From Marinilabiliaceae bacterium (GTDB taxonomy: Bacteria; Bacteroidota; Bacteroidia; Bacteroidales; Marinilabiliaceae): 64,000 nt of DNA. The stretch is from contig JAFGBR010000013.1 in the NCBI GenBank assembly GCA_016933045.1, positions 1 through 64,000 of the forward strand. Direction: 5' to 3'. The translations under genes and the position numbers were made by a program. Below the pieces are notes generated by a model that made no database searches, was not told the DNA's origin, and saw nothing but the letters and a program-made list of their open reading frames with translations. Below, piece after piece: positions 1 to 64,000 of the stretch (its first letter is position 1; each line of letters begins with the position of its first letter).

Positions 1-621
1 ATTATACAAAGCACGTGTTTTTTGCTGTTCAAGATTTAACAAATAATTAGATTTAAACAACCTAAACCTGAGCCTGTAATGAATCTGATTAACAACATAT
101 CCAAGTGCAACGATCGGATATATATCGGCTAAAATAAAAAATTCCTTTGCCGATGGTTTACCCATAAATAACAACAAAAAAGAGAATATAGTTATAGGAA
201 TAGCATATATCAATAAAGCTATAATCTTTTTTTGTTTTACATCTAAAGAAACAAGGAAAATAACCATAATTGCACCAGTTACACTAGGAGCCAAAGCATC
301 GTCGTGCAAATGAATAAGGCATTTTCCATACATCATTAATTGGAGAAATATATATATTAATATATAAAGTGTGTTTTTTAATCTGAAAAATCTATGCTTA
401 AATATTAGGTGAATACCCAACAAAAAAAACATAAAACTTAAAGGTATTATTCGTGTTAAAGCCGCCATTCTATTATCACGTACATTCCAATCGGAATACA
501 TATAGTATGAAAGAATGATAATACTCATACCCATAATAAGGGATAAGTTTTTCAAAAAAACTGTACCAAGATAATTGTTAAACTCATTCTTCAGCTTATG
601 AATATTTAAACCAGGCTCCAT
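1..621 (-). CDS. Multi-pass membrane sensor, N-terminal part, cut by window edge
   Basis: The reverse strand is open from ATG at 621 to base 1 with no stop, giving 207 residues of a protein that continues outside the window. About six hydrophobic segments are visible, for example LSLIMGMSIIILSYYMY, IIPLSFMFFLLGIHLIF, IMVIFLVSL and IIALLIYAIPITIFSFLL. The readable part ends in a polar stretch (LNLEQQKTRALYN) that looks like the start of a coiled-coil linker. A six-helix N-terminal sensor followed by a linker is usual for sensor kinases, SpoIIE phosphatases and class III cyclases. The output domain is not visible, so none of these can be chosen. It starts two bases after the stop of the YiiX-like gene, so the two are very probably cotranscribed. 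Confidence 0.7.
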   Translation of the reverse strand, partial: MEPGLNIHKLKNEFNNYLGTVFLKNLSLIMGMSIIILSYYMYSDWNVRDNRMAALTRIIPLSFMFFLLGIHLIFKHRFFRLKNTLYILIYIFLQLMMYGKCLIHLHDDALAPSVTGAIMVIFLVSLDVKQKKIIALLIYAIPITIFSFLLLFMGKPSAKEFFILADIYPIVALGYVVNQIHYRLRFRLFKSNYLLNLEQQKTRALYN

Positions 622-623
622 TA

Positions 624-1277
624 TTATTTTACATCAACTTTTAAATTTATTTCATTTCCCAGCCATGAACGTTTTAAAAGCCCTACTGTAAGCTTTTCGG
701 AAAAATCAATTGGCATATAGCTATTTACCGGGTTAATATCGGTTAACAAACCTAAATTAATATATGTATAGGCGGCCAGCTCGCTGCAAAACATTGTATC
801 CAAATTTGTTTTTTCGTGCAAAACCCTTCCTTTAGCCGGGTTTAAAAATTCGTGATAAGTATCGGGAAATGTTGAATTATGAATTGCAGGTATCACCCTC
901 TTAAAATCTTCATAAAATAAATCATCTCTTTCGAAATAAAGATGACGGATAGCACATTTACTATCTTCGCCATGAGTGAAATTATATTTTAACCTTTCTG
1001 ATAATTTAACCAGCATTGGCCCAGCTTTGGGCTCCCCTTTTATTACATCGCTTACTGGTGTTTGTGTGTCCGACTCCCAAAACAAAATATTGTCATCTCC
1101 TACATCCAAACCTATATCTTCGGCCAACACAACAATACCCACATGCGACCATTCACAATTTTCAAGTGTTTCGATACATTTACTGCTGAAATGAATTCCA
1201 TGCATCAAAATTAAATCACCCGTTTTTAAATATTTTTTTATCGATTGATACCCGGTAGACTGTTTTTTTAATATCAT
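624..1277 (-). CDS. YiiX/YebB-like permuted papain-fold (NlpC/P60 superfamily) protein
   Basis: A 217-residue protein with the layout of permuted NlpC/P60 enzymes such as YiiX. An N-terminal LKTGDLILMHG strand is followed by a His motif (SHVGIVV, His45), an acidic WESD around residue 68 and a late Cys motif (MFCSELAAYTY, Cys164). In this permuted fold the His comes before the nucleophilic Cys, as seen here. Family members are thought to be cysteine peptidases, amidases or acyltransferases acting on cell-envelope or lipid substrates. No signal peptide is evident. It is the upstream gene of a two-gene unit with the membrane sensor. The substrate cannot be inferred. Confidence 0.75.
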   Translation of the reverse strand: MILKKQSTGYQSIKKYLKTGDLILMHGIHFSSKCIETLENCEWSHVGIVVLAEDIGLDVGDDNILFWESDTQTPVSDVIKGEPKAGPMLVKLSERLKYNFTHGEDSKCAIRHLYFERDDLFYEDFKRVIPAIHNSTFPDTYHEFLNPAKGRVLHEKTNLDTMFCSELAAYTYINLGLLTDINPVNSYMPIDFSEKLTVGLLKRSWLGNEINLKVDVK

Positions 1278-1414
1278 TTTTATATAAGTATTTGTTGATG
1301 GCTTTTAAATATATAATAAAGATGATAATTAATTAATCCTATTTGACCAAATACAAAAATAACGTTTATAAACTAGTGTAATTTTACATTTATTTAAATA
1401 TTAAAAGTACAATA

Positions 1415-1461
1415 CTAATAATAAAAATAAAAAATCCCCGAACATAAAAGCGTTCGGGGAT
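1415..1461 (-). terminator. Rho-independent terminator of the LamG/BNR_4 gene
   Basis: Ten-base inverted arms ATCCCCGAAC (1434-1443) and GTTCGGGGAT (1452-1461) form a hairpin. Read on the minus strand it is followed by a T-rich tract. It sits just past the stop of the 1485-4724 gene. Confidence 0.85.
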
Positions 1462-1484
1462 CTCTGTTTTTGAATAAACCAATA

Positions 1485-4400
1485 TTACATTTTAACCAAC
1501 TTAGTACATTTCATAATATTATCTTCAACAATACGTAGTGTATATACTCCTTTCGAAAGCTTTTCTCCTGTTTCCAGTTTATTAACTCCAGTTCCCTGTT
1601 CAACAATAGCACCATTCAAATCGTATATTGAATACTCAAATTTACCTTCAAAAATTATCGAAAACGAAGTTTCAAAAGGATTAGGATAACAACGAATCTG
1701 ATTTATGTCGTTATAATTAACCACTTTTGATGGCAAATCCGGCAATGTATAGTGAGGTACAATGATACGTCCCTTTAAATCGCTATGAGCTAACACAAAC
1801 GATAATACATTATGTTCTAACAACATCTCCTTATCAAACAACCCCTCGGCAACAGCTTTTCCATCCTGCGATAAATCAAACTCATACCAAGTAGCCCATT
1901 TCTCTTCAGCTTTAGCCATATATACTCTGTAATCGGGGCCTAACACATAAACATTATCAGCTGCATCAACAGCAATATCGCCACGATCAATTCTCGATTC
2001 GGCAATTACATCATTATGCCAGACTCCGTTTTCATCCTGGTAAATATGACGCATAAATGCTTTTGAACGGCTGTCGTACCACGAACTTCCTGTAACACCA
2101 TCTTTCATATACGACTGTAAAATATGTATTCTTCCTTTTGTGTCTACCGCCTGTCCTTCCTGATTTATTAAACCACGGTTCTGACCAACAGTAAGTATTT
2201 TAAATCCATTAGAATATAAATTCAACAACTTACTTACATCAGCACTTCCGGTAGTTCCTATCAAATTGCCGGCTGTGTTATACCAAGTTCGTCCATCGTC
2301 ATCGCTGTATGCATAACAAATATCATGGTTTGTATTAGCATCGGGAGAATCGCGCCACACCAGTGAAACATGCAAACGGGTTCCTCCCGGGGTATAATGT
2401 AAACCATTAATATATCCACAATTATTTACATATCCGTTAGGCATTCCATCAGATCGGCCATGAAGATACTGACCAATATACAACCACGAATGAGTAGTGC
2501 CTGAATATTCCCATAAATGAGAGTCACCATCACCACTCCATCCGGTACGACATTCGAACAACAAATCGCCATTAGGTTTTGTAATAAAACGAGGATAAGT
2601 TATAGCTCCTGCAAATTTTGTATCATTTAAAACAACTCCCGCTTCGAGATAGTTTTGAACCGGGTTAAACGATTCGGCCGACCATTTTGACGTATCAGGA
2701 CGACTGGCTAAACCTTCGACCGACACCCGATAATTCATTTCATCATTATGATGATCGAATGACAAATGAATGGTTCCGTCATTCTTACATATTCCAAATG
2801 ATATATTATAATGATTATCGCCCAAATCATATGTAGACATGTAACCGGTAAGTGCAATACTCTCCCATTTTCCATCGGGCAACTGTTTACGGGCCATACA
2901 CACCTGCTTGTCTTTATTCCAATAGGTAATATACTGATACCCGTTAAAAGTCATTATGGCATTTTGCTGAAACGAAACAAAATTAGTTCCACTTGCTGTA
3001 ACATAACCATTATTGGTTACGATATCGAATATTCCTTCGCCTTCAATATCATCATCGCAAACATCACCAATACCGTCAAAGTCAGCATCAGCCTGATCAG
3101 TATTTGCCACATCAGGGCAGTTATCAATCATATCAACAATACCATCGCCATCTTTATCATCTAATGAAAACGACAAGACATATTGTCCACCGGCAATAGT
3201 GCCATCGTGACTGCCTGCTAAATCAGTTGCAGCCGAAGCTTTATCATTAAAATTGTAGTAAGCAACCAGGCTATCTTCATCACCAACCAATTCGGTATAC
3301 ATATTTGTTTCAATATCTTCTTTTGTACGCGCCGAGTTCCAAATACGAACTTCATCCATAAGTCCTTTAAATGCGCGGTTCGCCACATCACTATCCCAGC
3401 CCAAATATAGCGAACCCGTTGTCCAATCGATTGGGTTAAATGTTGAAGTTTCTGTTAATGGCTCTCCATTAAGATAAACAGTTCGGGTAGTTGATGTTAA
3501 AACTATTGCCAAATGGCTCCATGCATTTGGAGTAACAATCCCCTGCGATGTTGGCTGAGCATACTGATCTCCACCACTTGCCATAAAACGAACGTAATCG
3601 GCTCCACCTGTATACCACGACGAAACATATTGTAATCCAACATTAGCCGGACGGTTATATATCAACCCGGCATTCCAGTTTTGACTACCATCGGGTTTCA
3701 CCCACATTTCTATCGTTAACGGTAAACTGGTAATATTTAACCCCGAAATATTTATATTACTTGTGTTTCCATCTACCCCGGGAAAAGAAATTGCATAGTT
3801 TAATGTATCGGGCATTGAAGTATCGCACACATCACCAGCTCCATCATTGTCAATATCTGATTGATCAGCATTAGACATTTCAGGACAGTTATCGCACAAA
3901 TCACCAACACCATCACCATCCATATCTGCCTGATCGGGATTTGCAATCAACATACAATTATCAATAAAAGCAGGCACGCCATCACCATCGGGATCAGACG
4001 TATCAAACGATTCTACATAAACACCTCCATTAATTGTAGCATCAAATCCACTACCGGTAACATCGGTGGCTAAAGTATCCTGATCGTTGAAATTATAATA
4101 AGCTACCAAACCAGATTCCAAACCTGTTAAAGTCAAATACTTACTACTATTTAACTCTTGGGCAGTACGTGCAACATTCCATATTCGCACCTCATCAAAT
4201 AACCCTTTTACAGTACGCGTTTCTGTTGCTGCATCCCATCCAATGTATATACCATCATCAAATGTAAATAAGGTAGGTACATCTGTACTATTCGTTGTTG
4301 CAACACCATTAAGGTAAATGGTCATATCAGTTTTTGTAACAACATAAGCCACATGATTCCACTCTCCAACAACCGGCTCGTTAGATGCAACAACTTGTTT

Positions 4401-4724
4401 ACCTCCCGGATCAATTCCTCTCAATGTTTTGTTATTTGTCCACTTATCGTATTGAATACCTCCATTTGTTGTTGCTCCACGATAATATAACAAACCTCCA
4501 TACTCGTTATACGATAACGGTTTATACCACAACTCAATAGTTAACGGCAATGAGTCTAAGTTTAAAGCCGGAATAGCAACATTACTATTTACACCATTAC
4601 TTCCTCCTGGAAGTGAAATAGCATAATTTGTTGCATAACTAATAAAATTCATTACTGAAAAATTTAATAAAAATCCAATAATAAATACCCTCAGAAATAA
4701 GTTCAATCGTAAATTTGCTCTCAT
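1485..4724 (-). CDS. Secreted LamG-TSP3-LamG-TSP3-BNR_4 protein with T9SS tail, ulvan-lyase-like
   Basis: A 1079-residue modular secreted protein. After a hydrophobic signal segment comes a LamG/concanavalin-like domain (about 35-240, ending LVAYYNFND), then calcium-binding thrombospondin type 3 repeats ([28 protein letters not shown]), a second LamG domain (about 310-525), a further TSP3 stretch and a BNR_4 beta-propeller (about 575-990). The last 75 residues ([14 protein letters not shown] to CTKLVKM) are a type A T9SS sorting domain. BNR_4 propellers include ulvan lyases of PL24/PL25; the His-rich signatures [15 protein letters not shown] and [14 protein letters not shown] match the region that holds their catalytic His. 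Lyase activity is therefore a reasonable guess, not shown. It is transcribed alone with its own terminator. Confidence 0.8.
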
Positions 4725-4924
4725 TAAATTTATTTGTTTTGTTCAAATTCAAATATGAAAAATTATTACAATTATTCATTATATAAATTTAAAAAATAGT
4801 ATGACTAATTTAAGGTTCACTATTTATCTATACATTTCACGACAAATTGCACTAACCTGATTTTTTTATTCAGCAAATTGCATTTGGTAACTAAAGGTTA
4901 TAAATTCAATAATAAAAAAACATT

Positions 4925-6679
4925 ATGACCACCAAAACTTCAAATATCCAAAACCTAAACAATAAAACACCGAACATATTTCAACGTTTCTTCATCATGT
5001 GTTCAGGATCCGACAAATCAATTCTCGATCAATGCCCTACTGAATGGAACAAATATACCGGTATTGGAGCCACAATTTTTTTTACCGGATTACTGGCTTC
5101 TATATCGGGAGGATATGCTCTCTTTTCAATTTTTCGCGGAGATTCAATTGCTATATTGTATGCATTGATTTTTGGTTTTGTTTGGGGGCTACTTATTTTT
5201 AATCTTGACAGGTTTATCGTTTCCAGCATACGTAAAGAAAATAACATCAGAAAAGAATTAATTCAAGCATCACCAAGGTTTTTGTTGGCAATAATAATAT
5301 CGCTTGTTATTGCAAAACCACTCGAAGTGCGATTGTTTGAGAACCGTATTGAACAACAAATACTTGAAAACAAAAGAAAAAAACTAGAAGATGAAAAAAA
5401 TTCAATAGATAAGCTTAATGACTTATCAAAACTAGAAGGCCAGCTAACAGAACAAAACAAAGAAATTGACAAACTAAATATTATTCGTAAAAATGACCCT
5501 TCCGATGCAGCTTTTATTCAATTGCTTAATAATATAAGGGATACCCATAAAGACCTATCAATAACAACAAAAAGAAACAATGAAAGAATAAATGAATACA
5601 ACAAACGCATAAAAAATATAAAAACAGATTTAAACAATTATATCATAACTAAAGATTCTATTGGGTCAATAATAAGCAAAACGTTAAAACCAAATCATAA
5701 AGCAATAATAAGTTCACTTAACCAACAAAAATCAGTTTTAGAAAATGAAATAAGAGCAATAAAAACAAGACTTACCGACATCGAAACCGACATTAAAAAC
5801 GCAAGAGAGTATCATCATAATTTTTTAACCCGACAAATTGAGATGAAACAATCGGAAATAAACAAAACAGAAACAATCAAAGCCAATGCCGATAGTATTG
5901 CCCAGACTCAGTTTACCGAAAGCATTATAACAAAAGAAAAAAGCTATACCAACAATTTTATCACCCAACTCGAAGCTATGGGCAACCTAACCGAAAATAA
6001 CAAAACTATGCAATATACCAGTTGGATGATTATTTTATTGTTTATTGTTGTTGAAACCGCGCCAATTGTTGTTAAACTTATGTCAAAACGAGGACCTTAT
6101 GATGTTATACTGGAACGAATTGAACAAGAACACCTGTTAATTGAAAAAGATTATTTTAACACAATTAAATCTAAAACAATTTCCATTAACGAAACTCTTA
6201 ACCAAACAAACCAAATGCAAAACAACACCACACTCGAAATAGAAAAAACAAGGCTTAACCACGAACTGGAAAACAACAAAAAAATAATGAATCTTATAGC
6301 CAAAAAACACGAGGAACTATCAACTATTAAAGTTGAAAAATGGTTTCAACAAGAGCTGAAAAACATAAACCCCAATATAAAATACAATCTGATTAATACC
6401 TTTTGGATTCAAAAAAACCACGAACAATCAAATGAATATTATTTGAGTAATGGTGCTGATAAAAACAACCAATTATTAATAATAAATGACGATAAAATTA
6501 AAAAAGGCAACTGGATGTTAGATAATGAAACAAATAATTTAGAAATTATACTTGACAACAACCATATGCGTTTTAATATTATAGAACTAACAAAAAAAAT
6601 TCTAATTCTCGAAAACATTGACACTAAAGAACAGTTGCTATTCGAAAACAATACGGAAACTAAAAGTTACAATACATAA
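4925..6679 (+). CDS. DUF4407 domain membrane protein with long coiled coil
   Basis: A 584-residue protein matching DUF4407. An N-terminal block (FQRFFIMCSGSDKSIL, then WNKYTGIGATIFFTG) leads into two close membrane helices (about 45-95), the signature IFNLDRFIVSSIRKEN and a third helix (about 118-138, LLAIIISLVIAKPLE). A Lys/Glu-rich coiled coil of about 230 residues follows, then a fourth helix (about 365-385, SWMIILLFIVVETAPI). The C-terminal 180 residues are soluble and Asn/Lys-rich. The family has no established function. The gene is divergent from the LamG/BNR_4 gene and convergent with the SpoIIE gene. The ATG at 4925 follows an AATAATAAAAAAAC leader. Confidence 0.85.
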   Translation: MTTKTSNIQNLNNKTPNIFQRFFIMCSGSDKSILDQCPTEWNKYTGIGATIFFTGLLASISGGYALFSIFRGDSIAILYALIFGFVWGLLIFNLDRFIVSSIRKENNIRKELIQASPRFLLAIIISLVIAKPLEVRLFENRIEQQILENKRKKLEDEKNSIDKLNDLSKLEGQLTEQNKEIDKLNIIRKNDPSDAAFIQLLNNIRDTHKDLSITTKRNNERINEYNKRIKNIKTDLNNYIITKDSIGSIISKTLKPNHKAIISSLNQQKSVLENEIRAIKTRLTDIETDIKNAREYHHNFLTRQIEMKQSEINKTETIKANADSIAQTQFTESIITKEKSYTNNFITQLEAMGNLTENNKTMQYTSWMIILLFIVVETAPIVVKLMSKRGPYDVILERIEQEHLLIEKDYFNTIKSKTISINETLNQTNQMQNNTTLEIEKTRLNHELENNKKIMNLIAKKHEELSTIKVEKWFQQELKNINPNIKYNLINTFWIQKNHEQSNEYYLSNGADKNNQLLIINDDKIKKGNWMLDNETNNLEIILDNNHMRFNIIELTKKILILENIDTKEQLLFENNTETKSYNT

Positions 6680-6708
6680 TAAACAAAACTGCAAAAAATC
6701 ACAAAACA

Positions 6709-7887
6709 TTAAATTCTTATCCCCATAAGTAAAACATCATCAACCTGATCGTTATCACCCATCCATTGATCGAAAAAATCCTCAAATTCTTGTTTTTGAA
6801 TAGCCATATTTAAGTTATGACGGCTCAAAATCATCTGTTTAAAGCCTTTACGCATAAGTTTTTTATCATGAGGTCCTCCAAACTGACTTGCAAAACCATC
6901 GGAAAAAAGATACACACAGTCCCCTTTTACAAAATCTATTTCATAATTTTTAAAAGCCTTATCAATTTCGCCAATTGAAACCGGCATATGATCGGCCTGA
7001 AAAACTGTTAGTTTTCCGCCTCTTATGAAAAACATTGAATTAAAAGCTCCGGCATATTCAAGCTTATTAGTCGAATAATCAATAGAAACAACACTTATAT
7101 CCATGCCATCTTTCACTTCACTACCTTCGGACTGTTGGAGCGAATTAATAACAATCCGTCGCAACTCATCAATAATTACAGACGGTTTGCATTCACCTTT
7201 TCGTCCAACAATTTCATTTAGGTAAGCAATACCAAACATACTCATAATTGCACCCGGAACACCATGTCCTGTACAATCAGCAACTGCAACAATAATTTTA
7301 CTTTCAACAGTACCAGCCCAATAAAAATCTCCACTAACAATATCTTTAGGCCGCCAAAAAATAAAATGATCGGGTAATACTTTTGTTAAAAAATCAGGCC
7401 TGGGCATACTTGCTGTCTGTATTTTTTGAGCATAAGCAATACTGTCGGTCATTTGCTTATTAATATTTTCAATACGCTTTAAAAGACGTTGGTTCTGATC
7501 GCGGGCTATCTTTATGGCCAATTGATTTTTCACCCGGGCTTTTAACTCCATTATATTAAATGGCTTAAGGATATAATCGATTGCCCCAGCTTCAAATCCT
7601 TTCAATATACTATCCTGATCGGTTTTTGCTGTAATAAAAATAATAGGTATATCTTTGGTTTGATCATTTTTCTTTAAAATATTACATACTTCATACCCAT
7701 TCAATCCAGGCATTATTACATCAAGTAATATCAAATCGGGTTTATTATCGCCCATCGCTTTTTTAAGTGCTTCTTCTCCATTACTGGCCGTAATATTATT
7801 ATAACGAGTCAATGCTCCTTTTAAAATTTCAATATTTAAAGGAAAATCATCTACTAATAATACTGTTGGAGCAAACCTATTCATCAA
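6709..7887 (-). CDS. Response regulator with PP2C/SpoIIE phosphatase output
   Basis: A 392-residue two-domain signalling protein. Residues 8-120 are a receiver domain: the acidic pocket is LLVDD, the phospho-acceptor is Asp56 in LILLDVIMP, and the conserved Lys108 lies in ILKPF. A coiled-coil linker (about 125-155) leads to a SpoIIE/PP2C-type Ser/Thr phosphatase with metal-binding Asp residues in SGDFYW (Asp187) and VAVADCTGHGVPGA (Asp204), plus the late motifs FSDGFASQFGG and DDVLLMGIRI. Proteins of this type act in partner-switching pathways, dephosphorylating anti-sigma-antagonist-like proteins. No kinase or STAS partner is adjacent, so its input and target are unknown. Confidence 0.92.
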   Translation of the reverse strand: MMNRFAPTVLLVDDFPLNIEILKGALTRYNNITASNGEEALKKAMGDNKPDLILLDVIMPGLNGYEVCNILKKNDQTKDIPIIFITAKTDQDSILKGFEAGAIDYILKPFNIMELKARVKNQLAIKIARDQNQRLLKRIENINKQMTDSIAYAQKIQTASMPRPDFLTKVLPDHFIFWRPKDIVSGDFYWAGTVESKIIVAVADCTGHGVPGAIMSMFGIAYLNEIVGRKGECKPSVIIDELRRIVINSLQQSEGSEVKDGMDISVVSIDYSTNKLEYAGAFNSMFFIRGGKLTVFQADHMPVSIGEIDKAFKNYEIDFVKGDCVYLFSDGFASQFGGPHDKKLMRKGFKQMILSRHNLNMAIQKQEFEDFFDQWMGDNDQVDDVLLMGIRI

Positions 7888-7980
7888 TTATCATTAGCAT
7901 TATGCTTGTTAATAATTATTTTTTAAGATACAAAACATATTAATGAAAACCATTTTTTTACCATTAATACTTTATAATAA

Positions 7981-8014
7981 AACAGAACCCCGGTTAAAAA
8001 ACCGGGGTTCTGTT
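7981..8014 (-). terminator. Strong terminator after fumarase
   Basis: A perfect 15-bp stem, 7981-7995 pairing with 8000-8014 around an AAAA loop, flanked by T-rich sequence on both strands. It lies 16 bases beyond the fumarase stop and would work in either direction, so it also insulates the SpoIIE gene's upstream region. Confidence 0.92.
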
Positions 8015-8029
8015 TTATATGTTTTTAAA

Positions 8030-9634
8030 CTACAATTTTTCAAAAAAATCGTTTCCTTTATCATCAACTATAATAAAAGCAGGAAAATTCTCAACTCTTA
8101 TTTTACGAACAGCCTCCATACCTAACTCCTCAAAATCGACCACTTCAACCGATTTAATACTATCCTTAGCCAATATCGCAGCAGGCCCTCCTATTGATCC
8201 TAAATAAAAACCTCCATTATTTTTACAGGCATTAGTAACATCTTTCGATCGATTTCCTTTTGCAACCATTATCATGGAGCCTCCTTGTTTTTGAAACAAA
8301 TCAACATAACTATCCATTCGTCCAGCCGTAGTAGGTCCAAAACTTCCCGATGCCATTCCCTTAGGTGTTTTTGCAGGCCCTGCGTAATAAACCGGATGGT
8401 TTTTAAAATATTCAGGCATAGTCTTTCCCTCATCAAGCATCTGCTTTATCTGTGCATGAGCTATATCGCGTGCAACAATTAATGTTCCCGACAAATTCAA
8501 ACGGGTTTTAATTGGATATTTCGACAACTCTTTAAGCACATTTTCCATTGGCTGATCCAAATCAATATCTACAGCAGGTGCTAAATGAGGTGCTTCTTTT
8601 GGAAGATATTTGGCTGGGTTTTTCTCCAACTCCTCTAAAAATATTCCATCGGCTGTAATCTTAGCTTTTATATTCCTATCGGCACTACAACTAACTCCTA
8701 TTCCAACCGGACATGATGCTGCATGACGAGGCAAACGAATAACTCTTACATCATGCACAAAATACTTTCCACCAAATTGGGCACCAATAGTACTCTCTTC
8801 ACATATCTTTTGAATTTTTTTCTCCCATTCCAAATCCCTAAATGCTTGTCCTCCGTCATTTCCAGTTGTTGGCAAATGATCGTAATAACCAGCTGATGCT
8901 TTTTTAACAGCAGCCAAATTTGCTTCAGCCGAAGTTCCTCCTACCACAAATGCTAAATGATAAGGCGGACAAGCTGATGTTCCTAAATCTTTGATTTTTT
9001 CTTTAACAAAAGCCGATAGATTTTCTTCAGTTAATAATGCTTTTGTTTGTTGATACAAAAACGTTTTATTAGCAGACCCACCTCCTTTTGTCATAAATAA
9101 AAATTCATACTGATTACCATCCTCTGCATAAATATCAATTTGTGCAGGCAGGTTTGTTCCGGTATTCTTTTCATCAAACATTGTATATGGCACAACCTGC
9201 GAATATCGTAAATTACGATTTTTATAAGTCTCAAATATTCCTTTCGAAAGGTGTTCTGCATCGCCTCCTCCAGTCCAAACATTCTCACCTTTTTTCCCAA
9301 TTACAATTGCAGTACCGGTATCCTGACATGTTGGCAATTCACCTTCGGCCGACACCACCTGATTCAATAACATAATATGAGCAACAAAACGGTCATTATC
9401 AGAGGCTTCCGAATCTGTTAAAATATTGGTAAGTTTTTCAAGATGGGCACTACGCAAATAAAACGACACATCTGAAAATGCCTCCTGTGCCAAAACCTCT
9501 AACCCTTTTGGATCTATCTTTAATATTTTTCGTCCTTCAACATCTATTGTCGAAACATAATTTGCAGTCAGCAACTTGTAATTTGTGGTATCCTTTTTTA
9601 TTGGAAAAGGCTTTTGATACTTAAAATCTGCCAT
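8030..9634 (-). CDS. fumA: Fumarate hydratase, class I
   Basis: An iron-sulfur fumarase of about 534 residues, the usual single-chain class I length (alpha plus beta regions). It interconverts fumarate and malate in the cytoplasmic citric acid cycle. The cluster-ligand Cys residues are visible in [24 protein letters not shown] and [10 protein letters not shown]. Other landmarks are [20 protein letters not shown] and, in the beta half, [23 protein letters not shown]. The frame extends to a Met at 9652, but [10 protein letters not shown] starting at 9634 is the standard N-terminus and was chosen. It is monocistronic with a strong terminator and no adjacent citric acid cycle genes. Confidence 0.96.
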
Positions 9635-9844
9635 AATATAATACTTTAACAATTATTACTGTTTGAAACTGTAAAAATAAAGTTTTCTAACGCCAAATTG
9701 CATAAAACTGTAAGTAAAATCACCAATTATTTTACATTAATTACAAGAAACTTTTCGCTAAAATTATAAATAAATTTGCTAATCTATTTTCTTTAATATC
9801 TTTACCTGATAATATTATCTTTACAAAAAAATAAAAAAACCATA

Positions 9845-10387
9845 GTGAATACAATTAATATTATTCAAAAATACTACGATAAAAACTCCGAATTATACAA
9901 AATACTATTGGAACACTCTCAGAATGTAGCTTCCTTTGCAGTTGAGATAGCAGCTAAACACCCAGAACTTAAAGCTGATGAGAAATTTATTCATGAAGCT
10001 TCAATGCTACATGATATTGCTATTTTTATGACTAATGCTCCGGATATTCATTGCCATGGTGATAAACCATACATTACACATGGATATTTAGGACGAGAGA
10101 TTCTTGAAAATGAGGAATTAGAACGACATGCTTTAGTATGTGAAAGGCATACTGGCGCAGGATTAACAATTGCTGATATTCAATCGCAACAACTTCCGGT
10201 TCCGTTACGCGACATGCTACCTGTTTCCATTGAAGAACAAATAATTTGTTATGCCGACAAATTTTACAGCAAATCGGGCGAATTATCTAAACGAAAACCT
10301 GTTGAGAAAATTATTAAAAAGATGGAGCAATTTGGTAAAGAACAAACCACCCGTTTTTTAATATGGCACGAAAGATTCAACTTTTAA
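9845..10387 (+). CDS. HD-domain phosphohydrolase
   Basis: A 180-residue HD superfamily protein. Metal-binding residues are visible in order: His24 (LLEHSQNVA), the His56-Asp57 pair (ASMLHDIA), His79 (YITHG), His102 (CERHTGAG) and Asp138 (CYADKFYSK). Single-domain members act on nucleotides or related phosphomonoesters; the substrate cannot be told here. The gene starts with GTG at 9845; no in-frame ATG precedes the conserved N-terminus. It is convergent with the M19-like peptidase gene, the two stops lying almost back to back, with no room for a separate terminator. Confidence 0.85.
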   Translation: MNTINIIQKYYDKNSELYKILLEHSQNVASFAVEIAAKHPELKADEKFIHEASMLHDIAIFMTNAPDIHCHGDKPYITHGYLGREILENEELERHALVCERHTGAGLTIADIQSQQLPVPLRDMLPVSIEEQIICYADKFYSKSGELSKRKPVEKIIKKMEQFGKEQTTRFLIWHERFNF

Positions 10388-10388
10388 T

Positions 10389-12002
10389 TCACGAAAATGA
10401 TTTAAAATTTCGAATCATAAAATCATACGCATTATCAAAACAAACTTTATCGGCAATATTTACAGGCGTTAATTCATTTATTAAAAACATCGAATTTTCA
10501 GGATTTGAAAGCTTTTCAATCAATTTCGAATGAAACTTTTCAAAATCAAGTGATGTACTATAACCGTTGGCCGGATCAATATATCCATCAAAATCACTTC
10601 CTATCGAAAACATATTCCAAACATCATCACTTGATTTCCCATATAAACTTGAAATACTGGATCCTCGAATAACATCTACCATCGAAATAAGATTAATCCA
10701 CAAGTACTCGAAATGATCATCAATATTTTTTGCTTTCCCTCTAACTCCTAGCACTCTCTGATCAAAGTTAAGACCAACAATACCTCCTGATGCATAAATA
10801 ATTCGCAAATCCTCATCACTCATATTAATATTCCATGAGTTAAACGCATGTCCTCCAACCTCTTTTTGCGAATTATTATTTTCACTCTTCATATTTCTAA
10901 CAAGCTCATCGAGTGTAGATATTCCCGAATAACAAACATGACTGGCAATTACAGGAATCACATCCATCTGGTTATCAACACGAGGTTCAATAATCATCCT
11001 GTAATATTGCTGCCTAGATGGGGCATTCATGTGTTTAACATCAATAAGTATGCGATTGCCCATAGACGACTGCTTATTCAGATGATCATTGAGCGATAAA
11101 AGCTGACGAATTACAACCCATCCTTTATCTGTAATCCCTAAATGCATACCCTCTGTTTGATTAATAAAAAATGCACCTTCATCGGGTAAACTATGAGCAT
11201 GTCCACACAAATAATTATTAAAATGATGAGCTAAAGCTATAAAAAACACAGGAGCATCATGCCACGTTTTTACCCTGTTAATACGTTCAACAATAACCTC
11301 TATAGGATCGGCGGTATTAAACATATTTGCCCCTTCCATAATCATTACAAACGCAACATTACCACTTTCAATTATATTACGGGCATCTTCACCGTTTTTT
11401 GCTATTTGATAAATACCTTTCGACTTATAAAACAATGGATCAATAACACCCTTATCTACCAATTTTTGAAACTCTTTAGGATACAACAAACTCTCAGTTT
11501 CCAACCCACTTTTACTTAATAAAAAATCTTTCTCTTTCTCTAATTCATCAAAATAACTATAACTCGTTTTTCGAAAAAAACGAATTCTATTTGGAGGAAT
11601 CAACATATAAAGTGGCTCAACCAACTTTTGTATTAACGAAACACGATTGGAATTTTTTCGAAAGAGTGCGCCAAAAGCAGCCCAAAAACGATCTTTGTTT
11701 TTTCCGGGATGGGTAAGTATTTGCAATACTTTCCAAAAACTAATATCATTATTTATAAACCACCCTTGTTCCATAGGATAAAAAGCTGCAAAAACCAACT
11801 TTACATTACCATTAACAAGTTTAATTAAATCTGACTGAGAATATGAGGCTGCCCTTTTTCCTTTATCGGCCTTTTTCTTATTACTAACAACAATATGCCA
11901 AGGATTATAGTTAATATGTTTATACTCTACATTTGTATCGCGAAACCAGTTAAAAGAACGCATGTGAGGATGACAATGTATATCGGCAAATTGCTTTTTC
12001 AT
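10389..12002 (-). CDS. M19-family membrane-dipeptidase-like amidohydrolase
   Basis: A 537-residue metal-dependent hydrolase of the renal dipeptidase (M19) type. The N-terminal HxH metal motif is DIHCHPHMR. Later ligands fit FIALAHHFNN, VIASHVCYSGI and IGSDFDGYIDP, the last being the usual C-terminal Asp motif. The protein is longer than typical M19 enzymes (about 350-400 residues) because of an insertion of roughly 100-150 residues after the first strand, including FRKTSYSYFDELEKEKDF. No signal peptide is seen, so it is probably cytoplasmic. Family members cleave dipeptides, including D-amino-acid-containing ones; specificity here is open. Confidence 0.8.
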   Translation of the reverse strand: MKKQFADIHCHPHMRSFNWFRDTNVEYKHINYNPWHIVVSNKKKADKGKRAASYSQSDLIKLVNGNVKLVFAAFYPMEQGWFINNDISFWKVLQILTHPGKNKDRFWAAFGALFRKNSNRVSLIQKLVEPLYMLIPPNRIRFFRKTSYSYFDELEKEKDFLLSKSGLETESLLYPKEFQKLVDKGVIDPLFYKSKGIYQIAKNGEDARNIIESGNVAFVMIMEGANMFNTADPIEVIVERINRVKTWHDAPVFFIALAHHFNNYLCGHAHSLPDEGAFFINQTEGMHLGITDKGWVVIRQLLSLNDHLNKQSSMGNRILIDVKHMNAPSRQQYYRMIIEPRVDNQMDVIPVIASHVCYSGISTLDELVRNMKSENNNSQKEVGGHAFNSWNINMSDEDLRIIYASGGIVGLNFDQRVLGVRGKAKNIDDHFEYLWINLISMVDVIRGSSISSLYGKSSDDVWNMFSIGSDFDGYIDPANGYSTSLDFEKFHSKLIEKLSNPENSMFLINELTPVNIADKVCFDNAYDFMIRNFKSFS

Positions 12003-12170
12003 ACTATTTTTTATATGATACTTATTCTAAAATAATGAAATAATACAATATTCTGCTCACTTTTTGATTTAAGGCCTTTAATATCTTATTATCTCACCAA
12101 ACAAAAAGATTAAATTACCTGTTGTATCATAAAAATCGAAATGTATATTTGAAAAAAAAAGTAAAAACGG

Positions 12171-12722
12171 ATGAGTAAAAAAGTTTATATTTTCCTGGCC
12201 GAAGGATTTGAAGAGGTTGAAGCAATAACACCAGCAGATGTATTACGCCGTGCTAATATCGATACTTTTTTAGTTTCGATATCGGAAAAAAGAGAAGTAA
12301 TCGGAGCTCATAGTATTGTTGTTATGGCCGATGGTACTTTTAACGACTTCAATTATAATAATGCCGACATGCTTATACTTCCTGGCGGAATGCCGGGCAC
12401 TAACAACTTAAAAAAACATACAGGTCTTGTTTCTTTAATTAAAACTCATAATAAAAACAACAAATGGATTGGAGCTATATGTGCAGCTCCTATTATTTTG
12501 GGTGAAAATAATATTTTAAATAACAAAACAGCAACCTGTTATCCGGGTTTCGAAAACCAACTTATAGGTGCAAATGTAACTTCGTGTAATATTGAAGTAT
12601 CTCAAAACATTATTACCGGACGTGGAGTGGGAGTTGCTGTACAATTTTCGTTAGAAATTGTAAAAAAACTTTTAAATGATAACATTGCAGCAGAATTGAG
12701 TAAAAAAATGGTTGTTTTTTAA
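12171..12722 (+). CDS. DJ-1/PfpI family protein
   Basis: A 183-residue protein of the DJ-1 (YajL/ThiJ) branch. The nucleophile elbow is IGAICAAPIIL with Cys104, the partner Glu lies in LAEGFEEVEAI, and the glycine-rich strand is LPGGMPGTNNL. The C-terminus ITGRGVGVAVQFSLEIV is typical of the family. DJ-1 proteins are linked to protection against oxidative and carbonyl stress; glyoxalase or deglycase activity has been reported for some and debated. Length is normal. It stands alone between the M19 gene and a small outer-membrane-like gene. Confidence 0.92.
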   Translation: MSKKVYIFLAEGFEEVEAITPADVLRRANIDTFLVSISEKREVIGAHSIVVMADGTFNDFNYNNADMLILPGGMPGTNNLKKHTGLVSLIKTHNKNNKWIGAICAAPIILGENNILNNKTATCYPGFENQLIGANVTSCNIEVSQNIITGRGVGVAVQFSLEIVKKLLNDNIAAELSKKMVVF

Positions 12723-12819
12723 CAAAAAACATAAAACAAAATATATATAGAGTAATCACACACAAGACATAAAGTATTGGCAAAGCCAATAAACAATTAA
12801 ATATCTAAAGTATATACAA

Positions 12820-13296
12820 ATGAAAAAGATAATAACAATAACACTTATTTTAACATTAAGCACTGTAATGAGTGCGCAAATAAATCCACATGCCATAGGA
12901 ATGAGATTTGGAGGAAGTAACTCCTTTGGTGCTGAGATTTCATACCAACGAGGTTTTACCGGTTCAAATAGATTAGAAGTTGATTTAGGCCTTAGAGCCC
13001 GGCCCTATTATTCGTCGTTTGCTCTTACCGGTGTTTACCAATGGGTTTGGCCTATTCAAAATAGTTTTCAATGGTATGCCGGCCCTGGAGCTCAAATTGG
13101 ATCGTGGAGTTACGATGATGATTACAAATACAAAGGCGATGGGGGAACCTGGCTGGCAATTATGGGACAAATTGGCGTAGAATATCAATTTGATTTCCCG
13201 TTACAGTTAAGTATTGATTTACGCCCCGGCATTGCATTTGGTAATGCCTATGGCGATATTTTTGATTTAGCCTTAGGTGTTAGATACACTTTTTAA
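12820..13296 (+). CDS. Small outer-membrane beta-barrel-like protein
   Basis: A 158-residue exported protein. A signal peptide (MKKIITITLILTLSTVMSAQ) is followed by alternating amphipathic strands rich in Gly, Tyr and Trp (MRFGGSNSFGAEISYQRGF, LGLRARPYYSSFALTGVY, WYAGPGAQIGSW). The chain ends in ALGVRYTF, an aromatic C-terminus typical of outer-membrane barrels. It is probably an eight-stranded porin-like or OmpX-like barrel of unknown role. A small hairpin (TATTGGC/GCCAATA, about 12774-12790) lies in the leader between the DJ-1 gene and this gene. Confidence 0.75.
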   Translation: MKKIITITLILTLSTVMSAQINPHAIGMRFGGSNSFGAEISYQRGFTGSNRLEVDLGLRARPYYSSFALTGVYQWVWPIQNSFQWYAGPGAQIGSWSYDDDYKYKGDGGTWLAIMGQIGVEYQFDFPLQLSIDLRPGIAFGNAYGDIFDLALGVRYTF

Positions 13297-13329
13297 TATC
13301 GAATAAATAAATATGAATGTTTCAAAAAA

Positions 13330-13869
13330 TTATTTATCATTATTTTTTTCATCATTATTGAGCACCCTCAACTCACCCTGATATACAATACTACTTCGGT
13401 TGTTACTAGTCACATTCATCGAAGTACTAGTGTCGTAATTAATATCAAAAGCCACCCTAAAAACATCAACATTTGCTTCAACTTTAAAAGTAATTCGAAT
13501 GGTTAATTTAGCATCATTATATTCAATTTTATAATCTTTAAACGGCTTATTCTCAAACTTCATACCTTCATCTTCGCCATAACCGGTTGTTGAATAAGCT
13601 CGCCCAAAAAATGGCATATATGCACTTACCAGTGAATCACTAACCCTTGTGTAATTTGGGTTTGCAGTAAGCTCAATGGGCTGAAAACCTTGTGGTAAAG
13701 CTCGGTCTGCAACAAACTCAAAATTCATACTGTCAACAATTTGCTTTGTTTTAATAAATTGTTCAATACGTTGCTTTTGTCTTATCTCCTTTTTATTTTG
13801 CGAAAGTATAACACTGCCAGATAAAATAGATAATACCAATACTACAACAGCAAAATAATAACGTTCCAT
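13330..13869 (-). CDS. DUF4251 domain exported protein
   Basis: A 179-residue protein with an N-terminal hydrophobic export segment (MERYYFAVVVLVLSILSGSV) and the DUF4251 pattern: SMNFEFVADRALPQG, PNYTRVSDSLVSAYMPFFGRAY, GMKFENKPFKDYKIEY, a beta-rich KLTIRITFKVE segment and an NNRSSIVYQGEL ending. The family is restricted to Bacteroidota and has no known function; members are periplasmic. It lies downstream of the ROK kinase on the same strand with a 42-bp gap, which permits cotranscription. Confidence 0.8.
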   Translation of the reverse strand: MERYYFAVVVLVLSILSGSVILSQNKKEIRQKQRIEQFIKTKQIVDSMNFEFVADRALPQGFQPIELTANPNYTRVSDSLVSAYMPFFGRAYSTTGYGEDEGMKFENKPFKDYKIEYNDAKLTIRITFKVEANVDVFRVAFDINYDTSTSMNVTSNNRSSIVYQGELRVLNNDEKNNDK

Positions 13870-13911
13870 ACTTTTTCAATTAGAGTTTTACAAATTACAA
13901 TAGCTTAAACA

Positions 13912-14889
13912 TCAGTTCACAACTTCTTTCCATACTAATGCACTTGAGCCTAGAATAGCAGCATCACCAGCCTTTAAACCCGAAGGGAGAACTTTTACTT
14001 TATTCCGAAATACAGGTAAAAGATGTTCTTCCATACTCTGTTTTGCCGGTTCAAATATAAACTCTCCGGCAGCAGTTGGTCCTCCAAAAATAAATATTGC
14101 TTCGGGACTTAAATAATGTACCGTATCGGCCAACCCCTGCCCCAAATATTTACCGGTTAGCTTAAATGTTTCCTGGGCTACAAAATCGCCCTTCTGAGCT
14201 GCCTCAAAAATCATTCGCGAAGTCAGTTCTTCATATGTTTTATTAGCTAACAAACTATCAGTTGCATTCAAATCTGACAATAATTCAAATGCAGTTCGCT
14301 TAATTCCTGTTGCAGAACAATACGCCTCCAGATGTCCACGCTTACCACAACCACATTTACGACCTCCGGGAATTAACATGGTATGACCAATTTCACCGGC
14401 AAATCCATCATTACCATAAACCAAATTGCCATTTACTACAATACCACTACCAACGCCTGTTCCAAGTGTATACATAACAAAATTTTTCATGCCCTTTGCT
14501 CCTCCATATATCATCTCACCTATTGCCGCTGCATTTGCATCGTTGGTTATTGTAATAACTCCTATTTCAGGGAATTCTTTTTTTAATAATTCCACAAAAG
14601 GCACTACCCCTTTAAACGAAAGGTTTGCCGGATGCTCAATAGTACCTGTATAATAATTGGCATTTGGAGCCCCAATTCCAATTCCAAAAATCTCGGTTTC
14701 GGGATTAATCTGATCAATCGATTTAATCATTTTCCGTAGTTCGGATGATAAATCTGTAATGTAAGAATAAACATCACCATGTGTTGGAGTATCCATACTG
14801 TCAGATATAATCACGTTTCCCATATTATCTACAACACCAAATTTGGTATTAGTACCGCCTATATCTATACCTATTGCTATTTGTTTCAC
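13912..14889 (-). CDS. ROK family sugar kinase (glucokinase-like)
   Basis: A ROK protein of about 325 residues. The ATP phosphate-binding motif is IGIDIGGTNTKFG; later features are ITNDANAAAIGE (catalytic Asp), YTLGTGVGSGIVVNG and FAGEIGHTMLIPGG. The zinc motif reads CGCGKRGHLEAYCS: the third position of the usual CxCGxxGCxE consensus is His instead of Cys, so metal binding may differ. No helix-turn-helix domain precedes the kinase, so it is an enzyme rather than a NagC/XylR-type repressor. The longest frame begins at 14925, but GTG at 14889 gives the normal N-terminus (KQIAIGIDIGG) and was preferred. Proximity to the xylose genes may be coincidental; the preferred sugar is unknown. Confidence 0.88.
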   Translation of the reverse strand: MKQIAIGIDIGGTNTKFGVVDNMGNVIISDSMDTPTHGDVYSYITDLSSELRKMIKSIDQINPETEIFGIGIGAPNANYYTGTIEHPANLSFKGVVPFVELLKKEFPEIGVITITNDANAAAIGEMIYGGAKGMKNFVMYTLGTGVGSGIVVNGNLVYGNDGFAGEIGHTMLIPGGRKCGCGKRGHLEAYCSATGIKRTAFELLSDLNATDSLLANKTYEELTSRMIFEAAQKGDFVAQETFKLTGKYLGQGLADTVHYLSPEAIFIFGGPTAAGEFIFEPAKQSMEEHLLPVFRNKVKVLPSGLKAGDAAILGSSALVWKEVVN

Positions 14890-15051
14890 TCGATAATATT
14901 TTAAAAATAATGTAGGATAAAGCACGCATGATAATTTTTCATCCCTATTTATATTTAACGAATCATGCTCGTTTAAAATAATAAAAGCAATTTTATAAAA
15001 TTAAAAATATTACAGATATCAAGATATTGACCCATCAAAATACAATATAAT

Positions 15052-15081
15052 AAAAAAGGGCAAGAAAAACTCCTCACCCTT
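15052..15081 (-). terminator. Terminator of the xylose operon
   Basis: Arms AAGGGCAAG (15056-15064) and CTCACCCTT (15073-15081) form an imperfect hairpin followed on the minus strand by a run of T. It lies just beyond the sugar porter stop. Confidence 0.7.
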
Positions 15082-15116
15082 CATTGCATTAATTAACAAA
15101 CCACTATGAGAAATAA

Positions 15117-16502
15117 TTATTTTTTACCCCAAAGATGCTCCATCTCTTCAAGTGTCTTACCTTTTGTTTCGGGAACCATTTTCCACACAAAAACAAGCGA
15201 CAACACACTCATCACACCATAAAACCCATAAGTAAATGCTCCACTAAATTCCATCATCGAAGGGTATGTTGATGAAATAATAAAATTAGCCGTCCACTGA
15301 GCTGCAACTGCAATTGCAACAGCCCTACCTCTCACTTTATTTGGGAAAATTTCGGATATTAATACCCAACATATTGGACCCCACGACATCATAAATGAAG
15401 CAGTATATACAATAATAAAAACCAATGTTCCAATACCTATTATTTCAAAATATGAAAGTACTGAAATAGCAAACATACCAACTGCCATACCTATCGACCC
15501 CACCATCAAAAGAGGTTTACGTCCCCACTTATCAACTGTTAAAATAGCAATAACAGTAAACACAACATTTACTAATCCCATAACAACAGTTTGCATCATG
15601 GATGCATCTTTAGCAACGCCCATACTTTCGAAAATACGAGGAGCATAATATAATGCCACATTAATACCAACAAACTGCTGGAATACTGACAGCAATATTC
15701 CAATTAAAATAACCGTTGTACCATAAGAAAATATTTTTGCAGAATGATGTTCAATAGTATTTTTTATTTCTGACAATATTTGACCTGCAATCTCTTTACC
15801 ATTTATCTTACTCAAAACACGAAGTGCATCTTCATCCTTATTAACTAACGAAAGATAACGAGGAGTTTCAGGCACTAAGAATAACAAAAAACCAAATAAA
15901 CCGGCAGGAATAGCTTCAGACAAAAACATTCTTCTCCAACCAATTGTGTTAATCCATTCAATCTCCTGACCATCTGCAATTCCCCAATTTACAAAATATA
16001 CTACAAGCATACCGAAAATAATTGCAAACTGATTTAATGAAACCAAACGCCCCCTCATGTGAGCCGGAGCTATTTCACCAATATACATTGGGCATATTGC
16101 CGATGCCATACCAACACCTATACCACCAATAATTCTATATAAATTAAATGTTATAAGCAACTCAATTGAAACATCACCTTCATTAAAAAATAAAAATTCA
16201 GGATAACCACTGCCTAAAGCTGAAATGAAAAATAATAAAGCAGCTAACATTAATGATTTTTTACGCCCAATTTTCGAAGCAAACAAACCCGATATTGCAC
16301 CCCCAATTATACATCCTACAAGAGCACTTGAAGTTGTTGCTCCATGTATCCATGTGCTTAATCCCAAACTATTAATGAGATAAGCCTGAATAGACTTTTC
16401 AGCACCTGAAATAACCGCAGTATCATAACCAAAAAGCAAACCACCTATAGTTGCTACTAGCGTAATTCCAAAAACGTAATATGTATTTTGTAGTTTTTTC
16501 AT
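15117..16502 (-). CDS. xylE: MFS sugar porter, xylose:H+ symporter type
   Basis: A twelve-helix major facilitator of about 461 residues with all sugar-porter signatures: GYDTAVISGAEKSIQ in helix 1, GRKKSLM after helix 2, PMYIGEIAPAHMRGRLVS, VPETPRYL at the central loop, QQFVGINVALYYAPRIF in helix 7, WGRKPLLMVG and the terminal VPETKGKTLEEME. Its position directly after xylA supports xylose import across the inner membrane. The frame extends to 16532, but the Met at 16502 (MKKLQNTYYVFGI) is the natural start. It is the last gene of the xylose unit. Confidence 0.92.
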   Translation of the reverse strand: MKKLQNTYYVFGITLVATIGGLLFGYDTAVISGAEKSIQAYLINSLGLSTWIHGATTSSALVGCIIGGAISGLFASKIGRKKSLMLAALLFFISALGSGYPEFLFFNEGDVSIELLITFNLYRIIGGIGVGMASAICPMYIGEIAPAHMRGRLVSLNQFAIIFGMLVVYFVNWGIADGQEIEWINTIGWRRMFLSEAIPAGLFGFLLFLVPETPRYLSLVNKDEDALRVLSKINGKEIAGQILSEIKNTIEHHSAKIFSYGTTVILIGILLSVFQQFVGINVALYYAPRIFESMGVAKDASMMQTVVMGLVNVVFTVIAILTVDKWGRKPLLMVGSIGMAVGMFAISVLSYFEIIGIGTLVFIIVYTASFMMSWGPICWVLISEIFPNKVRGRAVAIAVAAQWTANFIISSTYPSMMEFSGAFTYGFYGVMSVLSLVFVWKMVPETKGKTLEEMEHLWGKK

Positions 16503-16526
16503 AAAATTTGAATAACAAACAAAGAG

Positions 16527-16553
16527 GATCACAACCCATAATATGTTGTGACC
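16527..16553 (-). other. Intercistronic hairpin between xylA and the xylose porter
   Basis: GATCACAAC (16527-16535) pairs with GTTGTGACC (16545-16553) around a short loop. No T run follows on the minus strand, so it is not a classic terminator. It may protect the 3' end of xylB-xylA mRNA or lower porter expression; this is inference from position. Confidence 0.5.
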
Positions 16554-16568
16554 CCCAAACTGTTATAA

Positions 16569-17894
16569 TTAAATATATAAGTTAATCAATTGCTCATAAA
16601 GCTCCTGCTTACCACTTATTTGCTTAGGTTCTCCAACTTCTTGTGCAATTTTATAAAGATCAGTCAATGATAATTTTCCCTGCTCAAATTCTTTTCCTTT
16701 ACCATTTTCGAACGAAGCATAACGTTGCTTTCTCATTTCAAGGTAATTTGATTCTGAAATAATCTTATCAGCAATTACCAATGCACGGGCAAATGTATCC
16801 ATCCCCGAAATATGCCCAATAAAAATATCTTCTAAATCGGTTGAGTTACGTCGTGTTTTAGCATCGAAATTAATTCCGCCGTGATTAAACCCACCAGCCT
16901 GCAAAATTTCAATCATGGCCAATGTTGTTTCGGTAATAGAAGTAGGAAATTCATCAGTATCCCATCCATTCTGATAATCACCTTTATTAGCATCAATAGA
17001 ACCCAACAAACCAGCATCGGCAGCCACACGTAATTCATGCTCCATAGTATGCTGAGCAAGTGTTGCATGGTTAACTTCGATATTTAATTTAAAATCTTTA
17101 TCTAAACCATATTCTTTTAAGAAACCGATAACAGTTTGTGCATCCACATCGTACTGATGTTTTGATGGCTCCATTGGTTTAGGCTCAATAAAGAATGTTC
17201 CTTTAAAGCCGTTAGCTCTACCATAATCACGTGCCATTGTTAAGAATTGACCCATGTGTTCCAACTCTTTCTTCATATTAGTATTATGCAAGCTCATATA
17301 TCCTTCACGTCCACCCCAAAATACATATCCTGTACCTCCTAAAGCAATGGTTGCATCAATAGCATTTTTAACCTGAACAGCTGCATTGGCAATCACATTA
17401 AAATCGGGATTGGTAGATGCACCATTCATATAACGTGGATTTGAAAATACATTAGCAGTTCCCCAAAGTAGTTTTACACCCGACTCAGCTTGTTTTTTCT
17501 TTGCTAACTCAACAATTTGAACTAAACGTTTTTCAATTTCAAAAACAGATCCATCACCAACTAAGTCGGTATCGTGAAAACAATAAAAAGGCACACCTAA
17601 TTTTGAAATAAATTCAAAAGCAGCATCCAACTTATCTTTTGATGCCTGCATTACATCCGAAGCTTTATTCCATGGATAAGTAATTGTTCCGGGGCCAAAC
17701 GGATCACCACCTTCGCCACAGAATGTATGCCAGTAGGCAACTGCAAAGCGCAAGTGTTCTTTCATTGTTTTACCGCCAACAACACGGTTTTCTTCATACC
17801 ACTTAAATGCCAATGGGTTTGTTGATTTATTACCTTCAAAACCAATCTTACCAATACCTTTAAAGTATTCTTTTTCTCCTAAAACTATACTCAT
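16569..17894 (-). CDS. xylA: Xylose isomerase
   Basis: A 441-residue class II xylose isomerase converting D-xylose to D-xylulose with two divalent metals. The catalytic His/Asp motif is CFHDTDLV. Further metal and substrate motifs are [44 protein letters not shown] and [20 protein letters not shown], all intact. Length and N-terminus ([15 protein letters not shown]) are standard for Bacteroidota XylA. It follows xylB by 17 bp and precedes the porter. Confidence 0.98.
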
Positions 17895-17911
17895 GACTTT
17901 GTTTATTAATA

Positions 17912-19405
17912 TTATTTTATATCTAGTGTTTTTTCCAATTCCTCTTTCCAGAGAGCATAAACAGGTTCCAATTCGTTGGTCATACTATTAACAGGTTCTG
18001 TTACATGTAGTTTTTCAAAACCAACAAACGCCTCATTAAAACTCTTATAATAACCAACCCCCACGCCAGCTCCTCGTGCTGCTCCAATGGCACCATCGGT
18101 ATTATACAATTCAATGGTTGCACCGGTAATTGATGCCAATGTTTTACGAAATAATGGACTTTGAAACAGGTTAGCTGAGCCAGCTCGAATCAATCGGGTA
18201 TCAATTCCCATCTGGTTCATCACCTCCATTCCATATTTAAACGCAAAAGCAATACCTTCCTGAGCTGCACGATACAAATGCCCCTCGTGATGCTGATTAA
18301 ACCTTATTCCTGATATTTTAGCACCAGGATCCTGATTGCATAACAAACGCTCTGCTCCATTTCCAAAAGGAAACACTTTTACGCCATCCGAACCTGGAGG
18401 TACCATTGATGCTTTCTCATTCAGTTCGGAGTAAGAATAAACATTTTTACCTACCTCTCTTTTCATCCATGAGTATTGAATTCCGGTTCCGTTAACACAT
18501 AACAAAACACCTAAACGATTAGCATCTCTCTGATGATTAACATGAGCAAAAGTATTAACTCTCGATAGCGGATCATAATTTATTTTATCAGAAATAGCAT
18601 ACACAACACCTGAGGTACCGGCGGTAGCAGCTACTTCTCCCGGGTTTAATACATTTAACGAAAACGCATTATTCGGCTGATCTCCTGCACGGTATGTTAC
18701 CGGAATGCCGACTCTTAATCCTAATTCTTTTGCCACAACATCACTTAATTCTCCTTGCACACCAAACGTTGGTACCATTTGTGGTACCTTTTTAATATCG
18801 AGCTGATAATAAGACAATAAATCATCCGACACTTTTGCATTTTTAAAATCCCACAATATTCCTTCGGACAAGCCGGAAACTGTAGTATTAACATTACCTG
18901 TTAATTTCATAGCTATATAATCGCCAGGAAGCATCATATATTCTGACTGATTATATATATCCTTTGCATTATCGAATACCCACTTCAACTTTGAAGCAGT
19001 AAAGTTACCCGGCGAATTCAACATGTGACTTAAACAAAACTCGCTTCCTAAATCATTAAACGCTGTATCACCAATTTTCGTAGCTCTGCTATCGCACCAA
19101 ATAATTGCTGGTCGAACAACTTTTTGGCTTTTATCGGTTAATACCAATCCGTGCATTTGGTACGAAATGCCAATAGCTCCAATGGCATTAACATCAACAT
19201 TTGAATTTTCGAGTAAACGTTTTAAAGCAAATTTCAAATGAAAATACCAATTTTCGGGCTCCTGCTCGGCCCATCCTGACTGAGGTGCTGAAATTTCCAT
19301 TTCAACATCGGGATGTTGTGCACTAGCTAAGCACTTTCCTGTTTCTCCTTCAATTATTGCAGCCTTTACTGACGAACTGCCTATGTCAAATCCTAATAAT
19401 TGCAT
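17912..19405 (-). CDS. xylB: Xylulokinase
   Basis: A 497-residue FGGY carbohydrate kinase that phosphorylates D-xylulose to xylulose 5-phosphate. N-terminal ATPase motif [15 protein letters not shown], substrate region [10 protein letters not shown] and IIWCDSRAT, the glycine-rich [12 protein letters not shown], and the C-terminal [16 protein letters not shown] are all present. It is the first gene of the xylB-xylA-porter unit, directly behind the promoter at 19441-19471. A transaldolase gene 1.2 kb upstream on the same strand can feed the product into the pentose phosphate pathway. Confidence 0.96.
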
Positions 19406-19440
19406 AATTATATCTATTCTGGTCTGTTCTGGTTCTGATG

Positions 19441-19471
19441 CAAATTTAAAATAGATTCATGAATTTTCAAA
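19441..19471 (-). promoter_or_regulatory. Bacteroidota-type promoter of the xylose operon
   Basis: On the minus strand TTTG (19471-19468) is followed after exactly 19 bases by TAAATTTG (19448-19441), matching the Bacteroides consensus TTTG-N19-TAnnTTTG. It leaves a leader of about 30 nt before the xylB start. No XylR-type repressor gene is nearby. Confidence 0.7.
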
Positions 19472-19929
19472 AAAAAATAATAACAGAATGAGAAAAATGA
19501 ATTAAGACTCAAAAAGACTGTATTAAAAAAAATACTATTACTAAAAAATATGATAAATACAGGAATTCACTATGTAACAACAAGCACGTTAAGTCGTTTT
19601 ACAAATGAGAGTAAAATGCTTTGCAGAAAACCTAATACTATAAAACGGTGACAACATGAAACATCCATGTTAGCCAACCAACACACAGGGGCATGATTAG
19701 TACAAGGATGTTCCATCTGACAAATAAAAAACAAAATATAAACAGATGAAAAATTGCCGATTGCGAGCTAATAACTTATTCAGTTACACAAAAAAACAAA
19801 GCTGGCTACACACCTAAAATAAACCACTACCCGTCAATTGTTATACTGCGTATATGCTTTAATCATTATTTCAGACAATTTAGAAGCATTTCTAAAAATC
19901 CTACACACCTGTCATAATTCAGTTCATAA
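19472..19929. other. Intergenic stretch without recognisable gene
   Basis: No conserved ORF is visible in either strand. A loose inverted pair (AACATCC near 19661 and GGATGTT near 19703) may form a large-loop hairpin. It could hold regulatory sites for the xylose operon, but no repeat motif convincing enough to call was found. Confidence 0.4.
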
Positions 19930-20440
19930 TTATTTTACACATAAATTAATAATCTCAAAATATTTTGCTTGGTTCTTTTTATAAAATTCCTCCGATTGCA
20001 TTTTACAAAAATCATGACCTAATTTCTCGGTAATAAACCATTTATCAATTAACCTTGCTGCTCTTCCGTTTCCATCTCTAAATGGATATATATGTACAAA
20101 TCGTAAATTAATCAAGGAGACAAAATAAAATACCTCAATTTCATTAAGGTTTGATAAGATTAATTCGCCTAAATCCTGAAAGAACAATTTCATTTCTTTC
20201 TTCAAAAATTCAGGCTCAACGACCATGTATTATAAACCTGATTTTCCAAAAAAACCGACCTGTTCTCTTCTATATTTTCCTCTTTTATTTCTAATCAATA
20301 AAGTATCGGAGAATATCTTATGACAATTCAATAAGTTTTTCACATTCAGCTTTTTGTTTTGAGCAAATTCATACGCTTCTATTAAATCCTCAATTTCTTT
20401 TTCCTACTTTGAATTTATCCTTATTCATTTCATAATTCAT
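19930..20440 (-). pseudogene. Decayed Fic-family protein gene
   Basis: Reverse-strand translation shows Fic homology in pieces. From ATG at 20440: MNYEMNKDKFK, then a frameshift near 20405, then EKEIEDLIEAYEFAQNKK, LLIRNKRGKYRREQ and VGFFGKSGL, an in-frame TAA at 20230-20232, then MVVEPEFLKKEMKLFF through the Fic motif to the stop at 19930. The motif reads YPFRDGNGRAARL, so the catalytic His of HPFxDGNGR is Tyr. The usual N-terminal region is also missing upstream of 20440. Intact Fic enzymes transfer AMP or similar groups to proteins. With a frameshift, a stop and a lost catalytic residue, this copy is inactive. Confidence 0.85.
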
Positions 20441-20531
20441 GTAAAACTCAAATTTACTCAATTAAAATATCAAAACCTTTTAACACTGCGGTTCCCCAGC
20501 TTGAAGCACATCTCGCTAATAATGATAATAA

Positions 20532-20563
20532 CAAAAACCATCCTAACAATGAAGTAAGGATGG
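20532..20563 (-). terminator. Terminator of the transaldolase gene
   Basis: CCATCCT (20538-20544) pairs with AGGATGG (20557-20563). On the minus strand the hairpin is followed by TTTTTGTTATT. It lies 28 bp past the transaldolase stop. Confidence 0.85.
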
Positions 20564-20590
20564 AGTTAAGAAAAAAAAAATCAGATACAA

Positions 20591-21256
20591 TTAAAACGCA
20601 ACATCATACAAATCCTTACCATCTTCAGTAAATGTTTTTACACTTATATCAGTCATCGGATGCTTTATTAACTGCATTAACAATTCGGGGCTAATAGTTG
20701 CAGAATGAGCCCTTTTCATACTTACACGATAAATCTGATCAACAGTTTTAAAACTCGCAGCTAACACTTGGGTGTTTAAATTGTAATCTATAATATTTTG
20801 AACAATATCACTAACAACATCAATACCATGCGACGAAATATTATCGAGACGACTTACATAAGGAGCAACAAAATCAGCCCCACTTTTAGCAGCAACCAAA
20901 GCTTGTTGTTGCGTAAAAATAGCAGTAGCTGTTACATTCAAACCGGCATCTTTTAATATACGCATAGCTTTATATCCTTCGGGAACAACCGGTATTTTAA
21001 CATAGTAATTATCGCCCATGTCAAAATAATTTTTGTACACTTTGGCTTCGCGAACTATATCCTCAGCCTTCTCACTAATCACCTGCACATGAATCATTCC
21101 ATCTCCAATAATTTTTTTTATACTATCAACAGCAATTGAAAGTTTCAACCCCGATTGTTTTAAAATTGAAGGGTTTGTAGTAATTCCTTCCAAAGGAAAA
21201 AAATTGTATAAACTCTTTAAGGCCGCCAAATCAGCCGTATCTGCCATGTAAATCAT
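20591..21256 (-). CDS. Small transaldolase / fructose-6-phosphate aldolase-like protein
   Basis: A 221-residue TIM-barrel aldolase of the short transaldolase (FSA/TalC) group. Motifs: MADTADL, EGITTNPSIL, the Schiff-base Lys87 in YVKIPVV, LNVTATAIF, ADFVAPYVSRLDN and QVLAASFK. In Bacteroidota this protein usually serves as the transaldolase of the pentose phosphate pathway, which fits its position upstream of the xylose operon. Fructose-6-phosphate aldolase activity cannot be excluded from sequence. It is monocistronic with its own terminator. Confidence 0.93.
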   Translation of the reverse strand: MIYMADTADLAALKSLYNFFPLEGITTNPSILKQSGLKLSIAVDSIKKIIGDGMIHVQVISEKAEDIVREAKVYKNYFDMGDNYYVKIPVVPEGYKAMRILKDAGLNVTATAIFTQQQALVAAKSGADFVAPYVSRLDNISSHGIDVVSDIVQNIIDYNLNTQVLAASFKTVDQIYRVSMKRAHSATISPELLMQLIKHPMTDISVKTFTEDGKDLYDVAF

Positions 21257-21837
21257 GCTTATGCTATTTATTTATTAAAAAATTTTTTAAATTTCGTAAA
21301 AACAATGAATAATATTCATTTGCAAACACTGTTATAAAGCAGTTTTCACATTAATTAAGGTTTAAAAACGATTATTATATAAACTAAAAATGAAATGATA
21401 AATTATAAAAAACACCAGCTATTTTAATTATAATATTAATCCTGTTATCATTTAACAATTAGCCATTAAAATTATTCAGCAAAAATGGTTTTTCGTGTTA
21501 TTTGAATTAAATCACCCATCTAATTAATGAATTGCTATTCAGATTATTAAAGGCGTGACCATATACTATCCTGTGAAACCGGATTTTTCATTCTCATAAT
21601 TTTATTTTGTTTGATGTTCATAATTTTATAAAAAAAGCTGACAGAAAAACACACATCCTTTATATCCGTTTTATTTATTAATATAAACAATATTTTCGAG
21701 AATTTTTTTGATATTTTTCAATTTTTTTTCTATTTAATATTATAGCAAAGAAAGTTGTAAGAACAAGCTTCAAAGATTTTAAGGAAAACAGTTTATTATC
21801 ACAATATTCACTATACTGAAAAGGTATTGCCCCAATT
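21257..21837. other. Intergenic, very AT-rich, no gene recognised
   Basis: Upstream of the transaldolase and left of the dead insertion sequence. No ORF with family resemblance is visible. The last 100 bases may contain the eroded start of the transposase, since a frame reading RYCPNFIGLLNALPEHHQ runs into the recognisable part at 21858. Confidence 0.4.
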
Positions 21838-22690
21838 TTATTGGCCTGCTCAATGCCTTGCCAGAACATCACCAGTACCAAACATATGAAATTGGGAAAA
21901 ATATAATTGCCGGGCTGATGATTTTTATCTTCAAACGGGGATCAAAAAACAATACCAATAAAATGTTCAACTCCAGTTTCGAAAGCACTTTTTTCCATTT
22001 GTTCGGATCACGCATCTCTGTAAAGGAAACGATTAATCAGTTTCTTAAGAAACCTGCACAGCTGGAATTGGAAAATATTACGCATAATATTTATCAAAAA
22101 CTTGGTAAAAAAAGAGATCCTTAAAAAATTTCGCTTTAACAACCTATTGGTTGTGGCAGTTAATAGCAAAAATATTTAGCTATGATAAAGAGCCTTTCTC
22201 AGTATACCCTAATAAAACAAGTAAAAACGGCAAAAAACATGGCAGGTCGGTTTTTTTGAATCAAAAACTTAAATATTCCAATGCCATCTTCCTATCTGTG
22301 GAAACAGAATGGCACCAAAACTATGATAATACTAGTAAAAAGCAGGAACCTAAGTTGGGGTAAATATACCCAGGAGAAAACAACATCAACAAAACAAGAA
22401 CGCTTTATGCATTTCACAAATATTAGCATAGATAAATCCAATGTATGGAAAGTGTAATGTTACAGGAGATTGAGAAGAAAAATAGAAACTGAAGGTTTCA
22501 ACACTCAGAAGAACGTGGGCTATAACCTACAGCACAGATATACCAAGAAAAATTTCAACAACATTCAGAATTACTATCAATTGCTACAAATTGCCCATAT
22601 AATAAACCAACAATCAGATAAACTTCAGAACGTAGTATCAAGCTTAAAACAAAACAGGCGGACAATAAAATCAATATAGCAGGATGCCAT
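21838..22690 (+). mobile_element. Remnant of a DDE-transposase insertion sequence (pseudogene)
   Basis: Three collinear pieces of one transposase are recognisable. Piece 1 (to 22124) reads YEIGKNIIAGLMIFIFKRGS through LENITHNIYQKLGKKRD. The frame then shifts: KKFRFNNLLVVAV lies in one frame at about 22100-22170 and FSYDKEPFSVYPNKTSKNG continues in another, up to VETEWHQNYD. After a gap of stops, the C-terminal signature (KIETEGFNTQKNVGYNLQH, then NYYQLLQIAHIINQQ) is at 22470-22600. The TSKNGKK and NYYQxLQIAHxINQ motifs are typical of Bacteroidota DDE transposases of the IS4/ISNCY-like groups. At least two frameshifts and several stops show it is dead. Inverted ends were not found. Confidence 0.8.
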
Positions 22691-23000
22691 TGCAACAAAG
22701 CTAAAAGAAACTCTACTTTTTAATCAACCACAAACCCCAGTATAACAACAATCCAATTACGATATTAACAAAAGAAACTATCAATGAATCCTGCACACGA
22801 AAACTCAGGGAAACAGTTTAAAAAAAAGAAGGAGATAATAAAAACTAAAGATTTCAGGAATGTAAAATGATTCAAAACTTCATTAAATATTTATCATATT
22901 GCCTTTTCTGAAACATAAAAACAAAAATATAAAATAATGCTAAATTTAAAATCCCTATCTAATTATCAAACTTTTACAACTACCTTTAAAAAAAAGTAAA
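22691..23000. other. Intergenic, IS flank and leader of the GH130 gene
   Basis: No coding pattern is visible. The first part is probably eroded IS sequence; the last 100 bases are the AT-rich leader of the GH130 gene. No clear promoter match was found. Confidence 0.4.
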
Positions 23001-24470
23001 ATGCAATTAACGATAAGCAGAAAAAATATAATATTTAACCCAGATCCCAGTAGAGTAATAGCTCGTTTTTTATTTACAGAAGAACAAAGAGCTATAAACA
23101 CCATTCGCTTTGTATTAAAAATGTCAGAGAATGATGCATTATTTACATTAAAGCAAACCCTTAGGGATTATTCAATGCGACATAGGAATATTTCAAAAAT
23201 TTTCGAGAAACATTTTAATCGAATAGTTTACCTGTTGCCTAAAATAAACGTATTACCCGAATCAATAGCATATTCAAAAAAAATTCTTATCGGATCTTAT
23301 TTCACAATGGAATACTCAATTGAATCGGCTGCATTCTTTAATCCATCAATGGTAGATCATCCAGATCAAAGCGAAACTAATGCAGGCGAAAAACGAGTTA
23401 TTTTAAGCTTCAGAGCCACTGGAGAAGGCCATATTTCATCAATTGTTTTCCGAACAGGAATTATTGATAAAAAAAATAAACTTTCCCTAGAGCCAATTGG
23501 AAATTTGCTGGAAGAAGCTGAACATATATGGCATCATAATTATAATAAGAACTCATTCGCTCATAAACTTAATGAAATGGAAGTGCATGGAATAATTCCA
23601 CCTTCGCTTATATTGGACAAACTAAATGATGAATTTACTTATAGCGAACTAAGCAAATGCATTGAAGAATCCAGAAAAGCTATACACTTAGCAGCTGATA
23701 AAGAGATTCTTTTCAATCAAATCATTTGGCTGGCATCTTCACATTACGAACTTCAATTTTCGTTAGATACTAATATTTCGGAACGGGTGATTTTTCCGGT
23801 TTCAACAAATGAAAAAAATGGCATTGAAGATGCACGCTTTGTAAAGTTTGTAGATGAAAACAAAAAAATAAAATATTACGCAACCTATACAGCTTATGAC
23901 GGATTAACTATAATGCCAAAACTATTAGAAACCGAAGATTTTTACCACTTCAAAGCTATGCCCTTACACGGCGAAATTGCACAAAACAAAGGGATGGCAT
24001 TGTTTCCTAGAAAGGTAAAAGGAAAATACGCAATGCTTTGCCGACTAGACGGTTTTAATAATTATATTGCTTTTTCCGATAATATAACCATCTGGCGTGA
24101 AGCCAAAATACTACAACAACCCAAATATCCCTGGGAACTAATACAAATAGGTAATTGTGGCTCACCAATAGAAACAGAAGATGGATGGCTCGTTATTACA
24201 CATGGAGTTGGCCCCATGCGCGAATACTCTTTGGGAGCGGCATTATTCGACCTTGATAACCCAGAAAAGGAAATAGGAAGATCCAAAACGCCACTTTTAA
24301 TTCCTAATACTGAAGAAAGAGAAGGTTATGTTCCAAACGTAGTATATTCATGTGGTTCAATGATACATAACGGAGATTTAATTATACCTTATGCGATGTC
24401 GGATTACATGTCAACTTATGCAACGGTTGATTTAAAAGAACTTCTAAATGAATTGAAAATTAATAAATAA
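23001..24470 (+). CDS. GH130-family mannoside phosphorylase/hydrolase-like protein
   Basis: A 489-residue protein with a five-bladed propeller core of the GH130_2 type after an N-terminal alpha/beta extension of about 90 residues. Signatures are RVIFPVSTNEKNGIEDARFV, YATYTAYDG, NKGMALFPRKVKGKYAML, GNCGSPIETEDGWLVITHGV and YSCGSMIHNGDLIIPYAMSD. GH130 enzymes phosphorolyse or hydrolyse beta-1,4- or beta-1,2-mannosides; the acceptor here is unknown. No signal peptide is present, so it acts in the cytoplasm. The GT4 enzyme at 29481-31736, now separated by stress genes and an IS256 copy, is a plausible functional partner in making or recycling a mannose-containing oligosaccharide. Confidence 0.88.
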   Translation: MQLTISRKNIIFNPDPSRVIARFLFTEEQRAINTIRFVLKMSENDALFTLKQTLRDYSMRHRNISKIFEKHFNRIVYLLPKINVLPESIAYSKKILIGSYFTMEYSIESAAFFNPSMVDHPDQSETNAGEKRVILSFRATGEGHISSIVFRTGIIDKKNKLSLEPIGNLLEEAEHIWHHNYNKNSFAHKLNEMEVHGIIPPSLILDKLNDEFTYSELSKCIEESRKAIHLAADKEILFNQIIWLASSHYELQFSLDTNISERVIFPVSTNEKNGIEDARFVKFVDENKKIKYYATYTAYDGLTIMPKLLETEDFYHFKAMPLHGEIAQNKGMALFPRKVKGKYAMLCRLDGFNNYIAFSDNITIWREAKILQQPKYPWELIQIGNCGSPIETEDGWLVITHGVGPMREYSLGAALFDLDNPEKEIGRSKTPLLIPNTEEREGYVPNVVYSCGSMIHNGDLIIPYAMSDYMSTYATVDLKELLNELKINK

Positions 24471-24729
24471 ACAATTTCTAAATCCTATTAATGTTTTAAT
24501 GAACTAAAAAAACAAAATCAATACTCTTCTTCTAATTTTTTTCTAAAAAAGTATGAATGATGTAACTTATTATTAGAGTTATGCAATACATTCTGCATTA
24601 AAGCTTCATAACTTTGTTTTTTATACAAAATACTTAAAATATAAAACGAGCATGATTCGTTAAACAAAAACACGGTTGATATTTCATCATGCGAATTACT
24701 TTCAGCTAAACGAATAAAAATAAATACAG

Positions 24730-24891
24730 ATGAAAAATTCACTTTATGTAATCGCAATATTGTTGCTTGTTATTTGGGGAATTATCTTTTGGGGTTTTCA
24801 TTCTTCGGGAGCTGTTCATTTGATACTAGCTGTAGCAGGAATAATTATTCTTATCAGACTTATTTTTAATAAACAATTTTCAAACAAATAG
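24730..24891 (+). CDS. lmo0937-family small membrane protein
   Basis: A 53-residue ORF from ATG at 24730 to TAG at 24889-24891. It contains two hydrophobic helices, SLYVIAILLLVIWGIIFWGF and LILAVAGIIIILIR-like, separated by HSSGAVH, and ends in a short basic tail. This is the pattern of lmo0937-family (DUF5670) proteins, which are often found among general stress genes. Neighbours here are CsbD-like, slipin and sll1863-like genes, which supports the assignment. A longer minus-strand ORF over the same DNA has no resemblance to anything. Confidence 0.8.
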   Translation: MKNSLYVIAILLLVIWGIIFWGFHSSGAVHLILAVAGIIILIRLIFNKQFSNK

Positions 24892-24994
24892 CTTCAATAA
24901 TAATAAAAACAAAGAAATGTTATTAATATTTAACAATGATTCTTGTTTAGTCTGATACTATTTGAACATAATTTGACCGATAAAAATCATACTT

Positions 24995-25180
24995 ATGAAA
25001 ATTGAGATAAACGATAACAGTCTTAACGAGTTAAAAATAAAACTTAAACATAAATTCCCTTTGCTTACAAATGAAGATCTTACTATTACAAATAATGATT
25101 TACAACTAATGCTTCGAATAGTTGCTTATAAACTACGAAAGAGCAAAGATGAAATGAATGAAATAATTGAAAAAATATAA
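24995..25180 (+). CDS. CsbD-like general stress protein
   Basis: A 61-residue hydrophilic protein. Its layout, LKIKLKHKFPLLTNEDLTIT followed by QLMLRIVAYKLRKSKDEM, follows the CsbD/YjbJ pattern of a short helix, an LTxxDL turn, then a GKIQxxYGxSKEEA-like helix. CsbD proteins are stress-induced with unknown mechanism. The first helix lacks the usual Gly positions, so the match is moderate. It is followed 20 bp later by the slipin gene, so the two probably share a transcript. Confidence 0.65.
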   Translation: MKIEINDNSLNELKIKLKHKFPLLTNEDLTITNNDLQLMLRIVAYKLRKSKDEMNEIIEKI

Positions 25181-25200
25181 ATTAATAAAACTAAAAAATT

Positions 25201-26052
25201 ATGTCTTTTTATTTTTTAATAATACCAATAGGAATTATTTTCCTATCTGGGATTAGAATTGTTAGACCAACACATCGCGGACTAATTGAAAGACTTGGCA
25301 AATACCATAATTTTGCTAATGCTGGATTTCATTGGATAATACCACTCATCGACCGACTATATCTGGTTAATGTAACCGAGCAAATGATTGATGCCGAACC
25401 GCAGGAAATAATCACAAACGACAATTTAAATGCAAGTGTAGATGCCCAGGTTTATTTTAGGGTAAAAGCAGATGAAGACAGCGTTAAAGAATCGATATAC
25501 AATGTTAACAATTACACATGGCAGATCGTCAATCTTGCCCGCACTACACTTCGTAATATTATTGGTACATTAACACTTAAATCGGCAAACAGTGAACGAG
25601 GAAAAATTAACGATGCCTTATATAAAACACTACATGACGAAACCAGAAGCTGGGGCATTGATATTGTTCGTACTGAACTAAAAGAAATTGACCCTCCAAA
25701 AGACGTTCAAGAAACAATGAATAAAGTAGTGAAAGCCGAAAACGAAAAAATAGCAGCAATTGATTCTGCAACTGCAGCTGAAACTGTGGCTGACGGCGTA
25801 AAACGGGCTAAAATCAAAGAAGCAGAGGGGTATAAACGTGCAAAAGTATTACATGCTGAGGGTGAATCTGAAGCTATAAAACTGGTAAATGAAGCTGCTG
25901 ATAAATACTTTATAGGAAATGCTCAAATGTTACGAAAACTAGAAGCTTTAGAAGCATCTTTAGGCAATAATGCAAAAATAGTTATTCCTACCGGTTCTGA
26001 ATTAGTCAACATTATCGGAGACATGGCAGGAATTGTCCCACTAGTAAAATAA
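25201..26052 (+). CDS. SPFH/stomatin-like membrane protein (slipin)
   Basis: A 283-residue SPFH protein. One N-terminal membrane anchor (FYFLIIPIGIIFLSGI) is followed by the band-7 domain: IVRPTHRGLIERLGKYHNF, GFHWIIPLIDRLYLVNVTEQ, VDAQVYFRV and WGIDIVRTELKEIDPPKDVQ. An Ala/Glu-rich coiled coil (VKRAKIKEAEGYKRAKVLHAE) and a hydrophobic oligomerisation tail complete it. Slipins form cage-like membrane scaffolds and often pair with an NfeD protease partner, but no nfeD gene is adjacent. Here it sits among stress-response genes. Confidence 0.92.
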   Translation: MSFYFLIIPIGIIFLSGIRIVRPTHRGLIERLGKYHNFANAGFHWIIPLIDRLYLVNVTEQMIDAEPQEIITNDNLNASVDAQVYFRVKADEDSVKESIYNVNNYTWQIVNLARTTLRNIIGTLTLKSANSERGKINDALYKTLHDETRSWGIDIVRTELKEIDPPKDVQETMNKVVKAENEKIAAIDSATAAETVADGVKRAKIKEAEGYKRAKVLHAEGESEAIKLVNEAADKYFIGNAQMLRKLEALEASLGNNAKIVIPTGSELVNIIGDMAGIVPLVK

Positions 26053-26605
26053 AAATCAAATCAGTACTAACTTTATATTAATTCGAATCAAGGGTTGAAA
26101 TTACGCATTACATATTTTATTCATGAACTAACAAGATTCATTTGAAGCACCAATTACAGTGGAAATCCCCGCCTTCGCGGGGATGGTAAAATGGAATAGC
26201 GTTACAAACACTTTAAACGTTGTCCATTTCCGCATAGGCGAGAATCTCATTTTATTTGCAGAAGTTTCTGGTAATTTATTGTAACTTCCTTATTATATTT
26301 TGAACTAACTCAAATTTGCAACCCTTAATACGCATTATTAACAAAAAACCTTATCGTATTAGTAGCCTATCCTCATAATAATAAAATGTTATAATCATTG
26401 AAAATAATACTGAAATGTAAACTCTAGCAAAAACTTGTCTTCCTAACTTACAATTACTTAGTATTTAAAGAAGATAAAAAAGAAGAAATACAAAAAAATT
26501 ACAAATCAAATAGTATAAAACCAAAGAAGAATTGAATAAATAATTAATGACCTATTACAAACATCTAAGTTCACAATCACAAGTAGTTTAACTAAATATT
26601 GAAAA
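26053..26605. other. Intergenic region with palindromic repeats, no gene
   Basis: No conserved ORF is visible. It holds a perfect short palindrome at 26165-26184 and a degenerate related one near 26230-26252 (TTCCGCATAGGCGAGAA), about 45 bp apart and facing each other. The rest is AT-rich sequence leading to the sll1863-like gene. Confidence 0.5.
26165..26184. repeat. REP-like palindrome ATCCCCGC-CTTC-GCGGGGAT
   Basis: Eight-base arms ATCCCCGC and GCGGGGAT enclose CTTC. It stands out as GC-rich in AT-rich DNA. This resembles widely dispersed bacterial repeats of the CCCGCCTTCGCGGG type. An eroded inverted copy follows at about 26230-26252. Confidence 0.7.
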
Positions 26606-27058
26606 ATGAAAAATATAATTATTGGAAGTACGTTGTTGTTGACAATAACAATATTTACCGGCTGTCAATCATCAGAAAAAAAAGCAAAAAATGCCGAAGA
26701 TAAAGTAATGGAAGCAAAACAAGATTTGGCAGATTCTAAAAGAGACTTGTTTTATATCAAATTGGATACAATCAGTAACTATGAAAAGTTTAAAATAGAG
26801 GCAGAAAAAGTTATAATTGCTCAAGAAAAAAACATAAATGAATTAAAAGTTAAAATAGCAAGTGATAATCAGTATATCAATGCTGATTATAATAAAATAT
26901 TGATTGAACTTGAACAAAAAAACAGCAAACTAAAAATAAAACTTGCTAATTTTAAAGACAGTGGACATGAACAATGGATAAGTTTTAAAAATGAGTTTAA
27001 TCATGATATTAATGCAATAGGCAAAGCATTTAAAGATCTGACTACCGATAATAAATAA
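26606..27058 (+). CDS. sll1863-family stress-response lipoprotein
   Basis: A 150-residue lipoprotein: signal peptide ending in the lipobox FTGC (Cys20), then a long Lys/Glu-rich coiled coil (AEDKVMEAKQDLADSKRDL, LIELEQKNSKLKIKLANF). The C-terminus (WISFKNEFNHDINAIGKAF, then KDLT) matches the conserved end of the sll1863 family. The family is tied to stress conditions but has no known mechanism. A paralogue without a lipobox lies 506 bp downstream. Confidence 0.75.
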   Translation: MKNIIIGSTLLLTITIFTGCQSSEKKAKNAEDKVMEAKQDLADSKRDLFYIKLDTISNYEKFKIEAEKVIIAQEKNINELKVKIASDNQYINADYNKILIELEQKNSKLKIKLANFKDSGHEQWISFKNEFNHDINAIGKAFKDLTTDNK

Positions 27059-27564
27059 AAACATTTCGAATTTATTATTATAATAAAAATTCAATTATTC
27101 ACTCATAATAAAAACTTATTCAATATTAGCATTGTTCTTTTTATAAACCATTTTATCATTTAGACAAGGGGATAATTAAAGAATTGTTACAAAAATGATT
27201 ATAGAGAATCAATGCATTTGGGTAAAAAAATCGGAGCAAATTATTCAAATATTTATGATGTAAAAAGAGATCGTATTACTGTCAATTAGCGAATTGGTTT
27301 AATGATTGATGTTTTGTGTGAAAGCATCAGGAACTACTCTGGCTTTGAATCCCAGTGAAAATTTTTCATCTACTTTTTCTGACAACAAATTTTTAATTAT
27401 TGAATCTTAACCTGCCGTACTAATTTTTGAGGTAACTATAATGAAACAAGCAATTTAAATCGCAAAAAAACAAAGTCGAGGTGCTACTAAAACCGGGGAT
27501 TGATTATTTGAGAAGATACACCAGAATGCTAACAAACTTATTTAAATAATAAAAATATAAACAG
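27059..27564. other. Intergenic, possible eroded coding remnants
   Basis: Between the two sll1863-like genes. Short frames such as MHLGKKIGANYSN and VKRDRITVN near 27210-27290 faintly suggest a decayed helix-turn-helix protein, but the match is too short to call. Otherwise nothing is recognised. Confidence 0.35.
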
Positions 27565-28059
27565 ATGAAAAAAACAGTTTTAAAACACCTGACAATAATA
27601 GGTTTTGTTAAAGGCGAAGATTTAAGCAAATGTGAATTTTTAGAAAACAAAATGGAGGAAGCAAAAACAAAACTTAATTATGCAAAAGCTGAAATTAAAG
27701 AAGCCAAACAAAAACTAAACCTTGCAAAAAAAGAAGTTGTCGAGGTTAAGCAAAAACTTGATGAAGCTATTGTCGAATCTCTTAAAAAAATTGAAAAAGA
27801 AAAAAAGAAACTTGAAGAAGTTAATAATACAGCACCAAATGAGTTATTATCTCCCAAAACCCTCAGCACTAACGACATAGAAAGCAAATATAAAAAGGTA
27901 ATAAAGGAATTAGAATTGAAAAAAAATGAAATAGAAAAAAAGATAACTATGTTTAAAAACGACGGCTCGGAAAAATGGGACTCATTTAAACAGAAACTCC
28001 ACCACGATATGGAAGAACTAGGGAGAACATTAAAAAACATTACTGAACACCACCAATAA
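27565..28059 (+). CDS. sll1863-family stress protein paralogue
   Basis: A 164-residue, almost entirely coiled-coil protein (KLNYAKAEIKEAKQKLNLAK, KKEVVEVKQKLDEA). The C-terminal signature MFKNDGSEKWDSFKQKLHHD and ELGRTLKNIT aligns with the end of the 26606 gene. The N-terminus (MKKTVLKHLTIIGFVKGED) looks like a signal peptide that has lost its hydrophobic core and lipobox, with Cys23 left in an unsuitable context, so it may be cytoplasmic or a decaying copy. The IS256 remnant starts 47 bp downstream. Confidence 0.65.
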   Translation: MKKTVLKHLTIIGFVKGEDLSKCEFLENKMEEAKTKLNYAKAEIKEAKQKLNLAKKEVVEVKQKLDEAIVESLKKIEKEKKKLEEVNNTAPNELLSPKTLSTNDIESKYKKVIKELELKKNEIEKKITMFKNDGSEKWDSFKQKLHHDMEELGRTLKNITEHHQ

Positions 28060-28106
28060 ATTATTGATATAGTTTAAGGTGAAAATTATCAGAAATTAAT
28101 AGGAGT

Positions 28107-29484
28107 GTAAATTAAACTCTGTCTAGCTTATTTTTATTGATATTCAAACCTAATATTATTTTTTCGTTTTTCAACTCTTAAAATCTTTTATGAACCTGTT
28201 TTAAACAAGTCCTTTCTTTGCTTTTGAGATTGAAAAATTACAAATCTATCCTCATTCTATCGCAAAACCTGATGTGTAACAGTTGGGCAGTGATTGCCCA
28301 ATCGGCAAGTGGCATTGTCCATTTTTTAGAAATATGCTCAGTGACCAGGTAGATGTATTTCAACAATGCCAAATCGTTGGGAAACATGCCCTTAGTTTTG
28401 GTCACTTCCGGAATCTGCCGATGGAAGCCTTCGACGGCATTGGTGGTGTAAATCAACTTGCGAATTTGAGTATCATAGATGAAGTAGGCAATTAGCTTCT
28501 CTCAGTTCGTATGCCATGATTATAGCATGACAGTGTACTTCTTGCACCATGCCTCGTCCAGCTTTTGGAGTTCTTTTTCTGCGAGTGTTTTATTGGCAGC
28601 CTGCTAGACATATTTGAGATCTTTCATGAACGTTTTCTGGTCGTTGAAAGCTACATACTTGAGCGAGTTGCGGAATCTGATGGACGATGCATGACTGGAT
28701 TTTCACTTTAGGAAACACCTTGGCGATGGCTTCAGCAAAACCATTCAGATTATCGATACTGGCGATCAGAATATCTTCCAGCCCTCGGGCTTTAATATCT
28801 ATCAATACACTGAGCCAAAAATTGGCACCCTCGCATTCGGAAACGTACATCCCGATCAACTCTTTTCGTCCTTCATTATTGACGGCCAATACATTGTAGA
28901 CGGCACGACTAACTACTTTACCAACATCTTTGACCTTTTAGTGCATGACTTCAAGCCAAACAATGGAGTACATGAATTTCAAGGGACGCCATTGCCATTA
29001 TTTAACCAAAAGGATCACTCGTTCGGTAATCTCACTTAAGATACTGTGCGAGATTTCCATATCGTACAGTACCTCGATGTGCGAAACGATGTCCCTAAAA
29101 CTCATTCCCAAACCATAAAGTCCGATTATCTTCGGAGCAAGATCTCTGCCAATATCGTTTCTCGCTTTTTAACTATTTAAGAAAAAAAAGCTGCTATGGC
29201 GGTTCTGAGGGGTTGCAATCTCGATTTCGCTTGATTCCGTTTTAAGTGTCTTACGGCCTTTTCCATTGCATTTATTGCCTTTAAAGCGCTCCAGGTAATC
29301 AAGGAGCACTCATTTCAGCCTCTAAGAACAGTTTGAGCAGTGGTGTAAAAGCGCCATCTTTGCCTGTTCATAATTGTTCAAGTACGTTGGCATGCATGGC
29401 CTTAAATTCTTCTGATTCCATTTTGTGCTCCATCTGAGTACAAGTTTATCTATTTTTTCTTGTACTAGACAGAGTAGTGTTTAC
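28107..29484 (-). mobile_element. IS256-family insertion sequence, inactive, both ends visible
   Basis: A 1378-bp element bounded by 20-bp inverted ends at 28107-28126 and 29465-29484 that match at 16 of 20 positions and share GTAAA and the core CTCTGTCTAG. Its length is normal for IS256. The 8-9 bases outside each end do not match, so no target duplication remains. The right end overlaps the stop codon of the glycosyltransferase gene. Confidence 0.88.
28238..29433 (-). pseudogene. IS256-type transposase, broken
   Basis: Mutator-type transposase pieces in order on the minus strand: MESEEFKAMHANVLEQL (followed by a stop), FTPLLKLFLEAEM, then shifted frames around NGKGRKTLKTESSEIEIATP. The central GMYVSECEGANFWLSVLID, DILIASIDNLNGFAEAI and IQSCIVHQI carry the DDE-region motifs. 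The C-terminal IYTTNAVEGFHRQIPEVTKT and KWTMPLADW complete it. Several stops and frameshifts separate these pieces, so no functional transposase can be made. Confidence 0.9.
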
Positions 29485-31736
29485 AGTCTCGACTTAACTG
29501 GCACACCATGCTGGTGAATTTCTTCATACACCTGTAAAACAGTAAGATGCGATATTAAATATGCCAATGAGCTTTCAGCTCCCTGATTACGGTTTACCCC
29601 ATATGATTCAAATCCATCACAACATCCATTTGTTTCAAAATCATACAAACTCATCCTAAGATCATTTTCTCCTAAAAACCACAAAAACGAAGTGTATAGT
29701 TTATTTATATATTCGTCATTATTTGTTAGTTTGTATGCCTGATGAAACAATAAAACCATGGCCATTGCATCAATAGGTTGTTGTGCATAAACCGATCGTT
29801 CACCTTCTCGCATATACCATTTTTCGTTACCTATAACTGATAAATAATCATCCGTTAAAGTGTGCTTGGTAAGAAAATCCATTGATGTTAAAGCAACTTC
29901 ATTTACATCATTATCATTAAGAATTTTGGCAGCATGTAACATTGCCAATGGCAAAATACCGTTATCATAAGCTAAAAGTGATTCAAACCATTTCCAATCT
30001 TCTGTTTCATTTTCTCTATAATGAATCACAAGTTTTTGAGCCATATTTCTTAAGCGTTCTGTCATTGAATCATCTGATGGATTAGTTTTTAAATAGTAAC
30101 AAATACCAATCATGGCATTTGCAATACCACGAATTGATTGTAGATTTTCGAAATTGGGTGCTGCATTAAAAAAAACCAATTTCCCAGTTTGCAAATAGGC
30201 ATCATTTGGGGCATTACACATTAAATAACCTAAAGCCCAAATAGTTCTTCCAAATGAATCTTCCGACCCTACCTTATCAAGAAAATTGCGATTAAAACTT
30301 AAAAAGTTTTTAAAAGTACCATTTTCATTTTGCATGTAATGTATATAACTCAAATATATTGGCGACAACGAGAGAGCTTTATTATCTTTCATTTGCCTGT
30401 TGGCCATTAAAACCATTAATAATGCACGTGAATTGTCATCTAAACAATATCCTTCCTTCAAATTTGGGATTCCAAATTTTGCATGTTGAATAATCCCTGT
30501 ATCATCTGTTAACCTATCTATATGATCAAGAGAAAAAGGTGGTAAAATAAGAAAATCAAGAACCGAATTTTTGCTTTTAATAGGCTTAAAACCACTTTTT
30601 ATAATACTTTTAATTAATAACAAGTATTTATCTCCAATTTTTGGCCAAGTTATATTTTTCCCATAAGCATAAGCCTTTTGTTTAAGTTTGTTCAGTTCTT
30701 CAGGATTATCTAAAAGCCCAGTTATAAGTTCAGCTAATCTCGAAATATCACCAAAATTAAAAAGTATTCCTCTGCCATCGGCCAATAATTCCTGTGCATG
30801 CCAGTAAGGTGTTGATAAAACAGCCGCTCCAACACCTATAGCGTAGGATAAGGTACCACTCGTTATTTGCGCTTCATTTAAATAAGGCGTTATGTAAATA
30901 TCAGTTGCGGCTAAATATTTAAATAAATCCTGCACTTCAATAAATTCATTCAAAAACAAAACATGATTTTCTAAATGCAATTTCTTTACTAAACGCATTA
31001 AAAAAATACGATACTCCTCTCCCGAATGCCTCATAACATTGGGATGCGTTTTTCCTCCAATTATGTATAAAACATTTGAATGTTTTTTAACTACACAGGG
31101 TAATGCATTTATTACCGTTTCAATTCCTTTACTTCTTCCTACAAAACCAAAAGTTAACAAAACCCTTTTTTTATCAAGCTTCAATTCACTTTTTGATTTT
31201 TTATTATCATAATGAATATCCGGAACGCCATGTTCTATAAATTCAATTTTTTCTCTGGAAATATCATAAATATTAACTAAAAAATCGATTGCCTTACGGC
31301 TCATTACGACAATTTTCATTGCCATCTTTCCTATCTCCTGTAATACTGCCTTTTCGTTATATGATGGGGTTTTTAATATAGTATGCAACGTTACTATCAA
31401 TGGTATTTCGAGTTTGTGCAACAACGGTAAAATATAAACGCCATTCTGACCACCAAAAATGCCAAACTCATGCTCTAAAACACAAATATCAACACCACTT
31501 AGATTTATAAATTCCGAAGCTTTTAAGTAGTCTTCCTGAAACTCCTGCCTAATAGTAAGCTTAACTTCCTTTGGGTAATCATAATTCATATTGTTATCAT
31601 TCATTGCAATAACAATTCCAGAAAAACTATTATCAACACCCTTACTGCTATGTAATATTGAATTCCGTAAATTATGAGTAAATGTACCTATTCCACATTC
31701 TCTGGGGAGGTAGGTACCAATAAAAGCAATTTTCAT
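29481..31736 (-). CDS. GT4 glycosyltransferase fused to an alpha/alpha-toroid domain
   Basis: A 751-residue protein. Residues 1-380 form a GT-B glycosyltransferase of GT4 type: N-terminal FIGTYLPRECGIGTFTHNL, TFGFVGRSKGIETVINALP, and the donor-site region DIYITPYLNEAQITSGTLSYAIG with VLSTPYWHAQELL. Residues 400-745 are helical with repeats such as DDNSRALLMVLMANRQM, TIWALGYLM and DAMAMVLLFHQAY, resembling an (alpha/alpha) toroid. Such fusions transfer sugars from nucleotide donors; acceptor unknown. The stop codon (29481-29483) lies inside the right end of the IS256 element, so the natural C-terminus may have been changed by the insertion. A link to the GH130 enzyme is inferred. Confidence 0.88.
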   Translation of the reverse strand: MKIAFIGTYLPRECGIGTFTHNLRNSILHSSKGVDNSFSGIVIAMNDNNMNYDYPKEVKLTIRQEFQEDYLKASEFINLSGVDICVLEHEFGIFGGQNGVYILPLLHKLEIPLIVTLHTILKTPSYNEKAVLQEIGKMAMKIVVMSRKAIDFLVNIYDISREKIEFIEHGVPDIHYDNKKSKSELKLDKKRVLLTFGFVGRSKGIETVINALPCVVKKHSNVLYIIGGKTHPNVMRHSGEEYRIFLMRLVKKLHLENHVLFLNEFIEVQDLFKYLAATDIYITPYLNEAQITSGTLSYAIGVGAAVLSTPYWHAQELLADGRGILFNFGDISRLAELITGLLDNPEELNKLKQKAYAYGKNITWPKIGDKYLLLIKSIIKSGFKPIKSKNSVLDFLILPPFSLDHIDRLTDDTGIIQHAKFGIPNLKEGYCLDDNSRALLMVLMANRQMKDNKALSLSPIYLSYIHYMQNENGTFKNFLSFNRNFLDKVGSEDSFGRTIWALGYLMCNAPNDAYLQTGKLVFFNAAPNFENLQSIRGIANAMIGICYYLKTNPSDDSMTERLRNMAQKLVIHYRENETEDWKWFESLLAYDNGILPLAMLHAAKILNDNDVNEVALTSMDFLTKHTLTDDYLSVIGNEKWYMREGERSVYAQQPIDAMAMVLLFHQAYKLTNNDEYINKLYTSFLWFLGENDLRMSLYDFETNGCCDGFESYGVNRNQGAESSLAYLISHLTVLQVYEEIHQHGVPVKSRL

Positions 31737-31834
31737 TATTTAATTTTTTTATTAACACAATATTACTAACCATAAAGATAATTACACATAAAAAGAGAAC
31801 TCATAAAACTTATGATACTTATAATTTACCATTC

Positions 31835-31948
31835 TCAATCACCTCTGTTTTTATCTGCTTTTTTCTTTTGTTTATCAGCACGTTTTTCCTTCAGGTTTTT
31901 TTGTGGCTCTTTTTTGTCACTTTTCTTTGTCACTCTTTCTTTTGTCAT
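31835..31948 (-). CDS. Very small Lys-rich protein
   Basis: A 37-residue ORF (ATG at 31948, TGA at 31835-31837) starting MTKERVTKKSDKKEPQK and continuing NLKEKRADKQKKKADKN. Short, highly basic ORFs of this kind recur in Bacteroidota, often as hypothetical proteins. Low complexity makes homology hard to judge. It sits between the GT4 gene and the cupin gene, same strand. Coding status is moderately likely because the frame is clean and has a well-placed start. Confidence 0.5.
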   Translation of the reverse strand: MTKERVTKKSDKKEPQKNLKEKRADKQKKKADKNRGD

Positions 31949-32108
31949 AATTTTATTTTAAACGGTTTTTAATAAACTAAATAATATACAAATAAGGTAT
32001 TTTATTATTTTTATAATTATAAATTAATTTCTTTTCTAAAACTTCAACACAAACAACAAATACAAATTAAACTTTTTAAGCCACATTCGAACATATTAAT
32101 ATTTTTAG

Positions 32109-32459
32109 TTAAACCGAAATTGCCTCATAACCGCATTTAATAATTGTCGAAATCATTTTTAATCGTTCATTGGCTTTTACGTTATGAGATATATGAGCAG
32201 GAATAATAATACCTTCACCAACATTAAGTATATTTGATTTTTCATCAATAATTACCTCGGCTGTACCCTCAATAATTTGAACAAACGTATCAAAGGGTGA
32301 TATTTTCTGAGCGAGAGCTTCACCAGTATCAATAGCTACAACACTAACATTACCAGTAGTTTTATTAATTATTGCTTTGGTTACAACCGAATTTGGTAAA
32401 TATTCAATAATCTCGATTAAAATATGTGTTTTTGATTTTTCTATTTCACTAGAATCCAT
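32109..32459 (-). CDS. Cupin-domain protein
   Basis: A 116-residue single-domain cupin. The core reads SPFDTFVQIIEGTAEVIID, then VGEGIIIPAHISHNVKANER, a beta-barrel with the second cupin motif (PAHISH) intact and a reduced set of first-motif metal ligands. Small cupins can be sensors or enzymes; function here is unknown. It lies downstream of a radical SAM gene and an AraC-type regulator on the same strand, with a strong palindrome in between. Confidence 0.85.
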   Translation of the reverse strand: MDSSEIEKSKTHILIEIIEYLPNSVVTKAIINKTTGNVSVVAIDTGEALAQKISPFDTFVQIIEGTAEVIIDEKSNILNVGEGIIIPAHISHNVKANERLKMISTIIKCGYEAISV

Positions 32460-32517
32460 GCGTTTATATTTAATTATAAAAATCTATGTCAATTACACTT
32501 AAAAACGTCATATAATT

Positions 32518-32538
32518 AATGATGTAAATTACATCATT
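32518..32538. promoter_or_regulatory. Perfect 21-bp palindrome, candidate operator
   Basis: Ten-base arms AATGATGTAA and TTACATCATT around a single central A. It lies 59 bp upstream of the cupin start and just past the stop of the radical SAM gene. Not followed by a T run, so a protein-binding site is more likely than a terminator. Confidence 0.55.
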
Positions 32539-32549
32539 CACATATTTAT

Positions 32550-34031
32550 TTAATTGGATCTCAGTCCATAAACTTTTCTAAAATGATATCCATAAACAGC
32601 AAAAATTATTACATCTGTAAATAATCCGGGTTTTTTGAACAAAGTCCAGATCAATAGTTTCCAAAACTCAATTCGTCCTTTATTAATAATACCAATAACA
32701 TACATTGATTTTAATAATGCAATAAATAATGAAAAGTTTATTCTATTATTTTTATAGTATCGATTATAATTAACAAACATTTGACGCACTCTTTTATAAT
32801 AAGGTTTAACCGCATAAATACTAATAATAATTTTTTTATACCCTGCTAATAAATCGCGATAATTCATTTTTGGAATAAAATTCATCGTCAAATCGGTATT
32901 ATTTCCTGATGCTTCAACAGTAAGCCTTTTTTCTTCGGCTAAACGATTATAAAGTTTAGTATTTTTGGGAGCATTTAATAAACCCACCATTGCCGACACA
33001 ATGCCACTTTTTTGAATAAAATCAATTTGTTTTTGAAAAATACTGGGTGTATCGCTATCAAAACCCACAATAAAACCACCTGAAACCTGAATTCCTGTTT
33101 TTTGTATAGAATTTACACATTGCAGCAAATTTCTATTTTTATTCTGAGTTTTATTGCACGAACAAAGCGATACTTCATCGGGGGTTTCAATACCAATAAA
33201 AGCTGAAGTTATGCCCGTTTCAACCATCAGTGACATTAACTCTTTATCATCAGCAAGATTAATAGAGCTTTGAGTAGTAAAATTAAAAGGATAATTATGA
33301 TTTTGCATCCATGTTTTCATAGCCGGAAGCAAATCATCTTTTATTCTGACTTTATTTCCAATAAAATTATCATCTACAATAGCAACAGATCCTCGCCAAT
33401 TAAGTCTGTATAACACATCCAGCTCTTCAATAATTTGATTTGTTTCTTTCATTCTAACCTTGTGACCTAACAAAGATGTTATCTCACAAAATTCGCAAGA
33501 AAAAGGACAACCTCGCGTAATCTGGATATTCATAAAGGCATACTTCCTCATTTGCAATAAAGAATAATCAGGAACAGGCGATACAGAAAGATCAGCAAAT
33601 TTATCTGTAACATAAACCTTTTTGGCCAATCCCAACGACAAATCTTCAAGAAATAAGGGCAAAGTAATTTCAGCTTCATTGAGAACAAAGTGGTCTATCT
33701 GAAGATAGTTTTCATACTCCTGCGTAAAAAGTGGACCACCAGCAACAATTTTTGTGTCGAGTTTTACACACTCTGAAATAATATTATTAACCGATTCCTT
33801 TTGAATATACATCGCACTAATAAAAACATAATCGGCCCATATAATATCATTTGTTTCAAGAGTAGATACATTCAAGTCAACAATTTTTTTTTGCCATTCA
33901 TTTGGCAACATTGCAGAAACAGTAATTAAACCAAGTGGAGGGACAGCAGCCTTTTTTGAAATAAATTTAAGGGCGTGTTTAAAACTCCAAAAAGAATCGG
34001 GATATATTGGATATACAAGTAAAATTTTCAT
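32550..34031 (-). CDS. B12-binding-domain radical SAM protein
   Basis: A protein of about 493 residues with an N-terminal cobalamin-binding Rossmann domain (about 1-140, MKILLVYPIYP, PLGLITVSAMLP) and a radical SAM core. The cluster motif CPFSCEFCE (CxxxCxxC) follows FMNIQITRG; IGIETPDE and GGFIVGFDSDT are typical. The C-terminal 120 residues match DUF4070-type tails seen in BchE/HpnJ-like enzymes and contain hydrophobic segments. Such enzymes perform methylations or ring and lipid modifications. The longest frame starts at 34043; the Met at 34031 gives the regular start. The AraC-type gene lies upstream on the same strand. Confidence 0.88.
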   Translation of the reverse strand: MKILLVYPIYPDSFWSFKHALKFISKKAAVPPLGLITVSAMLPNEWQKKIVDLNVSTLETNDIIWADYVFISAMYIQKESVNNIISECVKLDTKIVAGGPLFTQEYENYLQIDHFVLNEAEITLPLFLEDLSLGLAKKVYVTDKFADLSVSPVPDYSLLQMRKYAFMNIQITRGCPFSCEFCEITSLLGHKVRMKETNQIIEELDVLYRLNWRGSVAIVDDNFIGNKVRIKDDLLPAMKTWMQNHNYPFNFTTQSSINLADDKELMSLMVETGITSAFIGIETPDEVSLCSCNKTQNKNRNLLQCVNSIQKTGIQVSGGFIVGFDSDTPSIFQKQIDFIQKSGIVSAMVGLLNAPKNTKLYNRLAEEKRLTVEASGNNTDLTMNFIPKMNYRDLLAGYKKIIISIYAVKPYYKRVRQMFVNYNRYYKNNRINFSLFIALLKSMYVIGIINKGRIEFWKLLIWTLFKKPGLFTDVIIFAVYGYHFRKVYGLRSN

Positions 34032-34238
34032 GATTATCCTCAATAAATTAACCTTCTTTAAACAAATTAACTAAGTGTTAAAACAAAACTCATCCTCTTT
34101 TGAGGAGAGAATATTTTGAACAAATCATATACCCTAATAGCCTGTAATTTTTAAAAAAACAGACTTATAGCATAGTTTTTTTATTTAAAGTAAAGTTCGT
34201 GTAATTGAAGAAAAAGCTTTTACAGAATTCTTATTTAG

Positions 34239-34255
34239 AATTACATCATTCATAT
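34239..34255. promoter_or_regulatory. Second copy of the palindrome half-site
   Basis: AATTACATCATTCATAT matches 16 of 17 bases of the right half of the 32518-32538 palindrome plus its flank (AATTACATCATTCACAT, 32527-32543). It overlaps the stop of the AraC-type gene, 208 bp before the radical SAM start. Confidence 0.45.
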
Positions 34256-34810
34256 ATCTTCAAGTGTATTACGCCTTTTATTTTTAAGCATTTTGAAGTG
34301 AGATGGCGTAAGGCCTGTTATTTTTTTAAATTGATTAGATAAATGAGCAACACTACTATAGTGCATTTTATAAGCTATTTCTGAAAAGTTAAGCTCATCA
34401 TAAACAATAAGCTCTTTTACTTTTTCAATTTTATGTTTAAGGTAAAATTGCTCAATAGTAATACCTTTTACTTCTGAAAATAAATTGGCAAGATAAGTAT
34501 AGTTGTGTTTTAAATGCTCACCCAAATAATCTGATAAATTAAGTTTTATTTGCTCATCGCTATAATGCACCATATCTATAATAGCATTTTTTATTTTTTC
34601 AACAAGGATACTTTTTCTGTCATCCATTAATTGCAGACCTGATTTGCGTAAAGCAATATCCAATTTCTTCAACTGTTCAGGATTTACTTCCCCAATAATA
34701 TCAGCTTCTCCAATTTTCACATCAACATATAACAACCCAAGTTTTTCAAGTTCACTCTTAACTACCATCTGGCAGCGAATACAAACCATATTTCGAATAT
34801 ACAATTTCAA
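34250..34810 (-). CDS. AraC-type regulator with N-terminal HMA-like CxxC domain
   Basis: About 186 residues. The N-terminal 70 residues (KLYIRNMVCIRCQMVVKSEL) resemble a heavy-metal-associated (ferredoxin-like) domain with a CxxC pair. The C-terminal 100 residues are an AraC helix-turn-helix: YLANLFSEVKGITIEQFYLK, ELNFSEIAYKMHYSSVAHLS and FKKITGLTPSHFKML. This domain pair is common in Bacteroidota and suggests metal or thiol sensing, though it has not been proven here. The first ATG frame begins at 34843, but TTG at 34810 starts precisely at the HMA strand and is the better start. It heads a same-strand set with the radical SAM and cupin genes. Confidence 0.85.
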   Translation of the reverse strand: MKLYIRNMVCIRCQMVVKSELEKLGLLYVDVKIGEADIIGEVNPEQLKKLDIALRKSGLQLMDDRKSILVEKIKNAIIDMVHYSDEQIKLNLSDYLGEHLKHNYTYLANLFSEVKGITIEQFYLKHKIEKVKELIVYDELNFSEIAYKMHYSSVAHLSNQFKKITGLTPSHFKMLKNKRRNTLEDI

Positions 34811-34949
34811 AAAAAGAATTATTATAATGTTTATTTTAAACATTTAAAGCTAAAAAAAAGAATATTTAACACTTGCTATTCCCCATTTTATACTTTTAAT
34901 CAAATAAATTTTTTACCAAAAAATTGTCAATACTATTATAATTATTATA

Positions 34950-35615
34950 TCAAATACCAGGAGGCGTATACTTCATATCAATTTCACTTGAATATGTGTA
35001 ATTGTAATATCTTAACTTCATATCATAAGGAGCATCGCCAGTCCACGGAAAACTATTTAAATCGAAGCTTAATGTTTTATAAAACCTGTATTTAAAAACA
35101 GAATCGGTTGAATTATGAATTAACATAAAGTTAAACGAATTATTATCTTGTTGTAACGAGTCAAATCCAAGTTTAAAGTAGTGAGCTGCGGTATCGCCAT
35201 AATAAAAAAAGTCTAAATTCAAATAATGATCACTCAGATAGCAATTTCCTATCACTACTCCATCTGTTTCAATAGTATCACGATTTTCATTGGTTACATA
35301 AAAAACACTATCAACGGGTACAAGTCTTAAATCTTTAATATTAACCAAAAACGGACTTAATTGATTCTCATCATTACTAATAAAATTATATAAAATTTTC
35401 ACTCTACTTCCTACCTCAATTGAATCGCCAAAATCAAAAGATACATCCTTAAGATGTTCATCTTTGAGCAACCTGATTTCCAATCCATTATCTATCGAGA
35501 CTACATCTCCAACAGAAATATAATCGTAATCGGAAATATCAGGTTCATCAACTTTAAAACAACTACTTATAATAAGAACCAGACCTATTGGCAATAAATA
35601 TATTATTTTATTCAT
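34950..35615 (-). CDS. NigD-like lipoprotein
   Basis: A 221-residue lipoprotein with lipobox ISSC (Cys19). The body follows the NigD-like pattern: VVSIDNGLEIRLL, GSRVKILYNFISND, then ISVDYLNLDF-type strands seen here as SDHYLNLDFFYYGD, a HYFKLGFD segment and SFDLNSFPW near the end. NigD-like proteins are Bacteroidota surface or periplasmic lipoproteins without defined activity. It is the last gene of a unit that starts with the DHH phosphoesterase and includes three FKBP-like lipoproteins. Confidence 0.7.
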   Translation of the reverse strand: MNKIIYLLPIGLVLIISSCFKVDEPDISDYDYISVGDVVSIDNGLEIRLLKDEHLKDVSFDFGDSIEVGSRVKILYNFISNDENQLSPFLVNIKDLRLVPVDSVFYVTNENRDTIETDGVVIGNCYLSDHYLNLDFFYYGDTAAHYFKLGFDSLQQDNNSFNFMLIHNSTDSVFKYRFYKTLSFDLNSFPWTGDAPYDMKLRYYNYTYSSEIDMKYTPPGI

Positions 35616-35634
35616 AACAATAATGTTTTATTAA

Positions 35635-36279
35635 TTACTGTTGTACATAAACAATTTCAATATCAAAAAGGTACGAATTGTAATCATGCTTGTCCCCATA
35701 AGTTACTGAAGAAGATCCAAAAACTGTACACTTACCATATTTTCTTGTACTCAAAATAGCCTTATTTACACAGTCTACAGCAAGGTTTGTATGCCAAATT
35801 TCCGGATCAAACTTATCATAATTATTTTCAAACAAAAATAATTTTCGCTCAGTCACCAATGAATCGTATTTAGGATCATATTTATTAAAAATAATCCCAT
35901 TATTTATCTTTGTTAAACTATCGCCAAAAATGGTGTCTACCACAAAATTACCCCATAAATATGCATTATATCTATAACCAATTATATCGTTACTTGTAAC
36001 TGTATCGTAAGGTCCTTTTACCGAATCGGTTTTAAAAATAATATATCCTTCATAGGTATCTTGATTTCGTTTATCAATTGTATCACCCCCACATAAATTC
36101 AATAAACTATCAAATATACCATCGTTATACCTGTTTTCGTAAAAATCTTTCAAAAGCTCACGTTCATCTTCTATTGCTCCAGAATAATCAATAGGTTCAT
36201 ATCTATCATACTCCTCACAACCACTTAAAATTCCAAGTAATACAACAATCAATAATAATGTTTTAACAAAGATCTTCAT
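35635..36279 (-). CDS. Degenerate FKBP-like lipoprotein
   Basis: A lipoprotein of about 214 residues; the Met at 36279 starts a signal peptide with lipobox LSGC. The C-terminal part follows an FKBP fold outline (WHTNLAVDCVNKAILS, then CTVFGSSSVTYG and SYLFDIEIVYV), where active FKBPs have GWDxAxxxM, IPSxLAYG and PLVFDVELV. Most catalytic aromatic residues are missing, so it is probably a non-catalytic FKBP-like protein. It follows two better-conserved FKBP genes on the same strand. Confidence 0.55.
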   Translation of the reverse strand: MKIFVKTLLLIVVLLGILSGCEEYDRYEPIDYSGAIEDERELLKDFYENRYNDGIFDSLLNLCGGDTIDKRNQDTYEGYIIFKTDSVKGPYDTVTSNDIIGYRYNAYLWGNFVVDTIFGDSLTKINNGIIFNKYDPKYDSLVTERKLFLFENNYDKFDPEIWHTNLAVDCVNKAILSTRKYGKCTVFGSSSVTYGDKHDYNSYLFDIEIVYVQQ

Positions 36280-36342
36280 AAAATAAGTTATTTTTAAAAT
36301 TTCGAACAAAACAAAGAAACATATTTTTCAAATACCGACCAA

Positions 36343-36795
36343 CTACTTACCCACTTTCAATACTTCAATTGTAAAAACCAAAGGGGAATTTGCAGGTATG
36401 GATCCGACATTACGATCTCCATAAGCTAAATGCGATGGAATTATCAACACTGCCTTTTCTCCTTGACGCATTAAAGAAACACCCTCATCCCATCCTGCAA
36501 TTACCCGACCTGTTCCTACAATAAATTTAATTGGCTGCATTCTTTTATACGACGAATCAAAAACATTATCATTCAATAACTTTCCCTCGTAATGGACTGT
36601 AACCTCATCACCCGGTTTTACAATCTTCCCATCAGTTTCATTTTGTTTTATTATATAAAGACCACTCATTCGAGGCTCTACGCCTTTATAATTAGCATTT
36701 ACAAACTGCTTAATCCTAGCCTCTTCAGGGATATGCTGAGATAAAACAGGTAAAATAAAAAAAAACAAAAAAACAGAATTTAAAAAAAACTTCAT
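36343..36795 (-). CDS. FKBP-type peptidyl-prolyl isomerase, exported
   Basis: A 150-residue exported FKBP. A signal peptide (MKFFLNSVFLFFFILPVLSQ) precedes one FKBP domain with VTVHYEGKLLNDNVFDSSY, VIAGWDEGVSLMRQGEKAVL, IPSHLAYGDR and PLVFTIEVLKV, all key positions conserved. It should catalyse proline isomerisation of proteins in the periplasm. It is 8 bp downstream of the GldI-like gene, so the two are translated from one mRNA. Confidence 0.93.
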   Translation of the reverse strand: MKFFLNSVFLFFFILPVLSQHIPEEARIKQFVNANYKGVEPRMSGLYIIKQNETDGKIVKPGDEVTVHYEGKLLNDNVFDSSYKRMQPIKFIVGTGRVIAGWDEGVSLMRQGEKAVLIIPSHLAYGDRNVGSIPANSPLVFTIEVLKVGK

Positions 36796-36803
36796 TCTTT
36801 ATT

Positions 36804-37319
36804 TTACTTTAAATCAACAACTTCAATATCGTAAACCAAAATGGCTCGTGCCGGAACCTGATTGTCATCACCAATTAAACCATGAGCCAAATGAGGAGGT
36901 AAAATAAACTTTGCTTTCGATCCTTTTCCGAGCAACAAAATACCTTCTTCTAAACCCGACTCAACACCTCCCTGTCCAACCCGAAAGGTTTTAACACCCA
37001 AAGAATCGGATGAATAAAGCAACGATCCATCTAAAAGCGACAAATCATATTTTAAACTAATAGTCTGTCCTTTTTTAACTTTTTCTTTATCACCTTCATC
37101 GGTTATCAAATACCAAAGACCGGTTTTTGTTTCGGTCATTTTAATATTGTTTTCCTTTACATAATCTTTAATACGTCCGGCATCACGACTAACCAATTTC
37201 TTATTAATGTTAATTAAATCCTCTTCAGTAATTCGTTTACGAACAGTGTCATGACCTTGACAACCAACTAAAAAAGGGAAAAACAAAAATAACACAATAA
37301 TACTCTTGACTGTTTTCAT
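36804..37319 (-). CDS. FKBP-type lipoprotein, GldI-like
   Basis: A lipoprotein of about 171 residues. The signal peptide MKTVKSIIVLFLFFPFLVGC starts at 37319; the frame upstream to 37412 is not convincing. An N-terminal helical part (ININKKLVSRDAGRIKDYV) leads into an FKBP domain with SLKYDLSLLDGSLLYSSD, GVESGLEEGILLLGKGSKA and LPPHLAHG. Length, lipobox and position beside a DHH phosphoesterase and ndk recall GldI, the FKBP lipoprotein needed for gliding and T9SS function in Bacteroidota. GldI identity is plausible rather than shown. Confidence 0.75.
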   Translation of the reverse strand: MKTVKSIIVLFLFFPFLVGCQGHDTVRKRITEEDLININKKLVSRDAGRIKDYVKENNIKMTETKTGLWYLITDEGDKEKVKKGQTISLKYDLSLLDGSLLYSSDSLGVKTFRVGQGGVESGLEEGILLLGKGSKAKFILPPHLAHGLIGDDNQVPARAILVYDIEVVDLK

Positions 37320-37439
37320 CCGAACAAAATTGATCTTAAAAATCCTGATTGAACTCATAATTTGATCATCCGTGCTTTCATTTATTCTTATACATGATAG
37401 TTTCATAAACACTCAAACGAAAGTTTTAACTAATTGTTA

Positions 37440-38435
37440 CTAAATAAATTTTGGTAACGCTTTTAAATACATTTCAATAGTTGTTTCCATATTATAAAAC
37501 GACTCACCTCCAGCTGCATTAAAATGCCCTCCACCATTAAAATTTTCTTCCGACAATTGATTTACTGCAATATTGCCATGCGATCGAAGCGATACCTTAA
37601 TTCTATTATTCTGCTCCATAAACAATGCTGAAACATCTACACCTTCAATACTCAAAGGATAATTAACCAATCCTTCTGTATCACCCGGTTTAAATTCAAA
37701 CCGCAAAAGTTCCTCGCTTGTTAAACTAATATAAGAAGCCTTTAAATCATTAAAAACTTTCATTTTTTCAAAAAGGCTATATCCTAACAAACGCATTCTG
37801 TTAAAAGAGTTACTATGAAATACATCACGATGAATCTGATCTTTATTAATACCTATTTCAACAAGATCAGCAACTACATGATATGTTTCAGGACGCGATG
37901 AGTTATGGCTCAACAACCCGGTATCGGTCATTATACCAGTATACAAACAACTGGCTGCATCAACTGTAATATAATTTTTAAAACCACATTTATTTAAAAC
38001 AACGTACATTAATTCACAGGTTGATGACACTTCAATATCAGATATAATAATATTCGCTACATTATTATCGGGCATAGGATGATGATCAATAACAATTTTA
38101 AACGCCTTACAAGAATCAATATATTCCGACATACCTTTAACCCTTTTACTCGAATTAAAATCGACCATAAAAAGTAAGTCGCAACAATCTATTTTATGTA
38201 TTACATCATTTTTATTCAATTCAAAATTCAAAACCATGTCAGCTCCTTTCATCCAACTTAAAAAATCAGGAAAAGCAGAAGGCACTATTACCGAAACATC
38301 CTTTTTACCAAAGCTAATTAAGGTATTATACAACCCTAAAGCACTACCCATAGCATCGCCATCGGGGTTATGATGCGGAACAATTACTATTGATTTGGAC
38401 TGAACTATTTTATCTAAAATTACCTGTAATTCCAT
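37440..38435 (-). CDS. nrnA: DHH-family phosphoesterase, NrnA-like
   Basis: A 331-residue DHH/DHHA1 protein. Metal motifs are VPHHNPDGDAMGSALG, MVDFNSSKRV and IDHHPMPDN; the CLYTGIMTDTGLL segment follows, and the DHHA1 end is GGGHFNAAGG. NrnA-type enzymes degrade nano-RNAs and remove the 3' phosphate from pAp; both activities are known for the family. Cytoplasmic. It is divergent from ndk and heads the FKBP lipoprotein unit. Confidence 0.92.
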   Translation of the reverse strand: MELQVILDKIVQSKSIVIVPHHNPDGDAMGSALGLYNTLISFGKKDVSVIVPSAFPDFLSWMKGADMVLNFELNKNDVIHKIDCCDLLFMVDFNSSKRVKGMSEYIDSCKAFKIVIDHHPMPDNNVANIIISDIEVSSTCELMYVVLNKCGFKNYITVDAASCLYTGIMTDTGLLSHNSSRPETYHVVADLVEIGINKDQIHRDVFHSNSFNRMRLLGYSLFEKMKVFNDLKASYISLTSEELLRFEFKPGDTEGLVNYPLSIEGVDVSALFMEQNNRIKVSLRSHGNIAVNQLSEENFNGGGHFNAAGGESFYNMETTIEMYLKALPKFI

Positions 38436-38524
38436 TATAATACATTAAACTATCAAAATTAGATAAATTAATAACCCAAATGCAGTTATTCAAAAAAAAA
38501 TCCTATATTCAAAACAAAAAATCT

Positions 38525-38941
38525 ATGATTCAACAAACTCTAGCAATTATTAAGCCCGATTCGGTTAGAAAAAACTATGCCGGTAAAATTTTATCAATGA
38601 TCGATGATAATGGATTCGCCATTAAGGCTATTAAAGGAATTCATTTAGACACAAGGGATGCAAAACGTTTCTATAGCATTCACGAAGGAAAACCTTTTTT
38701 CGAAGATTTAGTAAACTTTATTACTTCGGGACCTTGTATTGCTATAATTCTTGAAAAAGAAAATGCTATTATTGATTTCAGACGTTTAATTGGTGCTACA
38801 AACCCCAAAGAAGCAGATGAAGGAACCATTAGAAAGAATTTTGCAGAAAGCAAGACTTCAAATGCAGTTCACGGATCAGACTGTGAAGGAAATGCATTAT
38901 ACGAATGTTCATTCTTCTTTAGTGGACAGGAAAGATTTTAA
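38525..38941 (+). CDS. ndk: Nucleoside-diphosphate kinase
   Basis: A 138-residue NDK transferring phosphate between nucleoside di- and triphosphates through a phospho-His. The active-site His116 lies in NAVHGSDCEGNA; other motifs are LAIIKPDSVRKN, ALEKENAI-like EKENAIIDFRRLIGATNP and EGTIRKNFA. The frame reaches back to 38480, but the Met at 38525 gives the exact family length. Divergent from nrnA, it ends in a terminator. Confidence 0.97.
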   Translation: MIQQTLAIIKPDSVRKNYAGKILSMIDDNGFAIKAIKGIHLDTRDAKRFYSIHEGKPFFEDLVNFITSGPCIAIILEKENAIIDFRRLIGATNPKEADEGTIRKNFAESKTSNAVHGSDCEGNALYECSFFFSGQERF

Positions 38942-38961
38942 AAGTATTTTATTTATACAAG

Positions 38962-38990
38962 AAAAGGAACTCAAGATCGGGTTCCTTTTT
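38962..38990 (+). terminator. Terminator of ndk
   Basis: AAAAGGAAC (38962-38970) pairs with GTTCCTTTT (38981-38989) and continues into a T run. It separates ndk from the convergent transporter gene. Confidence 0.88.
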
Positions 38991-38999
38991 TATTTATTA

Positions 39000-40280
39000 C
39001 TACTTCTTATCATCTTTCTTATTCTCCTTTTTTCGCCAAAAGTTAGCGAGTATTGATCCTGATATATTCATCCATGGACTAAAGATCGCTGCTGCCAAAC
39101 CAATCGTTGCCAACTTACCCATCACTCCTGCCAATCCAGATGCCATACCTCCATTTTGCAATCCTACCTCAAGAGCTACAGTTCTGCAAGACTGCTTATC
39201 TAATCCTAGAGCTCGGCTTATCCAGTAACCAAAAGTATACCCTAATGAATTATGCATTACAGAAACAAGTAACATTACTATACCAATGGTGAGAATATTA
39301 TCGCGACTTGCAGCTGTTGTAACAACAGTAAAATATACAATCCCAAACATCGATAACTTTGGCATAAACTGAGGAATAGTTGAAATAAAAACAGTGGCAA
39401 GATAAAACAACTTTCCAAAGATTAAAGATCCACTTATAAAATTAACAAGAACAATCGCTTGTATTAAACCCACTGACAAATTAGATTCTATTGAACTCCT
39501 CAATCCAAAAACAATAAAAAGCCAAGCAATTGCGACATAAAAAAGTACATTCAGTTTTTTCTTCAACATTACTGAACCATTCTTATAAGCGTCGTACAGA
39601 AACGCTGCCCCAATAGGAACAATCACAATCTTTATTATTTGGATGCACATATCCATAAACTTTACCTCGACATAAGTTCCAGCTAAAACCTTCATTAAAA
39701 AAGGTGTCATTATTGGGGCTAAAAGAGTCGCAACTGCAGTTAATGTTACTGATAGTGTAAGATTTGCCCGAGCCAAAAAAACCATCACATTCGAAGCTAA
39801 GCCACTCGAACATGAACCAATTAGGATAATACCTGCAGCAATCTCTGGATCGAAGTTAAAGATACGAGTAAGTGCATAACCCGTAAGCGGCATTATGGAG
39901 AATTGGCATAAAATTCCAACAAGCACACCTTTACTCATCGTTTTAATCCCGGTAAAATCTCTTATACTCATTTGAGTACCCATGCCGAACATCACAACCT
40001 GAATAACAATGAGAATTAGCCATTTATTTCGAAGGTCAAAATCACCCCATTTCAAAAATGCAGATGGATAAATAAGGCCACATACGATTGCAACAATAAT
40101 CCAACCTGTATATTGATATAATTTTAATGCTGGTATTGCACCCATTCCAAAAGCAATTAGCAAAGACGATGCTACAGATAATGGAGCAATTGCATTTTCA
40201 AATTTAAAAATGAGCGATATTAAAATTAAAGCCAGAGCTGTTAACCCTAGCCAGAAGGAATACCATTGTACTTTCTTCAT
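39000..40280 (-). CDS. BASS-family sodium:solute symporter
   Basis: A 426-residue inner-membrane carrier with about ten helices, of the bile acid:sodium symporter family. Hallmarks are GSCSSGLASNVMVFLARANL and SVTLTAVATLLAPIMTP in the first crossover, and ALEVGLQNGGMASGLA (E..QN) in the second, which form the Na+ sites in structurally known members. An N-terminal two-helix extension precedes the core. It is the last gene of the carbohydrate locus. BASS proteins in such loci probably import organic acids or acidic sugars, here perhaps a uronate-derived product; this is inference. Confidence 0.9.
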   Translation of the reverse strand: MKKVQWYSFWLGLTALALILISLIFKFENAIAPLSVASSLLIAFGMGAIPALKLYQYTGWIIVAIVCGLIYPSAFLKWGDFDLRNKWLILIVIQVVMFGMGTQMSIRDFTGIKTMSKGVLVGILCQFSIMPLTGYALTRIFNFDPEIAAGIILIGSCSSGLASNVMVFLARANLTLSVTLTAVATLLAPIMTPFLMKVLAGTYVEVKFMDMCIQIIKIVIVPIGAAFLYDAYKNGSVMLKKKLNVLFYVAIAWLFIVFGLRSSIESNLSVGLIQAIVLVNFISGSLIFGKLFYLATVFISTIPQFMPKLSMFGIVYFTVVTTAASRDNILTIGIVMLLVSVMHNSLGYTFGYWISRALGLDKQSCRTVALEVGLQNGGMASGLAGVMGKLATIGLAAAIFSPWMNISGSILANFWRKKENKKDDKK

Positions 40281-40316
40281 TTAGATTTGTAGATTGATTT
40301 TGGATTTAATATTACT

Positions 40317-40973
40317 TTATTGATCAAGATATTTTTTCACACCCAACACTCCCGACAATGGACTAGATAAAACAATTTTTCCTGTTACTTTTTCTAATTC
40401 ACTTGCCATACGCCCCATTGACCCCTGAGCCAACACAATTAAATCAACCTTATCAGCAATTAATTCAGATGCCTTTATAATCAATTGATCGTGAGTATCA
40501 CAGTCGCCCGACATCATTGCAGCAAACGCACCTTCAGCAAGTCCCTCAACCACTTCAATAGATTTATTACGTTCATCAGCCATTGTTTTTAGTAATTTAG
40601 CTGTTGGAGCCAATGTTGTTGCAAGTGTTGCTAAAACTCCTATTCTTGTTGCAGTTTCCACTGCTTCTATGGCCATTGGATCATCGATCTTTAATAATGG
40701 AATTGGCACCAGCTTTCGTGCAAACTGTGCTATCTCACCAATTGAAGAGCATGTATTAAAAATCACATCAGCACCGGCATCAACTGCCATGTGATAACAG
40801 TTTACCAATCGTTTAGCAACAGCAGGTGTAATTTTATTATTAGCTATTACTTCCTGAATTAAGCTATCATCAACAATGTGATTCAGTTTCACATTTGGCA
40901 AGTGTTCTTTAAACAATTGTGTGGTTGGCTCAATCATAGCCAAAGCAGTATGCACGGCAAAAATTTTTTTCAT
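40317..40973 (-). CDS. Asp/Glu/hydantoin racemase-family protein
   Basis: A 218-residue protein of the Asp/Glu racemase superfamily. The first catalytic Cys is in VIFNTCSSIGEIA. The second motif reads VLAQGSMGRMAS, where two-Cys racemases have Cys at the Gly position, so a normal two-base racemase mechanism is unlikely. Other members of the fold act as isomerases, decarboxylases or lyases. Cytoplasmic. It is 36 bp upstream of the BASS transporter, suggesting that the pair handles one imported metabolite. Confidence 0.8.
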   Translation of the reverse strand: MKKIFAVHTALAMIEPTTQLFKEHLPNVKLNHIVDDSLIQEVIANNKITPAVAKRLVNCYHMAVDAGADVIFNTCSSIGEIAQFARKLVPIPLLKIDDPMAIEAVETATRIGVLATLATTLAPTAKLLKTMADERNKSIEVVEGLAEGAFAAMMSGDCDTHDQLIIKASELIADKVDLIVLAQGSMGRMASELEKVTGKIVLSSPLSGVLGVKKYLDQ

Positions 40974-41005
40974 ATTCTTTTAGTATTGAGATATACTGAT
41001 AAAGC

Positions 41006-41035
41006 CACCCGCCTAACCCCTCTCAAGAAGAGAAT
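41006..41035 (+). repeat. Copy of dispersed palindromic repeat (degenerate)
   Basis: CACCCGCCTAACCCCTCTC followed by AAGAAGAGAATG matches the repeat at 56785, 56893 and 57336 (CACACCCC...CCCTCTC-AGA-GGG). It lies between the racemase start and the stop of the 41074 gene. A weaker trace is at 34091-34110 (CATCCTCTTTTGAGGAGAG). Confidence 0.65.
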
Positions 41036-41073
41036 GATTTACAAATCCGGTCATCTTCATCTCTATTCCTTAA

Positions 41074-42198
41074 TTATTTAATTTCTGATTCCTCTTTCGA
41101 CTTAAACTCCATATTGCTTTTTCCAATATCTTTCGATGTTGCTAAAGCAATGCCTCTGTTTCCTAACTTATCAACTGCATTGTAAAAATGATAAACAACA
41201 CCATCGTGTTTTATCACATAAGCCTTATGAGCAAATAGATTATCATACTCTTCAGAGGGTTCAATTAAATGCGCTCCTTTCCACTCAGTCCAATGAATTA
41301 GATCGTAAGAACATGCAAAACTGTTATAAACAACAGTTTTCCCATCAGGCCAAAATGCACGAAAATAAAACATCACATAAACATCACCATTCTTTTGCAA
41401 TACAGCATCACCTGTTATTCCCTTATGATGATTCAACATTGGGGAAGCTCTGTGACGTTTCCAATGAACCATATCATCAGAAACAGCAAGACTAATTCGC
41501 TCTGCTCCTCTTTTCGGATTGATACTATCACCCCTAGCATTATAATACATTACAAAAGAATAACCAGTTAGCCTGTCTTTATCTTCAAATATGGCTGATT
41601 TATACATTGTACTGTTATCGTACCACTGAGCATCTTCATCTATTGATTTCAACACAGGATGCCCTAACCTTGTCCACTGATGTAATGTTGCCGGATTTTG
41701 ATCGGTATAAGCCATGCTCAATGATAAAAGTCCGGCTTCGTATCCGGTACTGCTTCCTCCAAAATAGCTCAACCAATAGTTACCATTAAAGGTATTGATA
41801 TTATAATCGCCACCCCAATCGTAATCAATAAGAGAGGGATAACCAGCTTTTTGGTTCATATCCCACTGGGTTATATCATCACTGAAATTCATAATTGTTC
41901 CTTTAATAATCCAATCAATCAAGTTATCACTTTCGGCCAGCCAGGTTTCATAACCACGACCATCGAAAACAATGTAAGTCATGATCCACTTATCATCTTT
42001 ACGGAAGATAGTTGGGCAATCCATTTTATATGCATTGCTATCGGGAACGAGTATTAAACCATATTTATAGGGAGTTTTAACCTCTTCATATATTTTCTCC
42101 ATTACGTCGTGAGGTACAACCTCAGGTAAAGATTTTTTACATCCCGAAAAAATCAAAGTAGAGATAGTTGCTATAAAAAATAATCTAATCATTGACAT
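41074..42198 (-). CDS. Five-bladed-propeller glycosidase-like lipoprotein (GH43/GH32/GH117 type)
   Basis: A 374-residue lipoprotein (lipobox FSGC) with the blade pattern of GH43/GH32/GH117/GH130-like enzymes: KMDCPTIFRKDDKWIMTYI, ETWLAESDNLIDW, AGYPSLIDYDWGGDYN, AERISLAVSDDMVHWKRH, GDAVLQKNGDVYVMFYFRA and YHFYNAVDKLGNRGIALATS. Several acidic residues at blade starts could be catalytic, but the exact family cannot be fixed by eye. Anchored in the periplasm or outer membrane, it probably trims side-chain sugars. Confidence 0.7.
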   Translation of the reverse strand: MSMIRLFFIATISTLIFSGCKKSLPEVVPHDVMEKIYEEVKTPYKYGLILVPDSNAYKMDCPTIFRKDDKWIMTYIVFDGRGYETWLAESDNLIDWIIKGTIMNFSDDITQWDMNQKAGYPSLIDYDWGGDYNINTFNGNYWLSYFGGSSTGYEAGLLSLSMAYTDQNPATLHQWTRLGHPVLKSIDEDAQWYDNSTMYKSAIFEDKDRLTGYSFVMYYNARGDSINPKRGAERISLAVSDDMVHWKRHRASPMLNHHKGITGDAVLQKNGDVYVMFYFRAFWPDGKTVVYNSFACSYDLIHWTEWKGAHLIEPSEEYDNLFAHKAYVIKHDGVVYHFYNAVDKLGNRGIALATSKDIGKSNMEFKSKEESEIK

Positions 42199-42231
42199 TT
42201 ATCTTAATTCGTTCCTTTATTATTACTCTCA

Positions 42232-44214
42232 TTATCTAGGTCCACGTCCTTCTTCCATAAAGTGATAGTTTTCATCATACTTTATGGTAGGTTGTTTTTT
42301 ATCATTTACAACCACCCCTGATAATCCTTTTTCCTTATAAGCATCTAATAAATCTTTATATGCAGCAGTTAAACCGGCTTTTTCCTTAATCAATTTATCC
42401 ACTTTAGAATTATTATTAATCCATTCATTACCAAAACCTACTTGTGGGTTCTCAAAAAATATACTTTTCTCAACCCAGTTGTTTTCTACCCTCATATACG
42501 ATGTTCCTTCGTCTAAATAAATGTATTGCACATGTTCAGGCAAATGAGCATAAGGAGCGACTAACAACGATTCGATACGATTTTCGCTAATCAGACTATT
42601 AGGCTGGGCCGATAGGGTATAGACGCCGCCAATATCATTCATCATTCGGGCAAAATGATGAATATAGTTGGCATGCACAAGGTTATTTTTAGAACAGTTG
42701 ATTTCCTTGGTCCATCCCCAGCCAACACAAATACCTGCATAGTTTAAATGGCCTACTTCGTTGTGTACAATTTTAATATCATGAGCATAACCAACGCTGA
42801 TACCCACACATCCCCAATCTTCGTTTGTCACATCAACAATCAGGTTATTTGCAATTGTTTCGAAGCGGCATACTTCGCGCTCATCTGTTGGATTGTATGG
42901 CTTGTGCGATTCATGACTGGCATTTCCAAAGAAACCCATCTGAATACCTGTACCTCCAATATCGGTAAAAAGACAGCCTTTAACCTCATTATGATGCGTA
43001 CCAGTTATAAAATCGAGTCCGGTTGCAGCCATATGCTTAAAAGTACACCGATTGAATATTATGTTATTAGAGGCAGAAAGTTCAACAGCAGCAGGCTGAC
43101 GTTCAATCCAATGATGATTTTCCCATCTGCTAGTACTGTCAAGATTCCATTCTTCTAAACGATAGGCATCAAGAATAGACCATCCGGCCTGCACAGGAAC
43201 ATGTCCTTTTACAGATGGTCGCATCCATGTTGTATGCTGGAAATTAATTCTCTCAAACTTTATATTTGACACAGGAAAATCAAATGAACCATTAAATTCA
43301 ACGAGGGTCTCAAGGTAGGGCACTATAACATCAGCCTTGTTCAGATCTTCACCTATTCTTGGCCAATAGTACATTTTTCCGGTATTTTCATCGGCATACC
43401 ATTCACTGGGAGTATTAAGCAGTGATAATGAGTTTACAAAAAAGAAAGCTGAATTGCCATTTAAATTGTTTTCAACGTCGATCCAGGGAGCAGGCCATGG
43501 ATGTTCAAATTCAATGCGGCTTTCGGGCTGATAAAATGTTACCTTGGCACTATCGCCAACAACTTCAATATTTTTCACACGCAGATTGGCAATTGCCCAC
43601 CATTGATGAATTACCAGTTCCAATTGATTTATTTGTTCAATACCAAAATCAGGTTTAGGTATCCATAAAGCTTCATTTTTATGATCGGCCAAAAGAATTC
43701 GTTTTAATAGGCCGTCATTCATACTACTTGCACGAACAGCCTTGTAATTATCTACCCAAAGTTGACGGAATTCAATTCGACGCCCTCCTATAGATGGAAT
43801 ATCAGTTACATAAACATTTCCTGTTGCTTCATTGGGCAGATTAACAAGTTCACCATCCAGCTTTTTCCATCCAGTAACTTTTACACCTCCGCTAATAACA
43901 GGATTTGCACCGTCGGCCGATATAAAAACAGTAGGACTTTTTTCACAACCACTGTCTTCAGGACGCAAAAGAATAGGTTCGTTTAATTGATATGTACCAT
44001 CATTTAAAATTATATTGATTCCATTTTCAACACCTTCTTTTCGCAATCGCCGCATTTCGCGAGCTTTTCGTTGTGCCATCATAATCGATGCCAATGGTGA
44101 ATCTTTTGTTCCCTTGTTGGCATCATTACCACTTGGAGACACCCAAATATCTATTGCATAAGCATTCACTCCTGCAACAATTAAAAAAAGTGCTATTAAC
44201 TTAAATATTTTCAT
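42232..44214 (-). CDS. Right-handed beta-helix glycosidase, GH141-like
   Basis: A 660-residue exported protein (signal MKIFKLIALFLIVAGVNAYA). The opening IWVSPSGNDANKGTKDSPLA, KAREMRRLRKEG, NIILNDGTYQLNEPILLRPE and PVISGGVKVTGWKK is characteristic of GH141-type beta-helix proteins. Repeating coils follow (NNIIFNRCTFKHMAATGLDF, NEVKGCLFTDIGGTGIQMGF, SLISENRIE). GH141 contains BT1002, an alpha-fucosidase acting on rhamnogalacturonan II, and a xylanase, so fucose or xylose removal is possible. Substrate inferred from context only. Confidence 0.78.
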   Translation of the reverse strand: MKIFKLIALFLIVAGVNAYAIDIWVSPSGNDANKGTKDSPLASIMMAQRKAREMRRLRKEGVENGINIILNDGTYQLNEPILLRPEDSGCEKSPTVFISADGANPVISGGVKVTGWKKLDGELVNLPNEATGNVYVTDIPSIGGRRIEFRQLWVDNYKAVRASSMNDGLLKRILLADHKNEALWIPKPDFGIEQINQLELVIHQWWAIANLRVKNIEVVGDSAKVTFYQPESRIEFEHPWPAPWIDVENNLNGNSAFFFVNSLSLLNTPSEWYADENTGKMYYWPRIGEDLNKADVIVPYLETLVEFNGSFDFPVSNIKFERINFQHTTWMRPSVKGHVPVQAGWSILDAYRLEEWNLDSTSRWENHHWIERQPAAVELSASNNIIFNRCTFKHMAATGLDFITGTHHNEVKGCLFTDIGGTGIQMGFFGNASHESHKPYNPTDEREVCRFETIANNLIVDVTNEDWGCVGISVGYAHDIKIVHNEVGHLNYAGICVGWGWTKEINCSKNNLVHANYIHHFARMMNDIGGVYTLSAQPNSLISENRIESLLVAPYAHLPEHVQYIYLDEGTSYMRVENNWVEKSIFFENPQVGFGNEWINNNSKVDKLIKEKAGLTAAYKDLLDAYKEKGLSGVVVNDKKQPTIKYDENYHFMEEGRGPR

Positions 44215-44240
44215 TTTTTTAGATTGTATTGTTTAGTTAG

Positions 44241-45167
44241 CTATTTAGTTTCTTTTGCATTCTGGAAAATTGATTTCAAATATTTCACGTTGGCCGAATA
44301 ATTTGCAACCACATCACGAATCATTGTTGTATCTCTAGATCGTTCTACCATTAACCACCCCTTCCACCCCATCGAATCTAAGGTTGACTTTACTTTCAGC
44401 ATATCTATCCTGGTATTATTTTCGAGCCACACACCATCTTCATCGGTTGCATGAATCATACAAATACGATCTTTACCCAGAATGTTCATCTCCTCGTACA
44501 AATCGCGTCCGGCTTTTAAAGGAATTGAAAAGTTAAAGTAGATTTGAATTGCAGGAGACCCTATTTCATTCAATAATTTAACCTCTTCGGCAGCACATAA
44601 AGATGTTTCAATGCCGATAATTACTCCTGAGTCCTGAGCCATTTTCCCTACTCTTTGAAGTCGAGACACAATAGAATCTCTTCGTTCGGGATATTTTGTC
44701 AAATCACCTTCAACTCCCAGTGGCAAAAAACCTACCTTCACCCCCATCAATTTCATTGAAGCAATACAATCGCCAACTAATTTTACAGCATCCTCCCTTA
44801 AAGGAAACGATTGTGCATAAAATCCACTCACGCTTAATGATGCAATCTCAATATTTAATGACTTGGCTGTATCACTAAATAACATTCGAAAATGAGTATC
44901 GACCAGCTTATTATCGAAGGCAGGTCTGGTTCCTAAACCTCCCATATCCAATTCAAGTCCATCGGCTCCGGTTTCATAAGTTCGGTAAAACGCACCTAAT
45001 TTTTGTCGTTTTAGAATCATCAGGTCAACAACTCCAACCTTGTATGCAGGAACATTCATAATAGCAGTGCTATTATTTTTAATTCCCCTACAGGAGACAA
45101 GATTTAACAAAATACTTAAAACAATTATTACAACAAATACCGATCTATTATATATAAACAACCTCAT
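44241..45167 (-). CDS. Exported lipoprotein of the xylose-isomerase-like TIM-barrel family
   Basis: A lipoprotein of about 308 residues (lipobox LVSC) carrying an AP-endonuclease-2/sugar-isomerase-like TIM barrel: GADGLELDMGGLGTRPAF, EIASLSVSGFYAQSF, CIASMKLMGVKVGFLPLG, GVIIGIETSLCAAEEV, QIYFNFSIPLKAGRD and WLMVERSRDT. Metal-site candidates are the Glu and His in GIETS, CMIHATDEDG and MVERS. Family members include sugar epimerases and keto-sugar enzymes; an exported copy would act on free or linked sugars in the periplasm. The Met at 45167 is preferred over 45197, which overlaps the GH78 gene. Confidence 0.75.
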   Translation of the reverse strand: MRLFIYNRSVFVVIIVLSILLNLVSCRGIKNNSTAIMNVPAYKVGVVDLMILKRQKLGAFYRTYETGADGLELDMGGLGTRPAFDNKLVDTHFRMLFSDTAKSLNIEIASLSVSGFYAQSFPLREDAVKLVGDCIASMKLMGVKVGFLPLGVEGDLTKYPERRDSIVSRLQRVGKMAQDSGVIIGIETSLCAAEEVKLLNEIGSPAIQIYFNFSIPLKAGRDLYEEMNILGKDRICMIHATDEDGVWLENNTRIDMLKVKSTLDSMGWKGWLMVERSRDTTMIRDVVANYSANVKYLKSIFQNAKETK

Positions 45168-45175
45168 TCCTGATT

Positions 45176-48100
45176 CTACTTTTTGTATTCGGGCCACAAA
45201 CCTTCAATAATGGCTATTCCTTTAAGCTTTTTAGGATCAACTTTTACATACTTAATCCTCTCCCTTCGCCATGTATAAACAATGTGAATCATCCCATCTT
45301 CACCCTGAATTACCGAAGGATATGAATACTGACTAATTGGCGAATTTTCAAGCACCAAGCAGGCATTCCAGTTAATCCCATCCTTCGATGTCGAAACATG
45401 CAAAGGAGTTCGGGGACCTTTTACCAAATTACCCGGAGGCAAAACATGATTATAAACCAATAATTGACGCCCATCTTTTAACGAAACTGCATCAGTACCA
45501 GAGTTATTGTTTGGAAGATTAGTTTTAGTCAATTCGCACCATGTTTTTCCATTATCGGACGACCATGATTGCAGCAAAGCCCTGTTTCTACTTCGGCAAA
45601 TAATCTGCAAACGTCCATCTTTATGCACTAAAACACTTGGCTGAATGGCCTTTATCTCTTTACCATCGTTAATTGGCCCTACCATATTCCAGATTTTTCC
45701 AAAATCATTTGTGGTTTCGAAATGCACTCTCCACCCATCATGTTCGCTACTCGAAGGACAAATCAAAGTCCCATTACTCAAAAGCACCGGTTTATTTTTA
45801 ACCGGGCCAAGAAACCCTTCATTCAAGTCTTTAGGTTTAGACCAAGATATTCCATTGTCGTTCGAAGTGATATACTTTCCAACCCAAGCAGAAACATGAG
45901 TACCCTCTTTATAAAACAGTATTAATTCTCCATCAGGCACCTGATACAAAACCGGGTTCCACAATGCATAACGTAACGTGTCATTTTTAATACCATCGAC
46001 AACTTTAACCGGAGCTGTCCATTTATTATTTACCATACGGCTCACATAAATACTGCAATCGGGATTACGTTCTTTGGTACCACCAAACCACGAAGCGACT
46101 AAACCACCAGGTGTTTCTGCTATTGTCGATCCGTGACACTCAGGAAAATCAGCTCGTTCGTAAATAAACTCATCCACAACAATAGCATTCCTCCAATTAT
46201 ATTGAGCCTTAAAACTATATGTTCCCGATCCTACCTTACAAATAGCATATCTGTCTTTTGTTTCGATATATTTAATATCCGATAAGAGTTTAATGTCTTT
46301 ACCTCCTTCAGTAATTGTTGCTCCGGCCTTCACCGGAATATAAACATACGCAGTTGTATTTGCAGGTATTGTCACGTTCCAGTTAAAATCGTGTAATGTT
46401 TTTGTGAAGTTACTTGTTATTGGTCCGTAAACCGAATTGTAAGTTGCGTTAACATGGTTTAATCCTTCAATATCTTCAGGCTTTAAAACGATACTTTTGT
46501 AGGCAGCCGAATCAGATTGAATACCTGCCATATTTCGAAACATCCAAACTAAAAGGTCGCCCAGCATCATCACATGATTTTGCGAATTCATTTTGGGATG
46601 AGCTGTATTCCCATTCCAAAGTTCCCAAATAGTAGTAGCTCCATTTTCAACCATATAACCCCAACTCGGATAATCAGTGTTTGATGCCAGACGATAAGCA
46701 ACATCAGAACGCCCATTTTCATTCAAAGTTTTCATCAACCACGAAGTTCCAATAACACCGGTGGTTACATGTGATAATTTATGACGAACCAACAATTCCG
46801 TCACATTCTTAAACACTCCGTCTATATTTTTTTCAGAAACCATTCCAAAAGCCAAAGGCAATATATTTTCTGTTACCAGATTATCGCCATACGACTTACT
46901 TTTTTCATTAAAAAAAACTTTATGAAAACCTACATTAACACTATCAGCCAACGTTTTAAATCCTTCAATATCGGTTGTATTTCCTGATAAAGAAGCAAAT
47001 TTCTGCATCAGGTTTAAAAAGTAATAATGATATGCAGTTGAAATTAATGCACTCGGATGTTTTACATTTGCATTTTTCCCTCGTCCTTCCTCAATTGTTG
47101 CAGGAGGAATGCACCAATCACCATAACTATCTTTTGTTATGATATACTGATCGTTCATATATCTATCTTCCATATATGACAACCATTTTTTCATAGCTCC
47201 GTAATGCTTTTTTACTGATTGAATATCGCCATACTGAGAATAAAGCATATCGGCAATAATTAAATAAGTTCCTGGCCAGGTCATGTTATCACTATAATAA
47301 TTCCAGTAAGCCGGGGCTACATCAGGCAATGATCCATCGGCATTTTGTGACTGCTGAATGTCATCCAGCCACTTGGCATACAGCGTGGCATTGTTAAACA
47401 AAAAACTCTCACTAAAAGAAACAACCTGGTGATCGGCTAACCAGGGCTGCCGTTCATCACGCTGGGGGCAATCGACCGGCATTCCTTTATAGTTGCTTAC
47501 AATTCCCCACCATGCATTTTTTACTATCTGATTAACTGTTTTATTCGAAGTTTCCAGGGATCCAACTGTTTCAACCTCATCGCCAACCAATTTCCCCTTA
47601 AAATCATTGACCGAAGGAGTTCCGGAAAAACCAGATATCTCAACATATCGAAATCCATGATAAACAAATGAAGGTTCCCAAACTTCGACATCGCCTCCTT
47701 TTAAAATATATTTATCAGTACACAATGCACCTCTCAAATTTGCTGTAAATAAAGAGCCATCATCATTCAACGACTCAGCAAAACGAAGTGTTATTGTATC
47801 ACCTCTGTTTCCTTTCACTTTTAATTGCAACCATCCTGCAAAATTCTGCCCCATATCGAGAATATATTTTCCATCCGACAAATGATGGATGGAAACAGGC
47901 TGGATCTCTTTTAATATTTTCATGTTTGGGGTAGTCAATCCAACAGGCATTCCTCCCGGTTCCTGAACATACCTGGCATTAAACCATGACTCATCGTTAT
48001 ATTCAATTGTATTCCATACAGTCAACTCTTTTGTAGCATCATATATCTCGCCATCGTATTCGTTATTCGAACGTATTGGACCATCTGTAGTCATCTTCCA

Positions 48101-48961
48101 TTTATCATTGCTTACAATTGTTTGATGGGAGCCATCAGCATAATCAATCTCAAGCTGAAATAGCAACTTGGGATATCCAAAGTTTTTAATTTTATAAGGC
48201 TTGTAGTTTTGACGCATGGTATAAAAGCGACCATTACCTAATACTACACCAATTGCATTTTCCCCATCAACAATATTATTTGTAACATCGAAAGTGTTAT
48301 AAACAATCGTTTTAGTATAATCGGTAGGAACAGGAGCTAATACCTGATCGCCTATTTTCCGTCCATTTAAGTAAAGTTCATACATACCCAACCCAATAAT
48401 ATAGGCAGTAGCTCTTTTTATTTCTTTATCGGACTTAAATCCGGTACGAAGGTAACGAGCCGATAACCTTGACTCAGCGGTTTCGTTATCCCACTCGAAA
48501 GCTTTGTCTATGCCTATCCATCGACCATGCCAATCTTTTTTATGTAATAAGCCAATACTAAAAAAAGCAGGCTTACTCCACACTTCACTCCTTTTATTGG
48601 TTACAACTTTAACTTTCCAATATGCAAAAGTCTTACTTTTTAATTTCGATCCTAAATAGGGGACTAATACAGAAATATCACCTGGTGTATCTTTCGAATC
48701 CCAAAGGTCTCCAATATTATTATTAAGTTTTTCAAGTGATGATGCTACAAGTATTTGATACGAAACTTGCATAACACCCCTTAGAGAATCTTTAATTTGC
48801 CACGAGAAACGAGGTGTTGCAGTATTTAATCCTAATGGATTAACCATCATTTCTGTTTTAAGGTTAACAACATCAGTATTATTAACCTTTTTATCGCGAA
48901 AGCCCCAAAACATAATCGTAGCAAAAACAAAAAATAATATTGTTATTCCCCTTAGCATCAT
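45176..48961 (-). CDS. GH78 alpha-L-rhamnosidase fused to a sialidase-fold (BNR_2) domain
   Basis: A 1261-residue exported enzyme. Residues 30-860 are a complete GH78 rhamnosidase: NPLGLNTATPRFSWQIKD (N-terminal beta domain), the RhaB-type carbohydrate module around ATAYIIGLGMYELYLNGRKI, the (alpha/alpha)6 catalytic domain with PVDCPQRDERQPWLADHQV and GATTIWELWNGN, and the C-terminal beta-sandwich. Residues 885-1255 are a BNR_2 sialidase-fold propeller (RADFPECHGSTIAET, LVASWFGGTKERNPDCSIYV, QPSVLVHKDGRLQIICRSRN, YSYPSVIQGEDGMIHIVYTW). The first part should remove alpha-rhamnose; the second has unknown specificity. A hairpin precedes the gene. Confidence 0.93.
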   Translation of the reverse strand: MMLRGITILFFVFATIMFWGFRDKKVNNTDVVNLKTEMMVNPLGLNTATPRFSWQIKDSLRGVMQVSYQILVASSLEKLNNNIGDLWDSKDTPGDISVLVPYLGSKLKSKTFAYWKVKVVTNKRSEVWSKPAFFSIGLLHKKDWHGRWIGIDKAFEWDNETAESRLSARYLRTGFKSDKEIKRATAYIIGLGMYELYLNGRKIGDQVLAPVPTDYTKTIVYNTFDVTNNIVDGENAIGVVLGNGRFYTMRQNYKPYKIKNFGYPKLLFQLEIDYADGSHQTIVSNDKWKMTTDGPIRSNNEYDGEIYDATKELTVWNTIEYNDESWFNARYVQEPGGMPVGLTTPNMKILKEIQPVSIHHLSDGKYILDMGQNFAGWLQLKVKGNRGDTITLRFAESLNDDGSLFTANLRGALCTDKYILKGGDVEVWEPSFVYHGFRYVEISGFSGTPSVNDFKGKLVGDEVETVGSLETSNKTVNQIVKNAWWGIVSNYKGMPVDCPQRDERQPWLADHQVVSFSESFLFNNATLYAKWLDDIQQSQNADGSLPDVAPAYWNYYSDNMTWPGTYLIIADMLYSQYGDIQSVKKHYGAMKKWLSYMEDRYMNDQYIITKDSYGDWCIPPATIEEGRGKNANVKHPSALISTAYHYYFLNLMQKFASLSGNTTDIEGFKTLADSVNVGFHKVFFNEKSKSYGDNLVTENILPLAFGMVSEKNIDGVFKNVTELLVRHKLSHVTTGVIGTSWLMKTLNENGRSDVAYRLASNTDYPSWGYMVENGATTIWELWNGNTAHPKMNSQNHVMMLGDLLVWMFRNMAGIQSDSAAYKSIVLKPEDIEGLNHVNATYNSVYGPITSNFTKTLHDFNWNVTIPANTTAYVYIPVKAGATITEGGKDIKLLSDIKYIETKDRYAICKVGSGTYSFKAQYNWRNAIVVDEFIYERADFPECHGSTIAETPGGLVASWFGGTKERNPDCSIYVSRMVNNKWTAPVKVVDGIKNDTLRYALWNPVLYQVPDGELILFYKEGTHVSAWVGKYITSNDNGISWSKPKDLNEGFLGPVKNKPVLLSNGTLICPSSSEHDGWRVHFETTNDFGKIWNMVGPINDGKEIKAIQPSVLVHKDGRLQIICRSRNRALLQSWSSDNGKTWCELTKTNLPNNNSGTDAVSLKDGRQLLVYNHVLPPGNLVKGPRTPLHVSTSKDGINWNACLVLENSPISQYSYPSVIQGEDGMIHIVYTWRRERIKYVKVDPKKLKGIAIIEGLWPEYKK

Positions 48962-48988
48962 AAATAGTTTTTATTATTATTCAAAAAG

Positions 48989-49014
48989 AAGGAGGAAGAT
49001 TACACTCCCTCCTT
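48989..49014 (-). terminator. Hairpin between GH105 and GH78 genes, possible terminator
   Basis: AAGGAGG (48989-48995) pairs with CCTCCTT (49008-49014). On the minus strand it is followed by CTTTTTG. It could end or attenuate transcription before the GH78 gene. Confidence 0.6.
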
Positions 49015-49037
49015 ATTATAATATTTATTAATTGCAA

Positions 49038-50237
49038 TTATTTATCGGAATTTAACATCTCACGCTCCAAACTAGCCCAAATGAAAGGACCAGTCCCTTT
49101 AGGATCATTATCGCGAATTGGCTCTCCAACATAATACTCATAACTACCATCGCGGTACGGATTTCCGCCCAAACCTGCTACAGAACAGCACTGGGTTAAT
49201 GATATAGTGCCATCTTCATTCTCTTTAATAAGGTTATTAATTATTCCATCATAAGCTTTGTTTGCCACCTGCAAATATTCAGCCGAAAGATATCCTTTAC
49301 GAACTGCTTTATATAAAAAGTAAGTATACATCGACGAACATGTAGCTTCAAGATAGTTTCCTTCGCGACCACCCTGATCAACCACCTGATACCACAAGCC
49401 AGTTTTCTCATCCTGATATTTTTTTATTCCGGCTGCAACTTTTCCAATTACCCGAATAATACTATCACGAGTAGATATTGTATCAGGCATAAAATCCATT
49501 GCATCAACAAGAGACATAGCATACCAACCAATACTACGTCCCCAAAAATTAGGAGAAAGACCAGTCTCTTTATCGGCCCATTGTTGCTCACGACTTTCGT
49601 CCCAGGCATGATAGAACAATCCTGTTTCTTTATCGTACGACACTTTTGCCATTAACAACAATTGGTGCGAAACCTCGTTAAACAACTCTGGCTCGTTAAA
49701 AGTAGCTGCATATTCAGCCAAAAAAGGTGAACCCATATATAGTCCATCTAACCACATTTGGTGCGGATAAATCTTTTTATGCCAAAAACCACCTTCTGAT
49801 GTACGGGGATGTGTTAACATTTGCTTACGCAATGTATCCATAGCAATTTTATACTTTTCATCACCTGTATATTTATACAAACGAAACAAAGCCTTACCTC
49901 CATTAACATTATCAATGTTATACTTCGACATATTATATGTACGAATTACGCCTTCGGGAGTAATTATTGTATCGCCAAACTCAACAGCATAGTTTAAAAA
50001 CACCGAATCGCCATAAGTATCATAAACATCCAACATCATTTTAGCACCAATACCCTGACAATAACCCCATTTTAATTTTTTAGCAAAGTCCATCATCCAT
50101 CCTTCAGGAAAGCGTTTCATTTCTGACTTAGCCATCCAAACCGAATATTTTTCTTTCTTTTCTACAGGAGGATTACATGCGACAAACATCACAGAAATAA
50201 ACAAGGCAATTCCAACAGTCCAATTTAGTTTTCTCAT
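49038..50237 (-). CDS. GH105 unsaturated glucuronyl/rhamnogalacturonyl hydrolase
   Basis: A lipoprotein of about 399 residues (MRKLNWTVGIALFISVMFVAC; the Met at 50237 chosen over 50282). The (alpha/alpha)6 GH88/GH105 fold shows WGYCQGIGAKMMLDVY, NIDNVNGGKALFRLYKYTGD, the catalytic Asp in HQMWLDGLYMGSPFLAEYA, HAWDES and PNFWGRSIGWYAMSLVD. These enzymes remove the unsaturated uronic acid that lyases leave at the non-reducing end, acting by vinyl-ether hydration. Its presence implies that a lyase product (pectic or ulvan-like) reaches the periplasm. Confidence 0.95.
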   Translation of the reverse strand: MRKLNWTVGIALFISVMFVACNPPVEKKEKYSVWMAKSEMKRFPEGWMMDFAKKLKWGYCQGIGAKMMLDVYDTYGDSVFLNYAVEFGDTIITPEGVIRTYNMSKYNIDNVNGGKALFRLYKYTGDEKYKIAMDTLRKQMLTHPRTSEGGFWHKKIYPHQMWLDGLYMGSPFLAEYAATFNEPELFNEVSHQLLLMAKVSYDKETGLFYHAWDESREQQWADKETGLSPNFWGRSIGWYAMSLVDAMDFMPDTISTRDSIIRVIGKVAAGIKKYQDEKTGLWYQVVDQGGREGNYLEATCSSMYTYFLYKAVRKGYLSAEYLQVANKAYDGIINNLIKENEDGTISLTQCCSVAGLGGNPYRDGSYEYYVGEPIRDNDPKGTGPFIWASLEREMLNSDK

Positions 50238-50331
50238 TTTTAAGAAATTTTTATAGTTAATTAAATTTAGTAGTTTGCTCATTTATAATCATTTCTAACA
50301 AAAATAGCTTAAAAGTTTCATTACTCCAATT

Positions 50332-51735
50332 TCATTTTTTTAATGTATCCCAAATAGCCTCCAACTCTTCAAATGACATAACAGCTCCATTGGGTAAATT
50401 ATCTTTCTTATTACCAAACACAAATAAATCTTCGGGGGCTTCAATGGTTATTTTAGTTTCGTCAAGATGCCCATATTTATCGAAAACCTTAGTACTATCC
50501 AAACCAAAATTATCGACTAAAAACCTATACATAGCTATTCGTTTGGATGTTCCATAATCGTGTTTTTCATTAGCAAGATGTACATTTTTCAAAACAGCAT
50601 TTTCACCATAAAAATTATAAATACGTTTCAGATAGGGAAATTCTAATTCAGGTACATTAGCGGTCCAATCTCCGCCATCCGAAATAATCAACTGTGGTTT
50701 TGGAGCAAATAACCCTGCTAATTCAACATTATTAGTCCCTCCCTCGCACAAATGAATAGGATTGCCACTTTCGCACGGACATCCTCCGTAATGGATTGCC
50801 GACATCATAACAACAGGAACACTTAAATCAATACGATCGTCAATTGCCGACATAAGAATTGAATGACTTCCACCTCCCGAACCTCCTGTAATTGCAACAC
50901 GATCTGTATCAGCATATTTTAAAGTCAGTAAATAATCGAGTATTCTTATACTATTTAACGCTTGCATAGTATTTGCCAAGCTGGTACGGTGTGTTTTTGA
51001 ATCGAATTGCAAAGCTGATTCACCCCACGCAAACAGATCATAACTTACCGAAATAGCCCCCATTCGAGCCAAAGAAGCACAACGGTACTGAACATCTTTA
51101 TTGTAACGACCATCGCCAAAATGACCATTAGGACATAAAACAACCGGTATTTTCCCTTTTATTTTTGCCGGCTGGTAAATCGATCCGCAAACATAAACAC
51201 CTTTTAAAACCTCTAAAGCAAAATTCTGTACCGAATACGCATTCATCATGCGCTTTTTACCAAAAATTGGCTTAGAATTGGGAGACTCAGGAATTGGAGA
51301 CAACCGAACAGCTTCTTTTAAACATTGTTTTAAGGCTGCTTTTCGAACCTCCCACTCGTCTTTATTTTTGTATAAAGATGCCAGATAATCGAGAGTTTCT
51401 TTTCCTTCTTTAACGGTTCGCAGGTGATACTTAAAAGGTTCAATCTTATACTTATTTGACTCTCCATCGGGCAATGCCATTAAATCGAAAGGAGCCAGTA
51501 CATTTTTTAGTGTTTCTTCAACATTAGGTCGAAATCGCCAGTTGGCATAGTTTAAAACCTTTCCTTCCAAATCATCCTTTGAAATACGAAGTTTCACTTG
51601 GTATCGGGTTTCAATGTCCTTAAGTACATCAACTAACGAACGTTGAAAATTATTATCGGATGTTTGAGCAAAAGCACCCAATACACATAACAATAAAGCA
51701 CCCAACAATAATAAAATTTTACTTTTTTGCACCAC
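50332..51735 (-). CDS. Alpha/beta-hydrolase esterase with N-terminal STN-like domain
   Basis: A 467-residue exported protein. After a signal peptide (LLGALLLCVLGAFAQ), residues 28-100 (SLVDVLKDIETRYQVKLRIS, NWRFRPNVEETLKNVLAPF) have the helix-strand pattern of STN/secretin domains known from TonB receptors. Residues 165-440 are an alpha/beta hydrolase: the oxyanion region is VVLCPNGHFGDGRY, the nucleophile Ser286 lies in AITGGSGGGSHS, and the late His392 in ANEKHDYGTSKR. It resembles Bacteroidota carbohydrate esterases; acetyl or methyl removal from pectin is plausible, CE family not assignable. It overlaps the upstream DUF3826 gene by 17 bp. Confidence 0.8.
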   Translation of the reverse strand: MVQKSKILLLLGALLLCVLGAFAQTSDNNFQRSLVDVLKDIETRYQVKLRISKDDLEGKVLNYANWRFRPNVEETLKNVLAPFDLMALPDGESNKYKIEPFKYHLRTVKEGKETLDYLASLYKNKDEWEVRKAALKQCLKEAVRLSPIPESPNSKPIFGKKRMMNAYSVQNFALEVLKGVYVCGSIYQPAKIKGKIPVVLCPNGHFGDGRYNKDVQYRCASLARMGAISVSYDLFAWGESALQFDSKTHRTSLANTMQALNSIRILDYLLTLKYADTDRVAITGGSGGGSHSILMSAIDDRIDLSVPVVMMSAIHYGGCPCESGNPIHLCEGGTNNVELAGLFAPKPQLIISDGGDWTANVPELEFPYLKRIYNFYGENAVLKNVHLANEKHDYGTSKRIAMYRFLVDNFGLDSTKVFDKYGHLDETKITIEAPEDLFVFGNKKDNLPNGAVMSFEELEAIWDTLKK

Positions 51736-52405
51736 TTTCCTTTTTACTTTTTTCCTCTTTAACTTTTTTCACATAAGCTCTGTAAAGATCTCGCCAGCTA
51801 CGCCCATTACCATTCAGATACTGCTCACATTTTGTTTTATATATCTCAAATATGGCCGATATCTGTTTCATACTTTTGTAGTCGACAGCCATTTCACGAG
51901 CCTCTTTCAGATATGACAGAATTGTAGCGGATTCTTCATCGGTCAAATCGGGAACAATAGCCTGATATCCTTTCATGGTGAAAGCAACTTTTCCTACGGT
52001 ATATTTATCCAATATTGCTTCAACTTGCTCTTCCAACAAATCAGCTCTCAAACCACTCATCAAGTTCTCATGCACCTCGTTAGGCATTGCAGAATCGGCA
52101 ATTATTTGACGATCCAATTCTGTTAATTTTTCTCCGGTGCGGGGGTTTATTCCTTCAGGAACTGTAGTTGCCGGATGTTCATTGTGCCAGTTTCGAACAG
52201 CAGTAAGATGATTAGTTACAACCTTAATGATCCGTTGTTCTTTTTCCTTATCGGATAAATTAAGAGACTGAACCCACTCAGTTGCCTTTTTTTCCTGTTC
52301 ATTTATTTGTTTCTCTTGCACCTGATCTTTATTAAAAGATGTTTGTGTCAAAAACGCTATACTTCCAACAAAAAGCATCAAAGCAAAAATTGTAGCACGT
52401 TTCAT
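51719..52405 (-). CDS. DUF3826 exported protein
   Basis: A 228-residue helical protein with an N-terminal export segment (MKRATIFALMLFVGSIAFLT). The DUF3826 signature is KKATEWVQSLNLSDKEKEQR, then KYTVGKVAFTMKGYQAIVPD and DEESATILSYLKEAREMAVD, ending in KCEQYLNGNGRSW. The family is found in Bacteroidota polysaccharide loci, function unknown. A second member lies at 62181-62834. Its stop overlaps the esterase start, so translation of the two is coupled. Confidence 0.85.
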   Translation of the reverse strand: MKRATIFALMLFVGSIAFLTQTSFNKDQVQEKQINEQEKKATEWVQSLNLSDKEKEQRIIKVVTNHLTAVRNWHNEHPATTVPEGINPRTGEKLTELDRQIIADSAMPNEVHENLMSGLRADLLEEQVEAILDKYTVGKVAFTMKGYQAIVPDLTDEESATILSYLKEAREMAVDYKSMKQISAIFEIYKTKCEQYLNGNGRSWRDLYRAYVKKVKEEKSKKESGAKK

Positions 52406-52424
52406 TTCACTATTGTTTTAGTAG

Positions 52425-53981
52425 TTAGTCCTGATAAATAATTCGTTCCAGATTATCGGAATGTGCCACTTTTTTTCCATTAATAAATAACGATAACCCT
52501 TTACCTTTCTTGTAAATCGATCCATCCTTATCCCATACAATTGAAACTATCTTTCCATGATAAAGAACGTTGTCTAAGCAGAAATAATCCCATTTCCCAT
52601 CAGGAATTAATGGATTGATTTCAATTACCTCATCAGCTCTTGGACGTAAACCTACTAAACCGGTAATTATTAAATCGTTAAATGTAGAGTGGTTGTAATA
52701 CCTACTACGTTCCTGATCGCCTTTTAGCCAATAACCGGTCGTTTCATCAAGGTACTCACCAATATAAGGACGACCTCTGTAGTATTGCGACTCAACGTAT
52801 ACTTCCATATTTCTGAAATAGACTGAATCGTTCATCACACTTTGGTCATAGTTATTTAACAAATTAGCCAATGCAACCAAAGTTTGAGATGTTGTAAATG
52901 GCCATATTGCTCCATCCCACTCACACTTGCAACAACCATGAGTCCGAAATTCAGGGTGTCTGCGTTCGGCAGTAGTAATACCAAAAGAAGCATTAAAACC
53001 CTGCTCATCAACCAATTGCCTCCAGGCTTCTTCGTAATTATCGGTAGGCAAATTAAAATACCAGGGCAAATAACCAATGGCTTCTCTCACGTGTGCATAT
53101 TCACCACTAGGCTTAACGGTTTCAAAGAATGAAATTTCGGGATTCCAAAGTTTTTGCAATACCCTTTCTTTAATAGAATCGGCCATGGCCAGGTAGTATT
53201 TTTCCTTTGCAGTATCATTAGCCATTTTGGCCATATTTGCCAAGGCCATTGAGTTTCCGAACATATAACTATTAATGGTAGGTCTTTCGTTTTCAACTTT
53301 TCTTCCACCGCTAATCATCTCCTCCATGCCGTCTTTTACATCGTGCTGCCAAAACAGCCCACTTTTTTTATGATAACGATCGGCAAGCCATACCTGATAA
53401 TCCTTCTCCATATCGGGAAACATATCGAGCAAATATTTGACATCTTTATTTACCAGGTATCGATTATACAATGCATCTGATGTCCAACTGCTAAATTTAT
53501 ATAGCTTTTTCATTGGATCGCCATCATTGCCACGATACCACAAATGCAAATATTGATCGAGATATTGCTGATCGTGTAACCAACGAGCTTCATAAATATG
53601 ATGACCAATAGCACAAGCAATCATATTATATTTATCGGCATAGGAACGTTTAACCAAAAACTCGGTAAATACATATCCCTGGGGAGTTTCCTTTATATGC
53701 TTTCGCAAAGTCCACCACCTATAATAAAACATCTCCTCGAAATTATCCTGAGGACAATCAAATAAAGGAATATTTGTTTTAAGCCAGTTCCAAGATTCAC
53801 TGTTAGGTATCGCCTGAACGATATTCTCATCTTCCATTCGATTGAAGTAATCGATATAACACTTATAGTCTTCTGATTTTAAAATGGCTGGTTGTAAACT
53901 TTTTTTACTTTTTGCATTAAGATTTACAGAAAGCAAAAAGATAACTATCCCAACTGAAATATGTATAATTCTCCGACTCAT
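52425..53981 (-). CDS. MGH1-like (alpha/alpha)6 glycoside hydrolase
   Basis: A 518-residue exported protein (signal ISVGIVIFLLSVNLNA). A six-hairpin toroid in the GH63/GH37-like clan: MFYYRWWTLRKHIKETPQGY, YLWYRGNDGD-type HLWYRGNDGDPMKKLYKFSS, CCKCEWDGAIWPFTTSQTLV and NHSTFNDLIITGLVGLRPR. The Asp in CEWDGAIWPF and the acidic residues of EFLVK and DGMEEMISGG are candidate catalytic groups. A C-terminal beta segment (LIPDGKWDYFCLDNVLYHGK) closes the fold. Sugar specificity is unknown. Its start directly abuts the stop of the BNR gene upstream. Confidence 0.78.
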   Translation of the reverse strand: MSRRIIHISVGIVIFLLSVNLNAKSKKSLQPAILKSEDYKCYIDYFNRMEDENIVQAIPNSESWNWLKTNIPLFDCPQDNFEEMFYYRWWTLRKHIKETPQGYVFTEFLVKRSYADKYNMIACAIGHHIYEARWLHDQQYLDQYLHLWYRGNDGDPMKKLYKFSSWTSDALYNRYLVNKDVKYLLDMFPDMEKDYQVWLADRYHKKSGLFWQHDVKDGMEEMISGGRKVENERPTINSYMFGNSMALANMAKMANDTAKEKYYLAMADSIKERVLQKLWNPEISFFETVKPSGEYAHVREAIGYLPWYFNLPTDNYEEAWRQLVDEQGFNASFGITTAERRHPEFRTHGCCKCEWDGAIWPFTTSQTLVALANLLNNYDQSVMNDSVYFRNMEVYVESQYYRGRPYIGEYLDETTGYWLKGDQERSRYYNHSTFNDLIITGLVGLRPRADEVIEINPLIPDGKWDYFCLDNVLYHGKIVSIVWDKDGSIYKKGKGLSLFINGKKVAHSDNLERIIYQD

Positions 53982-55835
53982 CTATTCTCCTTTCGTTTTA
54001 ACATCCTTAATTAAATAAATTGCATTTTCTACAGGTATTCCTGCATTTTTAACATCGGCATCAACATCGTAGCTCGAATCGGCATTAGGAAAATACCGAC
54101 GTTCTCCGGTACAAAACGACAAACGACTGAGACTTTTCACAGGCTGAAAAAACATTCCTTTCTTTGTTATCTCTCCGTTAATATCAACTTCGTAGTAACG
54201 ACGTTTCACATCAAATGAAATTCTAATTCTATATTCTTTTTGCATCTCATAATCCATCACTCCCGACAGTTTATTCCGATCTTTAGTCCATACTTTTCCT
54301 TCACTGTCAAATAATAACCGAAGTGCCGGCAAACCATTAATATCTTTTAGTTCGACATGTAATAAACCATGACTATTTTGATTGGCTTTTAAAGTAAATT
54401 CAACTTCACCTTTTTCGGTTTCAGGAAAAATACGCTCTGCTTTTGCGTAATCGTAAGGATCCTTGTCGGACAACGATAGCCATTTTTCAACAGTTGTAGA
54501 TTTTAAAACCGCAACCGGACACCATACCGGACTATAAAAATTCCAGTATTTCAATTCATGTCCATCTTCAATCGTTGAAAAGTCATCATTTACATGATTA
54601 TCAACGATATTAGTAGCAGGAATTGGAATTTTAGATACCCAAATATCCTCTTTATTCATACTGTATGTCACCCACATATTACCGTCGGGAGGAGTTCCAT
54701 TACCTTCGAGTATACCCCGAATATATTGAGGACCATACGATTTCTCGGCGCCCTTATAACGAATTTGAGAAATCTCGCCATGAACAAGCCACAACTTATT
54801 GTAGGTTAAACCGTCATTGCTCACCGACATGGCCATTGGCCAGCGGTATTCCGATGGATTGTATACAGTTGCGTATTTACCGTCAGAAGTTCTCTGTCCC
54901 CATATTTTTGCATTATTACTAACAAAACCGGGAGCACGGGTTACATCTTCGGGCCATGTTTTTCCGTCGTTACTAACAGCAGCTAAAGCATGTTTCCACA
55001 ACCCAACAATACGGCCATCGGGCAATGTATATGGGGCAAAAGCTTTATATTGTTTGTGCAGAGGAATAATGGCATCATAACGATCTGATTCTTCGACCCA
55101 CTGCATGGTTACCAATGGGTTTGCAAGCATTTCATCGCAAGCTTTTACAAAACCTTTATCTTTCGATTTTTTATAGAAAGGATAGTTGGTGTTTTTACTA
55201 TTAAACCCGTGATTATATCTCACAAAGTAAACAGGTCCAAAACTGCCATCCTTTTTTATTTCACGAACCACACGGCCTATTCCATTTCCATCATTAGGAC
55301 CATCTTTTATGTGATTGCAAATGCCGTAATATGCAACTGCAAGTAAACGCTGATCATTTGCCACATAAAAACCCATTCGTTGGTGCATCACAGCATATAA
55401 ATCTTTCGTGATAAATTTCTCACCGTTATCGGCATAGTTTTCAATGCCATCGGGGATTTTATACTTTGGAAAGATCACCTGAGGTTTATTCCAACTGTAT
55501 CCATCTTTCGATGTCACTAAAAAAGTCTGACTCGGCGGTACATGTTCCCCAACTGAATCACTTAAATATTCCAAATAAAACTGATTATTCCAGTATGCCA
55601 ACATAGGCGCATGATTATATGTCCAACCAAAACCATCAGCCATTTGAGGATTTTCACGGTTTGCCCTTAACACCTGAATATTATGGACTCCAAGTGCCGG
55701 AGTAAGCATACCATCATGATAATCGACATTAGACAGTTCATTACCTACAAAACGTACAGTATCTTGTGCAAATAATAAATTTAACTGGTAATTAAATATT
55801 AAAACAACACAAATTATTAATTTCAAATTATTCAT
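53982..55835 (-). CDS. Sialidase-fold (BNR) protein with C-terminal jelly-roll domain
   Basis: A 617-residue exported protein. The signal peptide ends in LNLLFAQ. Residues 25-430 form a BNR-type beta-propeller (YNHAPMLAYWNNQFYLEYLS, TFLVTSKDGYSWNKPQVIFP, WKHALAAVSNDGKTWPEDVT, WPMAMSVSNDGLTYNKLWLV) with Asp-box-like SxDGxxW repeats. Residues 435-610 are a beta-sandwich of LamG/jelly-roll type (YWNFYSPVWCPVAVLKS, KGEVEFTLKANQNSHGLLHV, RRYYEVDINGEITKKG). Related propellers include GH33, GH145 and PL27; no choice can be made by eye. It probably acts on an acidic or rhamnosyl-glucuronate linkage. Confidence 0.72.
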   Translation of the reverse strand: MNNLKLIICVVLIFNYQLNLLFAQDTVRFVGNELSNVDYHDGMLTPALGVHNIQVLRANRENPQMADGFGWTYNHAPMLAYWNNQFYLEYLSDSVGEHVPPSQTFLVTSKDGYSWNKPQVIFPKYKIPDGIENYADNGEKFITKDLYAVMHQRMGFYVANDQRLLAVAYYGICNHIKDGPNDGNGIGRVVREIKKDGSFGPVYFVRYNHGFNSKNTNYPFYKKSKDKGFVKACDEMLANPLVTMQWVEESDRYDAIIPLHKQYKAFAPYTLPDGRIVGLWKHALAAVSNDGKTWPEDVTRAPGFVSNNAKIWGQRTSDGKYATVYNPSEYRWPMAMSVSNDGLTYNKLWLVHGEISQIRYKGAEKSYGPQYIRGILEGNGTPPDGNMWVTYSMNKEDIWVSKIPIPATNIVDNHVNDDFSTIEDGHELKYWNFYSPVWCPVAVLKSTTVEKWLSLSDKDPYDYAKAERIFPETEKGEVEFTLKANQNSHGLLHVELKDINGLPALRLLFDSEGKVWTKDRNKLSGVMDYEMQKEYRIRISFDVKRRYYEVDINGEITKKGMFFQPVKSLSRLSFCTGERRYFPNADSSYDVDADVKNAGIPVENAIYLIKDVKTKGE

Positions 55836-55841
55836 CTATCA

Positions 55842-56852
55842 CTATATTTTTCTTTCATGTTTCAAAATATTTTTCAACACTGATTCGCTTACTTTAAAAA
55901 TGGTTCCATGCTTATGCCCTTCAGGAATAGTAATTTTATCATTGGCAGATTCAAAATTCTTAAAGTCATTTGTTTTCAACGCCCCATAAAACCGCTTCGA
56001 ATATGCATCGAAATAAATCAAATAGCCATCATCGACTTTTGCAACATTAGGGCCTTCACAGAACTCCCAGTCTGTTGGTGTAATAGGATCGGAAATATTT
56101 TCCCAAGGACCTTCGGGCGATTTTGAAAATGCCACTTTTAAATTTCGCATTGGTCGCGTATTATCTTTAAACACCAAGGCATAATCTTCACGTCCCCGCT
56201 TTACAATAGCACCGTCTATACAGCTAAAACCAGGTTCGAGGAATAGTTTTGTCGGCGAAAAAGTCTTAAAATCTTTTGTTGTAGTGTAATACTGACGATG
56301 ATTGTTCATTTCTTCCTCCTGCCCTTTTTCAAATTTATACGGTATGGTTGATGCCCATACGATAATGAACTTATCTCCAGCATCATCATAGAAGACTTCA
56401 GGAGCCCAAACATTTACGGTCGATGAATCTTCCATTACTTCAATCATGCGTGGCTCCAACCAATTAATTAAATCAATTGAACTGGCATAACCAAACCCTT
56501 TATCTCCACGCCAGCTCGATGTCCAAACCAAATGAAAAGTTCCATCTTCACCTTTAGCAATTGATGGATCACGCATTACCTTTTGAACGCCAACCGAAGG
56601 TTTTAGATAAATACTATCTAGTGCAGTCCAATGGTATCCATCATAACTATATAAGAATCTTAATCCTTCATCGGCAGGTTCATGAAAAGAGGTAAACAGG
56701 TAAACTTCTTTTTCTTGCTTTTGGCAGGCTGATAGTATAGTCAGTATCGTAACTAAAAGAAGAAACTGTTTTTTTACTATATATGACACACCCCTTAATC
56801 CCCTCTCTAGAGGGGAATGGTTACTGGTATATTTATATTTCGTTTTTTTCAA
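55842..56852 (-). CDS. GH43-like lipoprotein with repeat-derived N-terminus
   Basis: A five-bladed propeller of GH43 type: VMRDPSIAKGEDGTFHLVWT, GYASSIDLINWLEPRMIEVM, NVWAPEVFYDDAGDKFIIVW, CIDGAIVKRGREDYALVFKD and EFCEGPNVAKVDDGYLIYFD. The acidic residues in RDPS, IDGA and CEGP are at the positions used by GH43 as base, modulator and acid. The lipobox is LSAC. The ATG at 56852 makes residues 11-22 (NHSPLERGLRGV) a translation of a palindromic repeat. GTG at 56789 would give a normal lipoprotein signal (SYIVKKQFLLLVTILTILS), so the true start may be there. Confidence 0.85.
   Translation of the reverse strand: MKKTKYKYTSNHSPLERGLRGVSYIVKKQFLLLVTILTILSACQKQEKEVYLFTSFHEPADEGLRFLYSYDGYHWTALDSIYLKPSVGVQKVMRDPSIAKGEDGTFHLVWTSSWRGDKGFGYASSIDLINWLEPRMIEVMEDSSTVNVWAPEVFYDDAGDKFIIVWASTIPYKFEKGQEEEMNNHRQYYTTTKDFKTFSPTKLFLEPGFSCIDGAIVKRGREDYALVFKDNTRPMRNLKVAFSKSPEGPWENISDPITPTDWEFCEGPNVAKVDDGYLIYFDAYSKRFYGALKTNDFKNFESANDKITIPEGHKHGTIFKVSESVLKNILKHERKI
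56785..56826 (+). repeat. Dispersed palindromic repeat, copy 1
   Basis: CACACCCCTTAATCCCCTC then TCTAGAGGGGAATGG and GTTACTG. Arms CCCCTCT and AGAGGGG form the palindrome. Shares the core and the GTTACTGnTAT end with the 57336 copy and lies within the possible N-terminus of the GH43-like gene. Confidence 0.85.
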
Positions 56853-56892
56853 TATTCTATATTATTTAGTGTTATTCTCAAATACATTTTTC

Positions 56893-56925
56893 TTCCCCTC
56901 TTGAGAGGGGGCAGGGGGTGTGTTA
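56893..56925 (-). repeat. Dispersed palindromic repeat, copy 2 (inverted)
   Basis: On the minus strand it reads TAACACACCCCCTGCCCCC then TCTCAAGAGGGGAA. It lies 9 bp beyond the extended end of the DUF559 frame and faces copy 3. Confidence 0.85.
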
Positions 56926-56934
56926 TCTTCTTAC

Positions 56935-57312
56935 TTAAACTTCCCCTTCATAATTTAAAATATAATTCTCAATTTCTCGCAACACATTATCTATTGAATT
57001 ATACACCTATTGATCGTTAAATCTTAAGACTGTTATGCCTAATTCATTCAAATTTTGATCTTTTACCTCATCCTTTTCAAAAACCTCATCCAAAGTGTGT
57101 GAATATCCATCTAACTCTATGGCAAGCATTAAATCTTTGCAGAAAAAATCAACAATGTAATCTTTAATTGGTTTCTGCCTGTGAAAATCATACCCATACA
57201 TTTGTTTTCCTTTTAAATACCCCCAAAGAATTATCTCCGATTTTGTTGAGTTGTTTCTCAACTTTCTCGCCAATTCCTTTAGTTTAGGATTATATGGAAT
57301 TATTTTTTGCAT
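56935..57312 (-). pseudogene. DUF559 (Vsr-like) endonuclease gene split by an in-frame amber codon
   Basis: The frame starts at 57312 (MQKIIPYNPKLKELARKLRN) and shows the DUF559 core: TKSEIILWGYLKGKQMYGYD, FHRQKPIKDYIVDFFCKD, the catalytic-type LAIELDGYSH and LGITVLRFND. A TAG at 57007-57009 stops it at 101 residues, but the same frame continues VYNSIDNVLREIENYILNY to a TAA at 56935-56937, which is what the family has at its C-terminus. One base change would restore a 125-residue protein. Fold kinship is with very-short-patch-repair-type nucleases. It interrupts a carbohydrate operon and is enclosed by facing palindromic repeats. Confidence 0.85.
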
Positions 57313-57335
57313 GATTCTGTTTTGGCCACAAATTT

Positions 57336-57379
57336 ATCACACCCCCTACCCCCTCTCGAGAAGGGATGTGTTACTGATA
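57336..57379 (+). repeat. Dispersed palindromic repeat, copy 3
   Basis: ATCACACCCCCTACCCCC then TCTCGAGAAGGGATGTG and TTACTGATAT. It lies 23 bp upstream of the DUF559 start, with its CACACCCC end towards the gene, as copy 2 has on the other side. Confidence 0.85.
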
Positions 57380-57519
57380 TTTTTTTGAATTGTTATTACT
57401 AAATAATTGATTAACAACATTTGTATTTAAAAGGAACAAAAACATTCTCGCACCAGCTATGTGCACTCTCACCCAGCTCTGAATAATCGATATCTAAAGG
57501 AAAAACAAGTATTGAGTTT

Positions 57520-58914
57520 CTAAATTGTATCCAAAATCAATACCCAATCATTGCCATTTTCAATTTCACCCGGAGGATCAAATGATAAGACACCTGAGTT
57601 TTCAAAATCCCCTATCATGGTTATTTGGCCATCGCGAGGATTGAACCATGACGCTTTAATTTTGTTACCTTCTATTTTACCTCCTTGAATCTCCATATTT
57701 CGCCCATTATAGGTATATACAAAAGCATAATTATGACCTCTAGTAGCTACCTGATAATCATATTTTTCACCATTATCACCTGCTATAATTGTTTGATCAG
57801 GAACCCGATCGAAAAAAGGACGCGAAAGCATCAATTTTTTCAAATACATCATTTGTGAAGCTCCGGCATCATCTTTTGCAATTGACCAAAATCTCTTGGC
57901 ACCATAAGCAGGTTCGCCATCGCCATCTTTATAAAACTGCATTACAGAACTATGTCCGTAGGTATAACCAAAAGCTCCTGAAAATACCGACCAGTAACCA
58001 TATCGACGAACATCACAATCTTTCCAATAAGGCTGAAGCGTGTCATGTAATCCCTGCGGAATACCTTCGTATGAGGGCTCACCATCAATGGTTGGCTTCA
58101 ATGGATTAAGTTCTAAATCATGCTGTACGTATTTATAATTATCCTCACCAAAACACCATTCAGTATCGTCCTGATCGTAACGACGATGTCCACTTTGGAA
58201 CATGTTAAAATCTAACCATGATTCGTTTTGAAACCAAATTGAAGATGTGGTTCGGCCACGAGGATGGAATGTAATTAAATGAGATGTATCTGCTCGATTG
58301 ATATTTTCACCAATAGCTTTCCAAACTCGGATTGAATCTTCTCCCTTAATATCACCTCCATTTAACCAAATTATGTTTTGACGATTTTTATATCTGTTTG
58401 CAAGCCATTTACCATAAGCAGCTCCTTCAGCAACAGTAACGCCACCATTCTTTACATTTGATCCCCAAACCGGTACCAGTGCCATATAAAGACCTTTATT
58501 TGCTGCCATATCAACAATATAATCGACATGATCCCAATAATCATACGCAACCGAATCTTCAAAGGCCGATCCTTCTGTTATTAGTGGGTTTGAAACAGTC
58601 TTATTTATCAACGCAGAATCGCCATAAACATTTTTAGCACTCAAAGTATGAAGAACCATAATCTGAATAACGTTAAAGCCTTTTTCGACTCGATCGTTAA
58701 GATATTTTTCTGCATCTTCACGTGTAAGCTTAGTAAATAACAACCAACCGGTATCGCCCAGCCAGAAAAAAGGATCACCGTCTTCAGTTTCAATAAAACA
58801 ATTGTTTTCTGATATTTTTAAAAGAGGCATCGATTTTTTTTCAGGTACCTTGTTAGTACATGATGTAATCAACCCAAAAACTGCAGCAAATAAAAGTAAT
58901 TTCTTAAGACTCAT
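57520..58914 (-). CDS. GH140-family (DUF4038) apiosidase-like lipoprotein
   Basis: A 464-residue lipoprotein (lipobox ITSC). The DUF4038 TIM barrel has FFWLGDTGWLLFTKLTREDA, NDRVEKGFNVIQIMVLH, YDYWDHVDYIVDMAANKGLY and LVPVWGSN. Candidate catalytic pair: Asp188 in IIWLNGGD and Glu279 in PTIDGEPSYEGIP. The C-terminal PF12904-type beta domain runs from about 375 (PDQTIIAGDNGEKYDYQVAT, WFNPRDG). The characterised GH140 member BT1012 cleaves apiose links in rhamnogalacturonan II. Apiose specificity here is an inference; other DUF4038 proteins have unknown substrates. Confidence 0.82.
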   Translation of the reverse strand: MSLKKLLLFAAVFGLITSCTNKVPEKKSMPLLKISENNCFIETEDGDPFFWLGDTGWLLFTKLTREDAEKYLNDRVEKGFNVIQIMVLHTLSAKNVYGDSALINKTVSNPLITEGSAFEDSVAYDYWDHVDYIVDMAANKGLYMALVPVWGSNVKNGGVTVAEGAAYGKWLANRYKNRQNIIWLNGGDIKGEDSIRVWKAIGENINRADTSHLITFHPRGRTTSSIWFQNESWLDFNMFQSGHRRYDQDDTEWCFGEDNYKYVQHDLELNPLKPTIDGEPSYEGIPQGLHDTLQPYWKDCDVRRYGYWSVFSGAFGYTYGHSSVMQFYKDGDGEPAYGAKRFWSIAKDDAGASQMMYLKKLMLSRPFFDRVPDQTIIAGDNGEKYDYQVATRGHNYAFVYTYNGRNMEIQGGKIEGNKIKASWFNPRDGQITMIGDFENSGVLSFDPPGEIENGNDWVLILDTI

Positions 58915-58929
58915 TTCTTTAACCTTTTT

Positions 58930-61900
58930 CTATTTCTTTTTAAACCAAACAACTAATTCACCTTTTCCTTTTAAATCAATTCTTGATTGTTTTTGTGTAT
59001 TAAATTTTTCATTTCCAAAAGCAGTCGTTCCATCATGAGGATGAATAGCTGTTACTTGATAATTACCACTAATTCCCAACACTGGCACCGAAAGCTCATT
59101 CACATCTTTGCAATAAACAATACAATCACCTTTTTCATTTTTAAGCGTCCAATGCTTTTCTGAAGCTTTTTCATCGACCTGCATGGTTGACGCATTATCC
59201 AAAAACCCATCAGCCTCAACTTTAGGAATTGGAGCTAATGATCCTGAAGCCATGAAAACACCCCATTCTAATCCTCTATACTGGCTCTCGGAATAGATCA
59301 CAGCTTTAGAAGGATAATTTTTACGATAAATCCACACATCAGTGTACACCTGTTCAATGGAGCGTTTACCTGGTTTTATTTGTCGTGCATGCTGACGAGG
59401 AGCTAAATTAACACCTCCCTTAGGGGCATAAATTGTTCCATCTGGCCTAGAGCTCCAATAACGAATATCGATGATATCAACCACCTTTGAGCGAACTGGA
59501 TCGCTTAGAATTGCATCCTGAACATCTTTTGTTGTACTTAAAGCAATAAGTACATTTTTCCCATTCTCTTTTTCCCATTCGTCAATAACATCAAGCCAAA
59601 ATTGAACAAACTCAAATGGTCCGGTATACTCTTCACTGGTCGTTTGGATAACACTGATGTTATCTTTAAAATTATCTAAACACTGACGAATGTATTTACG
59701 ATGCAACTCTCGTCGCACAGGGTGTGAAATATCATAAAACCTGTCTGCAATAAAAATTCGTTTATCACCAGCAAATGGTGGTGGCTCAGGAAAATCAGTA
59801 CTGTTAATATTATTTACAGACCTCCATGGAGAATCAACCCAATGTGCACCTGCCTCAAGAATATTATGTTGAAAATAGTTTTGATGAATCAAAACCTTGC
59901 CATTTCTATCGCTCAAATCGGCAAATTCTTTTAAACGATTCCAGTACCAATTATTATATTTTGTTAAATCATATTTGCTCAATCCATCCCATGCAAGCTC
60001 TTTTCCCGACCGGGAGAAAGGCAATTCGTAAAATGGAGCCCAAACTTCGCCATTCATTCGCCGAATACGCTCATGGTCATCGCGCCTGCGGTCATACCAC
60101 AAGGCATAGTTTTGCTCAATACCAACAATATTATTCTGATTCATTTCACTAATTACCTCATTCAAATCATCAGTATACCCTTTACCAATCCGTCCCGGAA
60201 CAAAACGTGTAATAGCCATTGATGCACGGGCTAAACCCCTAGGTTTCAAATTTAAACTCCACCAGGGAACACCTCTACGCAAGCCTGTTATAACGACACC
60301 ATCTTTAACAAGCCAACCATTTTTTATTGCGGTTTTCTCAATTGTCTTTCCAATAACAGAAACATATTTTAATTTTATTTTTGAAACATCTGGCACTCCA
60401 TTATGTGTAATATCAATAGGGATTCTTTGAGGTGCTTCATTAATAAAATCAATTAACGTAGGCACCGGGTTTGGTTTCGAAAACCCTGCCACAATCTCAG
60501 CAGCCATTTCTACAGTTGGACTACTTGTTGCTTCCGACTCAACAAACATAACCGAATTTTGAGGTATCTTATCTTTTTCAATTCTATCGGCTAACTGAGC
60601 ATAAAACAAGCTACGTGGCTTTACATGGCTATTGGGTTCGTACCAATAACCATTTCCCTCAAATTGAGCCCACGCACCAAAAGCCCAGTTGTTAGCCGTT
60701 GGTGGCTCATAACATTGAATTAATGAAGCTGAACATTGCCAAAACATTGAATTAGCAGCCGTCCAACCTGCTCCATGCACTTCGTACATACGATTTCTAA
60801 AACTAAGTGCATTCCCATCAACATTTACAATATCGAATAACACACCCGAAACCCAACTATCTATCGCACCACTAAAACTATACGGCAAATGTGATTCACA
60901 TTGGACAAACGCATTGGGACCTGCAGCGCAAAAACCAGTGGAAAAATCATGATACCCAAACTCAGCGTATATTCGCTGGAACAAATTCTGTTGTCCTGAT
61001 GTAAAAAATGTATAGCGTCGCATACCACCAATCTCCGAAACAGGTTCTTTTGAGATACAATCTTCAACAGTAATGCGTGAAGTACTCTCATACGAAGCAA
61101 CAGCCGATCCTGCAAAGTTCTTAAACGTTACTTGTCTTACCCAACAATCGCGGGCATTTTCGAATGAAATAGCATTCCAACAATGTTCTTCATCTTTTAT
61201 ATTTTCTGAATTAAAAGATGATTGCAGTTGAATATTTTCAATTCCAACATGAAAAACTCTTGTATTCCATTGATAAGTTTGTAACGTACCACCACCAAAT
61301 TGTTTATCAAGAGCTGTTGTTAATGGGGCATCAATAGTTATTTTATTACCTTCAATAGAAATTATAGTTCTATCCCAAACAATATTACGTTCACCAGGTT
61401 TCCATCCTAACCAATCGGTTTCGCCTCCAAAGACTTTCATATCCAACTTATCAATCCACTCTTTTGTTGATGGCCGTGTGATAAATACTGTCATTCCAGT
61501 TTTTAATAATTTAGCATCTTCAACATTAAACGATGTGGAATTAACAGGGACATAATTGTTAGTAATATTGATTAATTGTTTGTCAACTTCAGGTTTACCG
61601 CCTTCAATTCTAAAAAGAGTTTCACGACTTAAACCATCAGCAATTATAACTGAAGGATTATTCTGCCAACCACTTCCTCTGATTACAACCCCCGATTTAG
61701 TTATATTAAAACGTCCGTTTACTTTATATATGCCTGGCTTTAATAATATTACTCCTTTAAAACCTTTATCATCAAATGGCAAACCCGAGACATAGTCAAT
61801 TGCTTTTTGAATAATAGTTGTAGCATCACCTTCTATTGGATAAACTACCACTTTAACAAGTACAAATGGAATTTGTGACTCAGAAGCTAAATATCCACAA

Positions 61901-62103
61901 TATGAGTAATCGGGAATTCTATCACCCAAAGAATCGATTCGATAAACCAGTTTCCCATCTTGACCAATTGAAACTGGAGGAGGAACAGGTTTTACTTTTG
62001 GAGCTGAATGAATAATGACAGGCATAACTAATACAATCAATAAAACAACCAAACTCAATAATAATTTATTATTACTTTGTAATATTTTTGTTGAGTTTTT
62101 CAT
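58930..62103 (-). CDS. Exported beta-helix DUF4955 protein with C-terminal DUF6298/TIM-barrel-like half
   Basis: A 1057-residue protein with an N-terminal membrane/signal segment (LLLSLVVLLIVLVMPVIIHS). Residues 75-560 form a pectate-lyase-like right-handed beta-helix: AIDYVSGLPFDDKGFKGVIL, LKPGIYKVNGRFNITKSGVV, NARDCWVRQVTFKNFAGSAV and DCISKEPVSEIGGMRRYTFF. Residues 620-1057 are a second unit (PRGLARASMAITRFVPGRIG, YALWYDRRRDDHERI, VIQTTSEEYTGPFEFVQFW, AVIYSESQYRGLEWGVF) that looks like a TIM barrel plus a C-terminal beta domain. Acidic EEY and SES segments could be catalytic. Family functions are unknown. It starts 16 bp-class spacing ahead of the GH140 gene. Confidence 0.8.
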   Translation of the reverse strand: MKNSTKILQSNNKLLLSLVVLLIVLVMPVIIHSAPKVKPVPPPVSIGQDGKLVYRIDSLGDRIPDYSYCGYLASESQIPFVLVKVVVYPIEGDATTIIQKAIDYVSGLPFDDKGFKGVILLKPGIYKVNGRFNITKSGVVIRGSGWQNNPSVIIADGLSRETLFRIEGGKPEVDKQLINITNNYVPVNSTSFNVEDAKLLKTGMTVFITRPSTKEWIDKLDMKVFGGETDWLGWKPGERNIVWDRTIISIEGNKITIDAPLTTALDKQFGGGTLQTYQWNTRVFHVGIENIQLQSSFNSENIKDEEHCWNAISFENARDCWVRQVTFKNFAGSAVASYESTSRITVEDCISKEPVSEIGGMRRYTFFTSGQQNLFQRIYAEFGYHDFSTGFCAAGPNAFVQCESHLPYSFSGAIDSWVSGVLFDIVNVDGNALSFRNRMYEVHGAGWTAANSMFWQCSASLIQCYEPPTANNWAFGAWAQFEGNGYWYEPNSHVKPRSLFYAQLADRIEKDKIPQNSVMFVESEATSSPTVEMAAEIVAGFSKPNPVPTLIDFINEAPQRIPIDITHNGVPDVSKIKLKYVSVIGKTIEKTAIKNGWLVKDGVVITGLRRGVPWWSLNLKPRGLARASMAITRFVPGRIGKGYTDDLNEVISEMNQNNIVGIEQNYALWYDRRRDDHERIRRMNGEVWAPFYELPFSRSGKELAWDGLSKYDLTKYNNWYWNRLKEFADLSDRNGKVLIHQNYFQHNILEAGAHWVDSPWRSVNNINSTDFPEPPPFAGDKRIFIADRFYDISHPVRRELHRKYIRQCLDNFKDNISVIQTTSEEYTGPFEFVQFWLDVIDEWEKENGKNVLIALSTTKDVQDAILSDPVRSKVVDIIDIRYWSSRPDGTIYAPKGGVNLAPRQHARQIKPGKRSIEQVYTDVWIYRKNYPSKAVIYSESQYRGLEWGVFMASGSLAPIPKVEADGFLDNASTMQVDEKASEKHWTLKNEKGDCIVYCKDVNELSVPVLGISGNYQVTAIHPHDGTTAFGNEKFNTQKQSRIDLKGKGELVVWFKKK

Positions 62104-62180
62104 TTTTTAAAGAATCTATGAGAACCGCTCTATTATTGACATGAGTTTAAAAAAGATTGATTTTATAAACCTAAAGATCC

Positions 62181-62834
62181 TTACTTTTCTTTTTTCAAAC
62201 GCTCATGCCATTCCTTGCTCAGTTTATTCAGATCATAGCCCTGCGCCGATAAATAGTTGTTTATACGCCCTTTATATTTTCCAAACCAGCCATGTTTTTC
62301 TTTCGATGAACCTCCATCTATTGCATGTTCTCGTGCTTCAGTAAGCCAAATCAATATTTGTTCTTTTTCTTCGGCTTTTAAAGCAGGTATCATGTCTTGA
62401 AAAGCGATATAAGTATTTGGACAAACATTATAGGTTAGTCCATCCTTTATTTGATCAATTTGTTCTTCGGAAACTAATATTTTGAGTGCAGATACGAATG
62501 CAAAATGATGATCGCGTATTTTTAGCTCCTGTTCCGCTTTTCGCAAGTCAATCTTTGCATCTCTCAATTCCTTGTTTTCAGCAAGTTCTTCTCTTATTTT
62601 TGCAACGTCGGCATTTCTTAAGTCTTCCTGTTCGCTTAAAAACCTATAATGCTCCATAACCAGGTCACGAACCCTTATTTTTAAAGTATCATTATCAAAT
62701 GCAATCACTTCAACTATTTTATCAGCACGCTCTGTAATAACACGGGTATATGCCTTTTCAGGTGATTCCTCATTTTGAGCAATAACAGGAGATAAAATAA
62801 TTGAAATTAAAATTGTTAGTAGTAGTTTGTTCAT
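62181..62834 (-). CDS. DUF3826 exported protein, second paralogue
   Basis: A 217-residue exported helical protein (signal MNKLLLTILISIILSPVIAQ). It follows the DUF3826 pattern: AYTRVITERADKIVEVIAFD, QIDQIKDGLTYNVCPNTYIA, FQDMIPALKAEEKEQILIWL, TEAREHAIDGGSSKE and the ending KGRINNYLSAQGYDLNKL. Compared with the 51719 copy, the central region has a longer Lys/Glu-rich coiled coil. Function unknown. A strong hairpin separates it from the FISUMP gene upstream. Confidence 0.82.
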   Translation of the reverse strand: MNKLLLTILISIILSPVIAQNEESPEKAYTRVITERADKIVEVIAFDNDTLKIRVRDLVMEHYRFLSEQEDLRNADVAKIREELAENKELRDAKIDLRKAEQELKIRDHHFAFVSALKILVSEEQIDQIKDGLTYNVCPNTYIAFQDMIPALKAEEKEQILIWLTEAREHAIDGGSSKEKHGWFGKYKGRINNYLSAQGYDLNKLSKEWHERLKKEK

Positions 62835-62847
62835 GATGAGAAAAATT

Positions 62848-62885
62848 AAAGTCTGATATTCAGAATTAATTGAATAGCAGACTTT
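62848..62885 (-). terminator. Long hairpin between FISUMP and DUF3826 genes
   Basis: AAAGTCTG (62848-62855) pairs with CAGACTTT (62878-62885), and inner TATTCA pairs with TGAATA. On the minus strand TTTAATTTTTC follows. Probably a terminator or attenuator inside the locus. Confidence 0.7.
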
Positions 62886-62897
62886 GATTTGTTTTAA

Positions 62898-63665
62898 TTA
62901 ATCTTTAATACATCTGACTGAATAACCTCGAGTCACATCGTATCCTTGTACATAATATTTTAGTTCCCATTCATATCTATTAAAAGAGTAACTGATTCCA
63001 TGTCCTCTATTATTTTTACAATCATACCCCCAATAAGGACAATTGAAAGTAACAGGATGATAAAACACTTCAGGGGTCCAAAAATGACCAAAACTACCTA
63101 AATCCATAAATCTTCCATCACTCAAACGACATCCGGCAGGCAATACCCTCAAATGATAATAATCATCACCATTAGCATTATCATCCCATCCAAATGTTGA
63201 TTTTAATGCGACTGCTGCACTATCTATATATAAGCTATCCTGATTAATAAAATTGTTCAATTTTGTCCAATCACTCCGGGTTGGCACATGCCAACCTTCC
63301 GGACAAATACTATCGGTTTTAACTGCATTCCAATTATATAATCGACCGTAGCTTTCAGAAATGCCAGGATCATTGTTATAATCACAATAAGCTCCTTCCA
63401 GAGTGTCTTCTGCCCATTTTGTATTATCGGTAACACGAGGTATATCTGATCCATCAATGTATTTTGTAACCATAAGGTTCTGAGCCATCCATGTTTGAGT
63501 ACCAATCACTATAGTATCATAAGTGTTTCCATCAATATCAGAAATAGTACCTCCTGAGTATTCATATCCATCGCTAAAAGGCTTTTCATTTTCCTTCTCG
63601 CATCCAAAATATGATACAGAAGTTATTAATAACAAAACCAGATAGTAAAAATTCTTGATTTTCAT
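62898..63665 (-). CDS. FISUMP-domain lipoprotein
   Basis: A 255-residue lipoprotein (lipobox YFGC). The Fibrobacter succinogenes major paralogous domain is clear: DIDGNTYDTIVIGTQTWMAQ, NLMVTKYIDGSDIPRV, AYCDYNNDPGISESYGRLYN, CPEGWHVPTRSDWTKL, and the ending GYSVRCIKD. The domain is common in surface lipoproteins of Bacteroidota and Fibrobacteres with unknown role, possibly carbohydrate or cell-surface attachment. It lies just downstream of the pectate-lyase-like gene. Confidence 0.9.
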   Translation of the reverse strand: MKIKNFYYLVLLLITSVSYFGCEKENEKPFSDGYEYSGGTISDIDGNTYDTIVIGTQTWMAQNLMVTKYIDGSDIPRVTDNTKWAEDTLEGAYCDYNNDPGISESYGRLYNWNAVKTDSICPEGWHVPTRSDWTKLNNFINQDSLYIDSAAVALKSTFGWDDNANGDDYYHLRVLPAGCRLSDGRFMDLGSFGHFWTPEVFYHPVTFNCPYWGYDCKNNRGHGISYSFNRYEWELKYYVQGYDVTRGYSVRCIKD

Positions 63666-63703
63666 TTTGCTTTATTTTTGGATTAATTCATAAAACTTAT
63701 TAT

Positions 63704-64000
63704 TTACTTACTTAACACACCACCATTTTTTACAAGTGTGTCTTCATTATTACTTAAATCTTTCCAATCTACTTTTTTCGTTGGATCAATTCCATTTATA
63801 TATTTTTCAATATTTGTATAGCCATCACCACTAAGGTCACCATTTGCATCGGAAGCATCTTTAGGATTCAACCCATATTGTTTCTCCCATGAATCTGGCA
63901 TACCATCCATATCTGAATCTTTACGTGGTTTTCCTTTATATTCAGGATATCCTCCAACCTGAGCAACATCAGTAATGATTCCCATTTTGTATGAATCACG
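63704..64000 (-). CDS. Pectate-lyase-like protein, C-terminal part, cut by window edge
   Basis: The frame is open to the right edge (RDSYKMGIITDVAQVGGYPE at its visible start). It ends YKGKPRKDSDMDGMPDSWEK, QYGLNPKDASDANGDLSGD and GYTNIEKYINGIDP. This VGG(Y/W)PE...DxDGDGMPDxWEK...DGYTNxExYxN tail is typical of Bacteroidota secreted pectate lyases (PL1-like), where a calcium-binding DxDxDG segment closes the protein. The catalytic beta-helix is outside the window, so the family is inferred from the tail only. It is the first visible gene of the carbohydrate locus. Confidence 0.65.
   Translation of the reverse strand, partial: RDSYKMGIITDVAQVGGYPEYKGKPRKDSDMDGMPDSWEKQYGLNPKDASDANGDLSGDGYTNIEKYINGIDPTKKVDWKDLSNNEDTLVKNGGVLSK

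Follow-up and report, generated by a model that had tools for sequence, protein, structure and literature searches.

Facing palindromes around a DUF559 nuclease gene point to a probable selfish element with REPIN/RAYT-like architecture

The 64,000 nucleotides of Marinilabiliaceae DNA analyzed here (hereafter the window) contain a DUF559 nuclease gene framed by inverted copies of a GC-rich palindrome, which raises the question of whether gene and repeat together form a mobile unit. An earlier note on this DNA had proposed that they do, likening the arrangement to REP/RAYT systems in which a Vsr-like nuclease would take the place of the Y1 transposase, and had suggested that this would be a new type of element. 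The palindrome, which in the window has the form CACACCCC-(N)-CCCCTCT..AGAGGGG, is present in three copies. Copy 2 (56895..56922, minus strand), whose head GGGGTGTG is directed towards the 3' end of DUF559, and copy 3 (57338..57365, plus strand), which forms a hairpin with one mismatch and whose head is directed towards the 5' end, bracket the gene with their CACACCCC heads inward, exactly as the note had described. Its spacings (9 bp after the gene and 23 bp before it) need correction to 12 bp, between the natural stop (56935) and copy 2, and to 25 bp, between the head of copy 3 and the ATG (57312). Copy 1 (56787..56815, plus strand), with its CACACCCC head on the left, forms a heads-outward dimer with copy 2 (56787..56922), the geometry of which is that of a 73-bp dimer found elsewhere in the source genome (G000:C62:57797-57869).

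The gene between copies 2 and 3 is on the minus strand and belongs to the DUF559 family (PF04480), with a profile score of 89.7 bits against a gathering cut-off of 20.6. Its ORF (57007..57312) encodes 101 aa before ending at 57007 in an in-frame TAG, and the profile match crosses this codon and reaches 56965, within a full frame that extends, across this single TAG, to the natural stop (56935..57312). The active-site-like residues (VDF, ELDG, and H) are intact, but, because of the premature TAG, we consider the window copy to be decayed.

The DUF559 unit lies between a GH43-like gene (55842..56852) and a GH140 apiosidase gene (57520..58914), both on the minus strand. The start of the GH43-like ORF is now upstream of copy 1, which overlaps the 5' part of the ORF and is read through in frame (peptide SPLERGLRGV) back to a TTG (56780-56852). 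A GH43-like homologue in another genome (G251) starts just downstream of the position matching copy 1, and the usual start of the window gene is apparently gone, copy 1 occupying the position where it would be expected. More broadly, the genes between 45176 and 62103 encode GH140 apiosidase, BT_1020-like β-propeller, GH43-like, and DUF6298 proteins, which suggests a locus for the utilization of pectin (rhamnogalacturonan II). A PADLOC search returned no defense-system match.

The palindrome is overrepresented in the window and concentrated at this gene. With up to three mismatches allowed, the window has four matches to CCCCTCT-NN-AGAGGGG where 0.41 would be expected, and 1 of 100 shuffles yields as many. 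The 3.9-Mb source genome contains a single DUF559 gene and five exact palindromes, two of which are at the window locus, the others being the two halves of the 73-bp heads-outward dimer (contig 62) and a monomer (contig 1). The probability that two of five exact palindromes would fall by chance within 600 bp of the sole DUF559 gene is ~2e-7.

As for the nuclease, the window protein has the conserved D-(10)-E-x-D-G..H core. Across 55 diverse sequences, that of the window included, D57, E68, G71, and H74 of this core do not vary, and D70 hardly does. Profile comparison places two solved structures closest, namely the DUF559 protein 3hrl (E 1.6e-37) and the homing endonuclease I-Bth0305I (3r3p, E 2.9e-6). 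The same two structures are the best Foldseek matches of a DUF559 model (mean pLDDT 92), with target-normalized TM scores of 0.90 for 3hrl and 0.80 for 3r3p, the latter with a probability of 1.00, while Vsr itself is a much poorer structural match. The fold is best described as Vsr/EDxHD-like, and the source genome of the window has no Y1_Tnp match. Vsr acts on T:G mismatches and is not known to be associated with mobile repeats. EDxHD homing endonucleases have been described (PMC3943268), and a 2005 study placed the DUF559 protein YcjD in the PD-(D/E)XK superfamily, near Vsr (PMC1189080). In Caulobacter lacking a cytosine methyltransferase, a DUF559 protein is responsible for the in vivo SOS response and was taken to be a repair enzyme resembling Vsr (PMC12907096). 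The word stem "palindrom" is absent from the main texts of PMC1189080 and PMC12907096, and we found no paper in the open-access literature linking DUF559 to repeats, an earlier description elsewhere being possible.

The earlier note had suggested asking whether palindromes flank DUF559 genes more often than chance, and had considered that repeats equally dense around unrelated genes would speak against a link. Both points came out in favor of the link. We examined 60 protein relatives on GTDB species contigs, counting inward-headed palindromes within 350 bp of the gene. These relatives are from Bacteroidota (mainly Flavobacteriia, Bacteroidales, and Mucilaginibacter), together with single MAG contigs labeled Nitrospirota and Calditrichota, which show the same arrangement and for which binning errors are possible. 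An inward-headed palindrome is present on at least one side in 51 of the 60, and on both sides in 38. Palindrome density around these genes falls ~200-fold with distance, from 5.3/kb within 100 bp of DUF559 to 0.026/kb beyond 1.5 kb. When inverted repeats were scored irrespective of palindrome type, an ungapped score of at least 16 was obtained at 61 of 101 DUF559 loci, versus 1 of 359 control windows from the same loci. The association is not universal, 31 of 139 DUF559 loci having no recognizable palindrome. At the level of whole genomes, the palindrome is carried by 25 of 247 sampled genomes of the phylum, all 25 of which encode DUF559, compared with 138 of 247 overall (p=1.7e-7), and a reversed control pattern gave no occurrence in the 247 genomes. 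Gene and repeat are often physically merged, since in many relatives the final codons of DUF559 are themselves the downstream palindrome, yielding the C terminus HTPNPSQEGS.

Different DUF559 clades are paired with different palindromes. The DUF559 tree is based on few columns and has many unresolved forks, and we have therefore used it for clustering only. Over 139 domains, the CACACCCC label requires 8 changes, against a mean of 45.9 for shuffled labels (0 of 500 shuffles being as low), and one group of the tree takes 63 of the 64 sequences bearing this label. Other clades have CCCTCTCC..GGAGAGGG with a CCTCACCC head, CCCCTCC..GGAGGGG with ACCCTCCCC, or further types, and flanking palindromes are also found at DUF559 genes on plasmids of Deinococcus, Sinorhizobium, Sphingomonas, and cyanobacteria. 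The pairing is maintained within a single genome (G163), in which three DUF559 paralogues (L126, L249, and L250) have three different palindromes. In genus g51 (L235-L237, L249), a second family, ACCC(A/T)CCCC..CCCCTCC..GGAGGGG, is scattered through genomes that also have the CACACCCC family, flanks a different DUF559 paralogue, and takes the place of the CACACCCC family at a site upstream of ftsA. The DUF559 gene of E. coli K-12 is ycjD (sapF-ycjD-fabI, L109:2600-3420), where CCTCACCC-type palindromes are found downstream only, and in another E. coli strain ypfG and tkt are separated by a palindrome that is almost the same (L110:1000-1041). These ycjD-type palindromes may be "box C" repeats.

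The palindromes are not confined to the vicinity of the gene. In several genomes the majority of copies are distant from any DUF559, and these gene-free palindromes exist as monomers or dimers. In one genus there are many single palindromes in unrelated surroundings, with sharp edges, running from CACACCCC, preceded by A, to GGGGACTT. One copy adds ~11 in-frame residues (VQKSPLERGFRGVLEDKF) to an HsdM protein. A Sinorhizobium meliloti record (CP090106.1, L323-L328) has 41 palindrome heads against none for the control, among them several uniform dimers of ~125 bp with ends TTGCCCCTCACCC...GGGTGAGGGGCAA, and its DUF559 gene is flanked by a pair of such dimers in inverted orientation, one of which is truncated. 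This dimer may be the known RIME element.

DUF559 itself is also found within other genes. Pfam searches confirm that it is inserted in frame in LeuRS (L069, L072), MetH (L076, L092), HsdR (L073, L075), and HsdM (L085), that it splits a UvrD-type helicase domain (L095), and that a PurL-type protein (L080) carries it at its end. Many of these inserts are bordered by translated palindromes or their remnants. In LeuRS, the insert measures 471 nt (157 codons) in genome G053 when compared with uninterrupted relatives, and its position is identical in three genera, while in most of the family's 76 matching genomes LeuRS is uninterrupted at this site.

The note had further proposed a search for empty sites in related strains, which succeeded in part: empty sites exist in related genomes, but none was found among relatives for the window's own locus, because these relatives have no synteny across GH140-GH43. 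An 85-bp insert that opens with the palindrome is present where trpG starts in one genome (G191), and in two congeners without the insert the flanks are directly joined. In one genus, the interval between a regulator gene and xseB contains DUF559 and palindromes in four genomes and lacks them in four others, with up to 93% identity between the flanks of filled and empty alleles; the exact ends of this insertion are undefined because the filled alleles have extra sequence outside the palindromes. At a further site (site 7), comparison with three palindrome-free alleles shows a monomer with a sharp boundary on its hairpin side. No target-site duplication was seen at trpG or site 7, clean sites being few, and we found no same-species empty sites for the S. 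meliloti and Sphingomonas plasmids. Several other candidates were rejected. E. coli ycjD is not a clean empty site, since strains lacking ycjD have eefRABCD there, and several further sites in one genus were either shared by descent or swapped for another palindrome family.

We thus observe that gene and palindrome are coupled in a clade-specific manner, that the repeats are dispersed, that sites are found both empty and filled, and that insertions occur in frame. The window locus is probably best explained as one copy, now decayed, of a mobile palindromic element that is REPIN/RAYT-like in its organization, with a Vsr/EDxHD nuclease as its putative driver. In such an element, a short fixed-head palindrome (here ~34 bp, [A]CACACCCC-TAA-CCCCTCTCAAGAGGGG-ACTT) would spread as monomers or inverted dimers, and its dedicated partner would be a DUF559 nuclease of the Vsr / EDxHD (I-Bth0305I-like) PD-(D/E)XK type, encoded between two inverted copies. 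The nuclease would recognize the palindrome of its own clade, as a duplex or as a single-stranded hairpin, and nick or cut DNA, after which repair or recombination would copy the palindrome, alone or together with the gene, to new sites; palindromes with an open reading frame would be tolerated inside genes. Binding of the palindrome by DUF559, cutting, the driving of movement, and copying by repair are steps that we infer. Of the link between DUF559 and the spread of the repeats put forward in the earlier note, the coupling is supported, whereas movement by the nuclease is our reading of it, and the window itself offers a decayed copy.

How does this compare with known systems? REP/REPIN elements are short palindromes with a fixed head, dispersed as monomers and inverted dimers, and their RAYT partner is a single gene located between inverted copies and matched to the repeat type; the DUF559 elements share all of these properties, so that the comparison made in the note is apt as far as architecture is concerned, that is, dispersed palindromes and inverted copies around a partner gene. 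This architecture is described in PMC3733652. However, REP/RAYT heads are GTAG, whereas those linked to DUF559 are CACACCCC, CCTCACCC, and similar, and the RAYT partner is an HUH Y1 transposase rather than a PD-(D/E)XK Vsr-like nuclease, so the DUF559 unit is not a REPtron. In-frame insertion in genes is frequent for the DUF559 element, unlike for REP/RAYT. The EDxHD homing endonuclease I-Bth0305I, the nearest solved non-DUF559 relative by sequence and fold, has the same catalytic fold, and occupancy of one conserved LeuRS site in scattered genera is reminiscent of homing. In contrast to these endonucleases, DUF559 has no intron or intein and no extra DNA-binding domain, has palindromic repeats of its own, and is found at numerous sites that are unrelated to one another. 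CGTC-tagged REPs and Rickettsia palindromic elements are likewise dispersed palindromes, with a CGTC head that differs from CACACCCC; they occur in several phyla including Bacteroidetes, some of them in genes, and a dedicated transposase has been reported to be absent (PMC3733652). E. coli YcjD, a DUF559 member of the Vsr nuclease superfamily, adjoins CCTCACCC-type palindromes that recur elsewhere.

The main rival to nuclease-driven movement is that the palindromes are moved in trans by another enzyme, such as a Y1/RAYT transposase, DUF559 being a parasite that inserts beside or between palindromes used as homing sites. Y1_Tnp genes are indeed present in 15 of the 16 palindrome-bearing genomes examined, DUF559 resembles a homing endonuclease, and the LeuRS inserts occupy one site in three genera. 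Nevertheless, the absence of a Y1_Tnp match from the window's source genome weakens this explanation. Moreover, among the Y1_Tnp and palindrome matches listed, no Y1_Tnp gene is seen by inspection to be closer than ~2.9 kb to a palindrome, whereas DUF559 genes are flanked by palindromes, and a change of DUF559 clade goes with a change of palindrome sequence, which a general-purpose mover does not predict. We therefore judge it unlikely. Less plausible still, and in our opinion improbable, is that the palindromes are operators or terminators for DUF559 expression or mRNA stability in a stable, non-mobile nuclease gene, for example that of a Vsr-like repair enzyme. Single-stranded palindromes can fold into hairpins, these palindromes sit at gene ends, and the Caulobacter protein has been read as a repair enzyme (PMC12907096), but a regulatory role would not account for genomes in which most palindromes are far from DUF559, for a coding sequence interrupted in frame by a palindrome copy, for congeners differing in presence or absence, or for DUF559 within LeuRS, MetH, and HsdR, where it has no transcription unit of its own. 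That a few vertically inherited loci inflate the association is very improbable since, although some loci are orthologous (pairs of Flavobacterium or Mucilaginibacter loci share neighbor genes, for instance), the association recurs in many unrelated neighborhoods, in several phyla whose palindromes differ, and among the paralogues within a single genome.

Taken as a nuclease-driven element, the DUF559-palindrome pair suggests a kind of selfish element not described before, closely analogous in architecture to REPIN/RAYT, the mobility of which would be due to the nuclease. DUF559 is very widespread, as its frequency in the phylum and its presence in E. coli K-12 illustrate, and many bacterial palindromic repeats are without a known mover. 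The clade-by-clade pairing offers DUF559 a role amenable to experiment. If correct, this explanation would add a kind of mobile element that has no transposase, and would account both for odd peptides such as HTPNPSQEG, SPLERGFRGV, and SPSPSGRG, and for whole nuclease domains in LeuRS, MetH, HsdR, and other proteins. A broader proposition, to which we give about even chances, is that DUF559 nucleases, E. coli YcjD included, are the missing partners of very many GC-rich palindromic repeats, forming a broad selfish class that would spread by nuclease-primed repair without a transposase, both between genes and in frame in essential genes.

Finally, on the Nitrospirota-labeled MAG contig (L029:844-977), DUF559 is followed by four tandem copies of the hairpin part with a spacing of ~35 bp, an arrangement suggestive of local copying of the repeat.
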